Shown in pieces: positions 1 through 64,000 of a stretch of DNA of 64,000 nucleotides; positions within the stretch are counted from its first letter, which is position 1; each line of letters starts with the position of its first letter. The notes beneath the pieces are model-generated. The model saw only the letters and a list, made by a program, of their open reading frames with translations. It made no database searches and had not been told where the DNA came from. The translations under genes and the position numbers were made by a program. The stretch is taken from NCBI GenBank assembly GCA_030612725.1, contig JAUWNJ010000003.1, positions 1 to 64,000 of the forward strand, read 5' to 3'. The DNA is from Planctomycetales bacterium (GTDB taxonomy: Bacteria; Planctomycetota; Phycisphaerae; SM23-33).

Positions 1-21
1 GGGGGGGGGGGGGGGGGGGGG
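1..21. other. Homopolymer poly-G run followed by C/G-rich low-complexity sequence; probable assembly or sequencing artefact at contig edge
   Basis: First 21 bases are all G, followed by tttccccccc ggggg. Confidence 0.75.
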
Positions 22-137
22 TTTCCCCCCCGGGGGTCGGCCCCAACTTTGCTGGGCTCAAAACCCCCGGCCCCCACGGCACCCGTCTTTAAACAGGTTC
101 CTTACGAGATCAAGGTAACATAAGAACGGAAGCACTC

Positions 138-1004
138 ATGGATAAGGAAATCATCGTTCGCCTGCACTCGAGATTCGAGGATGTGGTTTGTAAGCATGCC
201 GAAAGCGGGGTGGAGTACTGGTGTGCCCGGGACCTCCAGACGCTGCTGGGGTACGCCCGGTGGGATAACTTCGCCAAGGTTGTCGACAAGGCCATAACCG
301 CTTGTATCAATACTGGTTACGAACCGAAGGACCATTTTGCTGACCTCACGAAAATGGTCGATCTCGGCTCTGGGGCCAAGCGCGAGATCAAGGACATCGC
401 CCTGACCCGTTATGCCTGCTACCTGATTGCCCAGAACGGCGACCCGTCCAAGGACCAGATCGCCTTCGCCCAAACGTACTTCGCCGTCCAGACCCGCAAG
501 CAGGAGATTATCGAGAAGCGTCTGGCCGAGGCCGAGCGGGTCAGCGCCCGCAGGAGACTCACCAGGTCTGAAAAGGAACTCTCCGGTATCATTTTCGACC
601 GGTTACAGGAGAACGAAAGTTTTGGCCGTATCCGCAGCAGGGGCGACAGGGCGTTGTTCGGCGGGCGGACTACCCGAGATATGAAGGGTAAACTCGGCGT
701 GCCGAAGGGGCGTGCTCTGGCCGACTTTCTTCCCACCATCACGATCAAGGCGAAGGACTTCGCCAACGAGATCACCAATTTCAACATCAAGCAGAACGAC
801 CTGCATACGGAACCCCCAATCACCGACGAGCACGTCAGGAACAATCGCGAAGTCCGCAAACTGCTGGTGGATCGGGGTATTGTGCCCGAGGCGTTACCGG
901 CAGCAGAGGATGCGAAGAAGGTCGAGCGCAGGCTGGTATCGGAGCAGAAGAAGTTGCCCAAGCAGGTTGAGCATTTCGAGAGCGATACGGAGACCGGAAA
1001 CTGA
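138..1004 (+). CDS. dinD: DNA damage-inducible protein D (DinD-like)
   Basis: 288 aa; N-terminal GVEYWCARDLQTLLGYARWDNF and NFNIKQNDLHTEPPITDEHVRNNREVRKLLVDRGI typical of DinD. Confidence 0.9.
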   Translation: MDKEIIVRLHSRFEDVVCKHAESGVEYWCARDLQTLLGYARWDNFAKVVDKAITACINTGYEPKDHFADLTKMVDLGSGAKREIKDIALTRYACYLIAQNGDPSKDQIAFAQTYFAVQTRKQEIIEKRLAEAERVSARRRLTRSEKELSGIIFDRLQENESFGRIRSRGDRALFGGRTTRDMKGKLGVPKGRALADFLPTITIKAKDFANEITNFNIKQNDLHTEPPITDEHVRNNREVRKLLVDRGIVPEALPAAEDAKKVERRLVSEQKKLPKQVEHFESDTETGN

Positions 1005-1136
1005 TGGGATTCCAACTCAAAGAATATCAGCAGCGTTGTCTGAACGAACTGGCCGGGTTTTTCCGGTAAACGAATAAGTTAGGTGCTGCGAAACTGGCGT
1101 TTTATGAGCATACGAACCAGCCTTACCGGGACGTGC
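1004..1136 (+). pseudogene. Remnant of type III restriction enzyme (Res) N-terminus, in-frame stop and truncated by surE end
   Basis: ATGA overlap with dinD; frame reads MGFQLKEYQQRCLNELAGFFR*TNKLGAAKLAFYEHTNQPYRDV, resembling the Res N-terminus. Confidence 0.6.
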
Positions 1137-1892
1137 TCAATCCCACTGGCACTGCTGAAAGTGTCCGAGCCGATTGCGATCCGTCATATCAGACATCAGC
1201 GGTGTAACCGTGATGAAACCATCGGCCAGGGCTGTTACGTCGGTTTCGGTTTCCTGGGGGCCATGCTCGAAATTACCGTCCAGCCTGAAGATCATTCGCC
1301 CGTCGGCATCGACTTTGCGGTGATACGTCTCGCTGACAGCGGCAGTACTTTGCGGGGCGACCCTTACGCCCCTTGGCGACGATTGCGACAATGCGGGGAT
1401 GTTGACGTTGACAAGTTCCCCCCGCGCTATCTGCGCGGCCAGCAGGTTGTCCAGAACTTCCCGGCACAATTGTCCCGCCCGGTGAAAGTCCATTTCGCCG
1501 GTGCAGGCCAGGCTGAACGCCACCGATGGGATTCCGAACAGCGCCCCTTCGGCCCCGGCGGCGACTGTTCCGCTATAGAAGACGTTGACGCCGACGTTTT
1601 CACCGGCATTGATTCCTGAGAGGACGAGGTCGGGTTTTTCGTCCATCAGTTCGCGGATGGCGAGTTTGACGCAATCGACGGGTCGTCCCGCGACGCTGAC
1701 GCCGTGAAATTCTCCGCCCACGTGGACGTGGTTGCAGACTATTGGGCCATGGAGGGTAAGCGACCGTCCCGCAGCCGATTGCGGCGTCTCCGGCGCGACG
1801 ACCGTTACCTCGCCCATATCCGCCACCGCCTCGTGAAGGGCAGAAAGCCCCGGCGCCAAAATACCGTCGTCGTTGACAAGAAGTATTCGCAT
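1137..1892 (-). CDS. surE: 5'/3'-nucleotidase SurE
   Basis: MRILLVNDDGILAPGLSAL, SGINAGENVG motifs. Confidence 0.97.
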   Translation of the reverse strand: MRILLVNDDGILAPGLSALHEAVADMGEVTVVAPETPQSAAGRSLTLHGPIVCNHVHVGGEFHGVSVAGRPVDCVKLAIRELMDEKPDLVLSGINAGENVGVNVFYSGTVAAGAEGALFGIPSVAFSLACTGEMDFHRAGQLCREVLDNLLAAQIARGELVNVNIPALSQSSPRGVRVAPQSTAAVSETYHRKVDADGRMIFRLDGNFEHGPQETETDVTALADGFITVTPLMSDMTDRNRLGHFQQCQWD

Positions 1893-1990
1893 GGTTCTGG
1901 TGAGTCTATAGGCCCGGCCGAATCAATGTCAAATCTCTTGGCGGATTTTACGCCGGCAATGGTACAATATATCTGGAAAGGAGTTGCCAA

Positions 1991-2278
1991 ATGAATGAGA
2001 TATTGCAAAAACGAGTTCAGTCAGCCGCTGTGGCTGGATGGTGGACGATTCTCATTGCAGCCGCCTGGATGACGCTGGCATGGTTGGCCTTCCTGGTAAT
2101 CCTGAATACCGAGCCGGGGTGGCTGCTGAAACTCTGGGGCGGCGGCGATCTGGACTGGCCGGACGTCCAAATGATCGTGTTGTATTTCTTCTCTGTTTTC
2201 AAGCTGATGCTGTTCGCCGTTGTCATTGTCGTCATTTGGCTGACGTTGTGGTCGAGGCGTTTGAGGCGGGAGGGGTAG
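1991..2278 (+). CDS. Small membrane protein, about 2 TM helices
   Basis: 95 aa, hydrophobic segments; RBS-like aaaggag upstream. Confidence 0.6.
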   Translation: MNEILQKRVQSAAVAGWWTILIAAAWMTLAWLAFLVILNTEPGWLLKLWGGGDLDWPDVQMIVLYFFSVFKLMLFAVVIVVIWLTLWSRRLRREG

Positions 2279-2341
2279 TTTTACTTCGCCGGCGTTTATC
2301 TTGACCGGGCCTCTCGGTTGTGGCAGAATATGGATGTCCAT

Positions 2342-2416
2342 CGGGGCGTGGCGCAGTTTGGCTAGCGTGCTTGACTGGGGGTCAAGAGGTCGCAGGTTCA
2401 AATCCTGTCGCCCCGA
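2342..2416 (+). tRNA. tRNA-Pro(GGG)
   Basis: Acceptor CGGGGCG/CGCCCCG, anticodon arm CTTGA-CTGGGGG-TCAAG (GGG), T arm GCAGGTTCAAATCCTGT. Confidence 0.93.
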
Positions 2417-2424
2417 TTTCTTAT

Positions 2425-2453
2425 CCGCTTGTGAGCCAAAAACTTACAAGCGG
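2425..2453 (+). terminator. Hairpin immediately downstream of tRNA-Pro
   Basis: CCGCTTGT...ACAAGCGG inverted repeat. Confidence 0.5.
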
Positions 2454-2522
2454 TCATCCCCTCGTCATTTCCGTCGGCAATTGTGGCACTACACTTATAA
2501 CTACACTTTTGGAGACAGAATA

Positions 2523-3215
2523 ATGCCACGAAGTCGACCTGCATCGAATCCGCTGTCGTACCACAAACACACCGGCCAGTACTATGTCACCCGTGACGGG
2601 AAAAGAATTTATTTGGGGGCTGATCGGGACGAAGCGATAGAAAAATATCATCGCATGGCCCTCGGGATGCCCGAACAGGAAAAGCCAAGAACTATCTCGG
2701 CGCTTACAGCGAAAGAGTTGGCAAATCGGTTCATCGCGGCGCAGCAGGCCAATTGGACCAGCCCCGAGTCAATCAATCATTATCTGACTGCCGTTCGCAG
2801 TATTTATTATTTCGCCGAAGAAGTTGGCATACTGGAAAAAATCCCACGGCTCAGGCGGATAAAGAACGAACCTCGTCGGATGCTCGGCTCAAAAAACAAA
2901 CCACTCTACACTGACAAGGAAATTCAAAACCTGCTCAAGCATGCCGATGGACAAATACGAGCTATGATTCTACTGGGATTGAATTGCGGTTTTGGTCCGA
3001 AAGATATCCGTGATCTCAGGTGGACGGACATCGACGGCCAAAGAGTCACCCTGCCCAGAAGTAAAACGGGCATATCTCAGACATTCCTCCTTTGGCCGGA
3101 GACACAGGATGCTTTGAAGAATCTAAAGCAAGAAAGGCATGACTTGATTGACAGGCTGACGTCGCTTAGATGCCCGCCTGGGCCGGATGGAAAGTCCGGG
3201 CTGCCAGCGGCGTGA
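2523..3215 (+). pseudogene. Tyrosine recombinase/integrase, C-terminally truncated
   Basis: SAM-like N-terminal domain and ILLGLNCGFGPKDIRDLRW..LWPETQDAL present, but the C-terminal HxxR and Tyr motifs are absent; frame ends in unrelated sequence. Confidence 0.75.
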
Positions 3216-3345
3216 AAGAAAATCCTGAAGTGCTTGCGGCGTGATGCGATAGAGCGGCCTCTTCCCACATGGCGTCTCCTCATGCAGGATGCCACCCACG
3301 GCGACCTTCTCTTCGAGACCGGCGAGCCGTCTGGTGATGGTTTAG
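3165..3345 (-). pseudogene. Fragment of unidentified gene
   Basis: Minus-strand frame reads ITRRLAGLEEKVAVGGILHEETPCGKRPLYRITPQALQDFLSRRWQPGLSIRP without a proper start. Confidence 0.4.
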
Positions 3346-3351
3346 GCGAAA

Positions 3352-3371
3352 GAACCGTCCCGCGACGGTTC
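3352..3371 (-). terminator. Terminator-like hairpin downstream of phasin-like gene
   Basis: GAACCGTC-CCGC-GACGGTTC perfect 8-bp stem, short T tract on minus strand. Confidence 0.55.
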
Positions 3372-3405
3372 CTCCCCACCTGTTAATCGGCATAGGAATT
3401 CCCCG

Positions 3406-3705
3406 TTATTTCTTCTTCCCGGCCTTTTCCAGTTTGGCGATGCGGGCCTTGAGGCTGTCGATATCGTCTTTGGTCGGAAGGTGCATCTTGTGAATCGACT
3501 GCTCAAGCCATTTATCGACCTGTGCCTGAAGGTCCTTCCTGGCCTTGGCGGACTTCCTTACCATATCGTTCGCCAGTTTGCGGGCCTCTGCCTGCGAGAG
3601 TTTTCCTTTCTCCGCCAGTTCCTTGGCGAGTTCTTCGACCTTTTCGCTGGCCGTCGCCGCCAGACCAACACCAATCAGGAACGCCTTGTTAATCGCTTCG
3701 AACAT
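3406..3705 (-). CDS. Phasin-family-like coiled-coil protein
   Basis: 99 aa, MFEAINKAFLIGVGLAATASEKVEELAKELAEKGKLS..EARKLANDMV, Lys/Glu-rich helix. Confidence 0.7.
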   Translation of the reverse strand: MFEAINKAFLIGVGLAATASEKVEELAKELAEKGKLSQAEARKLANDMVRKSAKARKDLQAQVDKWLEQSIHKMHLPTKDDIDSLKARIAKLEKAGKKK

Positions 3706-3732
3706 AAGTGAACTCCTTTCGGTTAATTCATT

Positions 3733-5181
3733 TTACAATGCTTGTGCCATTTCCCGTTGTATGTAACGTTCGTTCCAAATTTCGCCGCTCATCTGGCCGT
3801 AATCTTCTCCATAGGCAACCATACCACAACGATACTCCGAATCCGCCAGCGCCGCTGATGCTTCATCGTCAATCGGTTTCGCCTCGCTGTCTCTGGCAGC
3901 GGCCAGGAACTCGCCGAAGTGATCGCGGATGGCGCACGGGCAAAGCCAGTTTCCCGTATTCTCCGCCGGCTGGGCGTAGGCATATTCGTCCTGCCAACGG
4001 CGAATCTGCTCAAACAAAGGACAGGTCAGAATGTCATCAAGGTTTCCGCCGGAGCGGTAGATGTCATTGATATTGGCCGTTGAGTACGGGACGAACGCAC
4101 ACGGCGTAACGTCGCCGTCCCAGTCGATATAGAAGTATCCGCCGGGCCTGCCCGCGGCGATGCACCCGCTGCTGCTCGTCCCGCTGTTCCAGAAATCAGC
4201 GACGAATATCTTCCGCTCCAGCACCAGCCGCTGCGTGCGACGCCACATCTCCAACCGCTGTTCGGGTGAGACCATCAGGTCTAAAGTGTGTTTCCGTCCG
4301 ATGGGCATGTACTGGAATATCCAGCCATAGGTTGCGCCCTGCTTGTCGAAATAGAAATCCGCGAATTCGTCGCTCGTTACCATCTCGGCATTGTGACGGG
4401 TCGCGGTAACTGAAATGCCGAAGGGAACGCCAACCTCGCGAAGGTTTTCCATCGCCTGCAAAATCCGCTTGTGAACGCCCTTGCCGCGACGCTGGTCAGT
4501 TTCGGCCTCAAAACCCTCGACGGAAATGGCCGGCGTTATATTACCCAGTTCAGCCATCCGTTCAGCCACTGCCTTCGTAATCAGCGTACTGTTGGTATAG
4601 ACCATAAAGAAGTTGGAATCGTGCTTGGCCACCATATCCAGCAGGTCTTTACCGTCATCCTTCCACATAAACGGTTCGCCGCCTGAAATTACCGTAAAGT
4701 ACGATCCCCAAAGGTTTTCCTTTTCGGTAAGGATGCGGTCGAACGTTGCCCAGTCCAGTTTGGCGGCAGAGGCGGAATCGCTGCAAGCGTAGCACCCAGT
4801 GCAGCGGAGGTTGCACTTCTTGCCCGGAGAGATCAACGCAAACAGCGGCGGCTTGAAACCAAGTCGCTGCTCGGCCTCCCGGCTGAGATCACCCCAGCAA
4901 AACACCTTGTCGAGCAGCGTCTCCAGCCAACGGTTCAGAACGTGCCTCGAAATCAGTCCCCGCTCGATGGTCCGATCAAAACTGTGCAAAATGGCCGTCA
5001 GGTAAGCGAGTTTGTCCTCCTGCACCTGTATGGGTCGGTTGTCCTTATTTTCCTCAACAACAATCCGCCGGGCCTTCTTTTCGATTATCTTCATAGAGGC
5101 CTGTCGCAGTCGACGGTGGCGGGCCAGAAAACGTACCAATGAAGAAAAAGAATCATATTGCGCTATTTTTGCAATGTTCAT
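3733..5181 (-). CDS. Radical SAM protein with SPASM-like C-terminal Cys
   Basis: CNLRCTGCYAC (CxxxCxxC), ISGGEPF, C-terminal GCIAAGRPGGYFYIDWDGDVTPCAF; start chosen at MNIAKIAQ. Confidence 0.9.
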   Translation of the reverse strand: MNIAKIAQYDSFSSLVRFLARHRRLRQASMKIIEKKARRIVVEENKDNRPIQVQEDKLAYLTAILHSFDRTIERGLISRHVLNRWLETLLDKVFCWGDLSREAEQRLGFKPPLFALISPGKKCNLRCTGCYACSDSASAAKLDWATFDRILTEKENLWGSYFTVISGGEPFMWKDDGKDLLDMVAKHDSNFFMVYTNSTLITKAVAERMAELGNITPAISVEGFEAETDQRRGKGVHKRILQAMENLREVGVPFGISVTATRHNAEMVTSDEFADFYFDKQGATYGWIFQYMPIGRKHTLDLMVSPEQRLEMWRRTQRLVLERKIFVADFWNSGTSSSGCIAAGRPGGYFYIDWDGDVTPCAFVPYSTANINDIYRSGGNLDDILTCPLFEQIRRWQDEYAYAQPAENTGNWLCPCAIRDHFGEFLAAARDSEAKPIDDEASAALADSEYRCGMVAYGEDYGQMSGEIWNERYIQREMAQAL

Positions 5182-5194
5182 TTGACGTCTCCTT

Positions 5195-5884
5195 TCACTC
5201 TTGATCACCATCGCTAACGGCCCGACCTCTAGGTCTGGTCAAAGCGCCGTTCAGGAATATCCGTTCAGCCGCCTCGATTTCCTTCTCCGGCGAGTCCGGA
5301 GAAATCTCTCGAAGCCATGAAAACACAACCGCACTGGTCTGCCCGTCAATGGCCGTTGCCAAGTCCTTCGGCGAACCCTTTGCAAAAATCCCTTCCGACA
5401 TTCCCCTTTCAATCGCCTCGGAAACACTGTCCAGCAATGCGCGGTACTTATCTTCCAGGGCAAACGACAGCGCCCGCTCCCCGTAAAGAGGCGGGCCATG
5501 CATCTCGACAAAGTAAAGACGAACAAAATCCAGGTTATCAAAGAAGAAGCGAAGTTTGGCCTCAATGAACCTCTTGACAATAAGCGTCGGCGAGGTTTCG
5601 TCGGCCATCGCACCGGAAACCGACGTAACCAGTTCGTCCACCTTCTGTTCGATGGCCTGCTGATACAGGTTTTGCTTGCCCTTGAAAAAACTATACACCG
5701 TTCCCAAGGCAAATTCCGCCTGCTCGGCGATTTCCTTCATCTTGACCTTGAAGAAACCTCGTTTGGCGAACATTTCCCCAGCCACGTTCAGGATGTGCCT
5801 GACGTGCTCCTGACGTTCCCGCTCACGACGCGGCATCTTTTCCATGACCTGCTCCTTACTCTCGTTTTCAACTGGCCCGTTCAC
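5195..5884 (-). CDS. TetR/AcrR family transcriptional regulator
   Basis: HILNVAGEMFAKRGFFKVKMKEIAEQAEFALGTVYSFFKGKQNLYQ HTH; start may be internal (MEKMPRRERERQEH, about 5845). Confidence 0.92.
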   Translation of the reverse strand: MNGPVENESKEQVMEKMPRRERERQEHVRHILNVAGEMFAKRGFFKVKMKEIAEQAEFALGTVYSFFKGKQNLYQQAIEQKVDELVTSVSGAMADETSPTLIVKRFIEAKLRFFFDNLDFVRLYFVEMHGPPLYGERALSFALEDKYRALLDSVSEAIERGMSEGIFAKGSPKDLATAIDGQTSAVVFSWLREISPDSPEKEIEAAERIFLNGALTRPRGRAVSDGDQE

Positions 5885-5932
5885 GCCAATATCACCTTAT
5901 CGAAACCGTCAATCCAATTTGCAATCTCTATA

Positions 5933-5946
5933 TTCTATTATTAGAA
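5933..5946. promoter_or_regulatory. Palindrome upstream of TetR/radical SAM pair, possible operator
   Basis: TTCTA-TTAT-TAGAA with a further ATTCTA half-site immediately downstream. Confidence 0.4.
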
Positions 5947-6113
5947 CAATGATTCTATTTGTCAAGTGGCAATTTCAAATTTTTTCATTTTTTTTCGCTG
6001 CTGTAACACCTTTAGATGCAGGAAGTTAATATGTAGGCGATGTCATTCCCTGAACCTGGACGTCGATTTTTCTTCTTGACGCCGGATACGAAATATGTAA
6101 GATTCGACCTTTA

Positions 6114-6126
6114 GACCGATATGGTC
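6114..6126. promoter_or_regulatory. Operator-like palindrome GACCGATATGGTC
   Basis: Near-palindrome upstream of tetR; matches GACCGATTCGGTC at 6779-6791. Confidence 0.65.
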
Positions 6127-6176
6127 GTTTTGTTCATTGCCCTATAAGGGCAATCCAAAGTCGGGAGAATAGTAGA

Positions 6177-6749
6177 ATGGCAGAAGATGTTCGATCTCGG
6201 ATCATTGTTTCGGCCAAGGCTTTGTTTGGACGCCACGGCTTCAGGAAGACGTCGCTTTCCGACGTAGCCAAAGAAGCACGGATGGGCAAGAGCTCGCTCT
6301 ACCATTATTTCCCCAACAAGGAGGAGTTATTCCGTGCCGTCGTGACTGTGGAGATGGAGGTGCTCTCGCAGCGGGTCCAGGAAGCCGTGTCCAGAGAAGA
6401 CTCGCCGGAAGACAAATTGAGAGCGTTTGTGCTGACGCGTATGCACGTTCTCCGGAAGCTTGCAAACGCCTACGCCTCGCTTCATGAGGAATATCTGGAT
6501 CACCTGGGTTTCATAGATCGCTTCAGGGAACAGGCATTCCAGACCGAGGTTGAGATGATCCGCAGCATCCTGGAGGAGGGAACGCAGACAGGCGCGTTTG
6601 AGATTACCGATATCGGTCTGGCGGCTTACGCAATTGCTTTGGCCCTCAAGGGATTGGAATTCCCGTGGATGGTCAAGTCGCAGGAGACACGCCTTGACCG
6701 CGACCTCGGCGTGTTGCTGGAGATGCTGATGAGGGCGATCCAAAAGTGA
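6177..6749 (+). CDS. TetR/AcrR family transcriptional regulator
   Basis: AKALFGRHGFRKTSLSDVAKEARMGKSSLYHYFPNKEELFRAVV HTH. Confidence 0.94.
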   Translation: MAEDVRSRIIVSAKALFGRHGFRKTSLSDVAKEARMGKSSLYHYFPNKEELFRAVVTVEMEVLSQRVQEAVSREDSPEDKLRAFVLTRMHVLRKLANAYASLHEEYLDHLGFIDRFREQAFQTEVEMIRSILEEGTQTGAFEITDIGLAAYAIALALKGLEFPWMVKSQETRLDRDLGVLLEMLMRAIQK

Positions 6750-6778
6750 ATATTTTTTGACCAGTTATCGACTAAAAA

Positions 6779-6791
6779 GACCGATTCGGTC
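6779..6791. promoter_or_regulatory. Operator-like palindrome GACCGATTCGGTC
   Basis: Upstream of efflux operon; matches the site upstream of tetR. Confidence 0.65.
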
Positions 6792-6826
6792 GAATTGCTG
6801 ATGCTGCGGGTGTTTGGAGATTCAAC

Positions 6827-8335
6827 ATGGTGAAAGAAAACATGCATACACTGTTGGGCATCGCTTTTGTGTCCGGGCTGCTATTGCTATCCGGCTGCAC
6901 GGCGACCAGCGGCCAGTTCTCTGCATCCCGCGCCGCCTCCCTGAGGAGAAGGATACTTCTTCCGGAGGTGGAACGTATCCAGGATGGAGTGGAACCGGAG
7001 ACGTTCCAGAAGGTGGCCATCCCCGACCGGGCGATGACCCTGAAGGAGGCGGCCGCCATAGCCCTCGCCAACAACCACTCGATCAAGATCTCCGCAGAGG
7101 ATGTAACCATCGCGACGGGAAACGTGGGGATAGCACGGTCGCTCTTCTTCCCGCAGGTTTCGGCGACTTACGGATACGTCCACAACCAGATGCAACCGGC
7201 CTTCGTGAACCCCGACAATCCGTTGATGCCTCCGTTCTATGCCGGCGAAAAAGAGTTCCAGCGTGCCGAACTCAAGGCCCAGATGATTCTGTGGGATTTT
7301 GGCAAGACACTCGGCACTTATCGTCAGTCCATCCTTGCCGGAGAGATCGCCAGGTTGAGGTCAACACGCAACGCCCAGCAGGTCCGATTGCAGGTGGCTG
7401 AAGCCTACTTCGCCATTCTGCGCGCTCAGAAGGCGCGGCTCATCGCAGAGGAATCCCTCGCCCAGGCAGAAGCGCACGCCAGGACGGCAAGGAGTTTTCA
7501 TGGACAGGGCCTTGTGGACAAGAGCGACGTTCTACGCGCCGATCTCCAGGTCGCGGAGGTCAAGCAATTGCTCATAAGGGCGAGGAACGCCGTTGAGTTG
7601 GCCACCTCCGGGTTCAATAGTGTGCTCGGTATCAATGTGAATCGCAAGACGGAAGTAGTCGATACCAAGGATGCCCCGGTAGCATCTCCTGGCCTTCAGG
7701 ACGCCCTGCAACTTGCCGTTGATAACAGGCCCGAGTTTCAGGTCATCCAAAAGAGCATTCGAATCCAGGAAGAGGCCCTTACCGTCGCCCGTGCAGAGCA
7801 CTTCCCCCGGATTTACGTCGGCGGCGGGTACAACTGGACGGACGATGCCTACCGGAAATGGGGCGACAGCCACGGCGACCTACACAAGGGGGCGTGGGTA
7901 GGCGAGGTCGGTATCGCGATTGACCTTTTCAGCGGTGGGCGGACGCTGGCCAAATCGCGCATCGCGCGCGCCCGAATCCGCCAAGCCGAAGCCCAGGCCA
8001 AACAACTCTGCGACGCCATCGCGCTTCAGGTAAAGAACGGCGTGCTGGGAATCGCCGAAGCCAGAGAGCGTATCACTGTGGCGACAAAAGCCGTAGCGCA
8101 GGCCAGAGAGAATCTGCGCCTTGTGAACAACAAGTACAGGCAGAACGTGGCCTCCTCGACAGATGTAGTGGACGCCGAGACTTCCCTGATCAGGGCGCAA
8201 AGCAATTACCACAGTGCCATCTACGACTGCCACACTGCTTTGGCGCGTCTGGTGAGCGCTACCGGCACAGAGGCCCTTGTGGCCGAAGGCCCAGGCCCCA
8301 AAGACGAGAAAGAGAAACGGGAGAAACAGAAATGA
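6827..8335 (+). CDS. TolC-family outer membrane efflux protein
   Basis: Lipoprotein-like LLLSGCTA, alpha-helical repeat domains typical of TolC/OprM. Confidence 0.92.
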   Translation: MVKENMHTLLGIAFVSGLLLLSGCTATSGQFSASRAASLRRRILLPEVERIQDGVEPETFQKVAIPDRAMTLKEAAAIALANNHSIKISAEDVTIATGNVGIARSLFFPQVSATYGYVHNQMQPAFVNPDNPLMPPFYAGEKEFQRAELKAQMILWDFGKTLGTYRQSILAGEIARLRSTRNAQQVRLQVAEAYFAILRAQKARLIAEESLAQAEAHARTARSFHGQGLVDKSDVLRADLQVAEVKQLLIRARNAVELATSGFNSVLGINVNRKTEVVDTKDAPVASPGLQDALQLAVDNRPEFQVIQKSIRIQEEALTVARAEHFPRIYVGGGYNWTDDAYRKWGDSHGDLHKGAWVGEVGIAIDLFSGGRTLAKSRIARARIRQAEAQAKQLCDAIALQVKNGVLGIAEARERITVATKAVAQARENLRLVNNKYRQNVASSTDVVDAETSLIRAQSNYHSAIYDCHTALARLVSATGTEALVAEGPGPKDEKEKREKQK

Positions 8336-9609
8336 TGAAACCAAACAGACGACGTTGGGCAAATGTTACAGCCCCCTTCGTTATTCTACTCCTGTCGGCC
8401 GGGGGATGTAGCGACGCCGATTCCGACAAGAACGCGCAGGCTGACCCCGTAAGGCACGTCGCCGCTGTGTCGGCTCAGAAGGGACCCATCGCAGAAGCAC
8501 TACACCTGACAGGCACGCTCGCAGCCAACCATGAAATCAAAGTAACCTCGAAGATTCCAGGCAGAGTAGCGAAGGTGCTCGTCGAGGAGGGTTCTTCCGT
8601 CAAGGCAGGAACCGTACTGATCGAACTGGAACGCGAAGAGCTTTCTCTGGCAGTTGCCGAGGCGGAAGCGGCCGTGGCGGCCGCTGGGGCCGGTCTGGCC
8701 AAGGTGCTGGCTGGGACCAGAAAGGAAGAGATCGCCCAAGAAGAGGCTGCCGCAGCCCAGGCCAGGGCAAACGCGGACATCTGTCGGCTTACCTTCGAGC
8801 GGATGGCAAACCTCCTGAAGGAGCAGTCGATTCCGAAGACAAGGTACGACGAGGCGAAGGCGCGATTCGACACAGCCTCGGCCCGGTACAAGGCGGCCCA
8901 GGCCAGCCTTGAGATGGCAAGAGCGGGTGCGACAAAGGAAGAGGTTGCAATTGCCAGGGCGCGGGCCGGTCAAGCCCGGGCCGCACTGGCTTCGGTCAAG
9001 AGGCAATACCAGAACGCTTCGATAGTCTCCCCCATCAATGGAATTGTGGCATACAGGAACGTTGAACCGGGAGAGGTGGTTTCCCCGCCGATGATGCCCG
9101 GCAAGGCACTGCTCGTGATCGTGGACGTAAGCGCCCTAAAGACGAAGGTGAACGTCTCGGAAAAACGGGTAAAGGCCGTGAGTCTCGGTCAGGAGGCCGA
9201 CATCACTATCGATGCCTTCGGCGGGGAGACCTTTCATGGCAAGGTCTCCAGGATCAGTCCCGTGGTGGACGCACGCAGCCGGACCTTCGAGGCCGAAATC
9301 CTGATACCGAATCCCGGCAGCCGGTTAAAGCCCGGCATGTTCGCCAGAGTGCGACTCGACCTGGTAAGAAGAACGAACGTTGTAAAGATACCCCTCAAGG
9401 CGGTCTGTGAGGGAAACAGCAAGGTAGTCTTTGTGGCGGCGAACGGCACGGCCGAATCGCGGCATGTGACGCTCGGCATTTCAGACGGCATTGACGTCGA
9501 AGTCATTTCCGGAGTAACGGCTGGCGAGATGGTCATCACGCGAGGCAATCTGGGTCTGGAAAACGGCGAGAGTATCGTTGTGAAGAATTCCGAGAAAACC
9601 GGCAAATAG
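8332..9609 (+). CDS. Efflux RND transporter periplasmic adaptor subunit
   Basis: GTLAANHEIKVTSKIPGRVAKVLVEEGSSVKAG; IVSPINGIVAYRNVEPGEVV; GMFARV. Confidence 0.94.
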   Translation: MMKPNRRRWANVTAPFVILLLSAGGCSDADSDKNAQADPVRHVAAVSAQKGPIAEALHLTGTLAANHEIKVTSKIPGRVAKVLVEEGSSVKAGTVLIELEREELSLAVAEAEAAVAAAGAGLAKVLAGTRKEEIAQEEAAAAQARANADICRLTFERMANLLKEQSIPKTRYDEAKARFDTASARYKAAQASLEMARAGATKEEVAIARARAGQARAALASVKRQYQNASIVSPINGIVAYRNVEPGEVVSPPMMPGKALLVIVDVSALKTKVNVSEKRVKAVSLGQEADITIDAFGGETFHGKVSRISPVVDARSRTFEAEILIPNPGSRLKPGMFARVRLDLVRRTNVVKIPLKAVCEGNSKVVFVAANGTAESRHVTLGISDGIDVEVISGVTAGEMVITRGNLGLENGESIVVKNSEKTGK

Positions 9610-9630
9610 CCATCGGGAGGTTGGTCTCTA

Positions 9631-12600
9631 ATGCGAATACCTGAATTTTCCGTGCGCCGCCCCGTGGCGGTGCTGATGCTCATAATGATTATCGTGGTTC
9701 TGGGCGCGATCTCATTTCTGCGTCTTCCCATCGAACTGATGCCCGACCTGACATATCCCGTGGCCGCCGTGATCACGAGCTATGAGGGCGTCGCGTCCGA
9801 AGACATAGAGACGCTGGTCACCAAGCCCATCGAGACCGCGGTAAGCAGGGTCAAGAACGTCAAGACAGTTACGTCCACCTCGCAGGAGGGGCTGTCGATA
9901 GTAGTGGTCGAATTCGAATGGGGTACGAACATCGACTTCGCGGCCCAGGACATGCGCGACGGCATCGGCGTTGTCAAAGACTACCTGCCATCCGAGATTG
10001 ACGACCCTATCGTCGTCAAGTTCGATCCGGCCATGATACCGGTGATTGCCTACGGTATCACGGGCAAGCGGGATCTGCGCGACCTTCGCACGCTCGTTAA
10101 AGACGAGATAAAGGATCGCATCGAGATGGTTGACGGGGTGGCAAGCGCCATGATCATGGGCGGGCGCGAGAGGGAGATACAGGTTCTGATTGATCGGGCG
10201 AAGCTGGAGTCTCTGGGAATCCCGCTTCAGCAAATAGTCTCAAAGCTGCGTTACGAGAACTTGAACCTTTCCGGCGGGCACGTCACGCGAGGCCACACTG
10301 AATATCTGCTGCGGACACTCGGCGAGTTCGAGAACATCGACCAGATCAGAAATACGGTTGTGGCTGTCCGGAACGGCGCCCCCGTCTATGTCAGAGACAT
10401 GGCCACAGTCGCCGACACCCACAAAGAAGTCCGCAGCGACGGACACGTGAACGGGCAAAACGGGCTTATTCTTTCCGTTGTCAAGGAATCCGGAGCCAAC
10501 ACTGCGGACGTTGTGGCAGCGGTCAGGAAGCAGGTGGCAGCACTTCGGGGCGAACTTCCGCCGGACATCAAGTTCCACATTGCCCTCGACCAGGGAGTAC
10601 TCACCGAGAAGATTGTCGCCAGCACGGTGCAGGATGCACTTTGGGGCGGGCTGATAGCCGCCGTTGTGATCTTGCTCGTACTCCGAAACTGGCGTCCCAC
10701 CGTTACTATTGCCCTGTCAATTCCCCTGTCGATCCTGGCTACGCTTGTGGTTGTCCACGCCTTCGACTTCACGCTCAATACCATGACCATGAGCGGGATC
10801 GCTCTGGGGGTCGGAATGCTGGTCAGTAATGCCATTATCGTCATTGAGAACATCTTCCGGCATATGCAGGAAGGCAAGAACCGCTTTGATGCGGCCGTTG
10901 AAGGAACGAGCGAGGTGGGCGGCGCCATTGCCGCCTCCACCTTCACCACGGTGGCGGTTTTTCTACCGATGTTTTTTGCCACGGGGATCGCTGGTAAGAT
11001 CTCCCGCGGCCTGGCCCTGACGGTATCGGTGTCCCTGTTCGCATCGCTGTTCGTTGCGCTGACGCTCGTCCCGATGATGGCCTCGAAGATATTTCGTCTC
11101 AAGAGCAAGCCGGACGGGGACCGGGCCAAACACAAGGCCGAAGGATTCGTTCGCAGGGGCTATGTCGGCCTTATCCGCTGGACACTTCGCAACCGCTGGA
11201 AAACAACCTTGGCGTCGTTCGCGGTCTTCGGAGCAAGTCTTGCGCTTTTGCCCTGGGTGGGCACCGAGTTCATGCCTGCAATTGATACCGGACTTGTGAT
11301 CATCAAGGTCGAGATGCCGGTCGGTACGGAACTCGATGAGACGCGTCAAGTCGTCGAGCAGATTGAGGAGATAATGGCTTCTGAGGAAGGCCTGGACGTT
11401 GTTTGCTCATTTACCGGCGTGTTGAGCGGTGCAAAGATGGAAGCGGCCTTCGGTATGAGCAACCTTGGAGTGAACGAGGCCCAGATATTCGCCCATGCCG
11501 TGGACAAGGACAAGCGCAGCCGAACCACAACGCAGATAGAGAACAGCATCCGCAAGAAGCTGCCACGAATCAAAGGCGCCAAGATAGAATTTATGGACCT
11601 TGCCCGAATGATCACCAGCGCCGGTACCGGACAGATTCCTATTGAAGTGAAGATATTCGGCAAGGACATAGACACCCTTACACAAATGGCGGATGGCCTG
11701 GTGGCTGACTGCAAAGGTATTGAAGGCCTTTACGACGTGGATACGACCCTTCGGCACGGCAAACCGGAACTGCATTTCAAGATCGACCGGGAGAAAGCCT
11801 CCCAAATGGGCCTCTCGGTAGCCCAGGTGGCTTCGACGATTCGCTCTTCGTTCGAGGGACAGGTGGCGACACTCTACCGGACTGGCGGGGACGAGTTTGA
11901 CCTTCGTGTGAAGTACCGCCAGGACGACAGGAGTACCATCGAGAACGTTGAGGACATCCTGGTAACGGCTCCGCTGGGCTCACAGCACCGGCTTTCGGAC
12001 ATCGCAGCAATATCGAAGGGCGAAGGCCCGGTCCGCCTTTTCCGCGAGAATCAGAAGCGCAAGGCCTCCGTGACTGCCAACTTCAGCGGGCGCGACCTGG
12101 GCAGCATCCTCGCCGACATTCAGTCAGATGTGGCAAAGATGGACATGCCCCAGGGTTACTTCGTGGAGTACGGCGGCGAGATAAAACGAATGAGGGAAAC
12201 CTTCCTCTCCCTGGGAGTGGCCTTCGTACTCGCCATTATCCTGGTCTATATGGTAATGGCCGGACAGTTTGAGTCCCTGATCCACCCCTTCACAGTCATG
12301 TTCACTGTGCCGCTTGGGTTTATCGGCGTAATTGGGCTTCTCATCTTTACCGGCAATGCCCTGTCCCTGCCGTCGCTCCTGGGCATCATCATCCTGGGCG
12401 GGGTTGTGGTCAACAATGGCATCGTCCTGGTGGACTACGTCAACCGGCTCCGCGCTCGCGGCCTGTCAAGAGAGGACGCCATCGTGGAAGGCAGCCTGAC
12501 CAAGATGCGCCCAATGTTACTCACAGCGATTGTCGCCGTTGCCGGAATGCTGCCGATGGCTATTTCCAAAGGCGTGGGGGCTGAGATGCGCGCTCCGATT

Positions 12601-12741
12601 GCTTTGGCCGTGGTAGGCGGTATGCTGATCTCCACCTTCCTGATGCTGGTGATAATCCCGACGCTCTACAGCATCTTCGACGACATTGGACATCACACAA
12701 AGCGGCACGCTACCCGAATACTACATGGAAATGCAGAATAG
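9631..12741 (+). CDS. Efflux RND transporter permease (AcrB/HAE1-like)
   Basis: 1036 aa; FSVRRPVAVLMLIMIIVVLGAISFLRLPIELMPDLTYP; paired 12-TM organisation. Confidence 0.96.
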   Translation: MRIPEFSVRRPVAVLMLIMIIVVLGAISFLRLPIELMPDLTYPVAAVITSYEGVASEDIETLVTKPIETAVSRVKNVKTVTSTSQEGLSIVVVEFEWGTNIDFAAQDMRDGIGVVKDYLPSEIDDPIVVKFDPAMIPVIAYGITGKRDLRDLRTLVKDEIKDRIEMVDGVASAMIMGGREREIQVLIDRAKLESLGIPLQQIVSKLRYENLNLSGGHVTRGHTEYLLRTLGEFENIDQIRNTVVAVRNGAPVYVRDMATVADTHKEVRSDGHVNGQNGLILSVVKESGANTADVVAAVRKQVAALRGELPPDIKFHIALDQGVLTEKIVASTVQDALWGGLIAAVVILLVLRNWRPTVTIALSIPLSILATLVVVHAFDFTLNTMTMSGIALGVGMLVSNAIIVIENIFRHMQEGKNRFDAAVEGTSEVGGAIAASTFTTVAVFLPMFFATGIAGKISRGLALTVSVSLFASLFVALTLVPMMASKIFRLKSKPDGDRAKHKAEGFVRRGYVGLIRWTLRNRWKTTLASFAVFGASLALLPWVGTEFMPAIDTGLVIIKVEMPVGTELDETRQVVEQIEEIMASEEGLDVVCSFTGVLSGAKMEAAFGMSNLGVNEAQIFAHAVDKDKRSRTTTQIENSIRKKLPRIKGAKIEFMDLARMITSAGTGQIPIEVKIFGKDIDTLTQMADGLVADCKGIEGLYDVDTTLRHGKPELHFKIDREKASQMGLSVAQVASTIRSSFEGQVATLYRTGGDEFDLRVKYRQDDRSTIENVEDILVTAPLGSQHRLSDIAAISKGEGPVRLFRENQKRKASVTANFSGRDLGSILADIQSDVAKMDMPQGYFVEYGGEIKRMRETFLSLGVAFVLAIILVYMVMAGQFESLIHPFTVMFTVPLGFIGVIGLLIFTGNALSLPSLLGIIILGGVVVNNGIVLVDYVNRLRARGLSREDAIVEGSLTKMRPMLLTAIVAVAGMLPMAISKGVGAEMRAPIALAVVGGMLISTFLMLVIIPTLYSIFDDIGHHTKRHATRILHGNAE

Positions 12742-13392
12742 ATGAAACTGTATGAATCCATAACCAAGAATGTATATGCCAGAGCATTGGAGATGCTGTC
12801 CCGCCCATATGTCCGAGACTATAGGAATTTCGACAATATCCCCAGGCAAAAAGGGAACGTCATATTTATTGCAAACCACAACTCCCTGCTGGACTCTTTT
12901 TTGCTTACCCCCCATCTGATACTGAGAACGGGGAAGATTGTATATATCTTGGGTGATAAGAAGGTATGGAGAAGCAATTTGTTCTACCGTTTTATAACAA
13001 GAATGATGTGCAACGCTATTCTCATGGATAGAGATAAACCGAGCGACATGGCAAGAGCTCTAGTTGAATGTGCAAGAAGGTTGAAGAAAGGTGGGATCCT
13101 TCTAATATTCCCAGAGGGAACCAGAGGTCTCCCCAATAACATTGCCCAGTTCAAGAGTGGGATTTATGCGATAGCGTTCCGTGCCCAGTCATCCATCGTG
13201 CCAATCTATTTGGGCAATGTTCCGCTTCTTTCCTACAAAGGAAAGCGTTTTCCAGGTTTGTTCAGGGCCTGGTTCAAACTGTCAATAAACGTTGGCTCAG
13301 AAATTGGTTATGCTGAATACAGTTCATACAAAGGGATGCGAAGCCAATTTTGTCAATATCTGAGGGAAAAAGTTTCTCGGTTACATTGTTGA
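12742..13392 (+). CDS. 1-acyl-sn-glycerol-3-phosphate acyltransferase (PlsC-like)
   Basis: ANHNSLLDSFLL (HxxxxD) and FPEGTRG motifs. Confidence 0.9.
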   Translation: MKLYESITKNVYARALEMLSRPYVRDYRNFDNIPRQKGNVIFIANHNSLLDSFLLTPHLILRTGKIVYILGDKKVWRSNLFYRFITRMMCNAILMDRDKPSDMARALVECARRLKKGGILLIFPEGTRGLPNNIAQFKSGIYAIAFRAQSSIVPIYLGNVPLLSYKGKRFPGLFRAWFKLSINVGSEIGYAEYSSYKGMRSQFCQYLREKVSRLHC

Positions 13393-13508
13393 ACACGGCA
13401 CCAAATCTGCAAATTGTTCCCAATTTGTATAGTGTCTTTGATGATATTGCCCGCGCAATAAGAAAGCGAACCGCTGCGATTCTGCACGGAGAGAGTACTG
13501 ATATTTGA
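13392..13508 (+). pseudogene. Orphan duplicate of RND permease C-terminus
   Basis: Frame reads IVPNLYSVFDDIARAIRKRTAAILHGESTDI*, matching the upstream RND end VIIPTLYSIFDDIGHHTKRHATRILHGNAE*. Confidence 0.8.
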
Positions 13509-13574
13509 AGGTGTTCCTCCGATCCACATTTGACTGTGAGGCATGGTGAGGTGCACATGAAAAACAGGGGCGTC

Positions 13575-14300
13575 TCAATCCGCTGGCTCGGCCGTTGACC
13601 AGGATGTCAGTTCGGCGATCAGTCCCTGCTTCAGTGCTGACAGAGAGCGATGGCCGCTTCCCGCCTCTGTGTCGAACATGGACTCGACGATGATCCCGTT
13701 GATCGTGGACCAAATCAGAGAAGCCATCACTGACGGATTTAAACGCCGAGCGAACTCGCCACCAGCAACACCTTCGGCAAGGACGGCCTCGATCCATTTT
13801 CGCCACTGGGTGTTGGTTTGTGCGATGTTGACGGCAAGTTCACCTTCCTTCCGCTGTCGGGCCGCGTGAGCCCAAAGATCCATTATCAACCTGCCCGAAC
13901 CGATGTAGAACTCCAGCTGGCTAAAGACGTGATCCATTATGCGACAGAGTTTATCCAGGGCGGGCAAGGGCTCTTCTATCAGGCGTTCCAGTTCTGCCTG
14001 ATCACCCGATAGCCTTTCCGAGAACACTTTCGCAAAAAGGTCCTCTTTGTTCTGGAAGTAATTGTACAAAGTCCCCTTGGAGACCCCGGCCTCCTCCGCA
14101 ACCTCTTCCATCGTTGCCGCTTCATAACCCCGAGCATCAAAGACCTTCTGCGCGGCGTCGAGAATCGCTCGCCGTTTCGCCCCCAACTGTGCATCATCTT
14201 CTGCCATGTCTCCACATCCTCTAAAAGCCCTTGGTCCTGAACTAGGCCAATGACACCCAGCAACTAGCTTCATTATTGATGGGGCATCGCTTTCAGGCAA
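13575..14300 (-). CDS. TetR/AcrR family transcriptional regulator
   Basis: AILDAAQKVFDARGYEAATMEEVAEEAGVSKGTLYNYFQNKEDLFAKVF; start likely MAEDDAQLG near 14207. Confidence 0.93.
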   Translation of the reverse strand: MPESDAPSIMKLVAGCHWPSSGPRAFRGCGDMAEDDAQLGAKRRAILDAAQKVFDARGYEAATMEEVAEEAGVSKGTLYNYFQNKEDLFAKVFSERLSGDQAELERLIEEPLPALDKLCRIMDHVFSQLEFYIGSGRLIMDLWAHAARQRKEGELAVNIAQTNTQWRKWIEAVLAEGVAGGEFARRLNPSVMASLIWSTINGIIVESMFDTEAGSGHRSLSALKQGLIAELTSWSTAEPAD

Positions 14301-14331
14301 GGCAGAAAACGGGGCGAGTGATTATGCACCT

Positions 14332-14640
14332 ACGAATTCGAAGCCGTCGGGGATGTTCCAGCGGATGATCATGGCTTTGTCGGTGACGGTGTAGCCACGG
14401 CCCGTGTTGGCGGCGGGTTCGTTGCACCAAGGGTTCGGTTTGGTAGAGATCGCTACCCGACTTGGAATCGAGCCCTGAACCTGGCGGTTGACAACTGTGA
14501 TAAGCAGGCTGTCTCTGTTATCGGCCTATGAAGGCCAGTTTCCATGTGTTCTCGTCGACAATCACCAACTCATATGCGAGTTTAACGGACCATTCAATTG
14601 TAAAGGCTTTCGCCCTCCGAAAAGATCCTGACGAAGTGCC
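14332..14640 (-). pseudogene. Decayed gene fragment of unknown family with frameshift
   Basis: EWSVKLAYELVIVDENTWKLAFIGR / NRDSLLITVVNRQVQGSIPSRVAISTKPNPWCNEPAANTGRGYTVTDKAMIIRWNIPDGFEFVGA* in two adjacent frames. Confidence 0.45.
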
Positions 14641-15060
14641 ATATCCGACATGGCTCTAGGCACGCTCCAAGACTGGTTTGGAACAGAGAATATTCATCCA
14701 TCTCCAGCATTGGGGCAGTAAGAACGGCGGCGCGAAACTCGTTCACGGCGAGAGAGTTTGCTCGCTACTCGCGGAAATCCGCAAGATATTATCTACCAGT
14801 GACTTGCGTTCTGCCCGCCGTTTGGAACTCGTTCGGAGTGGGAAGTCAAAATCAATCATGCGGAGTTATCCGCAAGTTACAGTTGACAGAAACGTCCGGT
14901 AATGACATGGTGGCCGCTAGTAGCCGGTGTACAGACGGCTTGATCGTCGCCAACATGTAAGCCAGAAGAAAAACACATTCTCGCCTTATGATAATTTCTC
15001 CAAATCGACAACTTCTCGAACAAAAAGTTCTAACCACGTCCAGTCGCCCCGATTTGGAGC

Positions 15061-15087
15061 GGTCGTCGTCAAATAATGACGACGACC
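15061..15087 (-). terminator. Strong hairpin downstream of tRNA-His
   Basis: GGTCGTCGTCA-AATAA-TGACGACGACC, 11-bp perfect stem, no clear U tract. Confidence 0.5.
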
Positions 15088-15098
15088 TCAATGCAAAG

Positions 15099-15173
15099 GG
15101 TGGATGACGGGATTCGAACCCGTGACCCCCTGGACCACAACCAGGTGCTCTAACCAACTGAGCTACACCCACC
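15099..15173 (-). tRNA. tRNA-His(GTG)
   Basis: Reverse complement GGTGGGTGTAGCTCAGTTGGTTAGAGCACCTGGTTGTGGTCCAGGGGGTCACGGGTTCGAATCCCGTCATCCACC, anticodon GTG, extra G-1. Confidence 0.94.
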
Positions 15174-15235
15174 ATGATTAACCAGCGAGGTATTATCCGA
15201 TTAACCGACTCGTCAATCAACTGATTTAACGACCA

Positions 15236-16198
15236 TCAGAACCACCATTCACCACCGGCCGGTTGGCGGAGGATGATGCCGCGGAGGTATTCGACAGCCT
15301 TTTCGAAACCCTCCGACAGGCTCATCAGCGAGTCCTCATGCTCAATGCTAAGCACGCCGTCGTAGCCGTAGAGTCGCAGCATGGAGATGAACGGCTTCCA
15401 GAATTCGTCGCCGTGCCCGTAGCCGACCGTGCGAAAAACCCACGCGCGGTGCTTCACGTCGCCGTAACTCTTAATGTCCAGGTTGCCGATGACAGCCGAG
15501 TTGGCTGGGTCGATCGCGCAGTCCTTGGCGTGGACGTGGAAAATGCAATTGTTCTGTCCGAGGAAACGGGCGGCCTCGACCGGATCGATGCCCTGCCAGA
15601 AGAAATGCGACGGGTCGAGATTTGCGCCGAGTTGCTTACCCGCGGCTTTGCGCAGGCGGACGATGTCTTCGGGATTATGCACGACGAAGCCGGGATGGGC
15701 CTCGAAAGCGACCTTCACGCCGCACTTGGCGGCGAAGTCGTTTTCCTTCTTCCAGTACGGGATGATGACCTTATTCCACTGGTAATCGGCAATCTCCGAG
15801 AAATCCGTCGGCCAGGGGCAGGTAACCCAGTTGGGCGTCTTGTCGCCCGGCGCACCGCCCGGACAGCCTGAGAAGGCGACTACCACCGTCCCGAACTCCG
15901 CCGCCAGCAGGAGCGAATCGCGGTAGGCCTTATGATGTGCGGCGGCGATTTTTTTATCCGGGTGGACGGGATTCCCGTGGCCTGCGATACCGGCGACCTC
16001 CAGCCCGCGGTCGGCAATTTTTGCCTTCAGTTCGGCGAGTTTTTTCTTGTTCCGGTATATCCCGCGAAGCCTCCACGGGTCGCCCGGATATGCCCCGCAA
16101 GGCAGTTCAATAGCGTCCAGCCCAAGCCGCCGGCAGTAATCCAGCGCATCGTCCAGTTTCATACCGCCGAAAAGTGCTCCCATCACACCAAGTTTCAT
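15236..16198 (-). CDS. Sugar phosphate isomerase/epimerase (xylose isomerase-like TIM barrel)
   Basis: GLDAIELPCGAYPGD, FEAHPGF, ANLDPSHFFWQG, HVHAKD, SIEHED. Confidence 0.93.
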   Translation of the reverse strand: MKLGVMGALFGGMKLDDALDYCRRLGLDAIELPCGAYPGDPWRLRGIYRNKKKLAELKAKIADRGLEVAGIAGHGNPVHPDKKIAAAHHKAYRDSLLLAAEFGTVVVAFSGCPGGAPGDKTPNWVTCPWPTDFSEIADYQWNKVIIPYWKKENDFAAKCGVKVAFEAHPGFVVHNPEDIVRLRKAAGKQLGANLDPSHFFWQGIDPVEAARFLGQNNCIFHVHAKDCAIDPANSAVIGNLDIKSYGDVKHRAWVFRTVGYGHGDEFWKPFISMLRLYGYDGVLSIEHEDSLMSLSEGFEKAVEYLRGIILRQPAGGEWWF

Positions 16199-16213
16199 CG
16201 TTGTGTTCCTTTC

Positions 16214-18088
16214 TTATTCAATTGGTTCTGTTGGTTTCAGATAACTACGCGCCTTTTTCCAGATAAGCACGGCCTCGAAAAGTATCCAGAGCATCAGCAC
16301 CTGCACCGTCAGGCCGAAGCCGAAGAGGAGGTAATTTTTCTTCGCCAGCCAACCGGCTTCGGGATTGAACATTTTCCACAACATCGCCCATGCCGGCATC
16401 ACCAGCATGAACGCCAGCGGGATAATCAGGAACCACACCGGCCTGCGCTTCTGCAGCAGGTAGAACACCAGCAGCAGAAAGATCATCCCCGCCAGCAGTT
16501 GGTTCAGCGCGCCGAACATCGGCCAGAGCGTCATTCCGCCCGCCCCCGGCGACTCGCCGGTGAAGATCACCACAAACGCCGCAACAATCAGCGCAAATGC
16601 CGTAGCCGCGTAACGATTGGTCAGAGGCTTGAATTTCACGTCGGCAGAGAGTTCCTGCACTACGTATCGTTGCAAGCGGGTGGCTGTGTCCATCGTGGTC
16701 GCAGCGAAACTGGCAACCAGGACCGCAAGGATACCGACGCCCATTTTCAGCGGGATGCCCAGCGACTTGAGGAAATTAGCCCCGCCCTCAATGAACGCCC
16801 CAATCTTTTGAGGTAGTTTGTGGCTGCCCCATGCGCCGACCTTTTTGCCCGTTTTCTTGTCGATTGTCGTCTTTTCCGAGTCGTACTTTGTCTTCCAGGC
16901 GGCGCTGCCGATCAGTTGGTTCCCGGATGCGTCCACTGTTTCGGCATATTTGTAATCGGCCCCTTCGCCCGTGCGATGAATCGCACCCATCCCCACGCCG
17001 GCACAGCAGACGAGGATGACAATGACCGCCAGGGCCGCTTCCATCAGCATGGAACCGTAACCGATCATCTGTGCATGTGGTTCCATGGAGACCTGCTTGC
17101 TGGTGGTGCCGGAAGATACCAGCGAGTGGAATCCGCTGACCGCCCCGCAGGCGATGGTGATGAACAGGAAAGGCCAAATGGGCGGGGCGTCGGACGGTAT
17201 ATCCGAAGCCGACGCTATCGCCGGAGCCGATCCGGTAAGGTCCGTATGCCCCGTTACGCTCGCCACTGCCAGACCCGCCACCATCAACCCCATCGCAAGG
17301 AACAGTTCATGACTGTTGATGTAATCCCTTGGCTGGAGGAGCGTCGAGACCGGCAACACAGACGCGATGAAACAATACACAAATAGTATCGCCGTCCAGA
17401 CGACTATGGGATTGAGGTAACTCCCCAGGAAGGTATCAGCGGGAATGACCTTTGCAATGTCAAGCGGGACCATAGTTCCGAGCCAGATGGCCAGGTACAT
17501 CACAGCCAGCGCCGCCAGCGAAGGCCATAACAGCCCGCCCTTCCTCTTATACACCCAGAAACCGACGATTAAGGCCAGTGGAATTTCTATCCAGACCGAG
17601 ATGACCGATTCGGGATACCTGGCGAAGATGATGGCAATCACCAACCCAAAGACCGCCAGGACCATCGTCAGTTCAAGCAGCAGGATGATAAGAAAGAGTA
17701 TCTTCGCACGCGGGCTGATGATTTTACCGGCTATTTCGCCGACGCTCTGTCCGCGATTGCGAAGCGAAACGACCAGAGAACCGAAGTCGTGGACAGCCCC
17801 GATGAATATCGACCCGAAAACCACCCACAGAAGCGCAGGCAACCAGCCCCAGAATACCGCTATCGCCGGTCCGACAATCGGGCCTGTGCCCGCGATGGAA
17901 GTGAAGTGGTGGCCGAAGATTACTCCCTTGCGCGTCGGAACGAAATCAACACCGTCAGCCAGTTCCTTACTGGGGACGGCAGCGTTTTTATCAAGCCGGA
18001 ATATCTTTTTCGCCAACCATCGGCCATAGGTGTTGTAGGCGATGATGAACCCGACGAAACTTCCGATAGCGATAAGCAACGTACTCAT
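16214..18088 (-). CDS. cstA: Carbon starvation protein CstA family
   Basis: HHFTSIAGTGPIVGPAIAVFWGWLPALLWVVFGSIFIGAVHDF. Confidence 0.96.
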   Translation of the reverse strand: MSTLLIAIGSFVGFIIAYNTYGRWLAKKIFRLDKNAAVPSKELADGVDFVPTRKGVIFGHHFTSIAGTGPIVGPAIAVFWGWLPALLWVVFGSIFIGAVHDFGSLVVSLRNRGQSVGEIAGKIISPRAKILFLIILLLELTMVLAVFGLVIAIIFARYPESVISVWIEIPLALIVGFWVYKRKGGLLWPSLAALAVMYLAIWLGTMVPLDIAKVIPADTFLGSYLNPIVVWTAILFVYCFIASVLPVSTLLQPRDYINSHELFLAMGLMVAGLAVASVTGHTDLTGSAPAIASASDIPSDAPPIWPFLFITIACGAVSGFHSLVSSGTTSKQVSMEPHAQMIGYGSMLMEAALAVIVILVCCAGVGMGAIHRTGEGADYKYAETVDASGNQLIGSAAWKTKYDSEKTTIDKKTGKKVGAWGSHKLPQKIGAFIEGGANFLKSLGIPLKMGVGILAVLVASFAATTMDTATRLQRYVVQELSADVKFKPLTNRYAATAFALIVAAFVVIFTGESPGAGGMTLWPMFGALNQLLAGMIFLLLVFYLLQKRRPVWFLIIPLAFMLVMPAWAMLWKMFNPEAGWLAKKNYLLFGFGLTVQVLMLWILFEAVLIWKKARSYLKPTEPIE

Positions 18089-18193
18089 AACGACACTCCT
18101 GTGCTACCCGCACCGGCGCATCTTACGCATCGCCGCCTCCGACGTCCAGTGGGCTTATGAGTGTTATCCAAACCAGGAAGAGATGGGGCTCCA

Positions 18194-18694
18194 CTATTGA
18201 GATTGAAGTTTTCGTATGTTTTTGAGCAGTAATTCCCTTATTTGTTCCGGCGATTTCAGGGCAACAAGGCGAGCCTCTGCTCTGATATTGCCCTGACCGG
18301 CAGTTTGAACCTTAAGACACCACAAACCGTATCGAATTCCTATCGGTCCCCGTACGAGTTGCAAATCGGTGATCTTTACCAACGGAATAGTCTTTTCGCT
18401 CTCCCACAAACGAATCCCCCACAGTTCTAAATGCTGTCGAATCAGAATCGTATCGTTTGGGGCTGAATAACTTAAGGAATCAGCCCATTTCCGAATAGCC
18501 TCACGCCCTCCAAGACGCAGCAAAATCCAAACAACAATCAACCCGACACCAAGGCAAAGCAACCCCATAAATAAAAATCCGATTTCAGTACAGCGAGCGA
18601 GTTTCTCGCGTTGAATTTCGAATGGCTCTGCACACATGATTGTCTCCATATTCAAAATCCCAATAGCCTGACCTGCTCCTGATTCTCGCGCCAA
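18194..18694 (-). CDS. PH-domain-like (bPH) membrane protein
   Basis: One TM segment, LSYSAPNDTILIRQHLELWGIRLWESEKTIPLVKITDLQLVRGPIGIRYGLWCLKVQTAG. Confidence 0.65.
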   Translation of the reverse strand: MARESGAGQAIGILNMETIMCAEPFEIQREKLARCTEIGFLFMGLLCLGVGLIVVWILLRLGGREAIRKWADSLSYSAPNDTILIRQHLELWGIRLWESEKTIPLVKITDLQLVRGPIGIRYGLWCLKVQTAGQGNIRAEARLVALKSPEQIRELLLKNIRKLQSQ

Positions 18695-18813
18695 CCTGAA
18701 TAAGAGTCAAATCTAAAATGGTGGGTGGCACCGGCGGATTGGTTTGAAGCCCAACGCAACCGCCTCACCTGGCGGACATATGACTGGCGATAGCCGAAGC
18801 GGTTCGCTAGCCT

Positions 18814-19635
18814 GTGGGGGTTATGGAAATTCAGTACATATCGCTTGTCGCAACGGGAGCGGTCGCCGGGTTGCTCGGCGGGATGCTGGGCATCGGCGGC
18901 TCGTGCATTATGATCCCGGCAATGGTGTTAATCCTGGGAACCTATGACGCAGCCGGGGTTGACCAGATACACCAGTACATGGCTGCGGCAATGATCGTGA
19001 ATTTTCTGCTGGCGATTCCGTCGGTCCTCGCCCACCATCGGAACCGGGCGGTCTGGCCAAGGGTCCTGGCGCCGCTTGCCGGCGGAGCGTTGTTCGGAAT
19101 CATCGTCGGCGTTCAGACGAGTTACCTTTTCAGCAACACCGCCGCCGAATACCTTCGCTGGACGCTGGGGGCGTTTTTCCTGTACGTAGCGGGCCAGAAC
19201 GCCTGGCGGCTTGGCCATGCCCGACGGGCCGAGGGCCTCGCCAGGGAGCAGGTCGAGGCGATGCCGGTTTGGCGGAAACTGCTCGTCGGCGTTCCGATGG
19301 GTTTTTCAGCCGGGCTGCTGGGTCTTGGCGGCGGGACGCTGGCCGTGCCCGCGCAGCAGTCCATTTTGAGGATGCCCCTTCGTAATTCCATTGCCACGTC
19401 GTCGGCCACGATTGCCGCGATTGCCTGGTTCGGCGCGATACTCAAAAATGTCCAATTGGGATCCAACGGAACGATCGGGCGGAGTTTGATGCTGGTGGCG
19501 TGCCTCGCCCCGCCGGCGATGATCGTAGCCTACTTCGGCGGGCACCTGACACACAAACTCCCGCTACGGGTCGTACGCGTAGTATTCATGACGCTAATGA
19601 TCGCCTCGGCAGCGAAAATGTTCGGATGGGTATAA
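18814..19635 (+). CDS. Sulfite exporter TauE/SafE family protein
   Basis: GAVAGLLGGMLGIGGSCIMIPAMVL and GFSAGLLGLGGGTLAVPA repeats; start possibly ATG 18823. Confidence 0.93.
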   Translation: MGVMEIQYISLVATGAVAGLLGGMLGIGGSCIMIPAMVLILGTYDAAGVDQIHQYMAAAMIVNFLLAIPSVLAHHRNRAVWPRVLAPLAGGALFGIIVGVQTSYLFSNTAAEYLRWTLGAFFLYVAGQNAWRLGHARRAEGLAREQVEAMPVWRKLLVGVPMGFSAGLLGLGGGTLAVPAQQSILRMPLRNSIATSSATIAAIAWFGAILKNVQLGSNGTIGRSLMLVACLAPPAMIVAYFGGHLTHKLPLRVVRVVFMTLMIASAAKMFGWV

Positions 19636-19673
19636 CCCGTATGAACGACCGGCAGCAGAAACATTCCGAGCAC

Positions 19674-19733
19674 GTAGGGTGGACCAACTGGCCCACCACA
19701 TGCAGACGCAGGCATCCCGCGGGCCCGCCCTAC
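19674..19733. repeat. REP-like inverted repeat between tauE-like and HEPN-like genes
   Basis: GTAGGGTGGACC...GGGCCCGCCCTAC imperfect inverted arms. Confidence 0.5.
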
Positions 19734-19743
19734 GAACTACAAA

Positions 19744-20463
19744 CTATTCAGGTTCCACGACGACGTGGTCAGAGCCAAAGCAGCCGGCACGATTGAAGAT
19801 TTCATCAAACAGGGCGGTCATCTGTTTCACAGCCTCCCGATAGTACCGCTCTTCGATTTCCAGGGTTCCCACTTCGTCCGGATCCGCCAAAGGGTCGTTC
19901 AACGCGACCAGCCGCACACCGCAGCCACGTGGCAACAGTTGCGTTATGCGACCGTCCCTCTTCTCAACGACACCATTCCGATGTGCGATGCAGTTCCGCA
20001 ACTCCTCAATGTCCAGTAGCTCGCCCCACCGCGGGTCCGACCACCAGGAGGGCAACCGGGCAACCTTCGTCCAGAACTTCTTGAACCGCTTCACAGGATT
20101 CTTGACTTGCTGGTCCTCCATGTCGAGCGCGAAGTCTTTTCGCTTCATGATCTCCTGGGCGAGCAAGGACAGATTTGACTCGACCAAGGTGAAAATGCTC
20201 ATGAGGACCGTGAATCTGAGTATCCGTGGAAAATCGATGGCATATCGCTGGTTGCACTCGTCAATCTCGTGCTGGCGTACGCAAAACCATTCCCGCTCGG
20301 ATTCATCCGACGAATCCGGCGGCGTTCGGTTCTCGGTGAGGACTTGGCTCACGGCCGCATCATGGCTTTCCTGAATGTGGACTTCTACAAAGCCGATGTA
20401 GTCCTCCAACGCCTTGAACCGCGCCATTACTCGGGTTCTGAAAAGGTCGAACTTGATCCGCAT
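19744..20463 (-). CDS. HEPN-like protein with RNxxxH motif
   Basis: 239 aa all-helical-looking protein with IEELRNCIAHRNG matching the HEPN RNxxxH active-site motif. Confidence 0.55.
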   Translation of the reverse strand: MRIKFDLFRTRVMARFKALEDYIGFVEVHIQESHDAAVSQVLTENRTPPDSSDESEREWFCVRQHEIDECNQRYAIDFPRILRFTVLMSIFTLVESNLSLLAQEIMKRKDFALDMEDQQVKNPVKRFKKFWTKVARLPSWWSDPRWGELLDIEELRNCIAHRNGVVEKRDGRITQLLPRGCGVRLVALNDPLADPDEVGTLEIEERYYREAVKQMTALFDEIFNRAGCFGSDHVVVEPE

Positions 20464-20589
20464 GGTATTGGTTCCTTCGGCCAGACATCAACCGGCACTT
20501 CGGGTGTCACTGGTCTGCCAGTTGCGCTGCGCGCGGCAGATGCATCAGGGCTTGATTTCCATCGCGGCGTCGCCCCGGCTGTTCTTTGG

Positions 20590-21903
20590 CTACTCGCCCG
20601 TAACGAGTTCAAAGTACAGCACACGGAATTTAAGATTGGTCTGCGGGGTCTTGTCTCCCTGTTTCGATGTCAGCTTCTGAACACTCTCATCAATCTGGCT
20701 GCTTGCCCTCTTCCCCAACCCTGGTGGGATGATCCCGCTGTAGGTTACGAGGTCAAAATCAATGACCTCTCCTTTGTCATTGTGGAAGATCACGGCGCAG
20801 ATGACATTCTTAACCGGATCACGGAGTTTGTTCCGAAGCGTAAAGGAGTATTTCCCGTACCATTGGAGAACTGGTTTCTCCCACAGGAAATCAGACGCTT
20901 CGACCCCCTCTGTGCTTCGCCCGCCCATCTCGTCGAGGATCGACTTTTCTTTTTTGTTCTTCCTCGCTTTGGCCGCTTTGGGCAAGGCCTGTGGGGCCTT
21001 GATTGCCGGTATCAGCGCCGACAGATATCGACTCGGAATGGCGAAATTGAGGTTCTGGCCTCCCTTGAAGGTCGCTACTGCGACCCCGATGACTTCGCCC
21101 TTGCTGTTGACCACCGGGCCGCCGCTGCTGCCAGGCGAAATCGGGGCTGTGATCTGGAGTAGCCAATCGGCTCCGACCTTGCGGATGCTGCTGACGACGC
21201 CGGCAGAGAAGGTGCCCTCCAGTCCGCGCGGGTTCCCAACGGCAAAGACATTGTCGCCAACGGCGACCTGGCTACTGTCGCCGACAGTCAAGGATGCGGC
21301 CTTCAGCCCGTCGATAGCAAGAAGCACCAGGTCTCGCGCGGGATCGGAGGCGACGACGCCCCGAACATTATACTTGGTCTTCTGATCCACGAGCTTGGCG
21401 TAACCGCGCGCGGCACCCTCGATGACGTGAAGGTTCGTCGCAATTACCCCGTCTCGGACGACAAAACCGCTGGCCATCGCGACGGGCTGTCCGTTGACGT
21501 CCTGCATGACCAGGAGCACGACCGAAGGCGAGACCTTCGCCGCAATCTGTCGAGGGCTTATACCCGAAGGCTGCGTGGACACGACGGGTTGTGATTTTTC
21601 TCCGGTTTTTACCGCCTGCGCAAGTTGCTGGGGCGGTTCTTCATTTAGCCCCGGACTGCCCGTGTTCGCAACCTTATAGACCAGGAAGGCAAGGAGGGCT
21701 ATACCTGCCAGGGCCATTACTATTATGGACGTTTTAGCAACCCATCCGAGTTGCGCTTCGGAATAGTCCGAGGCCGCCGGACTCTGCGAGGCAAGTGAAG
21801 GCTGGAAGGTGTGTTTACATATCGGGCATTGTATGCGTACCGGGTTGCTGGTATCCGAAAATCGCAACCGTTTACCACAATTTGGACAATTGACGTGCGC
21901 CAT
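20590..21903 (-). CDS. Trypsin-like serine protease with N-terminal zinc ribbon and TM segment
   Basis: CPNCGKRLRF..CPICKHTF; VIATNLHVIEG (His), DPARDLVLLAI (Asp), APISPGSSGGPVVNSKGEVIGV (Ser). Confidence 0.9.
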   Translation of the reverse strand: MAHVNCPNCGKRLRFSDTSNPVRIQCPICKHTFQPSLASQSPAASDYSEAQLGWVAKTSIIVMALAGIALLAFLVYKVANTGSPGLNEEPPQQLAQAVKTGEKSQPVVSTQPSGISPRQIAAKVSPSVVLLVMQDVNGQPVAMASGFVVRDGVIATNLHVIEGAARGYAKLVDQKTKYNVRGVVASDPARDLVLLAIDGLKAASLTVGDSSQVAVGDNVFAVGNPRGLEGTFSAGVVSSIRKVGADWLLQITAPISPGSSGGPVVNSKGEVIGVAVATFKGGQNLNFAIPSRYLSALIPAIKAPQALPKAAKARKNKKEKSILDEMGGRSTEGVEASDFLWEKPVLQWYGKYSFTLRNKLRDPVKNVICAVIFHNDKGEVIDFDLVTYSGIIPPGLGKRASSQIDESVQKLTSKQGDKTPQTNLKFRVLYFELVTGE

Positions 21904-21992
21904 GAAGATATTATCTCCCGATAAGCCATTTCTGTCAACGGGGTGAATGGAAAGGATAGCGTAAAGTTTGCAGGGCGGGCCTACGAACTCAC

Positions 21993-22589
21993 TCACTCCG
22001 AGTACTGCCTGTGCAGGCTTACGAGCAAAGCAATGTCGCCCTTATCCGCCTGCTTGATGGCCTCCATATATCTGTCCCGAATGACACTGGTCGCTTGCCT
22101 CAGTTCTGTTGGCCAGGTGATTACCGGGCCGCCGTTTTGTTTTATCCAGATGTTCGCCAGGAGGCGCGACCACCGGCCATTACCATCCAGGAATGGATGT
22201 ATTTGTACCGACCGATGATGCAATGTCGCAGATTGCTCGATCAAGTCCCACTCGCCTTCTCGCCAGCATGCCAGGTCCCGGGCGAGGTTCTCCAGGGCTG
22301 TTTCGACTTGATGCGCGGGAACACCAATGTTAAGGCCGTCGGTTGTGCGAATCTTCCCAGCCCACACCCACACCGCTGAGAACATCTCTTTGTGCAGACG
22401 GAGCATCCACCTGCTAGTGAACGGGGCCATACGTTTCGTAGGTTTGCGGTTCAGGTACTTACTGAACGCCTCATAATTGTTCAAGAACTCGGCTGCGTTG
22501 AGTTGCTCTCGGGTCTTGACTCGCCTGAGCTTCAGGCCCGAATAGTCATCAAGCGGAGTTTCGCCTTGAAGATTACGATGTAGATTCAT
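21993..22589 (-). CDS. Fic family protein (mobile mystery protein B-like)
   Basis: Fic motif HPFLDGNGRWSR; N-terminal GETPLDDYSGLKL. Confidence 0.88.
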   Translation of the reverse strand: MNLHRNLQGETPLDDYSGLKLRRVKTREQLNAAEFLNNYEAFSKYLNRKPTKRMAPFTSRWMLRLHKEMFSAVWVWAGKIRTTDGLNIGVPAHQVETALENLARDLACWREGEWDLIEQSATLHHRSVQIHPFLDGNGRWSRLLANIWIKQNGGPVITWPTELRQATSVIRDRYMEAIKQADKGDIALLVSLHRQYSE

Positions 22590-22591
22590 TG

Positions 22592-22972
22592 TTACGCCCA
22601 AAGCCGGAGCGCCGGACCGGACAGAAGTTCATCCTCAGCCTGTCGCTCAACACGTTTGAGAACGTCGGGGCCAACGGCTTGGGCCTCCAGGGCGGCGCTG
22701 CCTTGGGCCATGACTACAAGTCGGTGGGCCTTCGCCTTGGCCTGTCTTCGTTTGACCGCCGAGAGTTTGCTCGCTCGCACAAGTCCGACCTGTGCCCCTA
22801 ATGCCTGGGAAATCGCCAAAACCGTGGACAGATTTGCGTTTTTCCCGCCTCGCAAAACCCCCTGGACGGTCAGCACAGTAAGGCCGCTCCGTTCCGCCAG
22901 CGCCTTACGGGACATGCCTAAGCCTTTTCGCCGGGCTTCGAGTTTGGTCAATATGTTTTGTGCCTGCGTCAT
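22592..22972 (-). CDS. XRE-family HTH regulator, putative partner of Fic protein
   Basis: ARRKGLGMSRKALAERSGLTVLTVQGVLRGGKNANLSTVLAISQALG HTH; ends 2 nt before the Fic ATG. Confidence 0.88.
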   Translation of the reverse strand: MTQAQNILTKLEARRKGLGMSRKALAERSGLTVLTVQGVLRGGKNANLSTVLAISQALGAQVGLVRASKLSAVKRRQAKAKAHRLVVMAQGSAALEAQAVGPDVLKRVERQAEDELLSGPALRLWA

Positions 22973-22994
22973 TCTGATTTCCTTTCCCACTGTA

Positions 22995-23052
22995 TAATAC
23001 GGCATAAACTCCCTCGGAGTCAAGGAAAAACATATAATTAAATATATGTTTT
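22995..23052 (-). promoter_or_regulatory. Promoter and palindromic operators of xre-fic module
   Basis: Minus strand TTGACT-18 nt-TATTAT; palindrome AAAACATATA..TATATGTTTT (23027-23052) and ACTCC-CTC-GGAGT in spacer. Confidence 0.55.
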
Positions 23053-23165
23053 ATCGTCATCAATAAGGCGTAAGCATCGGAATTTGCAGCAGTTGCCCCG
23101 AAAGCCGAACATAATACGAATTCTCTCATGCCGCGTACGAAAAGTTAATGCGCTGGCGAGATAAA

Positions 23166-23239
23166 CGAGCCGTGACCGCGAGGGAGCGGTCAGACCGATG
23201 CGAAAGTATTAATAACCGCTCCTTTGCAGTCGCGGCTCG
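23166..23239. repeat. REP-like element with paired 25-nt arms
   Basis: CGAGCCGTGACCGCGAGGGAGCGGT (23166-23190) inverted relative to ACCGCTCCTTTGCAGTCGCGGCTCG (23215-23239), about 5 mismatches. Confidence 0.65.
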
Positions 23240-23316
23240 TAAGGCGCTCTACTTCCGCGCCATCTGTAATCTGGGGTCTTTCGTTTGGGGGTTTGATGTT
23301 GCATAATCTGCTGTGA

Positions 23317-24894
23317 ATGAACGAGACGGAAGATAAACATTCCGAGCATGAGCATTTTTTCGGCGCAGCCAAGGTAGTGGCGGGCATGACGATGCTGTCG
23401 CGCGTGCTGGGGTTGGTGCGCGATATGGTTATCGTTCCGATTGGCGGGCCTGTGCTGGCCGATGCGTTCTGGACGGCGTTTCGTGTGCCGAACCTGTTCC
23501 GTCGTCTCTTCGGCGAAGGCGCGCTGTCTGCGGCGTTCGTACCGGTCTTTACCGAATCGGCTGAACGGGACGGATGGGACCGGGCACGGGTCGTGCTGGC
23601 CAATGCCGCCGGTCTGCTGGCGGTGCTTCTAGCGGCCCTGGCGATAGTAATCGAACTGGGCCTGCTGGCGGCGTGGGGGATTTGGGGCGACGACTGGGCG
23701 CGGGCGAAACTGTTTGAATACACAGCCGTCATGCTTCCGTTCATGGTTACGGTGTGCCTGCTGGCGCTCGGTTCGTCGGCATTGAACTGCAAGGGGCACT
23801 TTGCTTATCCGGCCTTTGCGCCGATCCTGTTGAACGTCGGGCTTATTACGGCAGCATGGTGGGTCGCCCCGGCATTGAGTCGTAGCGACGAGGGGCAGTT
23901 TCTCGTTATTGCCGCAGCGCTTTCGATTATGGGGGTGCTTCAACTTATCGGGATAGTCTGGCTTCTGCGGAGGTATTCGCTGTCGTCCAGGCCACGGCTC
24001 CGACCCGTTCTTCCGGAAATCAAGCGTATCGTCGCCTTGATGGGGCCTATGCTTATCCCGTTGAGTGTTGTGCAGTTCAGCGCGTTCGCCGACACGATAA
24101 TCTCGCTGGTTTTGACGGGTCCGGGACTTCCGCTCCAGCCCGGTGTCGTTCGCTGCCACTACGCAGCCGGGAGGTTATACCAGTTGCCGATGGGCGTGTT
24201 GGCGATTTCGATAGCCACGGCTGTCTTCCCGCTTTTCTCGCGCTATGCCGCCCGCGACGATACGCATGGGCTTCGGACTGCGACCAATCGGGCATTGAGG
24301 CTGTGCCTGTTCCTCGGACTCCCTGCCGGTGTGGCGTTGCTTGTTCTGTCCAGGCCTGCAATCGCCATGATCTTCCAGCGTAAGGATTTCACCGCATTCG
24401 ACACCGGCCGGGCGGCATTGATACTTCAGATGTACTGTTTGGGTATGGGCGCGTATTTCTGCAATCACATTCTGCTGCGTGCGTTTTTCGCGCGGAAGGA
24501 TACGCGGACGCCGCTGCTGTTGGCGTGCGTGCTGGCGGGTGTTAATATATTGCTGGTCATCGGCGGGATGTTCACGCCGTTGAAGTCCGGCGCGATTGGA
24601 GCAGCCACTGCTGCGACCAGCACGCTGAACGCCGTTGCGCTTGTGTGGGTTCTTCGCCGCCGGCTCGGTGGAATTGGAGGGCGGCGGTTGTTGGCGAGTG
24701 TTGCGCGAACGATTGCAGCCTGCGTGGTGATGATCGCGGCTATGTGGGTGGTTTGGTATTTTGCAGCGCCGGACGAATCGTGGGAGATTATACTGTTTTG
24801 CGTACCGACGGGTTTGGCGGCGTTCCTGGCGTCGGCCGTTGCCCTGCGATGCCCGGAACTGCGAGAATTACTCAAACGCGGAAAGGCGGAGTAA
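23317..24894 (+). CDS. murJ: Murein biosynthesis integral membrane protein MurJ (lipid II flippase)
   Basis: VVAGMTMLSRVLGLVRDMVIVPIGGPVLADAFWTAFRVPNLFRRLFGEGALSAAFVPVF. Confidence 0.96.
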   Translation: MNETEDKHSEHEHFFGAAKVVAGMTMLSRVLGLVRDMVIVPIGGPVLADAFWTAFRVPNLFRRLFGEGALSAAFVPVFTESAERDGWDRARVVLANAAGLLAVLLAALAIVIELGLLAAWGIWGDDWARAKLFEYTAVMLPFMVTVCLLALGSSALNCKGHFAYPAFAPILLNVGLITAAWWVAPALSRSDEGQFLVIAAALSIMGVLQLIGIVWLLRRYSLSSRPRLRPVLPEIKRIVALMGPMLIPLSVVQFSAFADTIISLVLTGPGLPLQPGVVRCHYAAGRLYQLPMGVLAISIATAVFPLFSRYAARDDTHGLRTATNRALRLCLFLGLPAGVALLVLSRPAIAMIFQRKDFTAFDTGRAALILQMYCLGMGAYFCNHILLRAFFARKDTRTPLLLACVLAGVNILLVIGGMFTPLKSGAIGAATAATSTLNAVALVWVLRRRLGGIGGRRLLASVARTIAACVVMIAAMWVVWYFAAPDESWEIILFCVPTGLAAFLASAVALRCPELRELLKRGKAE

Positions 24895-24899
24895 TTACG

Positions 24900-25997
24900 A
24901 TGGACGAAAAATACACACGCATGGATTCGGATGAGGTCCTGCGACTAATTACCGAGCGGAAGGGCCAACTCGGCGGCGAGGTGTGCATCCTTGGGCATCA
25001 TTATCAGCGCGACGAGGTGTTTCAGTTCGCCGACTTCACCGGCGACAGCCTGGTTCTTTCCCGTCAGGCGGCAGGGACCGGCGCGAAGTACATCGTCTTC
25101 TGCGGCGTGCGGTTCATGGCAGAGTCGGCTGACATACTCACGAGCGACGATTGCGCGGTCATCCTGCCGGAGATGTCGGCAGGGTGCGAAATGGCCGACC
25201 TTGCCAAGGCGGAAGACGTATCGGCTGCGCTGGAACGGGTTTCGTCGGCTACCGGCGCGACAGTCGTGCCGATTACCTACGTCAATTCCTCCGCCGCGGT
25301 CAAGGCCGTTACCGGGCGCGCCGGCGGGGCTTGCTGCACCTCCGGAAACGCCCGCAGCGTCTTTGAATGGGCGTTTCAACCAAAAGACTCCGGCGGCGCA
25401 GGCGGAGCGAAAATCCTGGCCGCCCCCGACCAGCACCTGGCGCGTAACACAGCCCTGGCGATGGGATACGGTCTCGACGATTGCGTGTTGTACGACCCAG
25501 CCGCCCCTAACGGCGGGCTTACCGACGGGCAAATCCGCGGCGCGGCTTTCATCCTCTGGAAGGGCTACTGCTACGTTCACCAGGTTTTCACAGTCGAGCA
25601 GATCGAGCGAGTCAGGAAGGCCAGGCCCGACATCAAGGTCATCGTTCATCCGGAGTGCCCTCACGAGGTGGTCGCAGCGGCGGACTTTGCCGGTTCGACC
25701 GAGCAGATTCTCCGCGCCGTGGCCGACTCGCCCGCCGGGGCAGGTTGGGCCGTCGGAACCGAGGTCAATATGGTCCGCCGCCTGGCCACCGACAACCCGG
25801 ACAAGTACGTCCGCCTGCTGTCCGACGAGCCGGCGGTGTGTACGTCGATGTCGCGGACCGATCCGCAGCACCTTCTATGGGTTCTGGACAACCTCGCTGA
25901 AGGCCGGATCGTCAACCGCATCATCGTTCCCGAAGACGTCGCCTCGGACGCGCGGGCCGCATTGGAGCGAATGATTTCAATCAAGACGGGTCGATAA
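24900..25997 (+). CDS. nadA: Quinolinate synthase NadA
   Basis: ILGHHYQRDEVFQFADFTGDSL; VHPECPHEVV; GTEVNMV. Confidence 0.95.
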   Translation: MDEKYTRMDSDEVLRLITERKGQLGGEVCILGHHYQRDEVFQFADFTGDSLVLSRQAAGTGAKYIVFCGVRFMAESADILTSDDCAVILPEMSAGCEMADLAKAEDVSAALERVSSATGATVVPITYVNSSAAVKAVTGRAGGACCTSGNARSVFEWAFQPKDSGGAGGAKILAAPDQHLARNTALAMGYGLDDCVLYDPAAPNGGLTDGQIRGAAFILWKGYCYVHQVFTVEQIERVRKARPDIKVIVHPECPHEVVAAADFAGSTEQILRAVADSPAGAGWAVGTEVNMVRRLATDNPDKYVRLLSDEPAVCTSMSRTDPQHLLWVLDNLAEGRIVNRIIVPEDVASDARAALERMISIKTGR

Positions 25998-26001
25998 TTT
26001 C

Positions 26002-26089
26002 AGCAGATTCTTGGCAGGTCCTGTCCGTAGGGCGTCTGGACGATGCGTCGTCCTCCGGCGCGGGTGAGCATTTCCACGAGGGGCACATC
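26002..26089. repeat. Duplicated hypE 3' end (partial copy)
   Basis: About 88 bp with about 4 mismatches to 27934-28021 (hypE stop region). Confidence 0.85.
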
Positions 26090-26101
26090 GACAACGGAGC
26101 C

Positions 26102-26194
26102 GACCTCGCCGAAGGACGGGTCGTCAACCACATTTCCGTCCCCGAAGACGTCGTCGCCGACGCCCGCGCCGCGATGGAAAGGATGATTTCCTAA
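26102..26194 (+). pseudogene. Diverged partial copy of nadA 3' end
   Basis: Frame reads DLAEGRVVNHISVPEDVVADARAAMERMIS*, 23/30 identical to NadA NLAEGRIVNRIIVPEDVASDARAALERMIS. Confidence 0.85.
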
Positions 26195-26204
26195 TCACGT
26201 TCGA

Positions 26205-27266
26205 TTATTCACCTTGGCGCGGGAACAGGCTCTTTTCAAACAATTCCTGAAGATATTTTTCCAACGCGGAAATAAATTCATCCACCAGAAAATTATCCGG
26301 GTCCGGAGATGTTATTTTCAATTCAAGGGACGAAAGGTTCTTTTTTACCTGGGTGAAAGTTTTCCGAATTTCACTGGCAAAGATATATTGCGAGACGCCC
26401 TTTCGGTTCAGTCGGACACATGTTCGATGAAGATGAATCAGTCCCCGGAAAATGGCGGACCAATCGGGCCACGGAGGAAAGAACCGCAGGCCAAAATTTT
26501 TTCGCCATGCTTCACGATCGACAAGGGAATAGCATTTTGCTGTCGCGCGCCTCTCCTCTCGGCATATACCGCTTTCTACGAACTTCCCCAAGACTCGTCC
26601 GACACCCACCTTACTGTATCCGGTCCGTTCCGCCACGAAGGATTGAAACACTTCAATTTTTGCAAGCAATAATGTCCAGACCTCCGCATCGGCTTTGTTT
26701 CCGAAGAAGGCGCGTGCCCGCAGCAATAATGATGCAGGGATTATTAGTGGTGGTTGTCGGGATTGTCCTCTCGTTTCGAGTATGCCTCGCACCAGGCCAC
26801 GCTCTGCGAAATCGAGATCGTTTTGGGAAGGGATCGGAACGATCTTTCCGGACGGTTCAATAAAAAGAGGCGTTTTTGTCAATAGCGGCTGACCCTGGAA
26901 TTTTTCATCCGTAGCCAGTTTCTGCCAACGTATGGCGCGGGCCTTGCGGTAAAGTCTGACGGCGATGGATGAAAGTATGCGCCAACGAACATCATCCTGC
27001 TCTGGACCGAGACGCCGAAGTCTCCGAACGTTAATCCTGTGATGGTTAACTTCAAGCCAATCAACTACCTCGTCGAAAAGCCTGGCATCGTACCGTCCAA
27101 TCTCAAGGGTACACCATAAAAGCGATTCCGGATCAACCACAGCATCAGGTGGCTCATCCGTGCGCAAAAACACCCCTAAGGCTGCCCATTGCTGGGAAAC
27201 CACTCGCAACAACCCCTCCAGCAGGATATTACCAACCGTATGCAAGGTCATTATGTCCCATATCAC
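26205..27266 (-). CDS. Uncharacterised protein with winged-HTH-like segment; putative partner of upstream nucleotidyltransferase
   Basis: 353 aa; VFQSFVAERTGYSKVGVGRVLGKFVESGICREERRATAKCYSL resembles wHTH; overlaps upstream gene by 38 nt. Confidence 0.6.
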   Translation of the reverse strand: MIWDIMTLHTVGNILLEGLLRVVSQQWAALGVFLRTDEPPDAVVDPESLLWCTLEIGRYDARLFDEVVDWLEVNHHRINVRRLRRLGPEQDDVRWRILSSIAVRLYRKARAIRWQKLATDEKFQGQPLLTKTPLFIEPSGKIVPIPSQNDLDFAERGLVRGILETRGQSRQPPLIIPASLLLRARAFFGNKADAEVWTLLLAKIEVFQSFVAERTGYSKVGVGRVLGKFVESGICREERRATAKCYSLVDREAWRKNFGLRFFPPWPDWSAIFRGLIHLHRTCVRLNRKGVSQYIFASEIRKTFTQVKKNLSSLELKITSPDPDNFLVDEFISALEKYLQELFEKSLFPRQGE

Positions 27267-27831
27267 ACAACAGGCGACGCAGCGCCTCTTTGAATTCCTC
27301 TGAGTCGTCCTGCTTCAAGGTCCAATCGAGTGCCTTTTCCAGTTCGCTACCATTAGGTCGCAGCATGTCGAGGTCCTGTATGTGTTGCTGCTGTCTTCCG
27401 GACCGGCTCGCGGCGGCATATAGTTTCAGGCAGATCAGGTCTTCTCTGCCAAGCCAGTACAGGCATAACCTCGACCCGAACTGCTCTTCTTTCAACCGCT
27501 TTTCTATTCCTTCCGGTAGTCCCTTTTTGAACAACTCACGCGGACCGGTATTGAGCCATCCCTTCGTAAGCCCAAAATCATCGGCGATTTCCCAAGCGCA
27601 CTCGCGAATCTCTTTGGGTAAATCAGCCTCCTTCAATTCAATGGAGTTCTCCCGTTCCTGCCCCAGCGCAACAACGTCTATATCTTTTGTAGGTCGCCGA
27701 AGGACGCCAATAACATTCATGGCAGCCCCACCGCAAACTACCAGCCCAACGGGACAAGTCTGATGAAAATCCATTTTCTCACCAAGGGCCTGTAACAACT
27801 TGTGTATTTGTTGGGTATTTTGTAGGGTCAT
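27229..27831 (-). CDS. Nucleotidyltransferase-fold protein (DUF6036/AbiEii-like)
   Basis: VVCGGAAMNVIGVLRRPTKDIDVVAL; REDLICLKLYAAASR; DLDML. Confidence 0.75.
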   Translation of the reverse strand: MTLQNTQQIHKLLQALGEKMDFHQTCPVGLVVCGGAAMNVIGVLRRPTKDIDVVALGQERENSIELKEADLPKEIRECAWEIADDFGLTKGWLNTGPRELFKKGLPEGIEKRLKEEQFGSRLCLYWLGREDLICLKLYAAASRSGRQQQHIQDLDMLRPNGSELEKALDWTLKQDDSEEFKEALRRLLCDMGHNDLAYGW

Positions 27832-27931
27832 GTCTATTCATCGGATATTATAGTATGCGAATCGAATACTTTAAGCGCATTATTCAAGCCAAGCAATATT
27901 TGTGCCATTTATTTATTCTGTCGGAGTCTAT

Positions 27932-28975
27932 TTAGCAGATTCTTGGCAGATCCTGTCCGTAGGGCGTCTGGACGATGCGTCTTCCTCCGGCGTGGGTGAG
28001 CATCTCCACGAGGGGCACATCATCGCTCTGCCCGACGGTACCGATAACGGCGGAGGAGCGGGCGATTTCGTGGTCGGCGAGGATTTCGACTGCTTTTTCG
28101 GCGGCATCGGAGGCAATCACTGCAACGAGTTTCCCCTCGTTGGCGACGTTGAGCAAGTCCAGCCCCAGCATCTCGGCGACTGCGTGGGCCGTCGGGTCGA
28201 GCGGAATGTCGGTTTCGCGGATTTCGATATTTCGACCTGTCGCAGCCGACAGTTCCGCCAGCGTCGCGGCCAGTCCGCCACGGGTCGGGTCGCGCATCCA
28301 CTTTACCTTCGATCCAAGCGTCTCAATCATCGCCGAGGTCAGGCCGTGGATTGCGGCGCAATCGCTTTGGAGCGACACGTAGTGTCCCTTTCGGGCAGCG
28401 GCTACGCCCAGTCCGCCCCGTCTGGCCATCACCGCCAGTCCGTGCTGACCCAGAGGCCCGCTCAGCAGGACGGCGTCGCCTTCTTCGACGCGTTCGAAGC
28501 CCAGGTTCGCGCCGGCCAACGGTACACCCACGCCGGCGGTGTTGATGGTAATCCCCGGCTGGCCTTTGCCCCGTTCGACGACCTTGGTGTCGCCGGTAAC
28601 GATTGTTACGCCGGCATCCTTTGCCGCCTGCCCAGCCGAGGTAAGTATGCGACACAGCAGGGAAACTTCCAGACCCTCTTCCAGTATGAGCGCCATGCTC
28701 AAGGCTACGGGTTTTGCGCCCGAGACTGCCAGGTCGTTTATCGTCCCGCAGACGCTCAATTTCCCGATGTCGCCGCCGGGGAACTCTAATGGCTGGACGA
28801 CGTAACTGTCGGTGGTGAAGACGACCTGTCCACCGCCGACCGCAACCGTCGCGGCATCGTTCAGGCTTGAAGCGTCCTGCCCGCCGATCGCGGGTAAGAT
28901 CACCTCGGCGATCAGTTCGGCGGTCAACTGCCCGCCCCCGCCGTGGGCAAGAAGGATTTTCTTCGATTGGTTCAT
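27932..28975 (-). CDS. hypE: Hydrogenase expression/formation protein HypE
   Basis: KKILLAHGGGGQLTAELI, MRDPTRGGLAATLAEL, C-terminal ...QDLPRIC*. Confidence 0.96.
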   Translation of the reverse strand: MNQSKKILLAHGGGGQLTAELIAEVILPAIGGQDASSLNDAATVAVGGGQVVFTTDSYVVQPLEFPGGDIGKLSVCGTINDLAVSGAKPVALSMALILEEGLEVSLLCRILTSAGQAAKDAGVTIVTGDTKVVERGKGQPGITINTAGVGVPLAGANLGFERVEEGDAVLLSGPLGQHGLAVMARRGGLGVAAARKGHYVSLQSDCAAIHGLTSAMIETLGSKVKWMRDPTRGGLAATLAELSAATGRNIEIRETDIPLDPTAHAVAEMLGLDLLNVANEGKLVAVIASDAAEKAVEILADHEIARSSAVIGTVGQSDDVPLVEMLTHAGGRRIVQTPYGQDLPRIC

Positions 28976-30051
28976 CGCTTCGTTCCGTATTTGTAATAGG
29001 CTGCGCACGAACCTTCCGAGGAGACCATGCAAGGGCCTACCGGTTCGCGTGGCGTACATTGTCCGCCGAACATCGGGCAGTCCGTCGGAAGGCATCGTCC
29101 GCAGATAACGTCCCCGCACCGGCAGCCGGGTGGTTCGACTGTCTCAAACTCCGGTAAGTCGAACCGACGGGCGGTGTCGAAGTTGGTAAATTCACCCTTC
29201 AGCACAAGCCCGCTGGATGGTATCACGCCCAGCGCGCGCCAGCGAGCGTCGGTAACGTCGAATGTCTCCTTGATGACTTGTTTGGCTTGTGGGTTTCCAT
29301 CGGCGCTGACGGCTGGATAGACGCTGCACGCCGACGGGGCGTCGTCGGCGAGTTGGCGGAGGATTTCGCTGATACCGGCGAGTATCTGTTCGTCGTCGAA
29401 ACCCGCCACCACGCAAGGTTTGTCGAACTGCTCGGCAATCGGTTTGTACTCCCGCCATCCTGTGATGACGCTGACGTGCCCGGGACACAGGAACCCGTCA
29501 ATTCGCACGTCTGTTTGAGAAAGCAGAACCCGCATCGCGGGCGTAACGAGTTTGTGGGCGGTCAGGGCAGAGAAGTTCGTAACGCCCTCATCGCGTGCCT
29601 GTCGGATCGCCAAGGCTGTCGCCGGCGCGGTTGTCTCGAACCCGATAGCGAGAAAGACCACTTGTTTATCGGGTCTGTTGCGTGCCAGTTCGACGGCATT
29701 GTGAGCGGCATAGACGATCTCGACGTTTGCGCCGTCGCAGCGTGCCTGTTCCAGCGAGCCCGACGAACCGGGCACGCGAACCATGTCGCCGTAAGTGGCT
29801 ATGATAACGTCGCTTATACCGGATAAATGAACGGCGGCGTCCATGTATGACTGCTCGGTAACGCAGACCGGGCACCCCGGCCCGCTGACCAGACGCAGCC
29901 CCTCCGGTAGCAGGCTTCTCAGCCCGCCGCGACTTATGGCGACCGTGTGCGTCCCGCAAATCTCCATCAACTGAACGACGGATTTTCCACCGGACGATAA
30001 TCGCTTCCAGTAGGAATCAATGTCTTTACGTATTTCAGCGAGATGGTTCAT
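28972..30051 (-). CDS. hypD: Hydrogenase formation protein HypD
   Basis: LMEICGTHTVAISRGGLRSLLPEGLRLVSGPGCPVCVT. Confidence 0.97.
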   Translation of the reverse strand: MNHLAEIRKDIDSYWKRLSSGGKSVVQLMEICGTHTVAISRGGLRSLLPEGLRLVSGPGCPVCVTEQSYMDAAVHLSGISDVIIATYGDMVRVPGSSGSLEQARCDGANVEIVYAAHNAVELARNRPDKQVVFLAIGFETTAPATALAIRQARDEGVTNFSALTAHKLVTPAMRVLLSQTDVRIDGFLCPGHVSVITGWREYKPIAEQFDKPCVVAGFDDEQILAGISEILRQLADDAPSACSVYPAVSADGNPQAKQVIKETFDVTDARWRALGVIPSSGLVLKGEFTNFDTARRFDLPEFETVEPPGCRCGDVICGRCLPTDCPMFGGQCTPREPVGPCMVSSEGSCAAYYKYGTKR

Positions 30052-30269
30052 TTTGTCAAACCTTCCATTTCGCGGAAGATGGCGAATGTTTCGCGCGCGT
30101 CTTTTTCGTTCAGGATGGTGATGGCGTATCCGGCATGGACGAGCACCCAGTCGCCGATTTTCGCCTGCGGCGTCAGCGAGGTCATGGCCGTCGCGCGCGC
30201 ACCTGCCAGGTCGATGGTAGCCTTTTCGCCTTCGAGCGATTCAATCTTCGCCGGTATCGCCAGACACAT
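30048..30269 (-). CDS. hypC: HypC/HybG/HupF family hydrogenase formation chaperone
   Basis: MCLAIPAKI, GDWVLVHAGYAI. Confidence 0.96.
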   Translation of the reverse strand: MCLAIPAKIESLEGEKATIDLAGARATAMTSLTPQAKIGDWVLVHAGYAITILNEKDARETFAIFREMEGLTK

Positions 30270-32656
30270 TATATTTGCTCCTCAATTTTATATTCCGCTG
30301 CCGCTATGACCGCTTGTCCCAGTGCTATTCCGCCGTCGTTGCACGGTATCTCCCGATGCGTCAACACCTCGAAGCCATCGGCTTCCAGCAGATTCGTTAG
30401 TCGTCTTGAGAGATACTGATTGGCGAAGCATCCGCCTGAAAGCACGACGGAACACAGGTTGCAAACCTGTGCCACCCGCTTCGCCGACGACGACAGGAAG
30501 GCTGCGACGGTGTTGTGAAATTTCGCCGAAACAATGCCCGTCGTAACGCCGTCGGCGATGTCCCGCACAATGCCTTCAATCATAGGCCTATAGTCTATCT
30601 CAAACGGGTCGGTGTCCGTCAGCGTAAACGGATATTCATCCCGCACACCATTGGTAATCGCTCCTTCAAGCAGCATTGGCGCTTCGCCTTCGTATCGGTT
30701 CCGCTCTGCAAGCCCGCATATCGCAGCGACACCATCGAAGAACCGTCCCAGCGAACTGCTCGGCATGCAATTTACACCGGATGATAACTGCTCGACCAGA
30801 CCGGCGAATCTGTCTTCATCAATGCTCATCAGACGGTAGGCTGGGACGGAACGAAGTGGAGTCCCACCTTTCTTGAGTTGCCGGGACTCCGCTCCGCTTC
30901 GTCCCAGCCTACAATCCTTTCCGAAAGTCTCCCACAGCAATGATGCTGCGGGTCTGGCGGTCTCGACGGCGGCGGCGTTCCCGCCGGGTAAAGCGAAATA
31001 TCGCAGATGCCCAAGACGAGCAAACCCCGCCGGAGATGCCCGCATAATCTCACAGCCCCAGACGGCTCCGTCGGTACCGTAACCCGTTCCGTCGCAGGCG
31101 ATTCCGACGACCTCATCGCTTCGGCCATGCTCGGCCAGACAGGAAACGACGTGGGCATGATGATGCTGAACGCGGATAATCGGTAAGGCAGGTCGGCCTG
31201 AAAGTTTCCCGGCGGCACGGCGAATGGCGTACTCGCCGGAGAGATACTGCGGGTGCATGTCGGCGGCGATTACTTCAGGCCCAAGGTCTGCCAGCGTCTC
31301 GATGTCGCTTATGACGCCCATGAAGTGGCGATAGACTCGTCCATCCTTGAGGTCGCCGATGTGCTCGCTGATAACGGCCCGGCCGTTATGATAGAGACAG
31401 ACGGCGTTTTTCATCTCTGCGCCGACAGCAAGGATAACGGAAGTTTTTTCGTTGTTACCGGTGAGTCTGACAGGTCTTGGCGCGTATCCGCGTGCGCGGC
31501 GCAGCACGGAAGGACCATCTTTGCCGACCTGCACGACGCTGTCGTCTATGCTCCGGGCGATGCGACGGTTGTGCAACAGGATCGCATCGGCGATTTGTCC
31601 CAGGTGCGCGACGGATTCGGCGTTGTCTTTAATCAGTGGCTCGTCGGAAACGTTACCGCTGGTCATCACCAGCGCCGGTAAATCACCGTCGAACAGCAAA
31701 TGATGCAGCGGCGTGTATGGCAGCATGATACCAAGGGTTTTCAGCCCCGGCGCGACGGATTCGGCGACCGGAGCGTCGGGCTTACGAGTCAATAGACAGA
31801 TGGGGCGAACAGGCCCTGCCAGCACATCTTCAACGTCGGCGTCAAATTCGCATAGTTGTCGTGCCTGCTCCAGGTCGCGGACCATCAGCGCGAATGGTTT
31901 GGCGTCTCGACCTTTGCGTAATCGCAGGCGGCGGACGACGTTGTCGATGTCGGCACGGCAGGTGAGATGAAACCCGCCCAGACCTTTAATGGCGACAATC
32001 CGCCCTGACCCGATGAGATTGGATGCTTCGGCGATTGGGTCGTCGCAGGGAATCGCTCGCCCCTGATTATCTATCAGGCGGCACGTCGGTCCGCAGGCCT
32101 GACAGGCAATTGGCTGGGCGTGAAATCGCCGGTCGGCGGGTGAAGAATACTGCCGGCTGCAAAGATCGCACATCGCAAAATCCGCCATTGTCGTATTGGG
32201 CCGGTCGTAGGGGATCCGCTCGATAATGCTATACCGAGGCCCGCAGTTGGTGCAGTTGATGAACGGGTAGCGGTATCGCGGATCGGACGGGTCGCGCATC
32301 TCGGTCAGGCAATCGTCGCAGACGGCTGTATCGGGCGTTACCTGTGCGTCAGCCAATTCCCCGCCGGCGCTGGCGCGGATTTCAAAAGCCTCCTCGCCGG
32401 TCAGCACGGGCAAATCGCTCCGGCGACATTGGCGCATCTCGGCAAGCGGCGGAAGTTCCGCCGGTAGCCGACGGGCGAACCGGTCAATCGCATCGGCGCT
32501 ACCCTGGGCCTCGATTGTAGCGCCGGAGGCGTCATTGATGACGAACCCGGTCAGTCCCTCCGCGACAGCCAGACGCCATGCGTAAGGGCGAAAACCAACG
32601 CCCTGGACCTGTCCGGTAAGATGCAAACGCTCACGTTTTAAATCCGGTTTCGGCAT
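30269..32656 (-). CDS. hypF: Carbamoyltransferase HypF
   Basis: Acylphosphatase GQVQGVGFRPYAWRLA, zinc fingers CxxC, YrdC and Kae1-like domains; start chosen at MPKPDLKRERL. Confidence 0.96.
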   Translation of the reverse strand: MPKPDLKRERLHLTGQVQGVGFRPYAWRLAVAEGLTGFVINDASGATIEAQGSADAIDRFARRLPAELPPLAEMRQCRRSDLPVLTGEEAFEIRASAGGELADAQVTPDTAVCDDCLTEMRDPSDPRYRYPFINCTNCGPRYSIIERIPYDRPNTTMADFAMCDLCSRQYSSPADRRFHAQPIACQACGPTCRLIDNQGRAIPCDDPIAEASNLIGSGRIVAIKGLGGFHLTCRADIDNVVRRLRLRKGRDAKPFALMVRDLEQARQLCEFDADVEDVLAGPVRPICLLTRKPDAPVAESVAPGLKTLGIMLPYTPLHHLLFDGDLPALVMTSGNVSDEPLIKDNAESVAHLGQIADAILLHNRRIARSIDDSVVQVGKDGPSVLRRARGYAPRPVRLTGNNEKTSVILAVGAEMKNAVCLYHNGRAVISEHIGDLKDGRVYRHFMGVISDIETLADLGPEVIAADMHPQYLSGEYAIRRAAGKLSGRPALPIIRVQHHHAHVVSCLAEHGRSDEVVGIACDGTGYGTDGAVWGCEIMRASPAGFARLGHLRYFALPGGNAAAVETARPAASLLWETFGKDCRLGRSGAESRQLKKGGTPLRSVPAYRLMSIDEDRFAGLVEQLSSGVNCMPSSSLGRFFDGVAAICGLAERNRYEGEAPMLLEGAITNGVRDEYPFTLTDTDPFEIDYRPMIEGIVRDIADGVTTGIVSAKFHNTVAAFLSSSAKRVAQVCNLCSVVLSGGCFANQYLSRRLTNLLEADGFEVLTHREIPCNDGGIALGQAVIAAAEYKIEEQI
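30453..30471. repeat. Short palindromic repeat inside hypF encoding VAQVCNLC
   Basis: CACAGGTT-GCA-AACCTGTG. Confidence 0.6.
30836..30912. repeat. REP-like inverted pair inside hypF
   Basis: GTAGGCTGGGACGGAACGAAGTGGAGTCCC (30836-30865) and inverted GGGACTCCGCTCCGCTTCGTCCCAGCCTAC (30883-30912); related copies at 38101-38130 and 53498-53527. Confidence 0.85.
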
Positions 32657-32746
32657 AGGTGCGATTGCTCCATTGTAGGCCAACACCGGCGGTAATCGCC
32701 AGAGTTGCTGTTGACATCCTGTCCGTCGTTCACTACCAAGGGGGTT

Positions 32747-33541
32747 ATGAACGTTCGCAGGAACATTCGCAGGGCGATTATTGTGCTGCTGATAACGGCG
32801 GTTTTCACCGTTGCGCTGCTCTACGGTCTGGCCGACCGGATTCCGTCTGCTTACCGCGAGGCGCAGCAGCGAGTTATCAGACTGGCCGAACTGAACGAAC
32901 AGGCTGAACGGGAAAACCGGGAAGGTCCTCGTCGGCACTTCCTGAAAGTGTATGGCGATTTCAGCAAGTACGGCGGGGCGGGCAAACCATTCGAGTTCCA
33001 AATCACTGCCGATGAAATCAACCTGTGCCTTGTGTCGATGGACCAGATTGCATCCCTCAATTCCCCCAAACCGGTGTACGCGACGGCGAAACTTACGAAG
33101 GCGGGTTTTCGTGGCCCGCTGGTGTCGATGGACGACGGCGTGTTGACGCTGATGGTTAAATCCACACGGCATGATAAGATCATCAGCGTGGACCTGAAAT
33201 TCGTCTTCGACGGACAAGGCGACATGAGGATGGAAATTTTCGCCATTCGCATCGGCGTATTACCCGTCCCCGTGGCGATGCTGGAAAACCAGATTCAAAG
33301 GCTTCGTGGGAAATTGCAAAACCTGCTGGGGCGGACGAACAATAACGGTGACGGTTCGTTTGCCGCTTCGACGAAAAATGTCGCCAGATTGTTGCGAGCG
33401 GTGGTGGATATGCTTGACGCCCAATCCGTCAGGCCGGAAGTAACATGGAAGGATAATAATGTCAGGCATCCGCTGTTGATTACCGACATGGTAATCAATG
33501 ACGGTACGCTCACGCTCCATTTCGACCCGATCCTCGATTGA
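32747..33541 (+). CDS. Hypothetical membrane-anchored protein
   Basis: N-terminal TM RRAIIVLLITAVFTVALLYGL; start chosen at MNVRRN. Confidence 0.7.
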   Translation: MNVRRNIRRAIIVLLITAVFTVALLYGLADRIPSAYREAQQRVIRLAELNEQAERENREGPRRHFLKVYGDFSKYGGAGKPFEFQITADEINLCLVSMDQIASLNSPKPVYATAKLTKAGFRGPLVSMDDGVLTLMVKSTRHDKIISVDLKFVFDGQGDMRMEIFAIRIGVLPVPVAMLENQIQRLRGKLQNLLGRTNNNGDGSFAASTKNVARLLRAVVDMLDAQSVRPEVTWKDNNVRHPLLITDMVINDGTLTLHFDPILD

Positions 33542-33675
33542 GACGCACACACCGCATAGCAACCGCCTCGTGGTCGTTCATTTTTGTTTTTGAATTTCGG
33601 GGTGGAGTCGGGTAGAATTTTAGTCTGGTTGCCGGGTGATTTTCGTTGCCACGGCCAGGATGAAGGAGGCCGGTG

Positions 33676-34425
33676 ATGAGTTCCGGTTTCGGTAATTTCA
33701 GCGACGATTTTTTCATTAACATGGACCTGCATACTTCCCTTCCGCTACCACAAGGTCGGGAGACCGTGCTGCAATTCTGCGAGAACGTCCAGAAGCAGTT
33801 TCCGGACATGACCGATTTTCACCAGCGTGAAAACGGCGAATACGTTCTGGAGGGCGACCGCGGTAGCGGGGCATATCGCTGGCTTGGGCTTGAGATGCGG
33901 CGTCTTTCGACCGGGGCTTTCAATCCGTCCGAAGCCGAGATCGCTTACGAACAGCACGAATGGGTGCTGGACCGAAGTCGATACTTCCTCGGCGTCTCGC
34001 ACCTGGACGTCGAGTCGCTCGACCTGGTCTATGGTTTCAACCTCGACTGCGTTGGAAACCGAGACGAGATAGTTCACGAGGCGCTGATAAGCGGAAGCCG
34101 GCTTGCTACCTTCCTGAACGAAGCCAACGCCGTGGCGCTGAACTTCGAACCGGCATTCGTTATCGCCCTGAACGATGATTGCAGCCTCCAGGCCCGCCTG
34201 GCGATAGAAACACGCAATTCCAGTTACCAGGTGCGCACGGGTATCTACGACGAAGAGCCAATAAGCATCTACTTCACCATTCGCGCCCATCCGTGTCCAA
34301 GCCAACAGTTCGATCTCGTCGGGTCGCTGGCAGAACAGTCCCGGATCGCCGAAGAGTACATCGTGCGGGTAATCCTTCCTAACGTCGTCCGCCCCATAGC
34401 GTCGGCCATCGCCGCCGCTCAATAA
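33676..34425 (+). CDS. Hypothetical protein
   Basis: Long ORF with consistent codon usage, upstream ggaggccggtg RBS. Confidence 0.7.
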   Translation: MSSGFGNFSDDFFINMDLHTSLPLPQGRETVLQFCENVQKQFPDMTDFHQRENGEYVLEGDRGSGAYRWLGLEMRRLSTGAFNPSEAEIAYEQHEWVLDRSRYFLGVSHLDVESLDLVYGFNLDCVGNRDEIVHEALISGSRLATFLNEANAVALNFEPAFVIALNDDCSLQARLAIETRNSSYQVRTGIYDEEPISIYFTIRAHPCPSQQFDLVGSLAEQSRIAEEYIVRVILPNVVRPIASAIAAAQ

Positions 34426-34501
34426 CTCCACAAATTACGCGAATTACGAAGAAGCCGGGACCGTTTATGATAATAGCAGCATCAAGCCGGATTAGACAAA
34501 C

Positions 34502-35671
34502 ATGAGGTTAACTATGAGCCTTGAAAACACAAACAAGCGTATCGAACAACTCATGCTGACGGTGTTGGTGTGGTTCCTGTCAATCCTGGCGGCCGTTTCG
34601 ATTCTCGTCGGTCTGACGACTGGGGTGATTCTGCTGATACGTTCGGCTTCGTGGTTGGGGGCGATAATCAGCATTGCAGGAGCATGTGGCGTTTCCGGCG
34701 TGCTTTTGGCCTTGGCATGGTTGTGCCTGAGAGGTTATCGCCAGTCGCTGGCTGAGCAGAAAATGATTTCGGTACTGGATCGCATTGCCAAGGAAGTCCA
34801 GGCTGGGTCTGTACGCCATATTGAGCGTGGAGCGACCGTCCCCCAGGGACAGGTCTCGGATACCGAAGAAGTTCCTGACGCATCCCATGCCGACCGGACC
34901 GAGGCGATATTGGCGCAACTGCGCGAGATGAACGCCAACTTGATGCTCTCCGACGAGCAGCGTCTAATAAAGGGGCAGCGACTGATTGAACAACATGTCC
35001 AACGGTTGAAGCAGAGACTGCAAGAGGCGATTTCCGCCGGCGAGCTTACCAAGGCCGAAATTATTCTCAATAGTCTGACCGGCGCGGAACCGGACTCGCC
35101 TGATATACCTCTCTTGCGTGAGCGGATCAAACAGGCACGCGCCGAGGCAGAATTCCACGACGCCGGCGAAGCCGCCCGCCAGGTCGAAAACCTCATGGCA
35201 GCAAGCGATTTCGCCGGCGCACGAACCGTTGCGGAAAATTTTCAGACTGCACATCCCGATTCTACCCAGGCATCCGATATGCTCTCAAGAATCACCAGGG
35301 AGACCCAAGCGTTCGCAACCGAGCAACGTGGGCAAATGTATCGGCAGATAGAAAAGGCGGCGGCGGGGCGGAACTGGCATTCGGCATTGGAGGCTGCGAA
35401 GAAATTCCTCGACGCTTATCCCGACAGCACCGAGGCCGACGCTGTAAGGGTTCAGTTGTCCACGATTACCGACAACGCCCATATCGAAGAGGTCCGCGTC
35501 TTCCGCGACCAGATACGCGACATGATTACGCGCCGGCGGTTCGGCGAGGCCGTTGAACTGGCGCGAGATGTTATAAAGCGATTCCCCGAAACCACCGTTG
35601 CAAACGAACTGCGCGAGCAGATGACCCGCTTGGAAGAACGGGCCAAATCAGAACAGGACAACAATAAATGA
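34502..35671 (+). CDS. Membrane protein with 2 TM segments and TPR/coiled-coil repeats
   Basis: Two hydrophobic helices, repeat phrase F.GA..VAENFQTAHPDSTQA / AKKFLDAYPDSTEA / ARDVIKRFPETTVA. Confidence 0.75.
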   Translation: MRLTMSLENTNKRIEQLMLTVLVWFLSILAAVSILVGLTTGVILLIRSASWLGAIISIAGACGVSGVLLALAWLCLRGYRQSLAEQKMISVLDRIAKEVQAGSVRHIERGATVPQGQVSDTEEVPDASHADRTEAILAQLREMNANLMLSDEQRLIKGQRLIEQHVQRLKQRLQEAISAGELTKAEIILNSLTGAEPDSPDIPLLRERIKQARAEAEFHDAGEAARQVENLMAASDFAGARTVAENFQTAHPDSTQASDMLSRITRETQAFATEQRGQMYRQIEKAAAGRNWHSALEAAKKFLDAYPDSTEADAVRVQLSTITDNAHIEEVRVFRDQIRDMITRRRFGEAVELARDVIKRFPETTVANELREQMTRLEERAKSEQDNNK

Positions 35672-36756
35672 AGCAACGCCATCTGAACATCGTCCAATCG
35701 TTACTTTCCCAGCCGACCGCACCGTTTCACGAAGAGAAGATAGTCGAACAGGTCCGACGCTGGGCGGACAAACGCGGGGCCGACTTCAGTCGCGACAAAG
35801 CGGGCAACGTTTTTGTGCATCATCGCGGCCGGGGGCGACGCAAAGGTCCGCGGTGGGTTTTCGCCGCCCACATGGACCATCCCGGCTTTGTCGTCAGCCG
35901 CGTGAACCGGCAAACGGTTTGGGCGGATTTCTTTGGCGGGGTGGCGAAAAAATATTTCCCCGGCAGCAGGGTACGGTTGTTCGGCCCGGACGGCGAGGTG
36001 CTCGCCACGGTCGCCGGCGTGCGAGCGAGTAAGAATTCGCCGGGTCTGGCGTGCCGGTTGAAGTTGGACCGCCCCTGTAAGCTTCCTGCCGGGACCGTCG
36101 GCATGTGGGACCTTCCGGCAATGCGTATTCGCGGTAAGAGGCTGATCACGCGGGCCTGCGACGACGTTGTAGGCTCGGCGGCTGTCATTTGCGCGCTGGA
36201 CGAGATTATCTCACGCAAAATCGAAGCCGACGTTACCGCCATGCTGACGCGGGCGGAGGAAGCGGCCTTCGTCGGCGCACTGGCGGCATGCCGGGACGAC
36301 AGCATCGGTAGCGACGCGATGATCATCTCGGTCGAAACATCCAAGGCCCAGCCGGGGGCGCGTCTGGGAGACGGCGCGATTATTCGCGTCGGCGATGCGG
36401 CCCGAACATTCGACCCGATGCTGACGGCCCATATTTCGGCTGTGGCCGAGGCGCTGAGCAAACGCGACCGAAACTTCCGCTTCGCCCGCCAGTTGATGCC
36501 CGGAGGAACGTGCGAATCGACCGTCTATGCCATGTGGGACTACATGACCGCCGCACTTTGCCTGCCGTTGGCCAACCTCCACAACCAGGGTCCCGGCAAC
36601 CGAATCGCCGCAGAGCAAATCCACACCGACGACTTCGCCGGCCTGGTCAAACTCATCGTCGCCATCACCGCCGAGACCCGAAGCCCGCGCGAGACGGACA
36701 AGGCCTTCAGGAAAAAACTCGACCAACTCCTGAAAACCCGGCGAAAGTATCTATAA
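35668..36756 (+). CDS. M42 family metallopeptidase-like
   Basis: FAAHMDHPGFVV, ITRACDDVVGSAAVICAL, LTRAEEAAFVGA, GGTCEST. Confidence 0.88.
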   Translation: MKQRHLNIVQSLLSQPTAPFHEEKIVEQVRRWADKRGADFSRDKAGNVFVHHRGRGRRKGPRWVFAAHMDHPGFVVSRVNRQTVWADFFGGVAKKYFPGSRVRLFGPDGEVLATVAGVRASKNSPGLACRLKLDRPCKLPAGTVGMWDLPAMRIRGKRLITRACDDVVGSAAVICALDEIISRKIEADVTAMLTRAEEAAFVGALAACRDDSIGSDAMIISVETSKAQPGARLGDGAIIRVGDAARTFDPMLTAHISAVAEALSKRDRNFRFARQLMPGGTCESTVYAMWDYMTAALCLPLANLHNQGPGNRIAAEQIHTDDFAGLVKLIVAITAETRSPRETDKAFRKKLDQLLKTRRKYL

Positions 36757-36782
36757 AAAGCAAAGGACGGAGAATAATTTCG

Positions 36783-38054
36783 ATGAACATTTTAATTGTC
36801 GGCGGCGGTGGGCGCGAACATGCCCTGGCGTGGAAGATTGCTCAAAGCGAGAAGTGCGACAAACTCTACTTCGCCCCCGGAAACGCAGGAACCGCCGAAC
36901 TGGGCGAGAACCTGTCAATACAGGCCGACGACATCCCCGTCGTCGTCGCAGCCGCAAAGGAAAAAGACATCGACCTTCTCGTCGTCGGACCCGAAGACCC
37001 GTTGGCCGACGGAATGGTCGATACCGTCCGCGCCGAGGGGATTATGTGCTTCGGACCCGTGGCCGAGGGCGCGAAACTCGAAGCCGACAAAGCCTTCGCA
37101 AAAGAACTGATGCGAATCGCCTCGGTACCCACAGCCGAGACTCGCATCTTTACAGACCTCAGGAATGCTCGCGATTACGTCCTCTCGCGCGACCAGGGCG
37201 TAGTGGTCAAAGCCGCAGGCCTGGCCAAGGGTAAAGGCGTGTTCGTCTGCCCGGAACCACACATGGCCGTCAAACCGCTCGAACAAATCATGTCCGAGAA
37301 AATTTTCGGCGCCGCCGGCGCGACCGTCCTCGTCGAGGAACTTCTCACCGGGCAGGAGGCGTCGGTGCTGGCGCTGTGCGACGGGAAGAGCATATACCCG
37401 CTCGAACCCTGCCAGGACCACAAACCAATCGGCGACGGCGATACAGGCCCGAACACCGGCGGGATGGGAGCCTACAGCCCAACGCCTGTCGTCGATTCGA
37501 CGATGATGGCGGGTATCGAACGCGAAATCCTCGTGCCCATCGTCGATGCGATGAGACGCTCATTCGGACGGTACGAAGGATGCCTCTATGCCGGAATAAT
37601 GCTTACGCCGGCGGGGCCTAAAGTGCTGGAATTCAACTGCCGATTCGGCGACCCGGAAACCCAGCCTCTGATGATGCGCCTCAAAAGCGACCTCGTTGAG
37701 GCAATGGTGGCGACGTGCGAGCACAAACTGGACGAAATCGAAATCGAATGGGACCCGCGCCCGGCTGTGTGCGTCGTGATGGCGTCGGGCGGATACCCGG
37801 GTTCATACGAAAAAGGGCATGAGATCACCGGAATCGCCGAGGCTGACGCGCTGGGCGACGTGAAGGTTTTCCACGCCGGAACCGCTATCGCCGACGGCAA
37901 GACAGTAACTGCCGGCGGGCGGGTCCTGGGCGTAACCGCCCTCGGCGACACCATCGCCGACGCCCAGAAACGGGCATACGAAGCCGTCGATAAAATCCAC
38001 TTCAAAGACGCCTGCTACCGCCGCGACATCGCAGATAAAGCGCTGCAAAAATAG
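36783..38054 (+). CDS. purD: Phosphoribosylamine--glycine ligase PurD
   Basis: MNILIVGGGGREHALAWKI, GGMGAYSPTP, FNCRFGDPETQ. Confidence 0.97.
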   Translation: MNILIVGGGGREHALAWKIAQSEKCDKLYFAPGNAGTAELGENLSIQADDIPVVVAAAKEKDIDLLVVGPEDPLADGMVDTVRAEGIMCFGPVAEGAKLEADKAFAKELMRIASVPTAETRIFTDLRNARDYVLSRDQGVVVKAAGLAKGKGVFVCPEPHMAVKPLEQIMSEKIFGAAGATVLVEELLTGQEASVLALCDGKSIYPLEPCQDHKPIGDGDTGPNTGGMGAYSPTPVVDSTMMAGIEREILVPIVDAMRRSFGRYEGCLYAGIMLTPAGPKVLEFNCRFGDPETQPLMMRLKSDLVEAMVATCEHKLDEIEIEWDPRPAVCVVMASGGYPGSYEKGHEITGIAEADALGDVKVFHAGTAIADGKTVTAGGRVLGVTALGDTIADAQKRAYEAVDKIHFKDACYRRDIADKALQK

Positions 38055-38068
38055 TAGTCAGTAGCCAG
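38052..38068. repeat. Left arm of 17-bp inverted repeat flanking 38127-39104 gene
   Basis: TAGTAGTCAGTAGCCAG; inverse CTGGCTACTGACTACTA at 39130-39146. Confidence 0.7.
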
Positions 38069-38100
38069 TAGTCAGTAGTCAGTAAAAGAAGATTAAAGGT

Positions 38101-38130
38101 GGGACTTCGCTTCGTTTCGTCCCAGCCTAC
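38101..38130. repeat. REP-like copy
   Basis: GGGACTTCGCTTCGTTTCGTCCCAGCCTAC, 3 mismatches to the hypF arm. Confidence 0.75.
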
Positions 38131-39104
38131 TCACCTACTGATCGGTTTTTCTTACGGATAAAGTAGAACGTCAAAACTCCCATAGCACATGCGCCCAACA
38201 AAAATGCGCCTGCTAATTTCCAGGGGGCGAGACTGGTTTTGTCCGAACCAGACGACATCTTAGCTTTTAGCGAGTTCAGGTTATTTAAGCGGTTAATGTC
38301 CACGTTCCGTTCCGTATCAAAGACGGAAATCAACTTGTCAACATGAATGACATTTGGTCCATCCGAGGATGATTTTAGAAAGAGCGAGGTAGTCCCATAG
38401 ATGGGGCTGTAACGAATCATACCTTTGTAGGATAATGCCTCCTCTTTTACAGCAAACACCCACACTTCGCCTTTTCCATCTTTGGCTACTTGACTCGAAA
38501 AACCTTCTGTATAACCATCAACACCGAACACAACCAAGGCATGGCCGGGATCGCGGGCTTTTACTCGCCCATTCTGGTTGCCGTAGAACGACGCAAAAAA
38601 TAAAATGGATGATTTTCCAATAGAAGGCGGAGTCCGAATCTGTAGATTCTCATATTTGCTGTTCCAATCGGCAACCTGCCTGGCTCGCTTTTCGTCCAGT
38701 CTGGATATATTGCATTCGACAGATGCCGCTAATTTGACGGACTTTTCTGTTTGCAAAAGATGGTATTTAAATAGATCAATTCTTCTTTTTGGTCCTTTAT
38801 AGATAACCAACATCGTATCAAACGGAGGTGTTGACGGATGTTTTTCAGCCAGTTGGCGCGCCAGTGCGGTCGCGTCGCATCCTCGGTCTTTGCTTTTATC
38901 TAAAAGGCCAAGAGCCTCCTCGCACAAATCCCAAGGCAGGATCAGCACTGGTGGACACAGTATGTCACAAACGATTGTATCGGGATCGACATCACTCTCC
39001 CTGCTCATACCTCCGCCATGCGTAATGGCCACAATACGGGCATGGGCAGGGTCAGTTATAAATACTGCAAAAGTTATTGCAATGAAACCGAATGCTTTCT
39101 TCAT
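38127..39104 (-). CDS. Exported hypothetical protein with C-terminal TM
   Basis: Signal peptide MKKAFGFIAITFAVFITDPAHA; C-terminal LAGAFLLGACAMGVLTFYFIRKKNR; AT-richer than flanks. Confidence 0.75.
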   Translation of the reverse strand: MKKAFGFIAITFAVFITDPAHARIVAITHGGGMSRESDVDPDTIVCDILCPPVLILPWDLCEEALGLLDKSKDRGCDATALARQLAEKHPSTPPFDTMLVIYKGPKRRIDLFKYHLLQTEKSVKLAASVECNISRLDEKRARQVADWNSKYENLQIRTPPSIGKSSILFFASFYGNQNGRVKARDPGHALVVFGVDGYTEGFSSQVAKDGKGEVWVFAVKEEALSYKGMIRYSPIYGTTSLFLKSSSDGPNVIHVDKLISVFDTERNVDINRLNNLNSLKAKMSSGSDKTSLAPWKLAGAFLLGACAMGVLTFYFIRKKNRSVGE

Positions 39105-39129
39105 TTTGCTCTACATTTCCTATCTTTCC

Positions 39130-39146
39130 CTGGCTACTGACTACTA
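39130..39146. repeat. Right arm of 17-bp inverted repeat
   Basis: CTGGCTACTGACTACTA. Confidence 0.7.
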
Positions 39147-39151
39147 TCTTC

Positions 39152-39490
39152 TCACGTTTCCAGTCCCAGTTGCAGCGGCTTGGTGAATTTCATTGCTGTG
39201 GCGACGCTGGAGTTGTCCTTCATCGGTTCGTGGCGTAGGATATTCGCGTCGGTCGAGACGTTTTCGAACATGAACGTATTTGCCGTCGATCGCCCAAGGC
39301 GTACGTCGATATGAACCGGCTGACCGAGCGGGATGGTGTCCTCTATCGGTGCTGTCAGCAGCGCCCCGCCGTTGGAGAAGTTCAGCGTTTTCGTATGCAG
39401 CAGTTCTTTTCCGGCGGTGTCGGTAACGACGACCGGGCAGGTAAGGTCAAAGCGTTTGTAAGCGCGACGTTCATCCGGCGATGGGGTCAT
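39152..39490 (-). CDS. PilZ domain protein
   Basis: ERRAYKRFDLTCPVVVTD...KTLNFSNGGALLTAP. Confidence 0.85.
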   Translation of the reverse strand: MTPSPDERRAYKRFDLTCPVVVTDTAGKELLHTKTLNFSNGGALLTAPIEDTIPLGQPVHIDVRLGRSTANTFMFENVSTDANILRHEPMKDNSSVATAMKFTKPLQLGLET

Positions 39491-39987
39491 GGCAGGGGAT
39501 CCTCCTTTTCATCGTATTCTTCGACGTTCAATTCCTTCAGCCAGGCGCGGGTCTGCTCGGGCGTCAGTCCGACTCGCTTTTCCGGCGGTTCGGACGGAAG
39601 GGTTTTGGGAGATTCTTCCAGCATTCGCACCAGTGCTTTTGCGAACTCTTCACTGGTCTTCAGTTTGCATTTTCGTTTGCGGGCGGCATCGCGGATTTCG
39701 TGATCGGTACTGACGAGTGTCAGTCGGCGCGGCGCGCTGTCGGCGGCGATGCTTTCAATAATCACGTCGTCAGCGGTTCGACCGGCGGAGTATTTTACGT
39801 CGATTCGATCATCTTGAATCTGACTGGCCAACGGGCCATAGGGCGGCGTACCGTCGAAAACGACCCGAACCTTCTGCCCACTCGAAGCGAATTTACCCAG
39901 TAACCGACATAATCCGCCGCGACCGACTTCCAGACCCACATCCCGCAACGCGTACATCAAGTTGTTCCCGTCAATTAGAAATGGCAT
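39487..39987 (-). CDS. NYN domain (YacP-like) putative ribonuclease
   Basis: MPFLIDGNNLMYAL, VVFDG, DDVIIESI, VSTDHEIRDAAR. Confidence 0.88.
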   Translation of the reverse strand: MPFLIDGNNLMYALRDVGLEVGRGGLCRLLGKFASSGQKVRVVFDGTPPYGPLASQIQDDRIDVKYSAGRTADDVIIESIAADSAPRRLTLVSTDHEIRDAARKRKCKLKTSEEFAKALVRMLEESPKTLPSEPPEKRVGLTPEQTRAWLKELNVEEYDEKEDPLP

Positions 39988-40081
39988 GGTTTCATATGGT
40001 ACTACCAAAGTGCGATTTCGACAACAACATTACAGAAGACGCTTTATTGAGCGGCGTATTTAGAGCATATAACAAAAAGAA

Positions 40082-40184
40082 ATTCACCGCAGAGAACGCA
40101 GTCCGTAGGACTCTTCGAGAGCACGCAGAGAAAAGAAACAAAAAAGTTTTTTTATTTGTTCTCTGCGATCTCTGCGGTTCATTT
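40082..40184. repeat. MITE-like hairpin in NYN/pyrC intergenic region
   Basis: TTCACCGCAGAGAACGCAG ... CTCTGCGATCTCTGCGGTTCA inverted arms. Confidence 0.65.
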
Positions 40185-40186
40185 TG

Positions 40187-41455
40187 TTATGGTTTCTTGA
40201 CTTCTCCGCCGACGATGGTGGTGATGGGTTTTCCTTTGAGTTTCCATCCTTCGTATGGGCAGTTTCGGCTTTTTGATTGGAATTTTTCCGCTTGGACTGT
40301 CCATCGCTTCTTCGGGTCTATGATTGTTATATCGGCGTCGGCTCCGACGGCAAGCGCGCCTGAATCGGCGCGAATTACACGCGCCGGATTGACTGTCATC
40401 TTCGCTATCACCCCCGGCCAGTCCAGCAGGTTAGTGTCTATCAAGGCCTTGGCGTACAGGGCGACGGCGCATTCGAGGCTGATCATACCGAACGGCGCCA
40501 AGGCGAATTCCAGTTCCTTCTCTTCGTCCGATTGGGGTGCGTGGTCGGTGGCGAGGCAGTCTATCGTCCCGTCAGCCACACCGGCGCGGAGGGCCTCGAC
40601 GTCAGTGGCGCTGCGCAAGGGCGGATTGACCTTGTAGACCGGGTCGAAGGAGGCACAAGATGCATCGGTCAGCAACAGGTGGTGCGGTGTGGCTTCCGCC
40701 GTTACGCGAACGCCGCGAGCCTTGGCCTGACGTATCAACTCCACCGACCAGGCCGATGAAACGTGCTGGACGTGATAACGAGCGCCGGTTCGTTCTGCCA
40801 GGACAAGGTCGCGTTGGAGCATCAGTTCTTCGCCGGCCGAGGCGATCCCGCGCAGGCCCAGACGGACGGCCACGGCCCCGGAGTTCATCGCCCCGCCGGA
40901 AAGGTCGCCGTCCTGACAGTGCTGCATCAGCGCCACATTGAGCATTCCGGCGTATTGGAGGGCGCGATACATCACGGACGTTGAGGCTACGCCGTCTCCG
41001 TCGTCGCTGAAGGCGACCGCCCCGGCTTCGAGCATCAAGCCCATCTCGGCCAGTTCCGCCCCTTCGCGGGCCTTGGTGATGCACCCGACCGGAAGGACGC
41101 GCGCCAGTCCAGCCTCGGCGCCACGCTGGAGGACGTACTGAATGGCCGTTTCGTTGTCCTGTGGCGGATGCGTGTTGGGCATCGCGCAGATTGTCGTGAA
41201 CCCACCCGCCACCGCTCCGGCGGCAGATGTGGCGATGGTCTCTTCCTCTTCGTGTCCCGGCTCGCGGCAGTGGACGTGAATGTCGATCAGGCCGGGGCAG
41301 ACAATTTTGCCCTTGGCGTCGATGACCTCTTTGGCCTTACCGGCAACCTTGCCGACCTTGACGATTTTACCCTTGGCGATAGCGACATCGGCAATTTCGT
41401 CGGTCCCGCAGGCAGGGTCAATCACGCGCCCGTTTTGTATAAGTATGTCGTTCAT
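40187..41455 (-). CDS. pyrC: Dihydroorotase
   Basis: GLIDIHVHCREPGHEEEETI, CLATDHAPQSDEEKELEF; start at MNDILIQNG. Confidence 0.95.
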   Translation of the reverse strand: MNDILIQNGRVIDPACGTDEIADVAIAKGKIVKVGKVAGKAKEVIDAKGKIVCPGLIDIHVHCREPGHEEEETIATSAAGAVAGGFTTICAMPNTHPPQDNETAIQYVLQRGAEAGLARVLPVGCITKAREGAELAEMGLMLEAGAVAFSDDGDGVASTSVMYRALQYAGMLNVALMQHCQDGDLSGGAMNSGAVAVRLGLRGIASAGEELMLQRDLVLAERTGARYHVQHVSSAWSVELIRQAKARGVRVTAEATPHHLLLTDASCASFDPVYKVNPPLRSATDVEALRAGVADGTIDCLATDHAPQSDEEKELEFALAPFGMISLECAVALYAKALIDTNLLDWPGVIAKMTVNPARVIRADSGALAVGADADITIIDPKKRWTVQAEKFQSKSRNCPYEGWKLKGKPITTIVGGEVKKP

Positions 41456-41571
41456 AATTTTTATTCGCGTAATATAGTTCGTTTCCGGCCGCGGAGCAGA
41501 TTTTCTGTCGGCCCTTCGGGCCTTCACGACCGCGCCCCCACAGGGCTATTTCTGTTAGTTCCGCCCTGTTT

Positions 41572-41591
41572 CCCAGGGTTTCCGCCCTGGG
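41572..41591. repeat. Palindromic repeat between pyrB and pyrC
   Basis: CCCAGGG-TTTCCG-CCCTGGG. Confidence 0.5.
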
Positions 41592-41659
41592 CTAAAAACG
41601 ACCGCCGCTTCGTGGCTGGAAAAAGACACGCCAACTGCTCACTCGTATAATTCGATATT

Positions 41660-42604
41660 TTATTTCGCTGCCTGACTCACTAAATACAGCACGGCCATGC
41701 GTATGGCCAGGCCGTTGGTTACCTGGCGGAGAATGCAGTTGTTAGGCCCGTCGGCGACCTCGGAAGTAATCTCCACGCCGCGATTCATCGGACCCGGGTG
41801 CATTATCAGCACGTCCTTCCGGCAGCGTGCCATGCGCTCGGAGTTCAGGCCGTAGAGCCGACTGTACTCGCGGACCGAAGGAAACAGGCCGCTGCCGAAC
41901 CGCTCAAACTGTATCCGCAGCATGTTGATTACGTCCACTTCGGCGAGCACGTCGTCGAGGCTATGGGATATTTCGCAACCCATGGCGGTAATCGCAGCCG
42001 GTACGAGCGTCGGCGGTCCGACCACGACGACCTCGGCTCCGAGTTTCCGCAGGCCTATGATATTACTCCGCGCGACGCGCGAATGCGCGATGTCGCCGAC
42101 AATCGCCACCCGAAGACCGGAAAGCCCCCCAAGCCGCCGGCGAATCGTGAATATGTCCAGCAGGGCTTGTGTGGGGTGCTCGTGCGAACCGTCGCCGGCG
42201 TTGACGATTGAGGCTGATACCTGCTTCGCCAGCATGTGCGGCGCGCCGCTCTGGCTGTGGCGTATGACGAAAATATCGACGCCCATCGCCTCGACGTTCC
42301 GAACCGTATCGAGCGTCGTCTCGCCCTTGGTAACCGAGGAACCTTTGGAAGTAAGCAGCACCGTGTCGGCCGACAGACGCGAAGCCGCCAACTCGAAACT
42401 CATCCGCGTCCGCGTGCTGTCCTCGAAGAACAACAACCCGACCACCTTTCCGCGAAGTGCGGGAACCTTCTTTATCGATCGCGTCGATACCTCGCGGAAA
42501 CTCTCTGCCGTGTCGAGAATGTAGGTGATTTCCTCGGCAGACAGTTCGTCGAGTCCGACGAGGTGTTTTCGTTTCCAGATAAATTCACCCGTGGTCTTGG
42601 TCAT
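41660..42604 (-). CDS. pyrB: Aspartate carbamoyltransferase catalytic subunit
   Basis: FFEDSTRTRMSFELAASRL, HPTQALLDIFTI, MHPGPMNRGVEI. Confidence 0.96.
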   Translation of the reverse strand: MTKTTGEFIWKRKHLVGLDELSAEEITYILDTAESFREVSTRSIKKVPALRGKVVGLLFFEDSTRTRMSFELAASRLSADTVLLTSKGSSVTKGETTLDTVRNVEAMGVDIFVIRHSQSGAPHMLAKQVSASIVNAGDGSHEHPTQALLDIFTIRRRLGGLSGLRVAIVGDIAHSRVARSNIIGLRKLGAEVVVVGPPTLVPAAITAMGCEISHSLDDVLAEVDVINMLRIQFERFGSGLFPSVREYSRLYGLNSERMARCRKDVLIMHPGPMNRGVEITSEVADGPNNCILRQVTNGLAIRMAVLYLVSQAAK

Positions 42605-43158
42605 TTTTTCGTTCGCTTTTTCTTTTTGGCGTCCGGTTCGGCGAGGAATGCGCCTTCGTCGCCGTCGTTTTCTTTCAGGTGCAGCCTGACGCTGGCATTG
42701 GTCGGCGCTTTTACCGTTGCGCCGACGAAATCGGCTGCGATGGGAAGTTCCCGTCCGCCTCGGTCGATAAGGACAGCCAGTCGTATCGCCATCGGTCTGC
42801 CGAAATCTACCAGCGCGTCCATGGCTGCGCGCACGCTCCTGCCCGTATGGAGCACGTCATCGACCAGCAGCACAATTTTCCCGTCCAGGTCGAAATCTAT
42901 TTCGGTGGCGCGGATCAGCGGTATTCCCTTTCGCATCGAAAGGTCGTCGCGGTAGAAGGTGATGTCAAGCACGCCGTAATCGATGGGCTTGTCTCTCCGG
43001 TCCTGCAGGCGTTTGACTATTCGTCGGGCCAATGTCTCTCCGCGCGTGCGGATACCGATAACGGCAAGGGATTGTTCCTGGTTTAAATGGGATTCGACTT
43101 GCCTGTAAAGGCGGTTGAGTGCGTTCTCGACCTGCCGAGCGGTTAGCAGCCTTTTCAT
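42601..43158 (-). CDS. pyrR: Bifunctional pyr operon regulator/uracil phosphoribosyltransferase PyrR
   Basis: IGIRTRGETLARRI, VLLVDDVLHTGRSVRAAMDAL. Confidence 0.95.
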   Translation of the reverse strand: MKRLLTARQVENALNRLYRQVESHLNQEQSLAVIGIRTRGETLARRIVKRLQDRRDKPIDYGVLDITFYRDDLSMRKGIPLIRATEIDFDLDGKIVLLVDDVLHTGRSVRAAMDALVDFGRPMAIRLAVLIDRGGRELPIAADFVGATVKAPTNASVRLHLKENDGDEGAFLAEPDAKKKKRTKK

Positions 43159-43248
43159 ACGTCGTATGCCCTTTCCAGACCGAAATTAAACCATAACGAC
43201 ACACTACCCGAAATACAAGAAAAGAAAAGGGTACGGGAATTTTTTCTT

Positions 43249-44235
43249 TCATCGGTCCGGCGCGATAAATTCGCCCGGACGGGGCTTTTGACGGTCTATC
43301 TGCGCTTTTGAACGCACCAGAAGCACCCCACCGGCGACGATAACGACCCCGCCGAGCAACTCTATCAACGTCATCTTTTCGCCAAGGAATATCCACGCAC
43401 CTATGTATGTAACGAAAGGCGTAGCCATAAGGATTCCGGTTGCGATCACGGGGCCCAGGCCGTGAATACCGCGATAGTACAACATATGCGAGAACACCAT
43501 CCCAATAACCGCCGATGCCGCCAAAAAAACCAGAATCTTCAGCGTCTCATCGCCCAGCCCGCCCAATTCTCGCCATTTACCGAAGACGAACATCAGCACC
43601 AGCAACACCCCTGCCGTGTAAATGCTGATAACGCCGAAACTCAAACGCAGTGGGTATCCGCCTAAATATCTACGAACGCTGACGGCATACGCTCCCCAGA
43701 ATAACGATGTAGCCACAAGTATCCACATGCCCGTCAGGGACGATTGCTCTGCGGAGAGTAACTTCTGAATGAACAATATCACGATCCCCCCGATGCACAC
43801 GGCAGCGCCTATGAAAAAGATCGGTCTCTTCGCCAGGAGGCGTTCGGACGGTATCAGCAAAAAGCCGAACAGTACCGTAAAGAGAAAGGACGACTTGGTA
43901 ACAAAAGTCATCGTCGCAGCCTCGACCTTGTAGTATGGGCTTAGCGCCCACAAGACCTGCCCGACGACGTTTATGACCGCCGGTACCAGCGCCGCCAGCC
44001 AGATATTCTTCGAGCCGGAAGCGTGCTTCCTCGCTTCGGGTCGATGGCGCAAAATCAGCACAAACGGAAGCAGGATCATCGCCGCGATAGTGTATCGCAC
44101 GGCATTGACCGTCCATGCGTCGAGATAATCCTTGAAGAATCTCAGGAAGATCGACACCGACCCGTAGGTGAACACCGAACAGGCCATACAGACCGTCGCT
44201 ATCGTTGTGTCTTTTTTTTCAGGTAATCTCATCAT
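43249..44235 (-). CDS. DMT family (EamA) transporter
   Basis: 10 hydrophobic segments; GAWIFLGEKMTLIELLGGVVIVAGGVLLV; start chosen at MMRLPEKKD. Confidence 0.9.
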   Translation of the reverse strand: MMRLPEKKDTTIATVCMACSVFTYGSVSIFLRFFKDYLDAWTVNAVRYTIAAMILLPFVLILRHRPEARKHASGSKNIWLAALVPAVINVVGQVLWALSPYYKVEAATMTFVTKSSFLFTVLFGFLLIPSERLLAKRPIFFIGAAVCIGGIVILFIQKLLSAEQSSLTGMWILVATSLFWGAYAVSVRRYLGGYPLRLSFGVISIYTAGVLLVLMFVFGKWRELGGLGDETLKILVFLAASAVIGMVFSHMLYYRGIHGLGPVIATGILMATPFVTYIGAWIFLGEKMTLIELLGGVVIVAGGVLLVRSKAQIDRQKPRPGEFIAPDR

Positions 44236-44243
44236 CTGACAGA

Positions 44244-44389
44244 ATGAACCACAAAGAACACTTCGTAATTGCCAATTGCCAATTTCCAATTGCCGATTGA
44301 TCAAAGAATCTATCGCATATTTCTTTCAATTGGAAATTGACAATTGGAAATCGGAAATCTTATTTATTTCCGTGTCCTTTGTGGTTCAA
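44244..44389. repeat. MITE-like long imperfect inverted repeat
   Basis: TGAACCACAAAGAACAC...ATTGCCAATTGCCAATTTCCAATTG / CAATTGGAAATTGACAATTGGAAAT...GTGTCCTTTGTGGTTCA. Confidence 0.7.
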
Positions 44390-45414
44390 GTTTTTTTCGG
44401 TTTACCGTGGTCGAGAAAGAGCGTCGGCAGTGAGCGGGCCAGGCTGACGGGGCTGTAGAGGCATTCGACTTCGCCCCGGCAGTTGTACCAGCAGTCGCGG
44501 CAGTTGTTGCCACGGGCGGCGGTGCGGAGGCGACGCTCGATATGGCGGATGTCGTCGCGGTAGAGGTTCCCGACTGGCCTGTCCCGCCGCTCGACACAAA
44601 TGGCTACGTCGCCGTTCTCGTCGATATTGAAAAACGCCCGCCCCGCCCGGCAGCCGGGGACACCTTCGGCGAGAAACGTGTCGAATTTCCCCAGATAATG
44701 CGGGTTTGACAGGAAATTACTGTAGCGGCTTCGCAGGTCGAGCAGGCGCGGCGAGACCGCCCCGTCGTTGTGGAAATAAGCGGCTGAGCCGGTCTTTTCC
44801 TGCCCGTAAGGCTGGACCATAAAGTACGCGCCGCGCTCGGCTGCCATTTGAATCAGCGGCTCGATCTGGTCGATATTGTCGTCCATCAGGACGGCGATGA
44901 CGTTGACCCGCTGCCACTCGTGCACGCGTGCGGCTTTGAACATCTCGACTGCCCGCCAAGCGTGCTCCCATGCCCCGACCATTCCGCGACGTTCGTCGTG
45001 GCGGGCTTCCGTCGCGTAGTCGATACTTACCGACGCGCCCCACAGACCGGCACGCATCAGGTCGTCGGCGAGTTCGGGCGTCAGCAGCCACCCGTTGGTC
45101 GTAAGAAACGGGAAATGATACCGCCCAATGGCCTCGACGATTTCCGGGATGTCCGTTCGCAACAGCGGCTCTCCGCCGGCAAGGCTCACCAGCATCGAAC
45201 CCATCTGCGCGAGTTTGCGCGCGCCTTCGGCGTAGGCCGAGGCCGGCGGCTCGGTAGCGGCATCGGCATTCAATGCCCAGTAGTTGCAGAATCGGCAGCG
45301 GAAGTTGCACCGGTACGTTACCTGCCAGGCGCACCAGAGCGGATGCCGGCTGGTCCACGCACGAAACAGTCGCCACTTCTTCTCAACCGAATTAATCATT
45401 GCATCTTTCATCAA
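44386..45414 (-). CDS. Radical SAM/SPASM protein
   Basis: TYRCNFRCRFCNYW, SLAGGEPLLRTDI, C-terminal CRDCWYNCRGEVECLY. Confidence 0.92.
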   Translation of the reverse strand: MMKDAMINSVEKKWRLFRAWTSRHPLWCAWQVTYRCNFRCRFCNYWALNADAATEPPASAYAEGARKLAQMGSMLVSLAGGEPLLRTDIPEIVEAIGRYHFPFLTTNGWLLTPELADDLMRAGLWGASVSIDYATEARHDERRGMVGAWEHAWRAVEMFKAARVHEWQRVNVIAVLMDDNIDQIEPLIQMAAERGAYFMVQPYGQEKTGSAAYFHNDGAVSPRLLDLRSRYSNFLSNPHYLGKFDTFLAEGVPGCRAGRAFFNIDENGDVAICVERRDRPVGNLYRDDIRHIERRLRTAARGNNCRDCWYNCRGEVECLYSPVSLARSLPTLFLDHGKPKKT

Positions 45415-45466
45415 TAAAACAATAGTTACAGATTGCTTACTATAATGCCCGAAGGAGAAAATCGCT

Positions 45467-47071
45467 ATGAACGAAATTACCGCACGACGGCGCGAATACC
45501 TTCAGCGCGTCCTTGACGAGATAGAAGAACCCTCAAAGGCCGACTACGAAGAGGTAATGCGCCCGACCGCCCAGCCGTTGGGACCGCAACAGCACCGAAA
45601 GGCCAAGTCGTATGATAGCAGAATGTGGGTAATCAACCATTCGCGCCTCGTTCTCGGCAGGGACATTGACAAGGCCAACCGCTACTTCGAGTCCGCCCAT
45701 CTCGATACCCGGCCGGTGGAATGGCCGGACAGAACGACCGACGACCCCGACTGGGACTTCCTGGCCACAATGCTGCTAAAAACCGTACTGGACTTTGGTC
45801 GGTCGGACCTGCTGAGCGAAAAGGCCAAAACGAACCTCAAGGCGATATTCATCGACTGGAAGCAGCCGCGCCGCCCGGCGGTCAACGCCGACAACGACCG
45901 CGCTGCCCGCTGGCCCGTCATACACACGGAAAACCACGATATAATGTGCCTGACCATCGGCCTGTTCGGGGCCCTCTTTGCCGGAAGGGACACCGACGCC
46001 CACGTAAGGGAAATGTCAAAATCGTTGGCGTGGCGATTCGAGCGTGGCTGGGTCGAGTGGCACTCCCCGTGCTACCAGATACACTATCTCAACCCGCTTC
46101 TGATCCTGGCCCGGCACGCGCCCTCGCCGGCTCTGCGGAAAGGCGCCGCCGACCTTATCAACCTCCAGATGGCGGAAAGGGCGCTGTTGAGCGTCAACGG
46201 TCATCTCGGCGGACCGTTCTATCGCGGATACGACCGGCACATCGAGTCCGACCTCTTCGACGGATACCTGCCGGTGATGTGGCTGGCATTCGGCCTTGGG
46301 GATCCGTGGCTGACTCTCAAAGACGGCGTGGCGTTTGCCGTTGATTCCTTCGAGCCCGACCCGATTGTCTCTGCCCTGGCGGCGGAGGCTGCGACCAGGC
46401 CATTGTTGCAATACAAAGGAACTCGCCGACACCCGCAGGGGCGGGAGGGGCTGGCGCCGATTTATTACTACAACACACCCCACGTGTGCATGGGCTTTAT
46501 GGGCATCTTCGGCTTCGGCCACCAGTCGCGTTTCTTCAACGTCATGTTCGCAGACGAACCGGCAAAGAGCCTGCGGACATTTATGCGGGAGCCGGAGTTG
46601 CAGAGCGACTGGGACCAGCGAAACGAAAGGGGCGAACTGGTTCAACATGAAAACTGGCTGATATCCCGAGGCGCCCTGGTCGAAGAAGGCGGAATTAAGC
46701 CGACCAACGCCGGTAAGTGGAACCTGTACCGCGTCGGCAAGGGCCTTTGCGCTCACGTCGAACTGGCCGGCGACCTGCACGTCTTCCAGGTCTCCGATCT
46801 GGACACTTACCCTGACGAGCAGGCTTTCATCTCGGCACTGTCCGTGCCGGAAAAGGTCGATAATTCCGTGCGGGCAAAAACCGCCGGCGGCGAAGAACTA
46901 TCCGTGAACCTCTCCGATATGTCATTGACTCTCAACGGACAAGCCCCCCAGGACTGGTCCAATATGCTCCACGACTGCCCGGCCATGCGGTCCGAATACG
47001 GCAGCGGCGTGATAGAGATAAAAACAGGGCAAGGAACTCTGACCCTGGACAACAGAGCCTTGGCTGTATGA
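45467..47071 (+). CDS. Putative polysaccharide lyase/hydrolase-like (alpha/alpha toroid) protein
   Basis: ENHDIMCLTIGLFGALFAG, WVEWHSPCYQIHYLNPLLILA; family assignment by feel only. Confidence 0.45.
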   Translation: MNEITARRREYLQRVLDEIEEPSKADYEEVMRPTAQPLGPQQHRKAKSYDSRMWVINHSRLVLGRDIDKANRYFESAHLDTRPVEWPDRTTDDPDWDFLATMLLKTVLDFGRSDLLSEKAKTNLKAIFIDWKQPRRPAVNADNDRAARWPVIHTENHDIMCLTIGLFGALFAGRDTDAHVREMSKSLAWRFERGWVEWHSPCYQIHYLNPLLILARHAPSPALRKGAADLINLQMAERALLSVNGHLGGPFYRGYDRHIESDLFDGYLPVMWLAFGLGDPWLTLKDGVAFAVDSFEPDPIVSALAAEAATRPLLQYKGTRRHPQGREGLAPIYYYNTPHVCMGFMGIFGFGHQSRFFNVMFADEPAKSLRTFMREPELQSDWDQRNERGELVQHENWLISRGALVEEGGIKPTNAGKWNLYRVGKGLCAHVELAGDLHVFQVSDLDTYPDEQAFISALSVPEKVDNSVRAKTAGGEELSVNLSDMSLTLNGQAPQDWSNMLHDCPAMRSEYGSGVIEIKTGQGTLTLDNRALAV

Positions 47072-47087
47072 GAAAAGGGAACGATAC

Positions 47088-48248
47088 ATGAACGGTTCGC
47101 CGACAATTGACTGCGACTTTCCGGGCGGGAACATCCTCGTCGAGAGAATAGAGGCAGACACCGCCTACATCCGGCAGGACCTCCGCGACACGGACGGCGA
47201 CTGGTTCTACTGGTGCTTCCGCGTTCGTGGGGCTGCGGCGGGGCGGATGCGGTTTCAGTTCACCGGAAGCGACGTGATAGGCGTCCTCGGCCCGGCAGTC
47301 AGCACCGACGGCGGGACGACGTGGGCCTGGCTTGGCTGCGAGACGGTCGAGAACAACGGCTTTGCGTACGCCTTTGCCGCCGAGGCCGACGATGTCCGCT
47401 TCTGCGTCGCCATGCCGTACCTGGAAGCGAACCTGCGAGAGTTTCTGGATAAGCACCGCGACAACCCGCACCTGGACGCGGGCGTACTGTGCCGAAGCCG
47501 GAAGGGCCGGGAAGTTGAACTGCTCCGCCTGGGCAGGATCGACGGCGGCTGCGACATCCGCGTGCTGCTTACCTGCCGGCACCATTGCTGTGAGATGATG
47601 GCCGACTGGGCCTTGGAAGGCATCATGGGAACCGTTCTTGCCGCCGGCGACGACGGTGAGTGGTTCGGCGAGCACGTCGAGTTCCTCGTGGTTCCGTTTG
47701 TCGATAAGGACGGCGTCGAGGACGGCGACCAGGGCAAGAACCGTCTGCCGCGCGACCATAACCGCGACTACGAGGGCGATAGTATCTACCCTGAGACGGG
47801 CGCACTGCGGGAGTTGGTTCCCGCATGGTCGGCCGGCCTGCTGCGGTTCGCGCTGGACATGCACTGCCCATATATTCGCGGCGAGGGACACGAGGAGATA
47901 CATTTCGTCGGGACGGCGAATCGGGAGAACTGGCGTCGCGTCGTGCGATTTTCGGAAATCCTTGAGGATGTGCAGGTCGGCCTGTCCCGAGCGAAGTCGA
48001 GGGGCCCGCTGGTCTTCAAGGCCGAGAACAATCTCCCGTTCGGCCAGGGGTGGAACAAGCCGGACACTTTCAGCAAGGGCGTGAGTTTCAACGGCTGGTC
48101 GGCTGGGCTGCCGGGTCTGCGGTTTGCTTCGAGCCTCGAGATTCCCTACGCCTCCGCCGGAGGCAGGGCGGTAACATCCGAAACCGCTAAATTGCTGGGC
48201 CACGACCTCGCCGGAGCCATCCGACGCTTTCTGCAACAGGAATGCTGA
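47088..48248 (+). CDS. M14 family zinc carboxypeptidase-like protein
   Basis: LLTCRHHCCEMMADWALEGIM, VPFVDKDGVEDGDQGKNRLPRDHNRDY, ALDMHCPYIRGEGHEEIHFVG. Confidence 0.85.
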   Translation: MNGSPTIDCDFPGGNILVERIEADTAYIRQDLRDTDGDWFYWCFRVRGAAAGRMRFQFTGSDVIGVLGPAVSTDGGTTWAWLGCETVENNGFAYAFAAEADDVRFCVAMPYLEANLREFLDKHRDNPHLDAGVLCRSRKGREVELLRLGRIDGGCDIRVLLTCRHHCCEMMADWALEGIMGTVLAAGDDGEWFGEHVEFLVVPFVDKDGVEDGDQGKNRLPRDHNRDYEGDSIYPETGALRELVPAWSAGLLRFALDMHCPYIRGEGHEEIHFVGTANRENWRRVVRFSEILEDVQVGLSRAKSRGPLVFKAENNLPFGQGWNKPDTFSKGVSFNGWSAGLPGLRFASSLEIPYASAGGRAVTSETAKLLGHDLAGAIRRFLQQEC

Positions 48249-48334
48249 AGGTCGGAAAGGCCCTGCGGGAATTTGAAAAATCAGGTCAAAAGCCCGTCCC
48301 CTTGAAAAAGGTCAAGAAGGAACTGGGGAATTAA
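48242..48334 (+). CDS. Small ORF, 30 aa, possibly fragment
   Basis: MLKVGKALREFEKSGQKPVPLKKVKKELGN*, ATG overlaps M14 stop. Confidence 0.35.
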   Translation: MLKVGKALREFEKSGQKPVPLKKVKKELGN

Positions 48335-49184
48335 CGCGGTACGTCTCCGTATTTGCTGTGTCTGCTTGAAAACTGTATTGGAATCCGGTTATGGGTAATA
48401 ATGACTGCTTGATCTTGGCACATGGAAGATTTGCCGGTTTCCTCGGAGCTTCCCGATGTTGAGATCTCAGGGAAGTAATCCACTGCGTGAGAGTATCACA
48501 GTCAAACAGAGCTCGCTTGTAGTGGCGGTGCTGAAGGTCAACCAACTCCTCTAGTTCGAGGCGTTCGACATGATGGAGTATGTATTCAGTCAATCTCGGA
48601 GCTATGGCAAAATTTAGTTTTCTGGCTGTCATGAGTGCAGTAAGAACGCACAATTTCGGGAAAGGATTGTCTTCGAAATTTATATCGATTGTTTTTTTTA
48701 AAACTGCCTCAAAGAAGCCGTTTGAATAAATTTTTCGGGACTTGCCCGGCTTGGGTATCAATTCAGCCACTACTGCTTGAATATCAAGAAATGTCGTTTT
48801 GGGAAGATCGGAGAAGGCTTTTCCGGGAAAATGGTTCTCCCGAAATGCCCAGGTATCCCCTAACGCCCATATGTCGAAATCCCAACGGGAAATGCAAACC
48901 TGGAAGCCGCCAAAACGAGTTCTTTTCTCCAAGTATTCGCTAAGGTACTCTTCCAGTTCCGGCGTCATTTTTGAGACAACAATGTCCAAATCTCGCGGAT
49001 TCTTTCCGGGCCCGTGGATTATCAGATCTCTTAGTGCTCCGCCAAACAAAAAGGCCGTCCATCCCTTTTGGCGGATTTTATCGAAGATAGGCCTCAGCGG
49101 TTGGCGAATACCTGTTTGAGATGCGACGAACTTACTAACCTGTTTTCGAAGCGTGCTTCTCAACCTGTCTATTTCATTACCCAT
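48312..49184 (-). CDS. CCA-adding/polyA polymerase head-domain-like nucleotidyltransferase
   Basis: GWTAFLFGGALRDLIIHGPGKNPRDLDIVV (GG..RD..DxDIV); overlaps dGTPase gene by 8 nt. Confidence 0.8.
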   Translation of the reverse strand: MGNEIDRLRSTLRKQVSKFVASQTGIRQPLRPIFDKIRQKGWTAFLFGGALRDLIIHGPGKNPRDLDIVVSKMTPELEEYLSEYLEKRTRFGGFQVCISRWDFDIWALGDTWAFRENHFPGKAFSDLPKTTFLDIQAVVAELIPKPGKSRKIYSNGFFEAVLKKTIDINFEDNPFPKLCVLTALMTARKLNFAIAPRLTEYILHHVERLELEELVDLQHRHYKRALFDCDTLTQWITSLRSQHREAPRKPANLPCAKIKQSLLPITGFQYSFQADTANTETYRVNSPVPS

Positions 49185-50622
49185 TCGTTAGCCTCTTGTG
49201 GAGGTTGACAGCAAAAGTATCTGTCATGCCACAGACGTAATCCGTTACCAGTTGCATACGGCAGTATCTCTTGGGCAAATCGGTCTTTTCTAGTGCGTGC
49301 TTAAAGACTTTTTGGTAGTTGTCAGACGTCAGATCGTACGCTTTTTGAGCAAACTTCTCGGAATTGGAAAGGTTTTTCTTACCATTTCCACGAAAGTCAT
49401 AACCTTCCCAGTATATGTCGAGAAGATCCTGAATTACCTTCCGCCCCATTAATTCCAGATTCAATGTCTCATCAGAGCAGTACACTCGTCCCAAATTAAT
49501 CTTCCGGCAGGCTTTAACAAGAGGCCATGCTGTGGAATCCTCTACCAGTTCTCCGTGATAATCCCCCTCCATAATCTCCTCATAATTATCCATGAATGCC
49601 TTAGACGAAGCCGTAACGATTTCCCTAATTGCCAGCACTCGAAAATACCGAACCAGGGTTTTGTCCTTGGCACGACCAGAGAACTGAATTTCTTTCTCTT
49701 TTTCTTCTACATGTTCTTCCACATCCTCGAGGTATTTCCGGATGGTAGTGTTATCATCACTGCTGGCTAGTAATTCGTCCTTGAGTAATTTCCAATCCAA
49801 TATGCCCTTTGTTACTCCATCTTCGAGATCGACCGTGTTATAAACACAATCGTCCGCAGCTTCCACCAAGAAGGTGATGGGATTCCTAGCCTTGCCTGTT
49901 CCTGTCTCTGTGCGCAATTTTTCTATCAACGAATTCTCAGAGGCAAAGTAACCAACCTTGGCTTTCTCATGGAAACCGTCGTCCCCTTCATTGGAAGCAG
50001 CAACATATTTGCATGCCGCAGAAAGTGTGCCGCAAGTTAGATTGAGTCCGTGGAAGTCCGCCAGTATTTGAAGCTTCGTTATAAGTCGAATCGTTTGAGC
50101 ATTGCCCTCAAACCGTAAAAAATCCTGGACATATTGACTGGCCTTGTTTCGTCTCTCCGAAGCGTCATATAACTCGCTAAAGAAGTTGGCATCCTTTCCT
50201 TCTTTTTCCTTTTTTTGAAACCATTCGCGGATTGCTATTTCCCCGGAGTGCCCAAAGGGTGGATTTCCAAGATCGTGAAGCAGGCCACACGTGGCAGCAA
50301 TCGTCTCTATTTGCCTGCTTTTTAGGTTGTCAATATACCCCTGCTCTCTCATCTCACAGCACACGTCTTTCGCAAGGCCGCGAGCAGCATGGGAAACCTC
50401 CAGGGAATGAGTTAGCCGAGTCCTGACTGAGTCGTTGGGATCCAAGGGAAACACTTGTGTTTTGTCCTGGAGACGTCGAAAAGGCGTAGAGTACACGATA
50501 CGATCGAAATCCCTCTCAAACTCATCGCGTTTGTCTCCAGGCACCCTCTCTGACTGGCTCGGACCACCAACAAGTTCCCTTGCCCGCTCTATACTCAAAA
50601 GCTTTTGCCAGTCCATTGCCAC
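49177..50622 (-). CDS. dgt: Deoxyguanosinetriphosphate triphosphohydrolase (dGTPase, HD superfamily)
   Basis: FRRLQDKTQVFPL, RTRLTHSLEVSHAARGLA, CGLLHDLGNPPFGHSGE, VEAADDCVYNTVDLEDGV. Confidence 0.93.
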   Translation of the reverse strand: MAMDWQKLLSIERARELVGGPSQSERVPGDKRDEFERDFDRIVYSTPFRRLQDKTQVFPLDPNDSVRTRLTHSLEVSHAARGLAKDVCCEMREQGYIDNLKSRQIETIAATCGLLHDLGNPPFGHSGEIAIREWFQKKEKEGKDANFFSELYDASERRNKASQYVQDFLRFEGNAQTIRLITKLQILADFHGLNLTCGTLSAACKYVAASNEGDDGFHEKAKVGYFASENSLIEKLRTETGTGKARNPITFLVEAADDCVYNTVDLEDGVTKGILDWKLLKDELLASSDDNTTIRKYLEDVEEHVEEKEKEIQFSGRAKDKTLVRYFRVLAIREIVTASSKAFMDNYEEIMEGDYHGELVEDSTAWPLVKACRKINLGRVYCSDETLNLELMGRKVIQDLLDIYWEGYDFRGNGKKNLSNSEKFAQKAYDLTSDNYQKVFKHALEKTDLPKRYCRMQLVTDYVCGMTDTFAVNLHKRLTNG

Positions 50623-50790
50623 GCTTACCGCTCCAAGGGAGAAAGAAAAAATCTAATTTTGGGACCTCTCCCCGAATAGGGACAAATGCACACTCTATAT
50701 CACAGCCTCCTCAACAGATAACCGCCACTTGTGTCCGAAGTCAAGGAGAAAGAAATGCGGACTCTAAAAGTGCCACACACACATTCCGGC

Positions 50791-53364
50791 CTATTCGGCC
50801 TGCTCGTTTATCTGCGGAATGTAACCCGCTTCGACGGTTGTGCCGTCGGTTTTGCGGATGGTGGGTTGGGGATTGGCTTTTTCGTGGTTTAATAATTGCA
50901 GTTCCAGGGCCTTTTTCTGGTCGGGCTTTAGGGTTTTCCAGCCTAGTCTGCCTCGGCATTTCGGGAAGGCAGAGCATCCCAGCCAAGGCCCACGCGCGCC
51001 GCGGCGCAAGTTCATCGGCTTACCGCACTTGGAGCAGACCAGGTCGGTCTCGAGCGGCGGGGGCGACGGCAGTTTCACGCCGCCCTTTTTGTCCAGATTG
51101 ACAATTCCTTTGCATTCGGGATAGTCCGGGCAACTAAGGAACGGCCCATACCGGCCGTTGCGAAGAATCAGCGCTTTGCCGCACACCGGACAAGCAATAT
51201 CGACTATCTTCGCCTCAATCTTCTTTCCATCCTTATCGACCGGGAAAGTCGTTTTGCAGTCGGGATAGCCCGTGCAGGCGAGGTACTTGCCGTTCTTGCT
51301 CCAGCGATAAACCATCGGCTTTTCGCATTGCGGGCAGGTGTATTCGGACGGTTCGACTTGGGCCTTTGCGTGGACCATCTCTTCGCCGGCTTTTTCAAGG
51401 TCGGCTTTGAAAGGTCCGTAGAAGTCCCGCAGCACGGATGTCCAGTCAGTGCGAGCCTCTTCGACCTCATCGAGTTTGTCTTCCAGGCGGGCGGTGAAAC
51501 GCAGGTCGAATATGTCTGCGAAATGCTTGATGAGTTTGTCGGTAACGACCGTGCCGAGTTCGGTGGCGTAGAATCGCCGGTCGATCTGTTTGGCGTATTC
51601 GCGGTCCTGGATAGTTTTGACAATGGCGGCGTAGGTGCTGGGGCGGCCTATGCCTTCGGCTTCGAGGGCCTTGACCAGCGACGCCTCGGTGTATCGCGGC
51701 GGCGGCTGGGTGAAGTGCTGGGTTGGGTCCATCGCTGCCGGTGCGACGGGCGCGTTCTCGCTCAGTGGTGGAAGAATCTGCTCGCCGTATTTGGGCAGAC
51801 CGGCGACCTTGAGGAACCCGTCGAAGATGAGTCTCCGCCCGCCGGCCTTGAAAATCGCTTCTCCAAGAGGCGTTTCGGCGACGATCTCGGCTTCGGTAAC
51901 TTCCCATCGGGCGGGCATCATCTGGCAGGCGACGAATCGCCTCCAGATAAGGTCGTAAAGCCTCATCTGGGCCTGGTCGAGTACGCCGGCGAGCGATTCG
52001 GGCGTTCGGGTAACATCGGTGGGTCGGATAGCTTCGTGGGCCTCCTGGGCCCGTCCGCCCGAAGCATAGAGTTTGGGGTCTTCCGGCAGGTATTTTTCGC
52101 CGAAATTTTCGTTGATGAACGACCGGCACTGCGTAACCGCCTGGGTTGAGAGGTTCCGGCTGTCGGTTCGCATATATGTAATCAGTCCGACGCTTCCGGC
52201 GTCGGGGACCTCCATACCCTCGTAAAGTTGCTGCGCGACCCGCATCGTCCGCGAGGTCGAAAACCCCAGTCGAACCGAGGCTGCCTGCTGGAGTGTAACC
52301 GTGGTGAACGGCGCCGAGGAGCGAGATTTGTTTTCGCGCTGCTTGAGAGAGCGGATGATGTATGCGGGGACCGACTCGCCCAATCGCCCTGTAACGCTCG
52401 CCGAATGCTTGGCAGGACCTTTACCGTCTGGGTTCTCCGTCCGCTGAACATCATCTATCACCAGTCCGAGGGCTTTGGCGACTTCGATTGCTTCCTCGGC
52501 ATTGTCGGGTGCGAATTTCTCGCCCTTCCATTTGAGAAGTTCGGCCCGAAAGGCGCCATGCTCGGCGATGAAGGTTTGCTGTTGCTGTTGTGTGGGACCT
52601 TTTCCTTTGTGGTCTTTTTTCGCCAGGAAGACCTTCCACTTGCGGGTCAGTTCGCCGGCGGTTTGGCAGTCCGGGGTAAAGACCGTTGGGATTTTCCAGA
52701 ACTCCTCCGGCATGAACGCCTCGATCGCCCGCTCTCGCTCGACGATAAGGCGAACGGCGACGGTTTGGACGCGACCGGCTGACAGGCCTCTGGCGACTTT
52801 CTTCCACAGGAGCGGGCTGACCTTATATCCGACGATCCGGTCGAGTATCCGCCGGGCCTGCTGGGCATCGACCTTGTTCATGTCCAGTTCGTGCGGGTCG
52901 GCGAAGGCCGCCTGGATTGCCGATTTGGTTATCTCGTTGAAAACGACGCGCCTGAGGCGGTCTTTGGGAATCTTCAGCGCTTCGGCCAGATGCCATGCGA
53001 TTGCTTCGCCCTCGCGGTCGAGGTCAGTCGCCAGGAATACTTCGGGCGCGGATTTGCTGAGTTTTTTCAGTTCGGCGAGGACTTTTTTTCGCCCTGTCAG
53101 CGGTTCATAGGTCGGCGTGAAATCGCCTTCCAGATCAACGCCGATGTCCTTTGTCGGGAGGTCGCGGACGTGTCCCATTGAGGCTTTGACTATGAAATCG
53201 GGTCCGAGGTAGCGGTTTATCGTCTTGGCCTTGGCGGGCGACTCGACGATGACCAGTTTTTTCCCGCCTGCTTTACCGGAGGATTTCCCTCGCGCGGAGG
53301 TTTTCCGTTTGGCCCGCGAAGGGGTCTTGGTCGGTGAACCGGTTTTTACGGCAGCGGTATTCAT
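50791..53364 (-). CDS. topA: DNA topoisomerase I
   Basis: KLVIVESPAKAKTINRYLG, GLITYMRTDS, C-terminal CxxC zinc fingers with YPDCKTTF/YPECKGI; start at MNTAAVKTG. Confidence 0.97.
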   Translation of the reverse strand: MNTAAVKTGSPTKTPSRAKRKTSARGKSSGKAGGKKLVIVESPAKAKTINRYLGPDFIVKASMGHVRDLPTKDIGVDLEGDFTPTYEPLTGRKKVLAELKKLSKSAPEVFLATDLDREGEAIAWHLAEALKIPKDRLRRVVFNEITKSAIQAAFADPHELDMNKVDAQQARRILDRIVGYKVSPLLWKKVARGLSAGRVQTVAVRLIVERERAIEAFMPEEFWKIPTVFTPDCQTAGELTRKWKVFLAKKDHKGKGPTQQQQQTFIAEHGAFRAELLKWKGEKFAPDNAEEAIEVAKALGLVIDDVQRTENPDGKGPAKHSASVTGRLGESVPAYIIRSLKQRENKSRSSAPFTTVTLQQAASVRLGFSTSRTMRVAQQLYEGMEVPDAGSVGLITYMRTDSRNLSTQAVTQCRSFINENFGEKYLPEDPKLYASGGRAQEAHEAIRPTDVTRTPESLAGVLDQAQMRLYDLIWRRFVACQMMPARWEVTEAEIVAETPLGEAIFKAGGRRLIFDGFLKVAGLPKYGEQILPPLSENAPVAPAAMDPTQHFTQPPPRYTEASLVKALEAEGIGRPSTYAAIVKTIQDREYAKQIDRRFYATELGTVVTDKLIKHFADIFDLRFTARLEDKLDEVEEARTDWTSVLRDFYGPFKADLEKAGEEMVHAKAQVEPSEYTCPQCEKPMVYRWSKNGKYLACTGYPDCKTTFPVDKDGKKIEAKIVDIACPVCGKALILRNGRYGPFLSCPDYPECKGIVNLDKKGGVKLPSPPPLETDLVCSKCGKPMNLRRGARGPWLGCSAFPKCRGRLGWKTLKPDQKKALELQLLNHEKANPQPTIRKTDGTTVEAGYIPQINEQAE

Positions 53365-53497
53365 CTGCAACGCCTTTTCGGTCAGTCTGGTATGGCGACT
53401 GAAGGAAAAAATTGTGGCTAATACTTGACGCAAGCGTCGGGTTTGTCAAGTGTTTGCTTCAGACGGGGCGGGAAAGCGGTCGCGATTAGAAAAAGGT

Positions 53498-53527
53498 GGG
53501 TCTCCGCTTCGCTCCGGTCCAGCCTAC
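53498..53527. repeat. REP-like copy upstream of topA
   Basis: GGGTCTCCGCTTCGCTCCGGTCCAGCCTAC. Confidence 0.65.
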
Positions 53528-53538
53528 GACTGTAACTG

Positions 53539-53667
53539 TTACCATGCCGAATTCGGAGGATTTTTCTTCATCGGTGGAGCCTCCGGCGGCGGTGGTCTGA
53601 CGCGGTAAAGAACGCCGGTGGGTTTGGCGTCCACGTATGGCAACAGGGCTTTGAATAGCATTGACAT
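53539..53667 (-). CDS. Small proline-rich ORF, 42 aa
   Basis: MSMLFKALLPYVDAKPTGVLYRVRPPPPEAPPMKKNPPNSAW*; not in the supplied ORF track. Confidence 0.3.
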   Translation of the reverse strand: MSMLFKALLPYVDAKPTGVLYRVRPPPPEAPPMKKNPPNSAW

Positions 53668-53765
53668 GTTTCCGGTATCGCAGGACAATAATAGTTAAAG
53701 GGTTCGGTAAGGATCGTCGAAATAGCGACAGGCGATGCCCGGGAACAGGGAATGCTTTTTTGACA

Positions 53766-54410
53766 ATGAAATCACGACAGATCAGCCGTTTTGCCTGGCG
53801 ACATTACTGTGACGCTTCTCTGTCGATTCGCTGGCTCACGAGACTCCGACCGGCCATTTGTCCGCTCGAAGTCGTGGCGGAATCCGTACCGGTCGGCGCT
53901 CGGGTGCTTGACGTTGGGTGCGGGGCCGGTCTGCTTCTGTCATGGCTGGTCGAAAGCCGATCTCTTGCGTCGGGTGTGGGAATCGACCTGTCGCAACGGG
54001 CCATCGAAATCGCCAAGAGCGCCACATCGGATAGTCGTTTGCGATTTGAGGTTCGTCGGACACAAGAGCCGTGGCCCGTGGGTCCCTTCGACGTGGTAAC
54101 GCTTGTGGACGTGCTTCACCACGTTGAACCGAACCGTCAGCGGGCGTTTGTGAAGCGGATTGGCGAGATAAACCCGAAACGGGTGATCCTGAAGGACCTC
54201 GACCCCAGACCTCGCTGGAAGGCATGGATGAACGCCCTTCACGATTTCCTGATGACCCGACGGCGGGTATATCCGCGAAAGATGACCGAAGTGGCGGCGT
54301 GGCTTGCCGAGGACGGATTCAACGTCGTCAGGGTCGAACGGTTGGATCGTCTTTGGTACAGTCACTACTTGATCGAGGCGACCCGAACTACCTCGCCATC
54401 GGCAGATTAA
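53766..54410 (+). CDS. Class I SAM-dependent methyltransferase
   Basis: GARVLDVGCGAGLLLSWL, VTLVDVLHHVEP. Confidence 0.9.
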   Translation: MKSRQISRFAWRHYCDASLSIRWLTRLRPAICPLEVVAESVPVGARVLDVGCGAGLLLSWLVESRSLASGVGIDLSQRAIEIAKSATSDSRLRFEVRRTQEPWPVGPFDVVTLVDVLHHVEPNRQRAFVKRIGEINPKRVILKDLDPRPRWKAWMNALHDFLMTRRRVYPRKMTEVAAWLAEDGFNVVRVERLDRLWYSHYLIEATRTTSPSAD

Positions 54411-54421
54411 AGGAAGATTCC

Positions 54422-56029
54422 GTGAGACAATGTTCCGCGCCCCCGACCGGACCTGAAGCACTGCTTTCGGCGTCGTGCAAGCGACGAGCAGTTGTGGGTT
54501 GGTTTGTCGCGTTGGGCGTGGCGCTGGTTCTCTACGGTTTGACCATCGCGCCGGACCTGGTCTGGCATGATGCGGGAGACTACCAGTGGCAAGCGGCGAG
54601 AATGAATTTGTCTCGTCCCGGTGATACCGTTCGCGTACATCCGTTCTTCGTGATCCTGTCCCACGTTTTGGGCAAAGTGGGTCTGTGGAACTATGCCGAA
54701 GCCGCCAACGTTACCAGCGTAATCGGTACGGCGTTGTTGGCAGCCAACATCTGGTTGATCGCGTACCTCATCATCCGTCGCCTTGGGGCGGCTACGATTG
54801 GCTTTCTCTCCTGCCTGTTGGCGCACACAATCTGGCAGCAAGGCGTGCAGGCGCAGACATACGGTTGGTCCAACGCTTTCATGTCGGCGATGATTGTGGT
54901 CGCTATCTGTTACATATACACCCATCGGGTCCGTTGGTTGCTATTGATGTTCTTTCTCGGCGGCGTGGGGTTGAGCGCACACGTGATGTCGCAGTTGGTT
55001 CTGGTCGTGCTGGGTATTTGGGTGCTCTTTCAGGTGTTTCGTCGGCGAACGCCCGCCTGGATTCTTCCGGCGGGTATTGTGCTCTGGGTCGTGGGAGGCG
55101 CGCTGTTCTGGTACGTGGTATATCTGGAATTTCAGCGAACCGGAAGTGTCAACCAAGCGCTGGTATCGGCTTTCGTGGGCAAGTGGAGCCGGTCCGTCTT
55201 CAATGTGAGCGGGGTTCCGAAGATGCTTCTTCGCAGTTTCATGATGCTTGTGCTGAATTTCCCGACCCCCATTGCTTTACTGGGCATCTGGGGTATTTGG
55301 CGAAGCCGTCGGCTGCTGCGGGGGACCCCACTGGCCGGATTATTGGGCGCTATGTTGGCCCTTTACACGCTCTTTGCCTGTCGATACCAGGTGCCGAACC
55401 AGAACTTCTTCTTCACGCCGGCGTATGCGCTTGTTGCGGTCTATATCGCCTTGGGGGTGCACGCGACCGGATGGTGCGAACGCAAGTGGGCGCTGTTGGT
55501 TCTCGTTGCTCTGACGGTTTCCGTGGCGCCGACGTATTGGGCGATGACCCATGTCGCCAGGGCATGGAAGGTGGACCTGCGAGGGCGCGGAAAGCACGAG
55601 CGTGTTATTCCATACCGAGATTTCTATACTTATTACCTGTTACCGTGGCAGCATGTTCAGACCGGACCGCGGCGATTTGCCGAGGAAGCGATTGGGTCCC
55701 TACCGCCTGACGCTGTTCTAATCGCCGACTCCACTACGGTTCCGCCGTTGGGTTATGTGCGATACATTGAGGGGCAACGACCGGACGTGCTAGTGATGGG
55801 TACGGGTTTCGACCAGCAATCGCCCTCGGTCAGGAACTATTGGTCAAGCACGCATAACTTGCTGCCCGGGTTACGAGCCGAAGGCCGACGGGTCTTTGTC
55901 GTCTCCGGCAACCCTTCCTACATGCCGAAATGGGTCTCGCGGTATGCGAGGGTTGAACCGTTTGGCATCATCTTCGAGGTCAAACCTCGCAAACCAAAGG
56001 GTAGCCAGGCAGGACAATCACGCCGGTAA
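54422..56029 (+). CDS. Multi-pass membrane protein (DUF2723/glycosyltransferase 39-like)
   Basis: APDLVWHDAGDYQWQAARMNL and about 10 TM segments; GTG start inferred. Confidence 0.75.
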   Translation: MRQCSAPPTGPEALLSASCKRRAVVGWFVALGVALVLYGLTIAPDLVWHDAGDYQWQAARMNLSRPGDTVRVHPFFVILSHVLGKVGLWNYAEAANVTSVIGTALLAANIWLIAYLIIRRLGAATIGFLSCLLAHTIWQQGVQAQTYGWSNAFMSAMIVVAICYIYTHRVRWLLLMFFLGGVGLSAHVMSQLVLVVLGIWVLFQVFRRRTPAWILPAGIVLWVVGGALFWYVVYLEFQRTGSVNQALVSAFVGKWSRSVFNVSGVPKMLLRSFMMLVLNFPTPIALLGIWGIWRSRRLLRGTPLAGLLGAMLALYTLFACRYQVPNQNFFFTPAYALVAVYIALGVHATGWCERKWALLVLVALTVSVAPTYWAMTHVARAWKVDLRGRGKHERVIPYRDFYTYYLLPWQHVQTGPRRFAEEAIGSLPPDAVLIADSTTVPPLGYVRYIEGQRPDVLVMGTGFDQQSPSVRNYWSSTHNLLPGLRAEGRRVFVVSGNPSYMPKWVSRYARVEPFGIIFEVKPRKPKGSQAGQSRR

Positions 56030-56138
56030 ATAGATTTCCTCCGGTACGAGAAGCCTTTTGTGGAGGGGCAAAAGCCATTTGGTCGATATGAAGTGCAGAA
56101 TCATCGGCGTATTACGAAAGGACGCTGTTGGAAACAGC

Positions 56139-57128
56139 ATGAATGATAATGTCGAACAAATCAGCAAGGTTCCCGCCTCTACCCGCACGGGTCTTGGTGC
56201 GGTTGTCGAGACCTTGCGGATTCCGCATTGGATCAAGAATGTTTTCGTGGCTGCGCCAATCCTGTTTTCCAACCGGTTTGACGACCCACAGGCATGGGGC
56301 ATGTGTATCCTGGCCGTGGCGGCGTTCTGTCTGCTCAGCAGCGCGATTTACCTGATAAACGACATCGCCGACCGCAAATCCGACCAGACTCACCCGGTCA
56401 AGAAGGACAGGCCAGTCGCATCGGGACGATTGTCGCCGTTGGTAGCAGCCATCGCGGCGGTGGTACTGCTGGCAGGTGGGATGGGAATCGTCGCGCACCT
56501 CTGCCGCAAGTTGTATCAACCCGGTATGCCACTGGCGGGAATGGGGCTTGCGGTCTGGGCGGGTGCATATATGCTGATTAACCTCGCATACAACCTCGGA
56601 CTGAAGGGCAAGCCTATACTCGACGTTATTATCGTGGCGATGGGGTTCGTGCTCCGCGCCATGGCCGGGGCTGCCGTCATCGCCGTGGTCATCAGTCCCT
56701 GGCTGGTGGTTTGCACGTTCATGCTGTGTTTGTTTATCGCTCTGGCCAAGCGACGCAGCGAAATTATCGCCCTGGGAGACTCGGCTGGAGATACCCGTCG
56801 GGTACATGGATTTTACACATTGGCAAATCTCGACCATATGCTGTCCGTTTCGGCGGGTCTGGCGATTCTGACCTACAGTCTGTATTGCCTGGCTCCGGCT
56901 ACGGTTGCGCGTATCGGTTCATCGCATATGATATGGACCATTCCGCTGGTGGTTTATGGAATGTTCCGCTACTACTGCCTGACGTTGTCAGCCGGCGGTG
57001 GCGACCCGGTGCGAGTGCTCCTGCGGGACAAGGTTCTCTGGCTGGTCGGAGCGGCGTGGCTTGGGTGCGTAATTGTGGTTCTGCGATGGGGTGCCGATGA
57101 TGCGGTGCGCGGGCTGCTGTTGCAGTAA
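56139..57128 (+). CDS. UbiA prenyltransferase family (decaprenyl-phosphate phosphoribosyltransferase-like)
   Basis: RIPHWIKNVFVAAPILFSNRF, YLINDIADRKSDQTHPVKKDRPVASGRLS; start uncertain. Confidence 0.9.
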   Translation: MNDNVEQISKVPASTRTGLGAVVETLRIPHWIKNVFVAAPILFSNRFDDPQAWGMCILAVAAFCLLSSAIYLINDIADRKSDQTHPVKKDRPVASGRLSPLVAAIAAVVLLAGGMGIVAHLCRKLYQPGMPLAGMGLAVWAGAYMLINLAYNLGLKGKPILDVIIVAMGFVLRAMAGAAVIAVVISPWLVVCTFMLCLFIALAKRRSEIIALGDSAGDTRRVHGFYTLANLDHMLSVSAGLAILTYSLYCLAPATVARIGSSHMIWTIPLVVYGMFRYYCLTLSAGGGDPVRVLLRDKVLWLVGAAWLGCVIVVLRWGADDAVRGLLLQ

Positions 57129-57140
57129 GTATGTTTAGAG

Positions 57141-57256
57141 AATATTGAATATTGAACAAAAAATGTCGAATTTCGAAGTAAAAGAAACAAATCGCCTTCG
57201 TAGGGATGTTTTTTTCACTTCGTAATTCAAAATTCTCTGTTCAATATTCAATATTC
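57141..57256. repeat. MITE-like element with 19-bp perfect inverted ends between convergent genes
   Basis: GAATATTGAATATTGAACA (57141-57159) / TGTTCAATATTCAATATTC (57238-57256); internal arms partly complementary. Confidence 0.85.
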
Positions 57257-57296
57257 ATTTTTCATCTGTTTCTCATTATCCCGCACTGCCATATTA

Positions 57297-59987
57297 TCAC
57301 TTAACTTTTTCATATACTTTTCCCGCTTCGCGGATCAGCGACGTTCGCCATGTCTGAAGTTGCTCCGGTGATACTGATATCGCTCGCATCCGCCGGCTGT
57401 CGTATCTTGGCGGCTTGGAGTCGGCGGTGATGCGAATTTCCATCAGTATTTTTTCCAGCGACGAAGCATTTTGGGATTTCTCTTTCGCTTTTCGGACGAG
57501 CGTTTCGCACCGGCAGGCGAGGTCGTAGTCCGCGACGCTCTGTTGGAACTTCAACAATCCCAGCGTAGGCTCGAAGTCGCCCTTACGCGCGGGTAGCAGC
57601 AGGTTTCGCGGATCGAAGAAAAACGCGTTGAACGGGGGTCTGTAAGCGAATATTCGGCTTATGTACGCTCCGTCGGCTCCGACGCCCCAGCAGTAGAAAC
57701 CTCCGGTGTACACGTCGGGGTAACTTATTCGAATAGCGAATATCTTGTTTCGACCGGTTTTTTTAAACTTTTCACCGATACCACCGAGGTCTTTGTGGTT
57801 CGGTACGCAGATAAGCGTCTCCAGCGCTGAAAGCAATTTTGCCTGCTGTACCGACTCCATACTGCTGAGGCTCGACGCCGACGTGCTGATGGCCGGAGCG
57901 CCCCCCTTGGTCCGGCGCACCGCCAAGGCCCTCTTGGCAACCCCCGAGAGCGATTTTTCGTTCTGTCCATGCCCGCAGTACAATGAGTAATCGGTAAATT
58001 TATTTTTACCCGCAATGTCATTGCACATCCTGACCGTATCGCGGATTTTGTTGAGATATTGTATGGTTCCGGGCTGGACCCGAGAAAATTGCAGCACCCA
58101 GTGAACGGGATTGAGATTGACGAGCATCCTTCCGTGGTGATCCGGACGCGGATATTTCTGAAGGTTATTTATCATCGGAGCCGGTTGGAGTTTGAGCGTA
58201 TTCGTCATTGTCGGCCCGTTGACCATCACGGCATTGATGCCCGCGTCGTAGAGGCGGGTGAGTATGTCTTTAGTCGCCCTGTTCCGGTGCTGGACGGACA
58301 GGATATATGCCAGCGAGTAATATGCCTCTGCGCAATCGCCGGTCTTCATAACGGCGAATGTCCGCTTCCGTTCAGCCCGGTCTGAACCGATGTTGACGAC
58401 TTCGAGTTCGACCGGAATCTGCGTCTGGGCCCGGTCGAGCGTAATGCGGACAGTTCCTTTATAGACGCCTGTGCGTGTTCGTCCGGGCACTTCGGCACGC
58501 AGTATAAACCAATACACGCCGCCGGCGCTTACGTTGCGGAAATTTCGTACGGGAAGGAACGGCTGATAATGTACGCAGGCGTTTTCGACGACCGGCATCG
58601 TATCGAGAGCGTAGAGTTCCCATCTACCCGACGGAACGGCGGGTTTTCCGGGATCGCGCAGGGCATCAATACGAAGGTTAAGCATTTTACCGTCCTTGCA
58701 CGGTACTGCCGCAATCGCCGCAATTGTTGAAGAACCCGAAGCAACTGTAAGTTTGAGAACATCGGCGCGGTGTTCGGCCTTGGGAACATGCTTGCGATTG
58801 AACCAATCATTTCGAGGCGGACTGAATACGATGCATCCGCCCTTTGTCTCTTCCGGCGTCGGCGTTACGTTGCAGCGGGTATGGTGTTGGGTGGCGAGAA
58901 CGAATTGCCTGCGATAACGCAGGAGATCCTGCTCCAGTTGTTTGACGTAAGCACGGGTCGCATTTTGCGACTTTCGGGGCGATATGATTACCGCCGCCAA
59001 CTGGCAATTGAGCAATTCGAGGCGGTTTTTATCGCCCTTCAGTGAACATTCAACACCGGAGACAACAGCGGGCACAAAGGATTTCCGGAACCATTCAGTC
59101 GTCCATGGCTGATCTTTACCACGAAGCAACCCATCGGGCGAAAGCATCTGCCCCGGCAAAAATCGGCGACGAAGGATGGACTTTCGATTCATTTTGGCTG
59201 AATACTCGGCTGGGGAGGAAAAATCACGAGCGTAGTGCGTCATCCACACCCATACCGTAGATTGCCCCTCACTACGCAAAGTGATGGTTTCCAACCGCTT
59301 ATGCCCCATCTGACGACCGGTAAAATCGCCCATAAGCGGGTCAGGATAGCGGTTCGCGTAGGATAATATTTCGTGAGCCCCGCTCCACGCGATGGAAGTA
59401 CCTTCCGCGCCGGCCGGTTCAAAACCTGGCCAGAGCACCTGGTTTGGCGGACCGAAATCAAGCAGTATCACCCCGCCCGGCGGTACAGCCGGAGTAACCA
59501 AACGCACGTTATCGATAACGACCGGATGTTGACCCGGATTGTGCAACGTGACAGTAAGCGGTTTTTCAGGCCAGGCGCCGCGATGCGCCCGAGCCACCAG
59601 TCCCAAAGGAACTGCCAGCGTGTCGGTTCCCGGCGAGACATATCCCCGACGTGAAAGAATTTTCCCGAACGACACATTGAGCGAAGCCATTACAGGGCGG
59701 ACCTCGAATGTGTCAATTTTAAGCCACCCGACCTTGCTTATGGCCCCGGCGGGAACCTGGATCGTAACTTTTGCACCGGGCGACAATTGCAATGCTCCGA
59801 CCCCTTCGGTAACGGCATCGACGCCCTTCACCGGGGAGACTTTTCCAGAGGTTTTCAAACTTTCGGGCTTCTCGAAGCCTTCGAGCAGCACCTCACCGGC
59901 ATGGGCCGGTACGGAAACCGAGGCCGTTAGAAAAACCACCAAAAGAAAAATCAGCACGTAAGGAAAGAATGTCTTTCCGATATCCAT
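57297..59987 (-). CDS. Large exported protein, possibly glycoside hydrolase-like (DUF4091 type)
   Basis: 896 aa, signal peptide FFPYVLIFLLVVFLTASVSVPAHAGE. Confidence 0.6.
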   Translation of the reverse strand: MDIGKTFFPYVLIFLLVVFLTASVSVPAHAGEVLLEGFEKPESLKTSGKVSPVKGVDAVTEGVGALQLSPGAKVTIQVPAGAISKVGWLKIDTFEVRPVMASLNVSFGKILSRRGYVSPGTDTLAVPLGLVARAHRGAWPEKPLTVTLHNPGQHPVVIDNVRLVTPAVPPGGVILLDFGPPNQVLWPGFEPAGAEGTSIAWSGAHEILSYANRYPDPLMGDFTGRQMGHKRLETITLRSEGQSTVWVWMTHYARDFSSPAEYSAKMNRKSILRRRFLPGQMLSPDGLLRGKDQPWTTEWFRKSFVPAVVSGVECSLKGDKNRLELLNCQLAAVIISPRKSQNATRAYVKQLEQDLLRYRRQFVLATQHHTRCNVTPTPEETKGGCIVFSPPRNDWFNRKHVPKAEHRADVLKLTVASGSSTIAAIAAVPCKDGKMLNLRIDALRDPGKPAVPSGRWELYALDTMPVVENACVHYQPFLPVRNFRNVSAGGVYWFILRAEVPGRTRTGVYKGTVRITLDRAQTQIPVELEVVNIGSDRAERKRTFAVMKTGDCAEAYYSLAYILSVQHRNRATKDILTRLYDAGINAVMVNGPTMTNTLKLQPAPMINNLQKYPRPDHHGRMLVNLNPVHWVLQFSRVQPGTIQYLNKIRDTVRMCNDIAGKNKFTDYSLYCGHGQNEKSLSGVAKRALAVRRTKGGAPAISTSASSLSSMESVQQAKLLSALETLICVPNHKDLGGIGEKFKKTGRNKIFAIRISYPDVYTGGFYCWGVGADGAYISRIFAYRPPFNAFFFDPRNLLLPARKGDFEPTLGLLKFQQSVADYDLACRCETLVRKAKEKSQNASSLEKILMEIRITADSKPPRYDSRRMRAISVSPEQLQTWRTSLIREAGKVYEKVK

Positions 59988-60028
59988 ATCACACCTCGCG
60001 TCCAGCGTTCCACGTATTGGTACGTAGT

Positions 60029-60074
60029 ATCGCTACGCGCTGCTATGCGTAGCATCACTACGTGACACACAACC
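60029..60074. repeat. Imperfect inverted repeat upstream of exported protein gene
   Basis: ACGTAGTATCGCTACGC...GCGTAGCATCACTACGT. Confidence 0.5.
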
Positions 60075-60240
60075 ATCACACTATCTTTTAACCCTGCAGA
60101 TAAAGTAAATGTTCTGCTGATTTCGTCAACGGTTATATCGTAGCGAAATTCGCACCGGTTCTCGGTATGATATTAAAATACCACGAAAAAGATTGAGCCT
60201 CAAGAGACACGTTTGCCGTATAATAATGCAGGAGAACGGT

Positions 60241-61422
60241 ATGGTATCTACATGGAAGAGGCTGATTTTGGTATCAGTTGTTGCGATTGCGCTATGGCCT
60301 GTCCTTCTTTACGCCCAGTCTCGAAGCCGGCACAAATGGAAAACGCCGAGTGTTGGCGGTCTCAGTACTATAGGGGGGGATTTTTCGATTTATTCTTCCG
60401 GTCTTGGCGGGCTGAGGAGGCCTGGTACGGGCATGCCGACAGGTATATTGAAAAGTTCCCTTTTGAGTAATTACAATCTCCGTCGCGGTGGCGCCGCCAA
60501 GGCAGAAACTCTCGGAACCGCTCTTCCTAAACTCTCCGGTAGTATAAAAGGGCAATCCTACGGTACCACAAGGATTAAACTGACCACTCCGATGGGAAAT
60601 ACGGGATTGCCTAAAACGACAGGGGGCATAAGAAGCGATACCACCCCCACCGGCGCGCGGTCCGAACTTGCATCCAAAATCGGACGACAACCCACAACTT
60701 CGAGTACGACAAAACCAAAAAAGATCAAACCGATTTCCTCATTTGTACCGCCCGAACCAAGCCGGTATCAAAAATACATGAAACAGGGCGACCAGGCCTT
60801 TCGGGCAGAGCAATTCGCCGAATCGTCCAAATCCTTCGACGTCGCAGTCTCAATGGGGCGGTATCTACCGGAAAGCCACCTCAGTTTGGTCCACGCATAT
60901 TTCGCCATGGGACGTTATCACTCGGCAGCATATCACCTGCGTCGGACCTTGAAGTATTTCCCTGATCTACCTATGGTGTCTATGCGCATCCGCCTGTTCT
61001 ATGGTCGGACCGCAACATTCGTCGCCCACGTAGATAAATTACGCCGGGAGATCAAAGAGTCAGGCGCTGATGCGGACCTGTCTTTGCTTCTGGGATACGT
61101 CCGTTATTTCGACAACGACGAAGCCGATGCCGCAAAAGTGCTTCGAAGCGCCTGGAACACAGGAAAAGGAAATAAGGCAACGATCGAAGCAATTGAGACT
61201 TTCTGGTCCGGTATGGTCGCTGCCGGTAAGGTGGAGAGCCCCTTGGGAACTAAAACGCAACCGCCCCGTCCTGCCCCGGTCAGTCGGGACAAACCGACGG
61301 GTAAGTATTTGGTTTCGCCGCCGCCGGCGACTCGTCAACCAACTACCGCCCCCGCCGTCAAAAACGCGAAAAAACGTACAGAAAACAAAAACTCCCCGGA
61401 AAAAGGGCAGGATAAAAAATGA
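60241..61422 (+). CDS. Exported protein with TPR-like repeats
   Basis: Signal peptide RLILVSVVAIALWPVLLYAQS; YMKQGDQAFRAEQFAESSKSFDVAVSMG..HLSLVHAYFAMGRYHSAAYHLRRTL. Confidence 0.8.
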   Translation: MVSTWKRLILVSVVAIALWPVLLYAQSRSRHKWKTPSVGGLSTIGGDFSIYSSGLGGLRRPGTGMPTGILKSSLLSNYNLRRGGAAKAETLGTALPKLSGSIKGQSYGTTRIKLTTPMGNTGLPKTTGGIRSDTTPTGARSELASKIGRQPTTSSTTKPKKIKPISSFVPPEPSRYQKYMKQGDQAFRAEQFAESSKSFDVAVSMGRYLPESHLSLVHAYFAMGRYHSAAYHLRRTLKYFPDLPMVSMRIRLFYGRTATFVAHVDKLRREIKESGADADLSLLLGYVRYFDNDEADAAKVLRSAWNTGKGNKATIEAIETFWSGMVAAGKVESPLGTKTQPPRPAPVSRDKPTGKYLVSPPPATRQPTTAPAVKNAKKRTENKNSPEKGQDKK

Positions 61423-61612
61423 CCTGCCAAAAAAGCCGAAGCGGTTCTATTCCATATTGCAGGACGAAGTTTTTCCGAAAGTCGGGTATAACAAAGAGAA
61501 AACCCTCTGAAACATACTGATGCGCCCTGCGTTACACTATTAAAGGCGATTTCCTGGTAATCCGATAAGCCTAATAGCAGCAAGGGTATAGGTGTATTTA
61601 CAGTGTCCGGAC

Positions 61613-63673
61613 ATGGGTAACGATTCTTTAAAATCAGAACATGATGGGCCGCACATCAGGTTCCTGGCCTGGTGCGCCAACGTGGCGATTCGCTACCGCT
61701 TGGTATTTAATCTTGTGGTTCATAACTTCCTGTTCGCGCTGGCGTTACTGCTGGCGTACTTGGTCTGGTTTGAGGCGGCCTACCGACAAGCGGACACGGG
61801 CAACTGGTTCGTAAGACTGTATCTGACTCAGTTGCCGTTCGTTCTGATCGTCAAGTCCATAATCTTCCATTGGTTGAAACTGTTTAGAGGATGGTGGCGG
61901 TATGCAGGTATCCGTGATGTGGTTAGCATTCTCATAGCCAGTTGGTTGTTCCTGTTGGTGGCCTATGTGACGGTCGGTGTATTCTTTTGGCTTCCCAAAC
62001 AATTGGGTAAGGAGCCTATCCTCACGACTTATAGTCAGGGTGTGATGTTATTGGATTTTCTGGCGACGGTCTTCCTTGTCTGCACCGCCAGGCTGGGAGC
62101 GAGGTTCTATCGCGAGGAGTTGCGACCGGCTTCAGCAGACGGCATCCAGCGGGTCCTTATCGTCGGGGCTGGAAATGCCGCCGAATCGCTTCTGCGGGAA
62201 ATTCATCGAATGAAGGCAGAACGTTACCGCGTAGTCGGACTGGTCGATGACGACCCCGCAAAAAAAGGTATTTTCATCCACGGTGTGCCTGTTCGAGGAA
62301 CTGTTGCCGACATAAAGCAAATCTGCGAAGAAGAAGAGAACATAGACGAGATTCTCATCGCCGTTCCCTCTGCCAACCAGAAAGAATTGCGACGGATTAT
62401 CAAGGTCTGCCAGGGAACGAAACTGAAATTCCAGACCCTCCCGTCAATGGATGCGTTGATTGACGGGCGATTCATCGTCAGCCAGTTCCGCAAAGTCCAG
62501 ATCGACGACCTGCTCGGACGAAAGGCGGTCAAACTGGACACCGAGGCAGTGGCCACCTTCATCAACGGACGCAGAGTCCTCGTTACCGGAGCCGGTGGAA
62601 GCATCGGTTCGGAAATGTGCCGGCAAATCTGCCTGTACGCACCGTCCAAATTAATCCTTCTGGAGCAGACCGAAAACGTTATCTTCGACATCGGAAACGA
62701 ACTTCGGCGTGATTTCCCCGACATCAACATCGCCTCGATTATCTGCGACATCTACGACCGTCAACGGGTAATGGGTGTATTCGAAGCCGAAAAACCCGAA
62801 GTCGTCGTCCATGCCGCTGCGCACAAGCACGTCCCGCTGATGGAAACCAATCCGTGCGAAGCCATAAAAAATAACATATTCGGAACCAAAAATGTGGCCG
62901 ACGCCGCCTGTGAATTCGGAGTAAAGGAATTCGTCCAGATATCGACCGACAAAGCCGTCAATCCGTCCTCGATAATGGGCGCATCCAAACGAGTGGCGGA
63001 GATTTATACCCAGTCGCTCAACGGACGGGACGGATGCCCCACGCAGTTCAAGTCGGTGCGATTCGGAAACGTCCTTGGCTCATCCGGATCGGTCGTTCCA
63101 ACCTTCGAGCGCCAGATACGGCAAGGTGGACCTATTACAGTAACTCACCCGGAGATGACACGGTACTTCATGACCATTCCCGAAGCCTCTCAACTGGTCC
63201 TCCAAGCCGCCGCTACAGGGTCCGGCGGGGAGATTTTCCTGCTGGATATGGGTGAACCGGTAAAGATCGTCGATCTCGCACGCGATATGATAACGCTCAG
63301 CGGAATGAAGGTCGGCGAGGACATCGACATCGCCTTCTCCGGAATCAGGCCTGGCGAGAAACTTTTCGAGGAACTCCGCACCGCCGGAGAAGACATCGCG
63401 CCAACCGTCCACTCAAAAGTCAAAATCTGGAAGCACCGAATCGTCGATTGGGAATTAATCCGGAAGGTTCTGGAAGAACTTCAAACGCTGACAAACTGCC
63501 CCGACCGGGAAAAAATCATCGCGACGATAAAACGACTCGTACCGGAATACGACCCGCAAAATCCACCCTCGGACAAAGCCCACGGACTGCCGGGCCACGA
63601 CAGGCTCCCCGACTCGGTCACCGTGACGAACGGTCGCCCTGACGAGCGTTCCGCGGGTTCGGTAAAGACTTAA
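61613..63673 (+). CDS. Nucleoside-diphosphate sugar epimerase/dehydratase, polysaccharide biosynthesis (CapD/WbpM-like)
   Basis: VLVTGAGGSIGSEMCRQI, HAAAHKHVPLMETNPCEAIKNNIFGT, ISTDKAVNPSSIMGASKR. Confidence 0.95.
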   Translation: MGNDSLKSEHDGPHIRFLAWCANVAIRYRLVFNLVVHNFLFALALLLAYLVWFEAAYRQADTGNWFVRLYLTQLPFVLIVKSIIFHWLKLFRGWWRYAGIRDVVSILIASWLFLLVAYVTVGVFFWLPKQLGKEPILTTYSQGVMLLDFLATVFLVCTARLGARFYREELRPASADGIQRVLIVGAGNAAESLLREIHRMKAERYRVVGLVDDDPAKKGIFIHGVPVRGTVADIKQICEEEENIDEILIAVPSANQKELRRIIKVCQGTKLKFQTLPSMDALIDGRFIVSQFRKVQIDDLLGRKAVKLDTEAVATFINGRRVLVTGAGGSIGSEMCRQICLYAPSKLILLEQTENVIFDIGNELRRDFPDINIASIICDIYDRQRVMGVFEAEKPEVVVHAAAHKHVPLMETNPCEAIKNNIFGTKNVADAACEFGVKEFVQISTDKAVNPSSIMGASKRVAEIYTQSLNGRDGCPTQFKSVRFGNVLGSSGSVVPTFERQIRQGGPITVTHPEMTRYFMTIPEASQLVLQAAATGSGGEIFLLDMGEPVKIVDLARDMITLSGMKVGEDIDIAFSGIRPGEKLFEELRTAGEDIAPTVHSKVKIWKHRIVDWELIRKVLEELQTLTNCPDREKIIATIKRLVPEYDPQNPPSDKAHGLPGHDRLPDSVTVTNGRPDERSAGSVKT

Positions 63674-63694
63674 AGGATTATGGGCAAATTTCCG

Positions 63695-64000
63695 CTAACT
63701 TGCGGGGGCAGGTCGGTTTCGGCGACGACGGCGTTTGGTGAGCAGGCTAATTGCGCCAACGGTCAGTAGTATAAGGCTACCCGGTTCGGGGGCATCTGCC
63801 TCAATAATCAAAGTCGGACGGTCTGACACATTCGCCGCACCGCTACCGTAAAAATAAGGAACCGAAGTTCTGTTGCTCTCCAGCCTCAGCCCGTTATTAG
63901 GCGTCGCACCGGCGATCCAGTCCTGGACCCCGGCGGTATTGAGTGAAACCTCCAGCGTTTCCCCATCCCAGCTGCTTCCGCTTCCGCCAAGCCAGTAATC
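63695..64000 (-). CDS. PEP-CTERM sorting-signal protein, partial (C-terminus)
   Basis: C-terminal APEPGSLILLTVGAISLLTKRRRRRNRPAPAS*. Confidence 0.85.
   Translation of the reverse strand, partial: DYWLGGSGSSWDGETLEVSLNTAGVQDWIAGATPNNGLRLESNRTSVPYFYGSGAANVSDRPTLIIEADAPEPGSLILLTVGAISLLTKRRRRRNRPAPAS

Follow-up and report, generated by a model that had tools for sequence, protein, structure and literature searches.

A pair of overlapping genes, encoding an HD-domain dGTPase and a minimal Pol-β-fold nucleotidyltransferase, lies between topA and an M14-like gene in a 64,000-nucleotide stretch of Planctomycetales DNA (contig JAUWNJ010000003.1; "the window" refers to this whole stretch). It is very probably a Clover-type anti-phage system, in which the nucleotidyltransferase, CloB, would inhibit the dGTPase, CloA, via a p3diT-like dinucleotide until dTTP rises. 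Clover, a two-gene anti-phage system formed from the CloA dGTPase and the CloB nucleotidyltransferase, was described in 2025 (PMC12265719; PDB 9P8S-9P8V). Its CloA is a dTTP-activated dGTPase inhibited by p3diT from CloB, toxicity follows the loss of CloB activity, not its presence, and the system blocks T5-like phages (PMC12265719). The dTTP activation, p3diT synthesis and inhibition, and T5 restriction have been demonstrated solely with the Clover systems of Salmonella and E. coli; a distant Xanthomonas CloB is also reported to make p3diT (PMC12265719). The taxa named by the authors are Proteobacteria, Bacillus, Clostridia and Myxococcia (PMC12265719), and Clover in the window lineage apparently falls outside these groups. 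An earlier, sequence-only reading had suggested that the architecture might be novel; it already has a name, and among the papers searched the features of Clover came together only in that report.

Organisation of the gene pair

The pair and its surroundings comprise the following features, where G001, G002 and G003 denote the three congeners of the host:

47088-48248, plus strand: M14-like gene, converging on the pair from the opposite flank of the slot
48298-48332, minus strand: 35-nt sequence with the cloB stop codon, bounding the module on its far side; also kept in G001
48312-49184, minus strand: cloB-like gene, minimal Pol-β-fold nucleotidyltransferase, 290 aa, ATG start; active site D65, D67, D104
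49177-49184, minus strand: 8-nt cloA/cloB overlap, from the ORF coordinates
49177-50622, minus strand: cloA-like gene, HD-domain dGTPase, 481 aa; best PDB match CloA 9P8S-V; six of six catalytic residues
50791-53433, minus strand: topA, the slot flank; the same in G002 and G003, and also in G001

The two ORFs, their overlap and their motifs were verified as first read: THSLEV, LLHDLGNPPFGHSGE and EAADDCVYNTVDLEDG are all found in the dGTPase, and FGGALRDL, PRDLDIVV and FDIW in the nucleotidyltransferase. The cloA-like frame starts with a GTG at 50622, an alternative ATG lying two codons on at 50616, and the 8-nt overlap of cloA with cloB is suggestive of translational coupling. The pair is also AT-richer than its flanks, as had been noted, both in GC (46.5% for cloA and 45.8% for cloB, against 58.3% for topA and 63.7% for M14) and in GC3 (49% and 46%, against 69% and 79%). 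The ORF pair is not a product of chance, because both frames are kept in two other congeners with a dN/dS of 0.16-0.27; dS across the three species is below that of topA, and cloA and cloB are under purifying selection in all three.

The dGTPase and its ligand pockets

In Pfam the dGTPase comprises HD and HD_assoc domains, and the NCBIfam model dGTP_triPase matches it well over cut-off. The best matches in a PDB sequence search were the four CloA chains 9P8S-V (labelled "DNTP triphosphohydrolase") at ~1e-80, headed by 9P8T at 6e-81, while E. coli Dgt (7e-55) and the single-gene anti-phage SpdGTPase 9P8W (4e-29) were weaker. The structure library holds 9P8S-V as CloA, alone or with dGTP, dTTP or p3diT, and CloA chains were the top fold matches of the single-chain prediction (mean pLDDT 75.5), made from a shallow alignment that included CloA relatives.

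Residue numbering from PMC12265719 maps on the PDB chain, apart from the contact Q377, which reads E in the chain and was left out. All six metal and catalytic residues are kept in the window CloA (H69, H117, D118, D242, H126 and E129), the HD motif and the HE dyad included. Six of the ten p3diT contacts are retained (R29, R34, D37, R38, N181 and R314), including every charged one, and four are altered (T25P, F41Y, N75H and Q311R). For dTTP, six of nine contacts are kept (R47, D61, Q172, S418, N420 and T449); the changes are K256T, Y452F and A444Y, A444 being a main-chain contact. N175 is a further contact that is altered in the window. Position 452 is also F in Phaeobacter.

The host's other dGTPase, used as a control, has five or six of the ten p3diT contact residues, a count that varies with the alignment; taken alone, the p3diT pocket therefore proves little, and its residues were dropped as sole proof of Clover. 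Among the enzymes sampled, only the window genus and CloB-paired enzymes carried the full set D61-Q172-S418-N420. The latter are the proteobacterial Clover CloAs, L006 and L016, with L008 deviating by an N at 172; Dgt and the remaining dGTPases each lack part of the set. Read from the aligned residues, the p3diT pocket is partly ancestral, and the four-residue set is the more telling of the two. A CloB-less dGTPase of Listeria monocytogenes (L062:3001-4398), in a housekeeping setting beside rpsL, shares most residues of the CloA dTTP pocket and lacks only Q172 from this set; judging by that pocket, control by dTTP may predate the role in defence.

The CloA tree was built without the host's second dGTPase, which produced long branches when included. 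CloB-paired enzymes cluster in it far better than in shuffles, with a long separate branch for the window genus; a single clade of CloB-paired enzymes that includes Listeria was neither shown nor rejected (p 0.10).

These departures raise the prospect of a Clover-like system with changed chemistry, in which CloB would make another inhibitory dinucleotide, CloA would sense another nucleotide, or both. The altered T25, N75, Q311, K256 and N175 contacts point that way, as do the long separate CloA branch and a CloB that is equally diverged, at ~25% identity to proteobacterial CloB. However, the contacts to the ligand bases (D37 for the T2 base; D61 and T449 for dTTP) are kept together with all charged p3diT contacts, position 311 is still Q in the congener G002, and the distant Xanthomonas CloB is reported to make p3diT (PMC12265719). 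Such a change of ligands is therefore unlikely, and Clover with p3diT-like and dTTP control is the reading preferred here.

The nucleotidyltransferase and CCA-adding enzymes

Public profile libraries say little of the nucleotidyltransferase: its PolyA_pol head (PF01743) is sub-threshold in Pfam at 18.9 bits against a cut-off of 23, its PADLOC search gave no match, and no PADLOC model matches CloB. The window CloB is missed or under-scored by the public HMM libraries tried, so such pairs are probably under-counted.

When GTDB representatives were scanned with Salmonella CloA, ten CloA loci of Proteobacteria and two ordinary Dgt emerged; a short nucleotidyltransferase frame lies 3' of CloA in nine of the ten, usually overlapping (L021 stops at a contig edge, and the frames of L027 and L030 are shortened). 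In hhalign, the window protein aligned over 241 columns (E 7e-28) with six proteobacterial CloBs, five from these loci and one from Phaeobacter; the alignment with Firmicutes nucleotidyltransferases spanned 189 columns (3e-22), whereas CCA enzymes matched over a 70-column head only (1e-8). Identity to proteobacterial CloB is only 23-27%; D65, D67 and D104 (the DxD and third Asp) are invariant in alignments with CloB-paired nucleotidyltransferases, and the tree splits the CloB clade from the CCA clade with 100/100 support. Judged by its closest kin, this protein would be the regulator that makes an inhibitor of the dGTPase, not a toxin or a tRNA enzyme.

The structure prediction for the window protein (pLDDT 77.7) ends in 34 disordered residues and has the general shape of a CCA enzyme, with a head-neck fold, as is expected within a shared superfamily. 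This likeness of the head to PolyA_pol and CCA enzymes, in both sequence and fold, along with the stability of the pair at one site in three species, would also suit a housekeeping pair, namely a dGTPase balancing dNTPs beside a tRNA CCA-adding or poly(A) enzyme. Yet the host genome encodes elsewhere (C31) a complete CCA enzyme in which both RRDFTIN and EDYLRMLR occur, and RRDFxxN and EDxxRxxR were found neither in the window protein nor in any CloB examined; a second dGTPase is also present (C20:87622-88629), and most of the family and phylum are without the pair. A housekeeping pair is accordingly very improbable: motifs, tree and the separate CCA gene rule out a housekeeping CCA enzyme, and sporadic distribution and the second dGTPase rule out a core dGTPase.

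Adjacency and distribution

The order CloA then CloB recurs in Proteobacteria and on plasmids of Bacillus and Phaeobacter, and a viral contig carries the dGTPase-nucleotidyltransferase pair too. On plasmids, a dGTPase match directly precedes a nucleotidyltransferase match in seven of eight cases (Bacillus, Phaeobacter), the pair being visible in all four plasmid regions opened (L006, L007, L008 and L010), and the Bacillus copies have restriction, AAA ATPase and abortive-infection-like genes close by. An annotated phage collection gave no CloB-like match.

Among the 41 nearest genomes, the host, two of its three congeners and one further member of the family have the pair, a fifth match being a 414-aa CCA enzyme; a search of 399 genomes across the phylum added no other clear short CloB. 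CloB-profile matches across the phylum (E 1e-4 to 1e-9) are nearly all frames of ~300-830 aa, mostly of CCA-enzyme size, and since nearly all such frames read carry CCA motifs, they were not counted as CloB. In a member of the same family (G004, L019:1-1481), a cloA reduced to its 3' part precedes an intact cloB in a different neighbourhood, a copy that is decayed or mis-assembled.

The sequence-only reading suggested that the pair might be an effector and its modulator rather than housekeeping dNTP metabolism, and this is well supported by the homology to Clover, by an adjacency that spans phyla and is not limited to close relatives, by the separate genuine CCA-adding enzyme, and by a dGTPase that is sporadic and accompanied by a second one.

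On Kovacikia minuta plasmid pA (L009:5863-8648), a CloB-like nucleotidyltransferase that has no adjacent dGTPase abuts a patatin-like phospholipase gene also encoding an inactive-HKD domain; a CloB-type signal may here control another effector. On Geminocystis plasmid pGM01 (L068:804-4326), a dGTPase is divergent from an adjoining annotated anti-phage dCTP deaminase, both being nucleotide-depleting.

PADLOC labels the window protein simply "dGTPase", as would befit a Shewanella-type anti-phage dGTPase that acts as a single gene, the nucleotidyltransferase downstream being unrelated. But Clover CloAs receive the identical label, the anti-phage model NF041026 reaches 187.6 bits where its cut-off is 400, CloA matches far better than SpdGTPase 9P8W, and the nucleotidyltransferase partner is kept across phyla, making this reading extremely improbable. 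Pol-β-fold nucleotidyltransferases include both toxins and antitoxins. A toxin-antitoxin module, whose nucleotidyltransferase would modify tRNA or protein with the dGTPase as accessory, would fit small overlapping genes but has a negligible chance of being correct, as the nucleotidyltransferase groups with CloB, whose loss, not presence, is toxic (PMC12265719), and the dGTPase catalytic residues are intact.

The topA/M14 slot

The arrangement topA-cloA-cloB-M14 recurs in G003 exactly as in the window, and likewise in G002 until the contig ends inside M14. The immediate neighbours, topA and M14, are not defence genes. In the congener G001, whose genome is 77% complete, cloAB was not found; the region corresponding to window 48250-50790 (L085:2105-4080) carries instead, after topA, a TIGR04255 gene together with two that are similar to PDC-M32A and PDC-M32B, which are candidates in PADLOC. 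The order in G001 runs topA, the TIGR04255/PDC-M32 genes, the 35-nt boundary sequence, a second copy of the topA end (86 nt, 84% identical), further genes and M14. All four genomes have the 35-nt sequence just once.

The slot at the topA 3' end looks like a site of defence-module exchange, and is likely a defence hotspot, a small and concrete one in which a sister species holds a different candidate module. That G001 once had Clover and then lost it is a guess. Among wider family members no topA lies near the M14 homologues, so an empty-site comparison is uninformative. At 48298-48353 in the window, the last cloB codons sit in sequence that G001 keeps without the remaining cloB; the insertion boundary may have supplied the cloB C-terminus, or what G001 keeps may be left over from cloB.

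Proposed mechanism and significance

By analogy with Clover, CloB would make a thymidine dinucleotide (p3diT or a closely similar molecule) that binds the CloA dimer interface and holds CloA inactive in the uninfected cell. Remodelling of the nucleotide pool by phage would raise dTTP, filling the neighbouring activating site and overcoming inhibition, and the active CloA would then hydrolyse dGTP and starve phage DNA replication. We infer both that p3diT and dTTP are the ligands and that the window pair defends its own host. Clover, a system that watches dTTP and is braked by a nucleotide of its own making, would thereby be extended to a divergent homologue, whose altered contact residues offer a natural test of CloA ligand specificity.

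Comparison with known systems

Bacterial CCA-adding enzymes and poly(A) polymerases (class II nucleotidyltransferases) share with the window nucleotidyltransferase the GG-RD and DxD head and the predicted head-neck fold, but the window protein is shorter, has neither RRDFxxN nor EDxxRxxR, and belongs to a separate clade. E. coli Dgt (4X9E) has the same fold and catalytic residues as the window dGTPase; unlike CloA, it is without R34, D37, D61, Q172 and N420 of the pockets, and has no CloB. SpdGTPase (9P8W, NF041026) likewise belongs to the HD dGTPase superfamily and has the catalytic residues, but is without a CloB partner, matches at 4e-29, and is represented by a model under whose cut-off the window protein falls.

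Clover differs from the window pair in several respects: identity is ~35% for CloA and 23-27% for CloB, T25, N75, Q311, K256 and N175 are altered in the window along with Y452F, the window CloB has its own predicted disordered tail, and the pair lies between topA and M14, outside a large defence island. The CloA assembly of Clover is octameric; the structure prediction for the window CloA covered one chain. In common with Clover, the window pair has a cloB that comes after cloA and overlaps or nearly abuts it, homology along the full length of each protein, all catalytic residues, and most of the charged p3diT and dTTP contacts.
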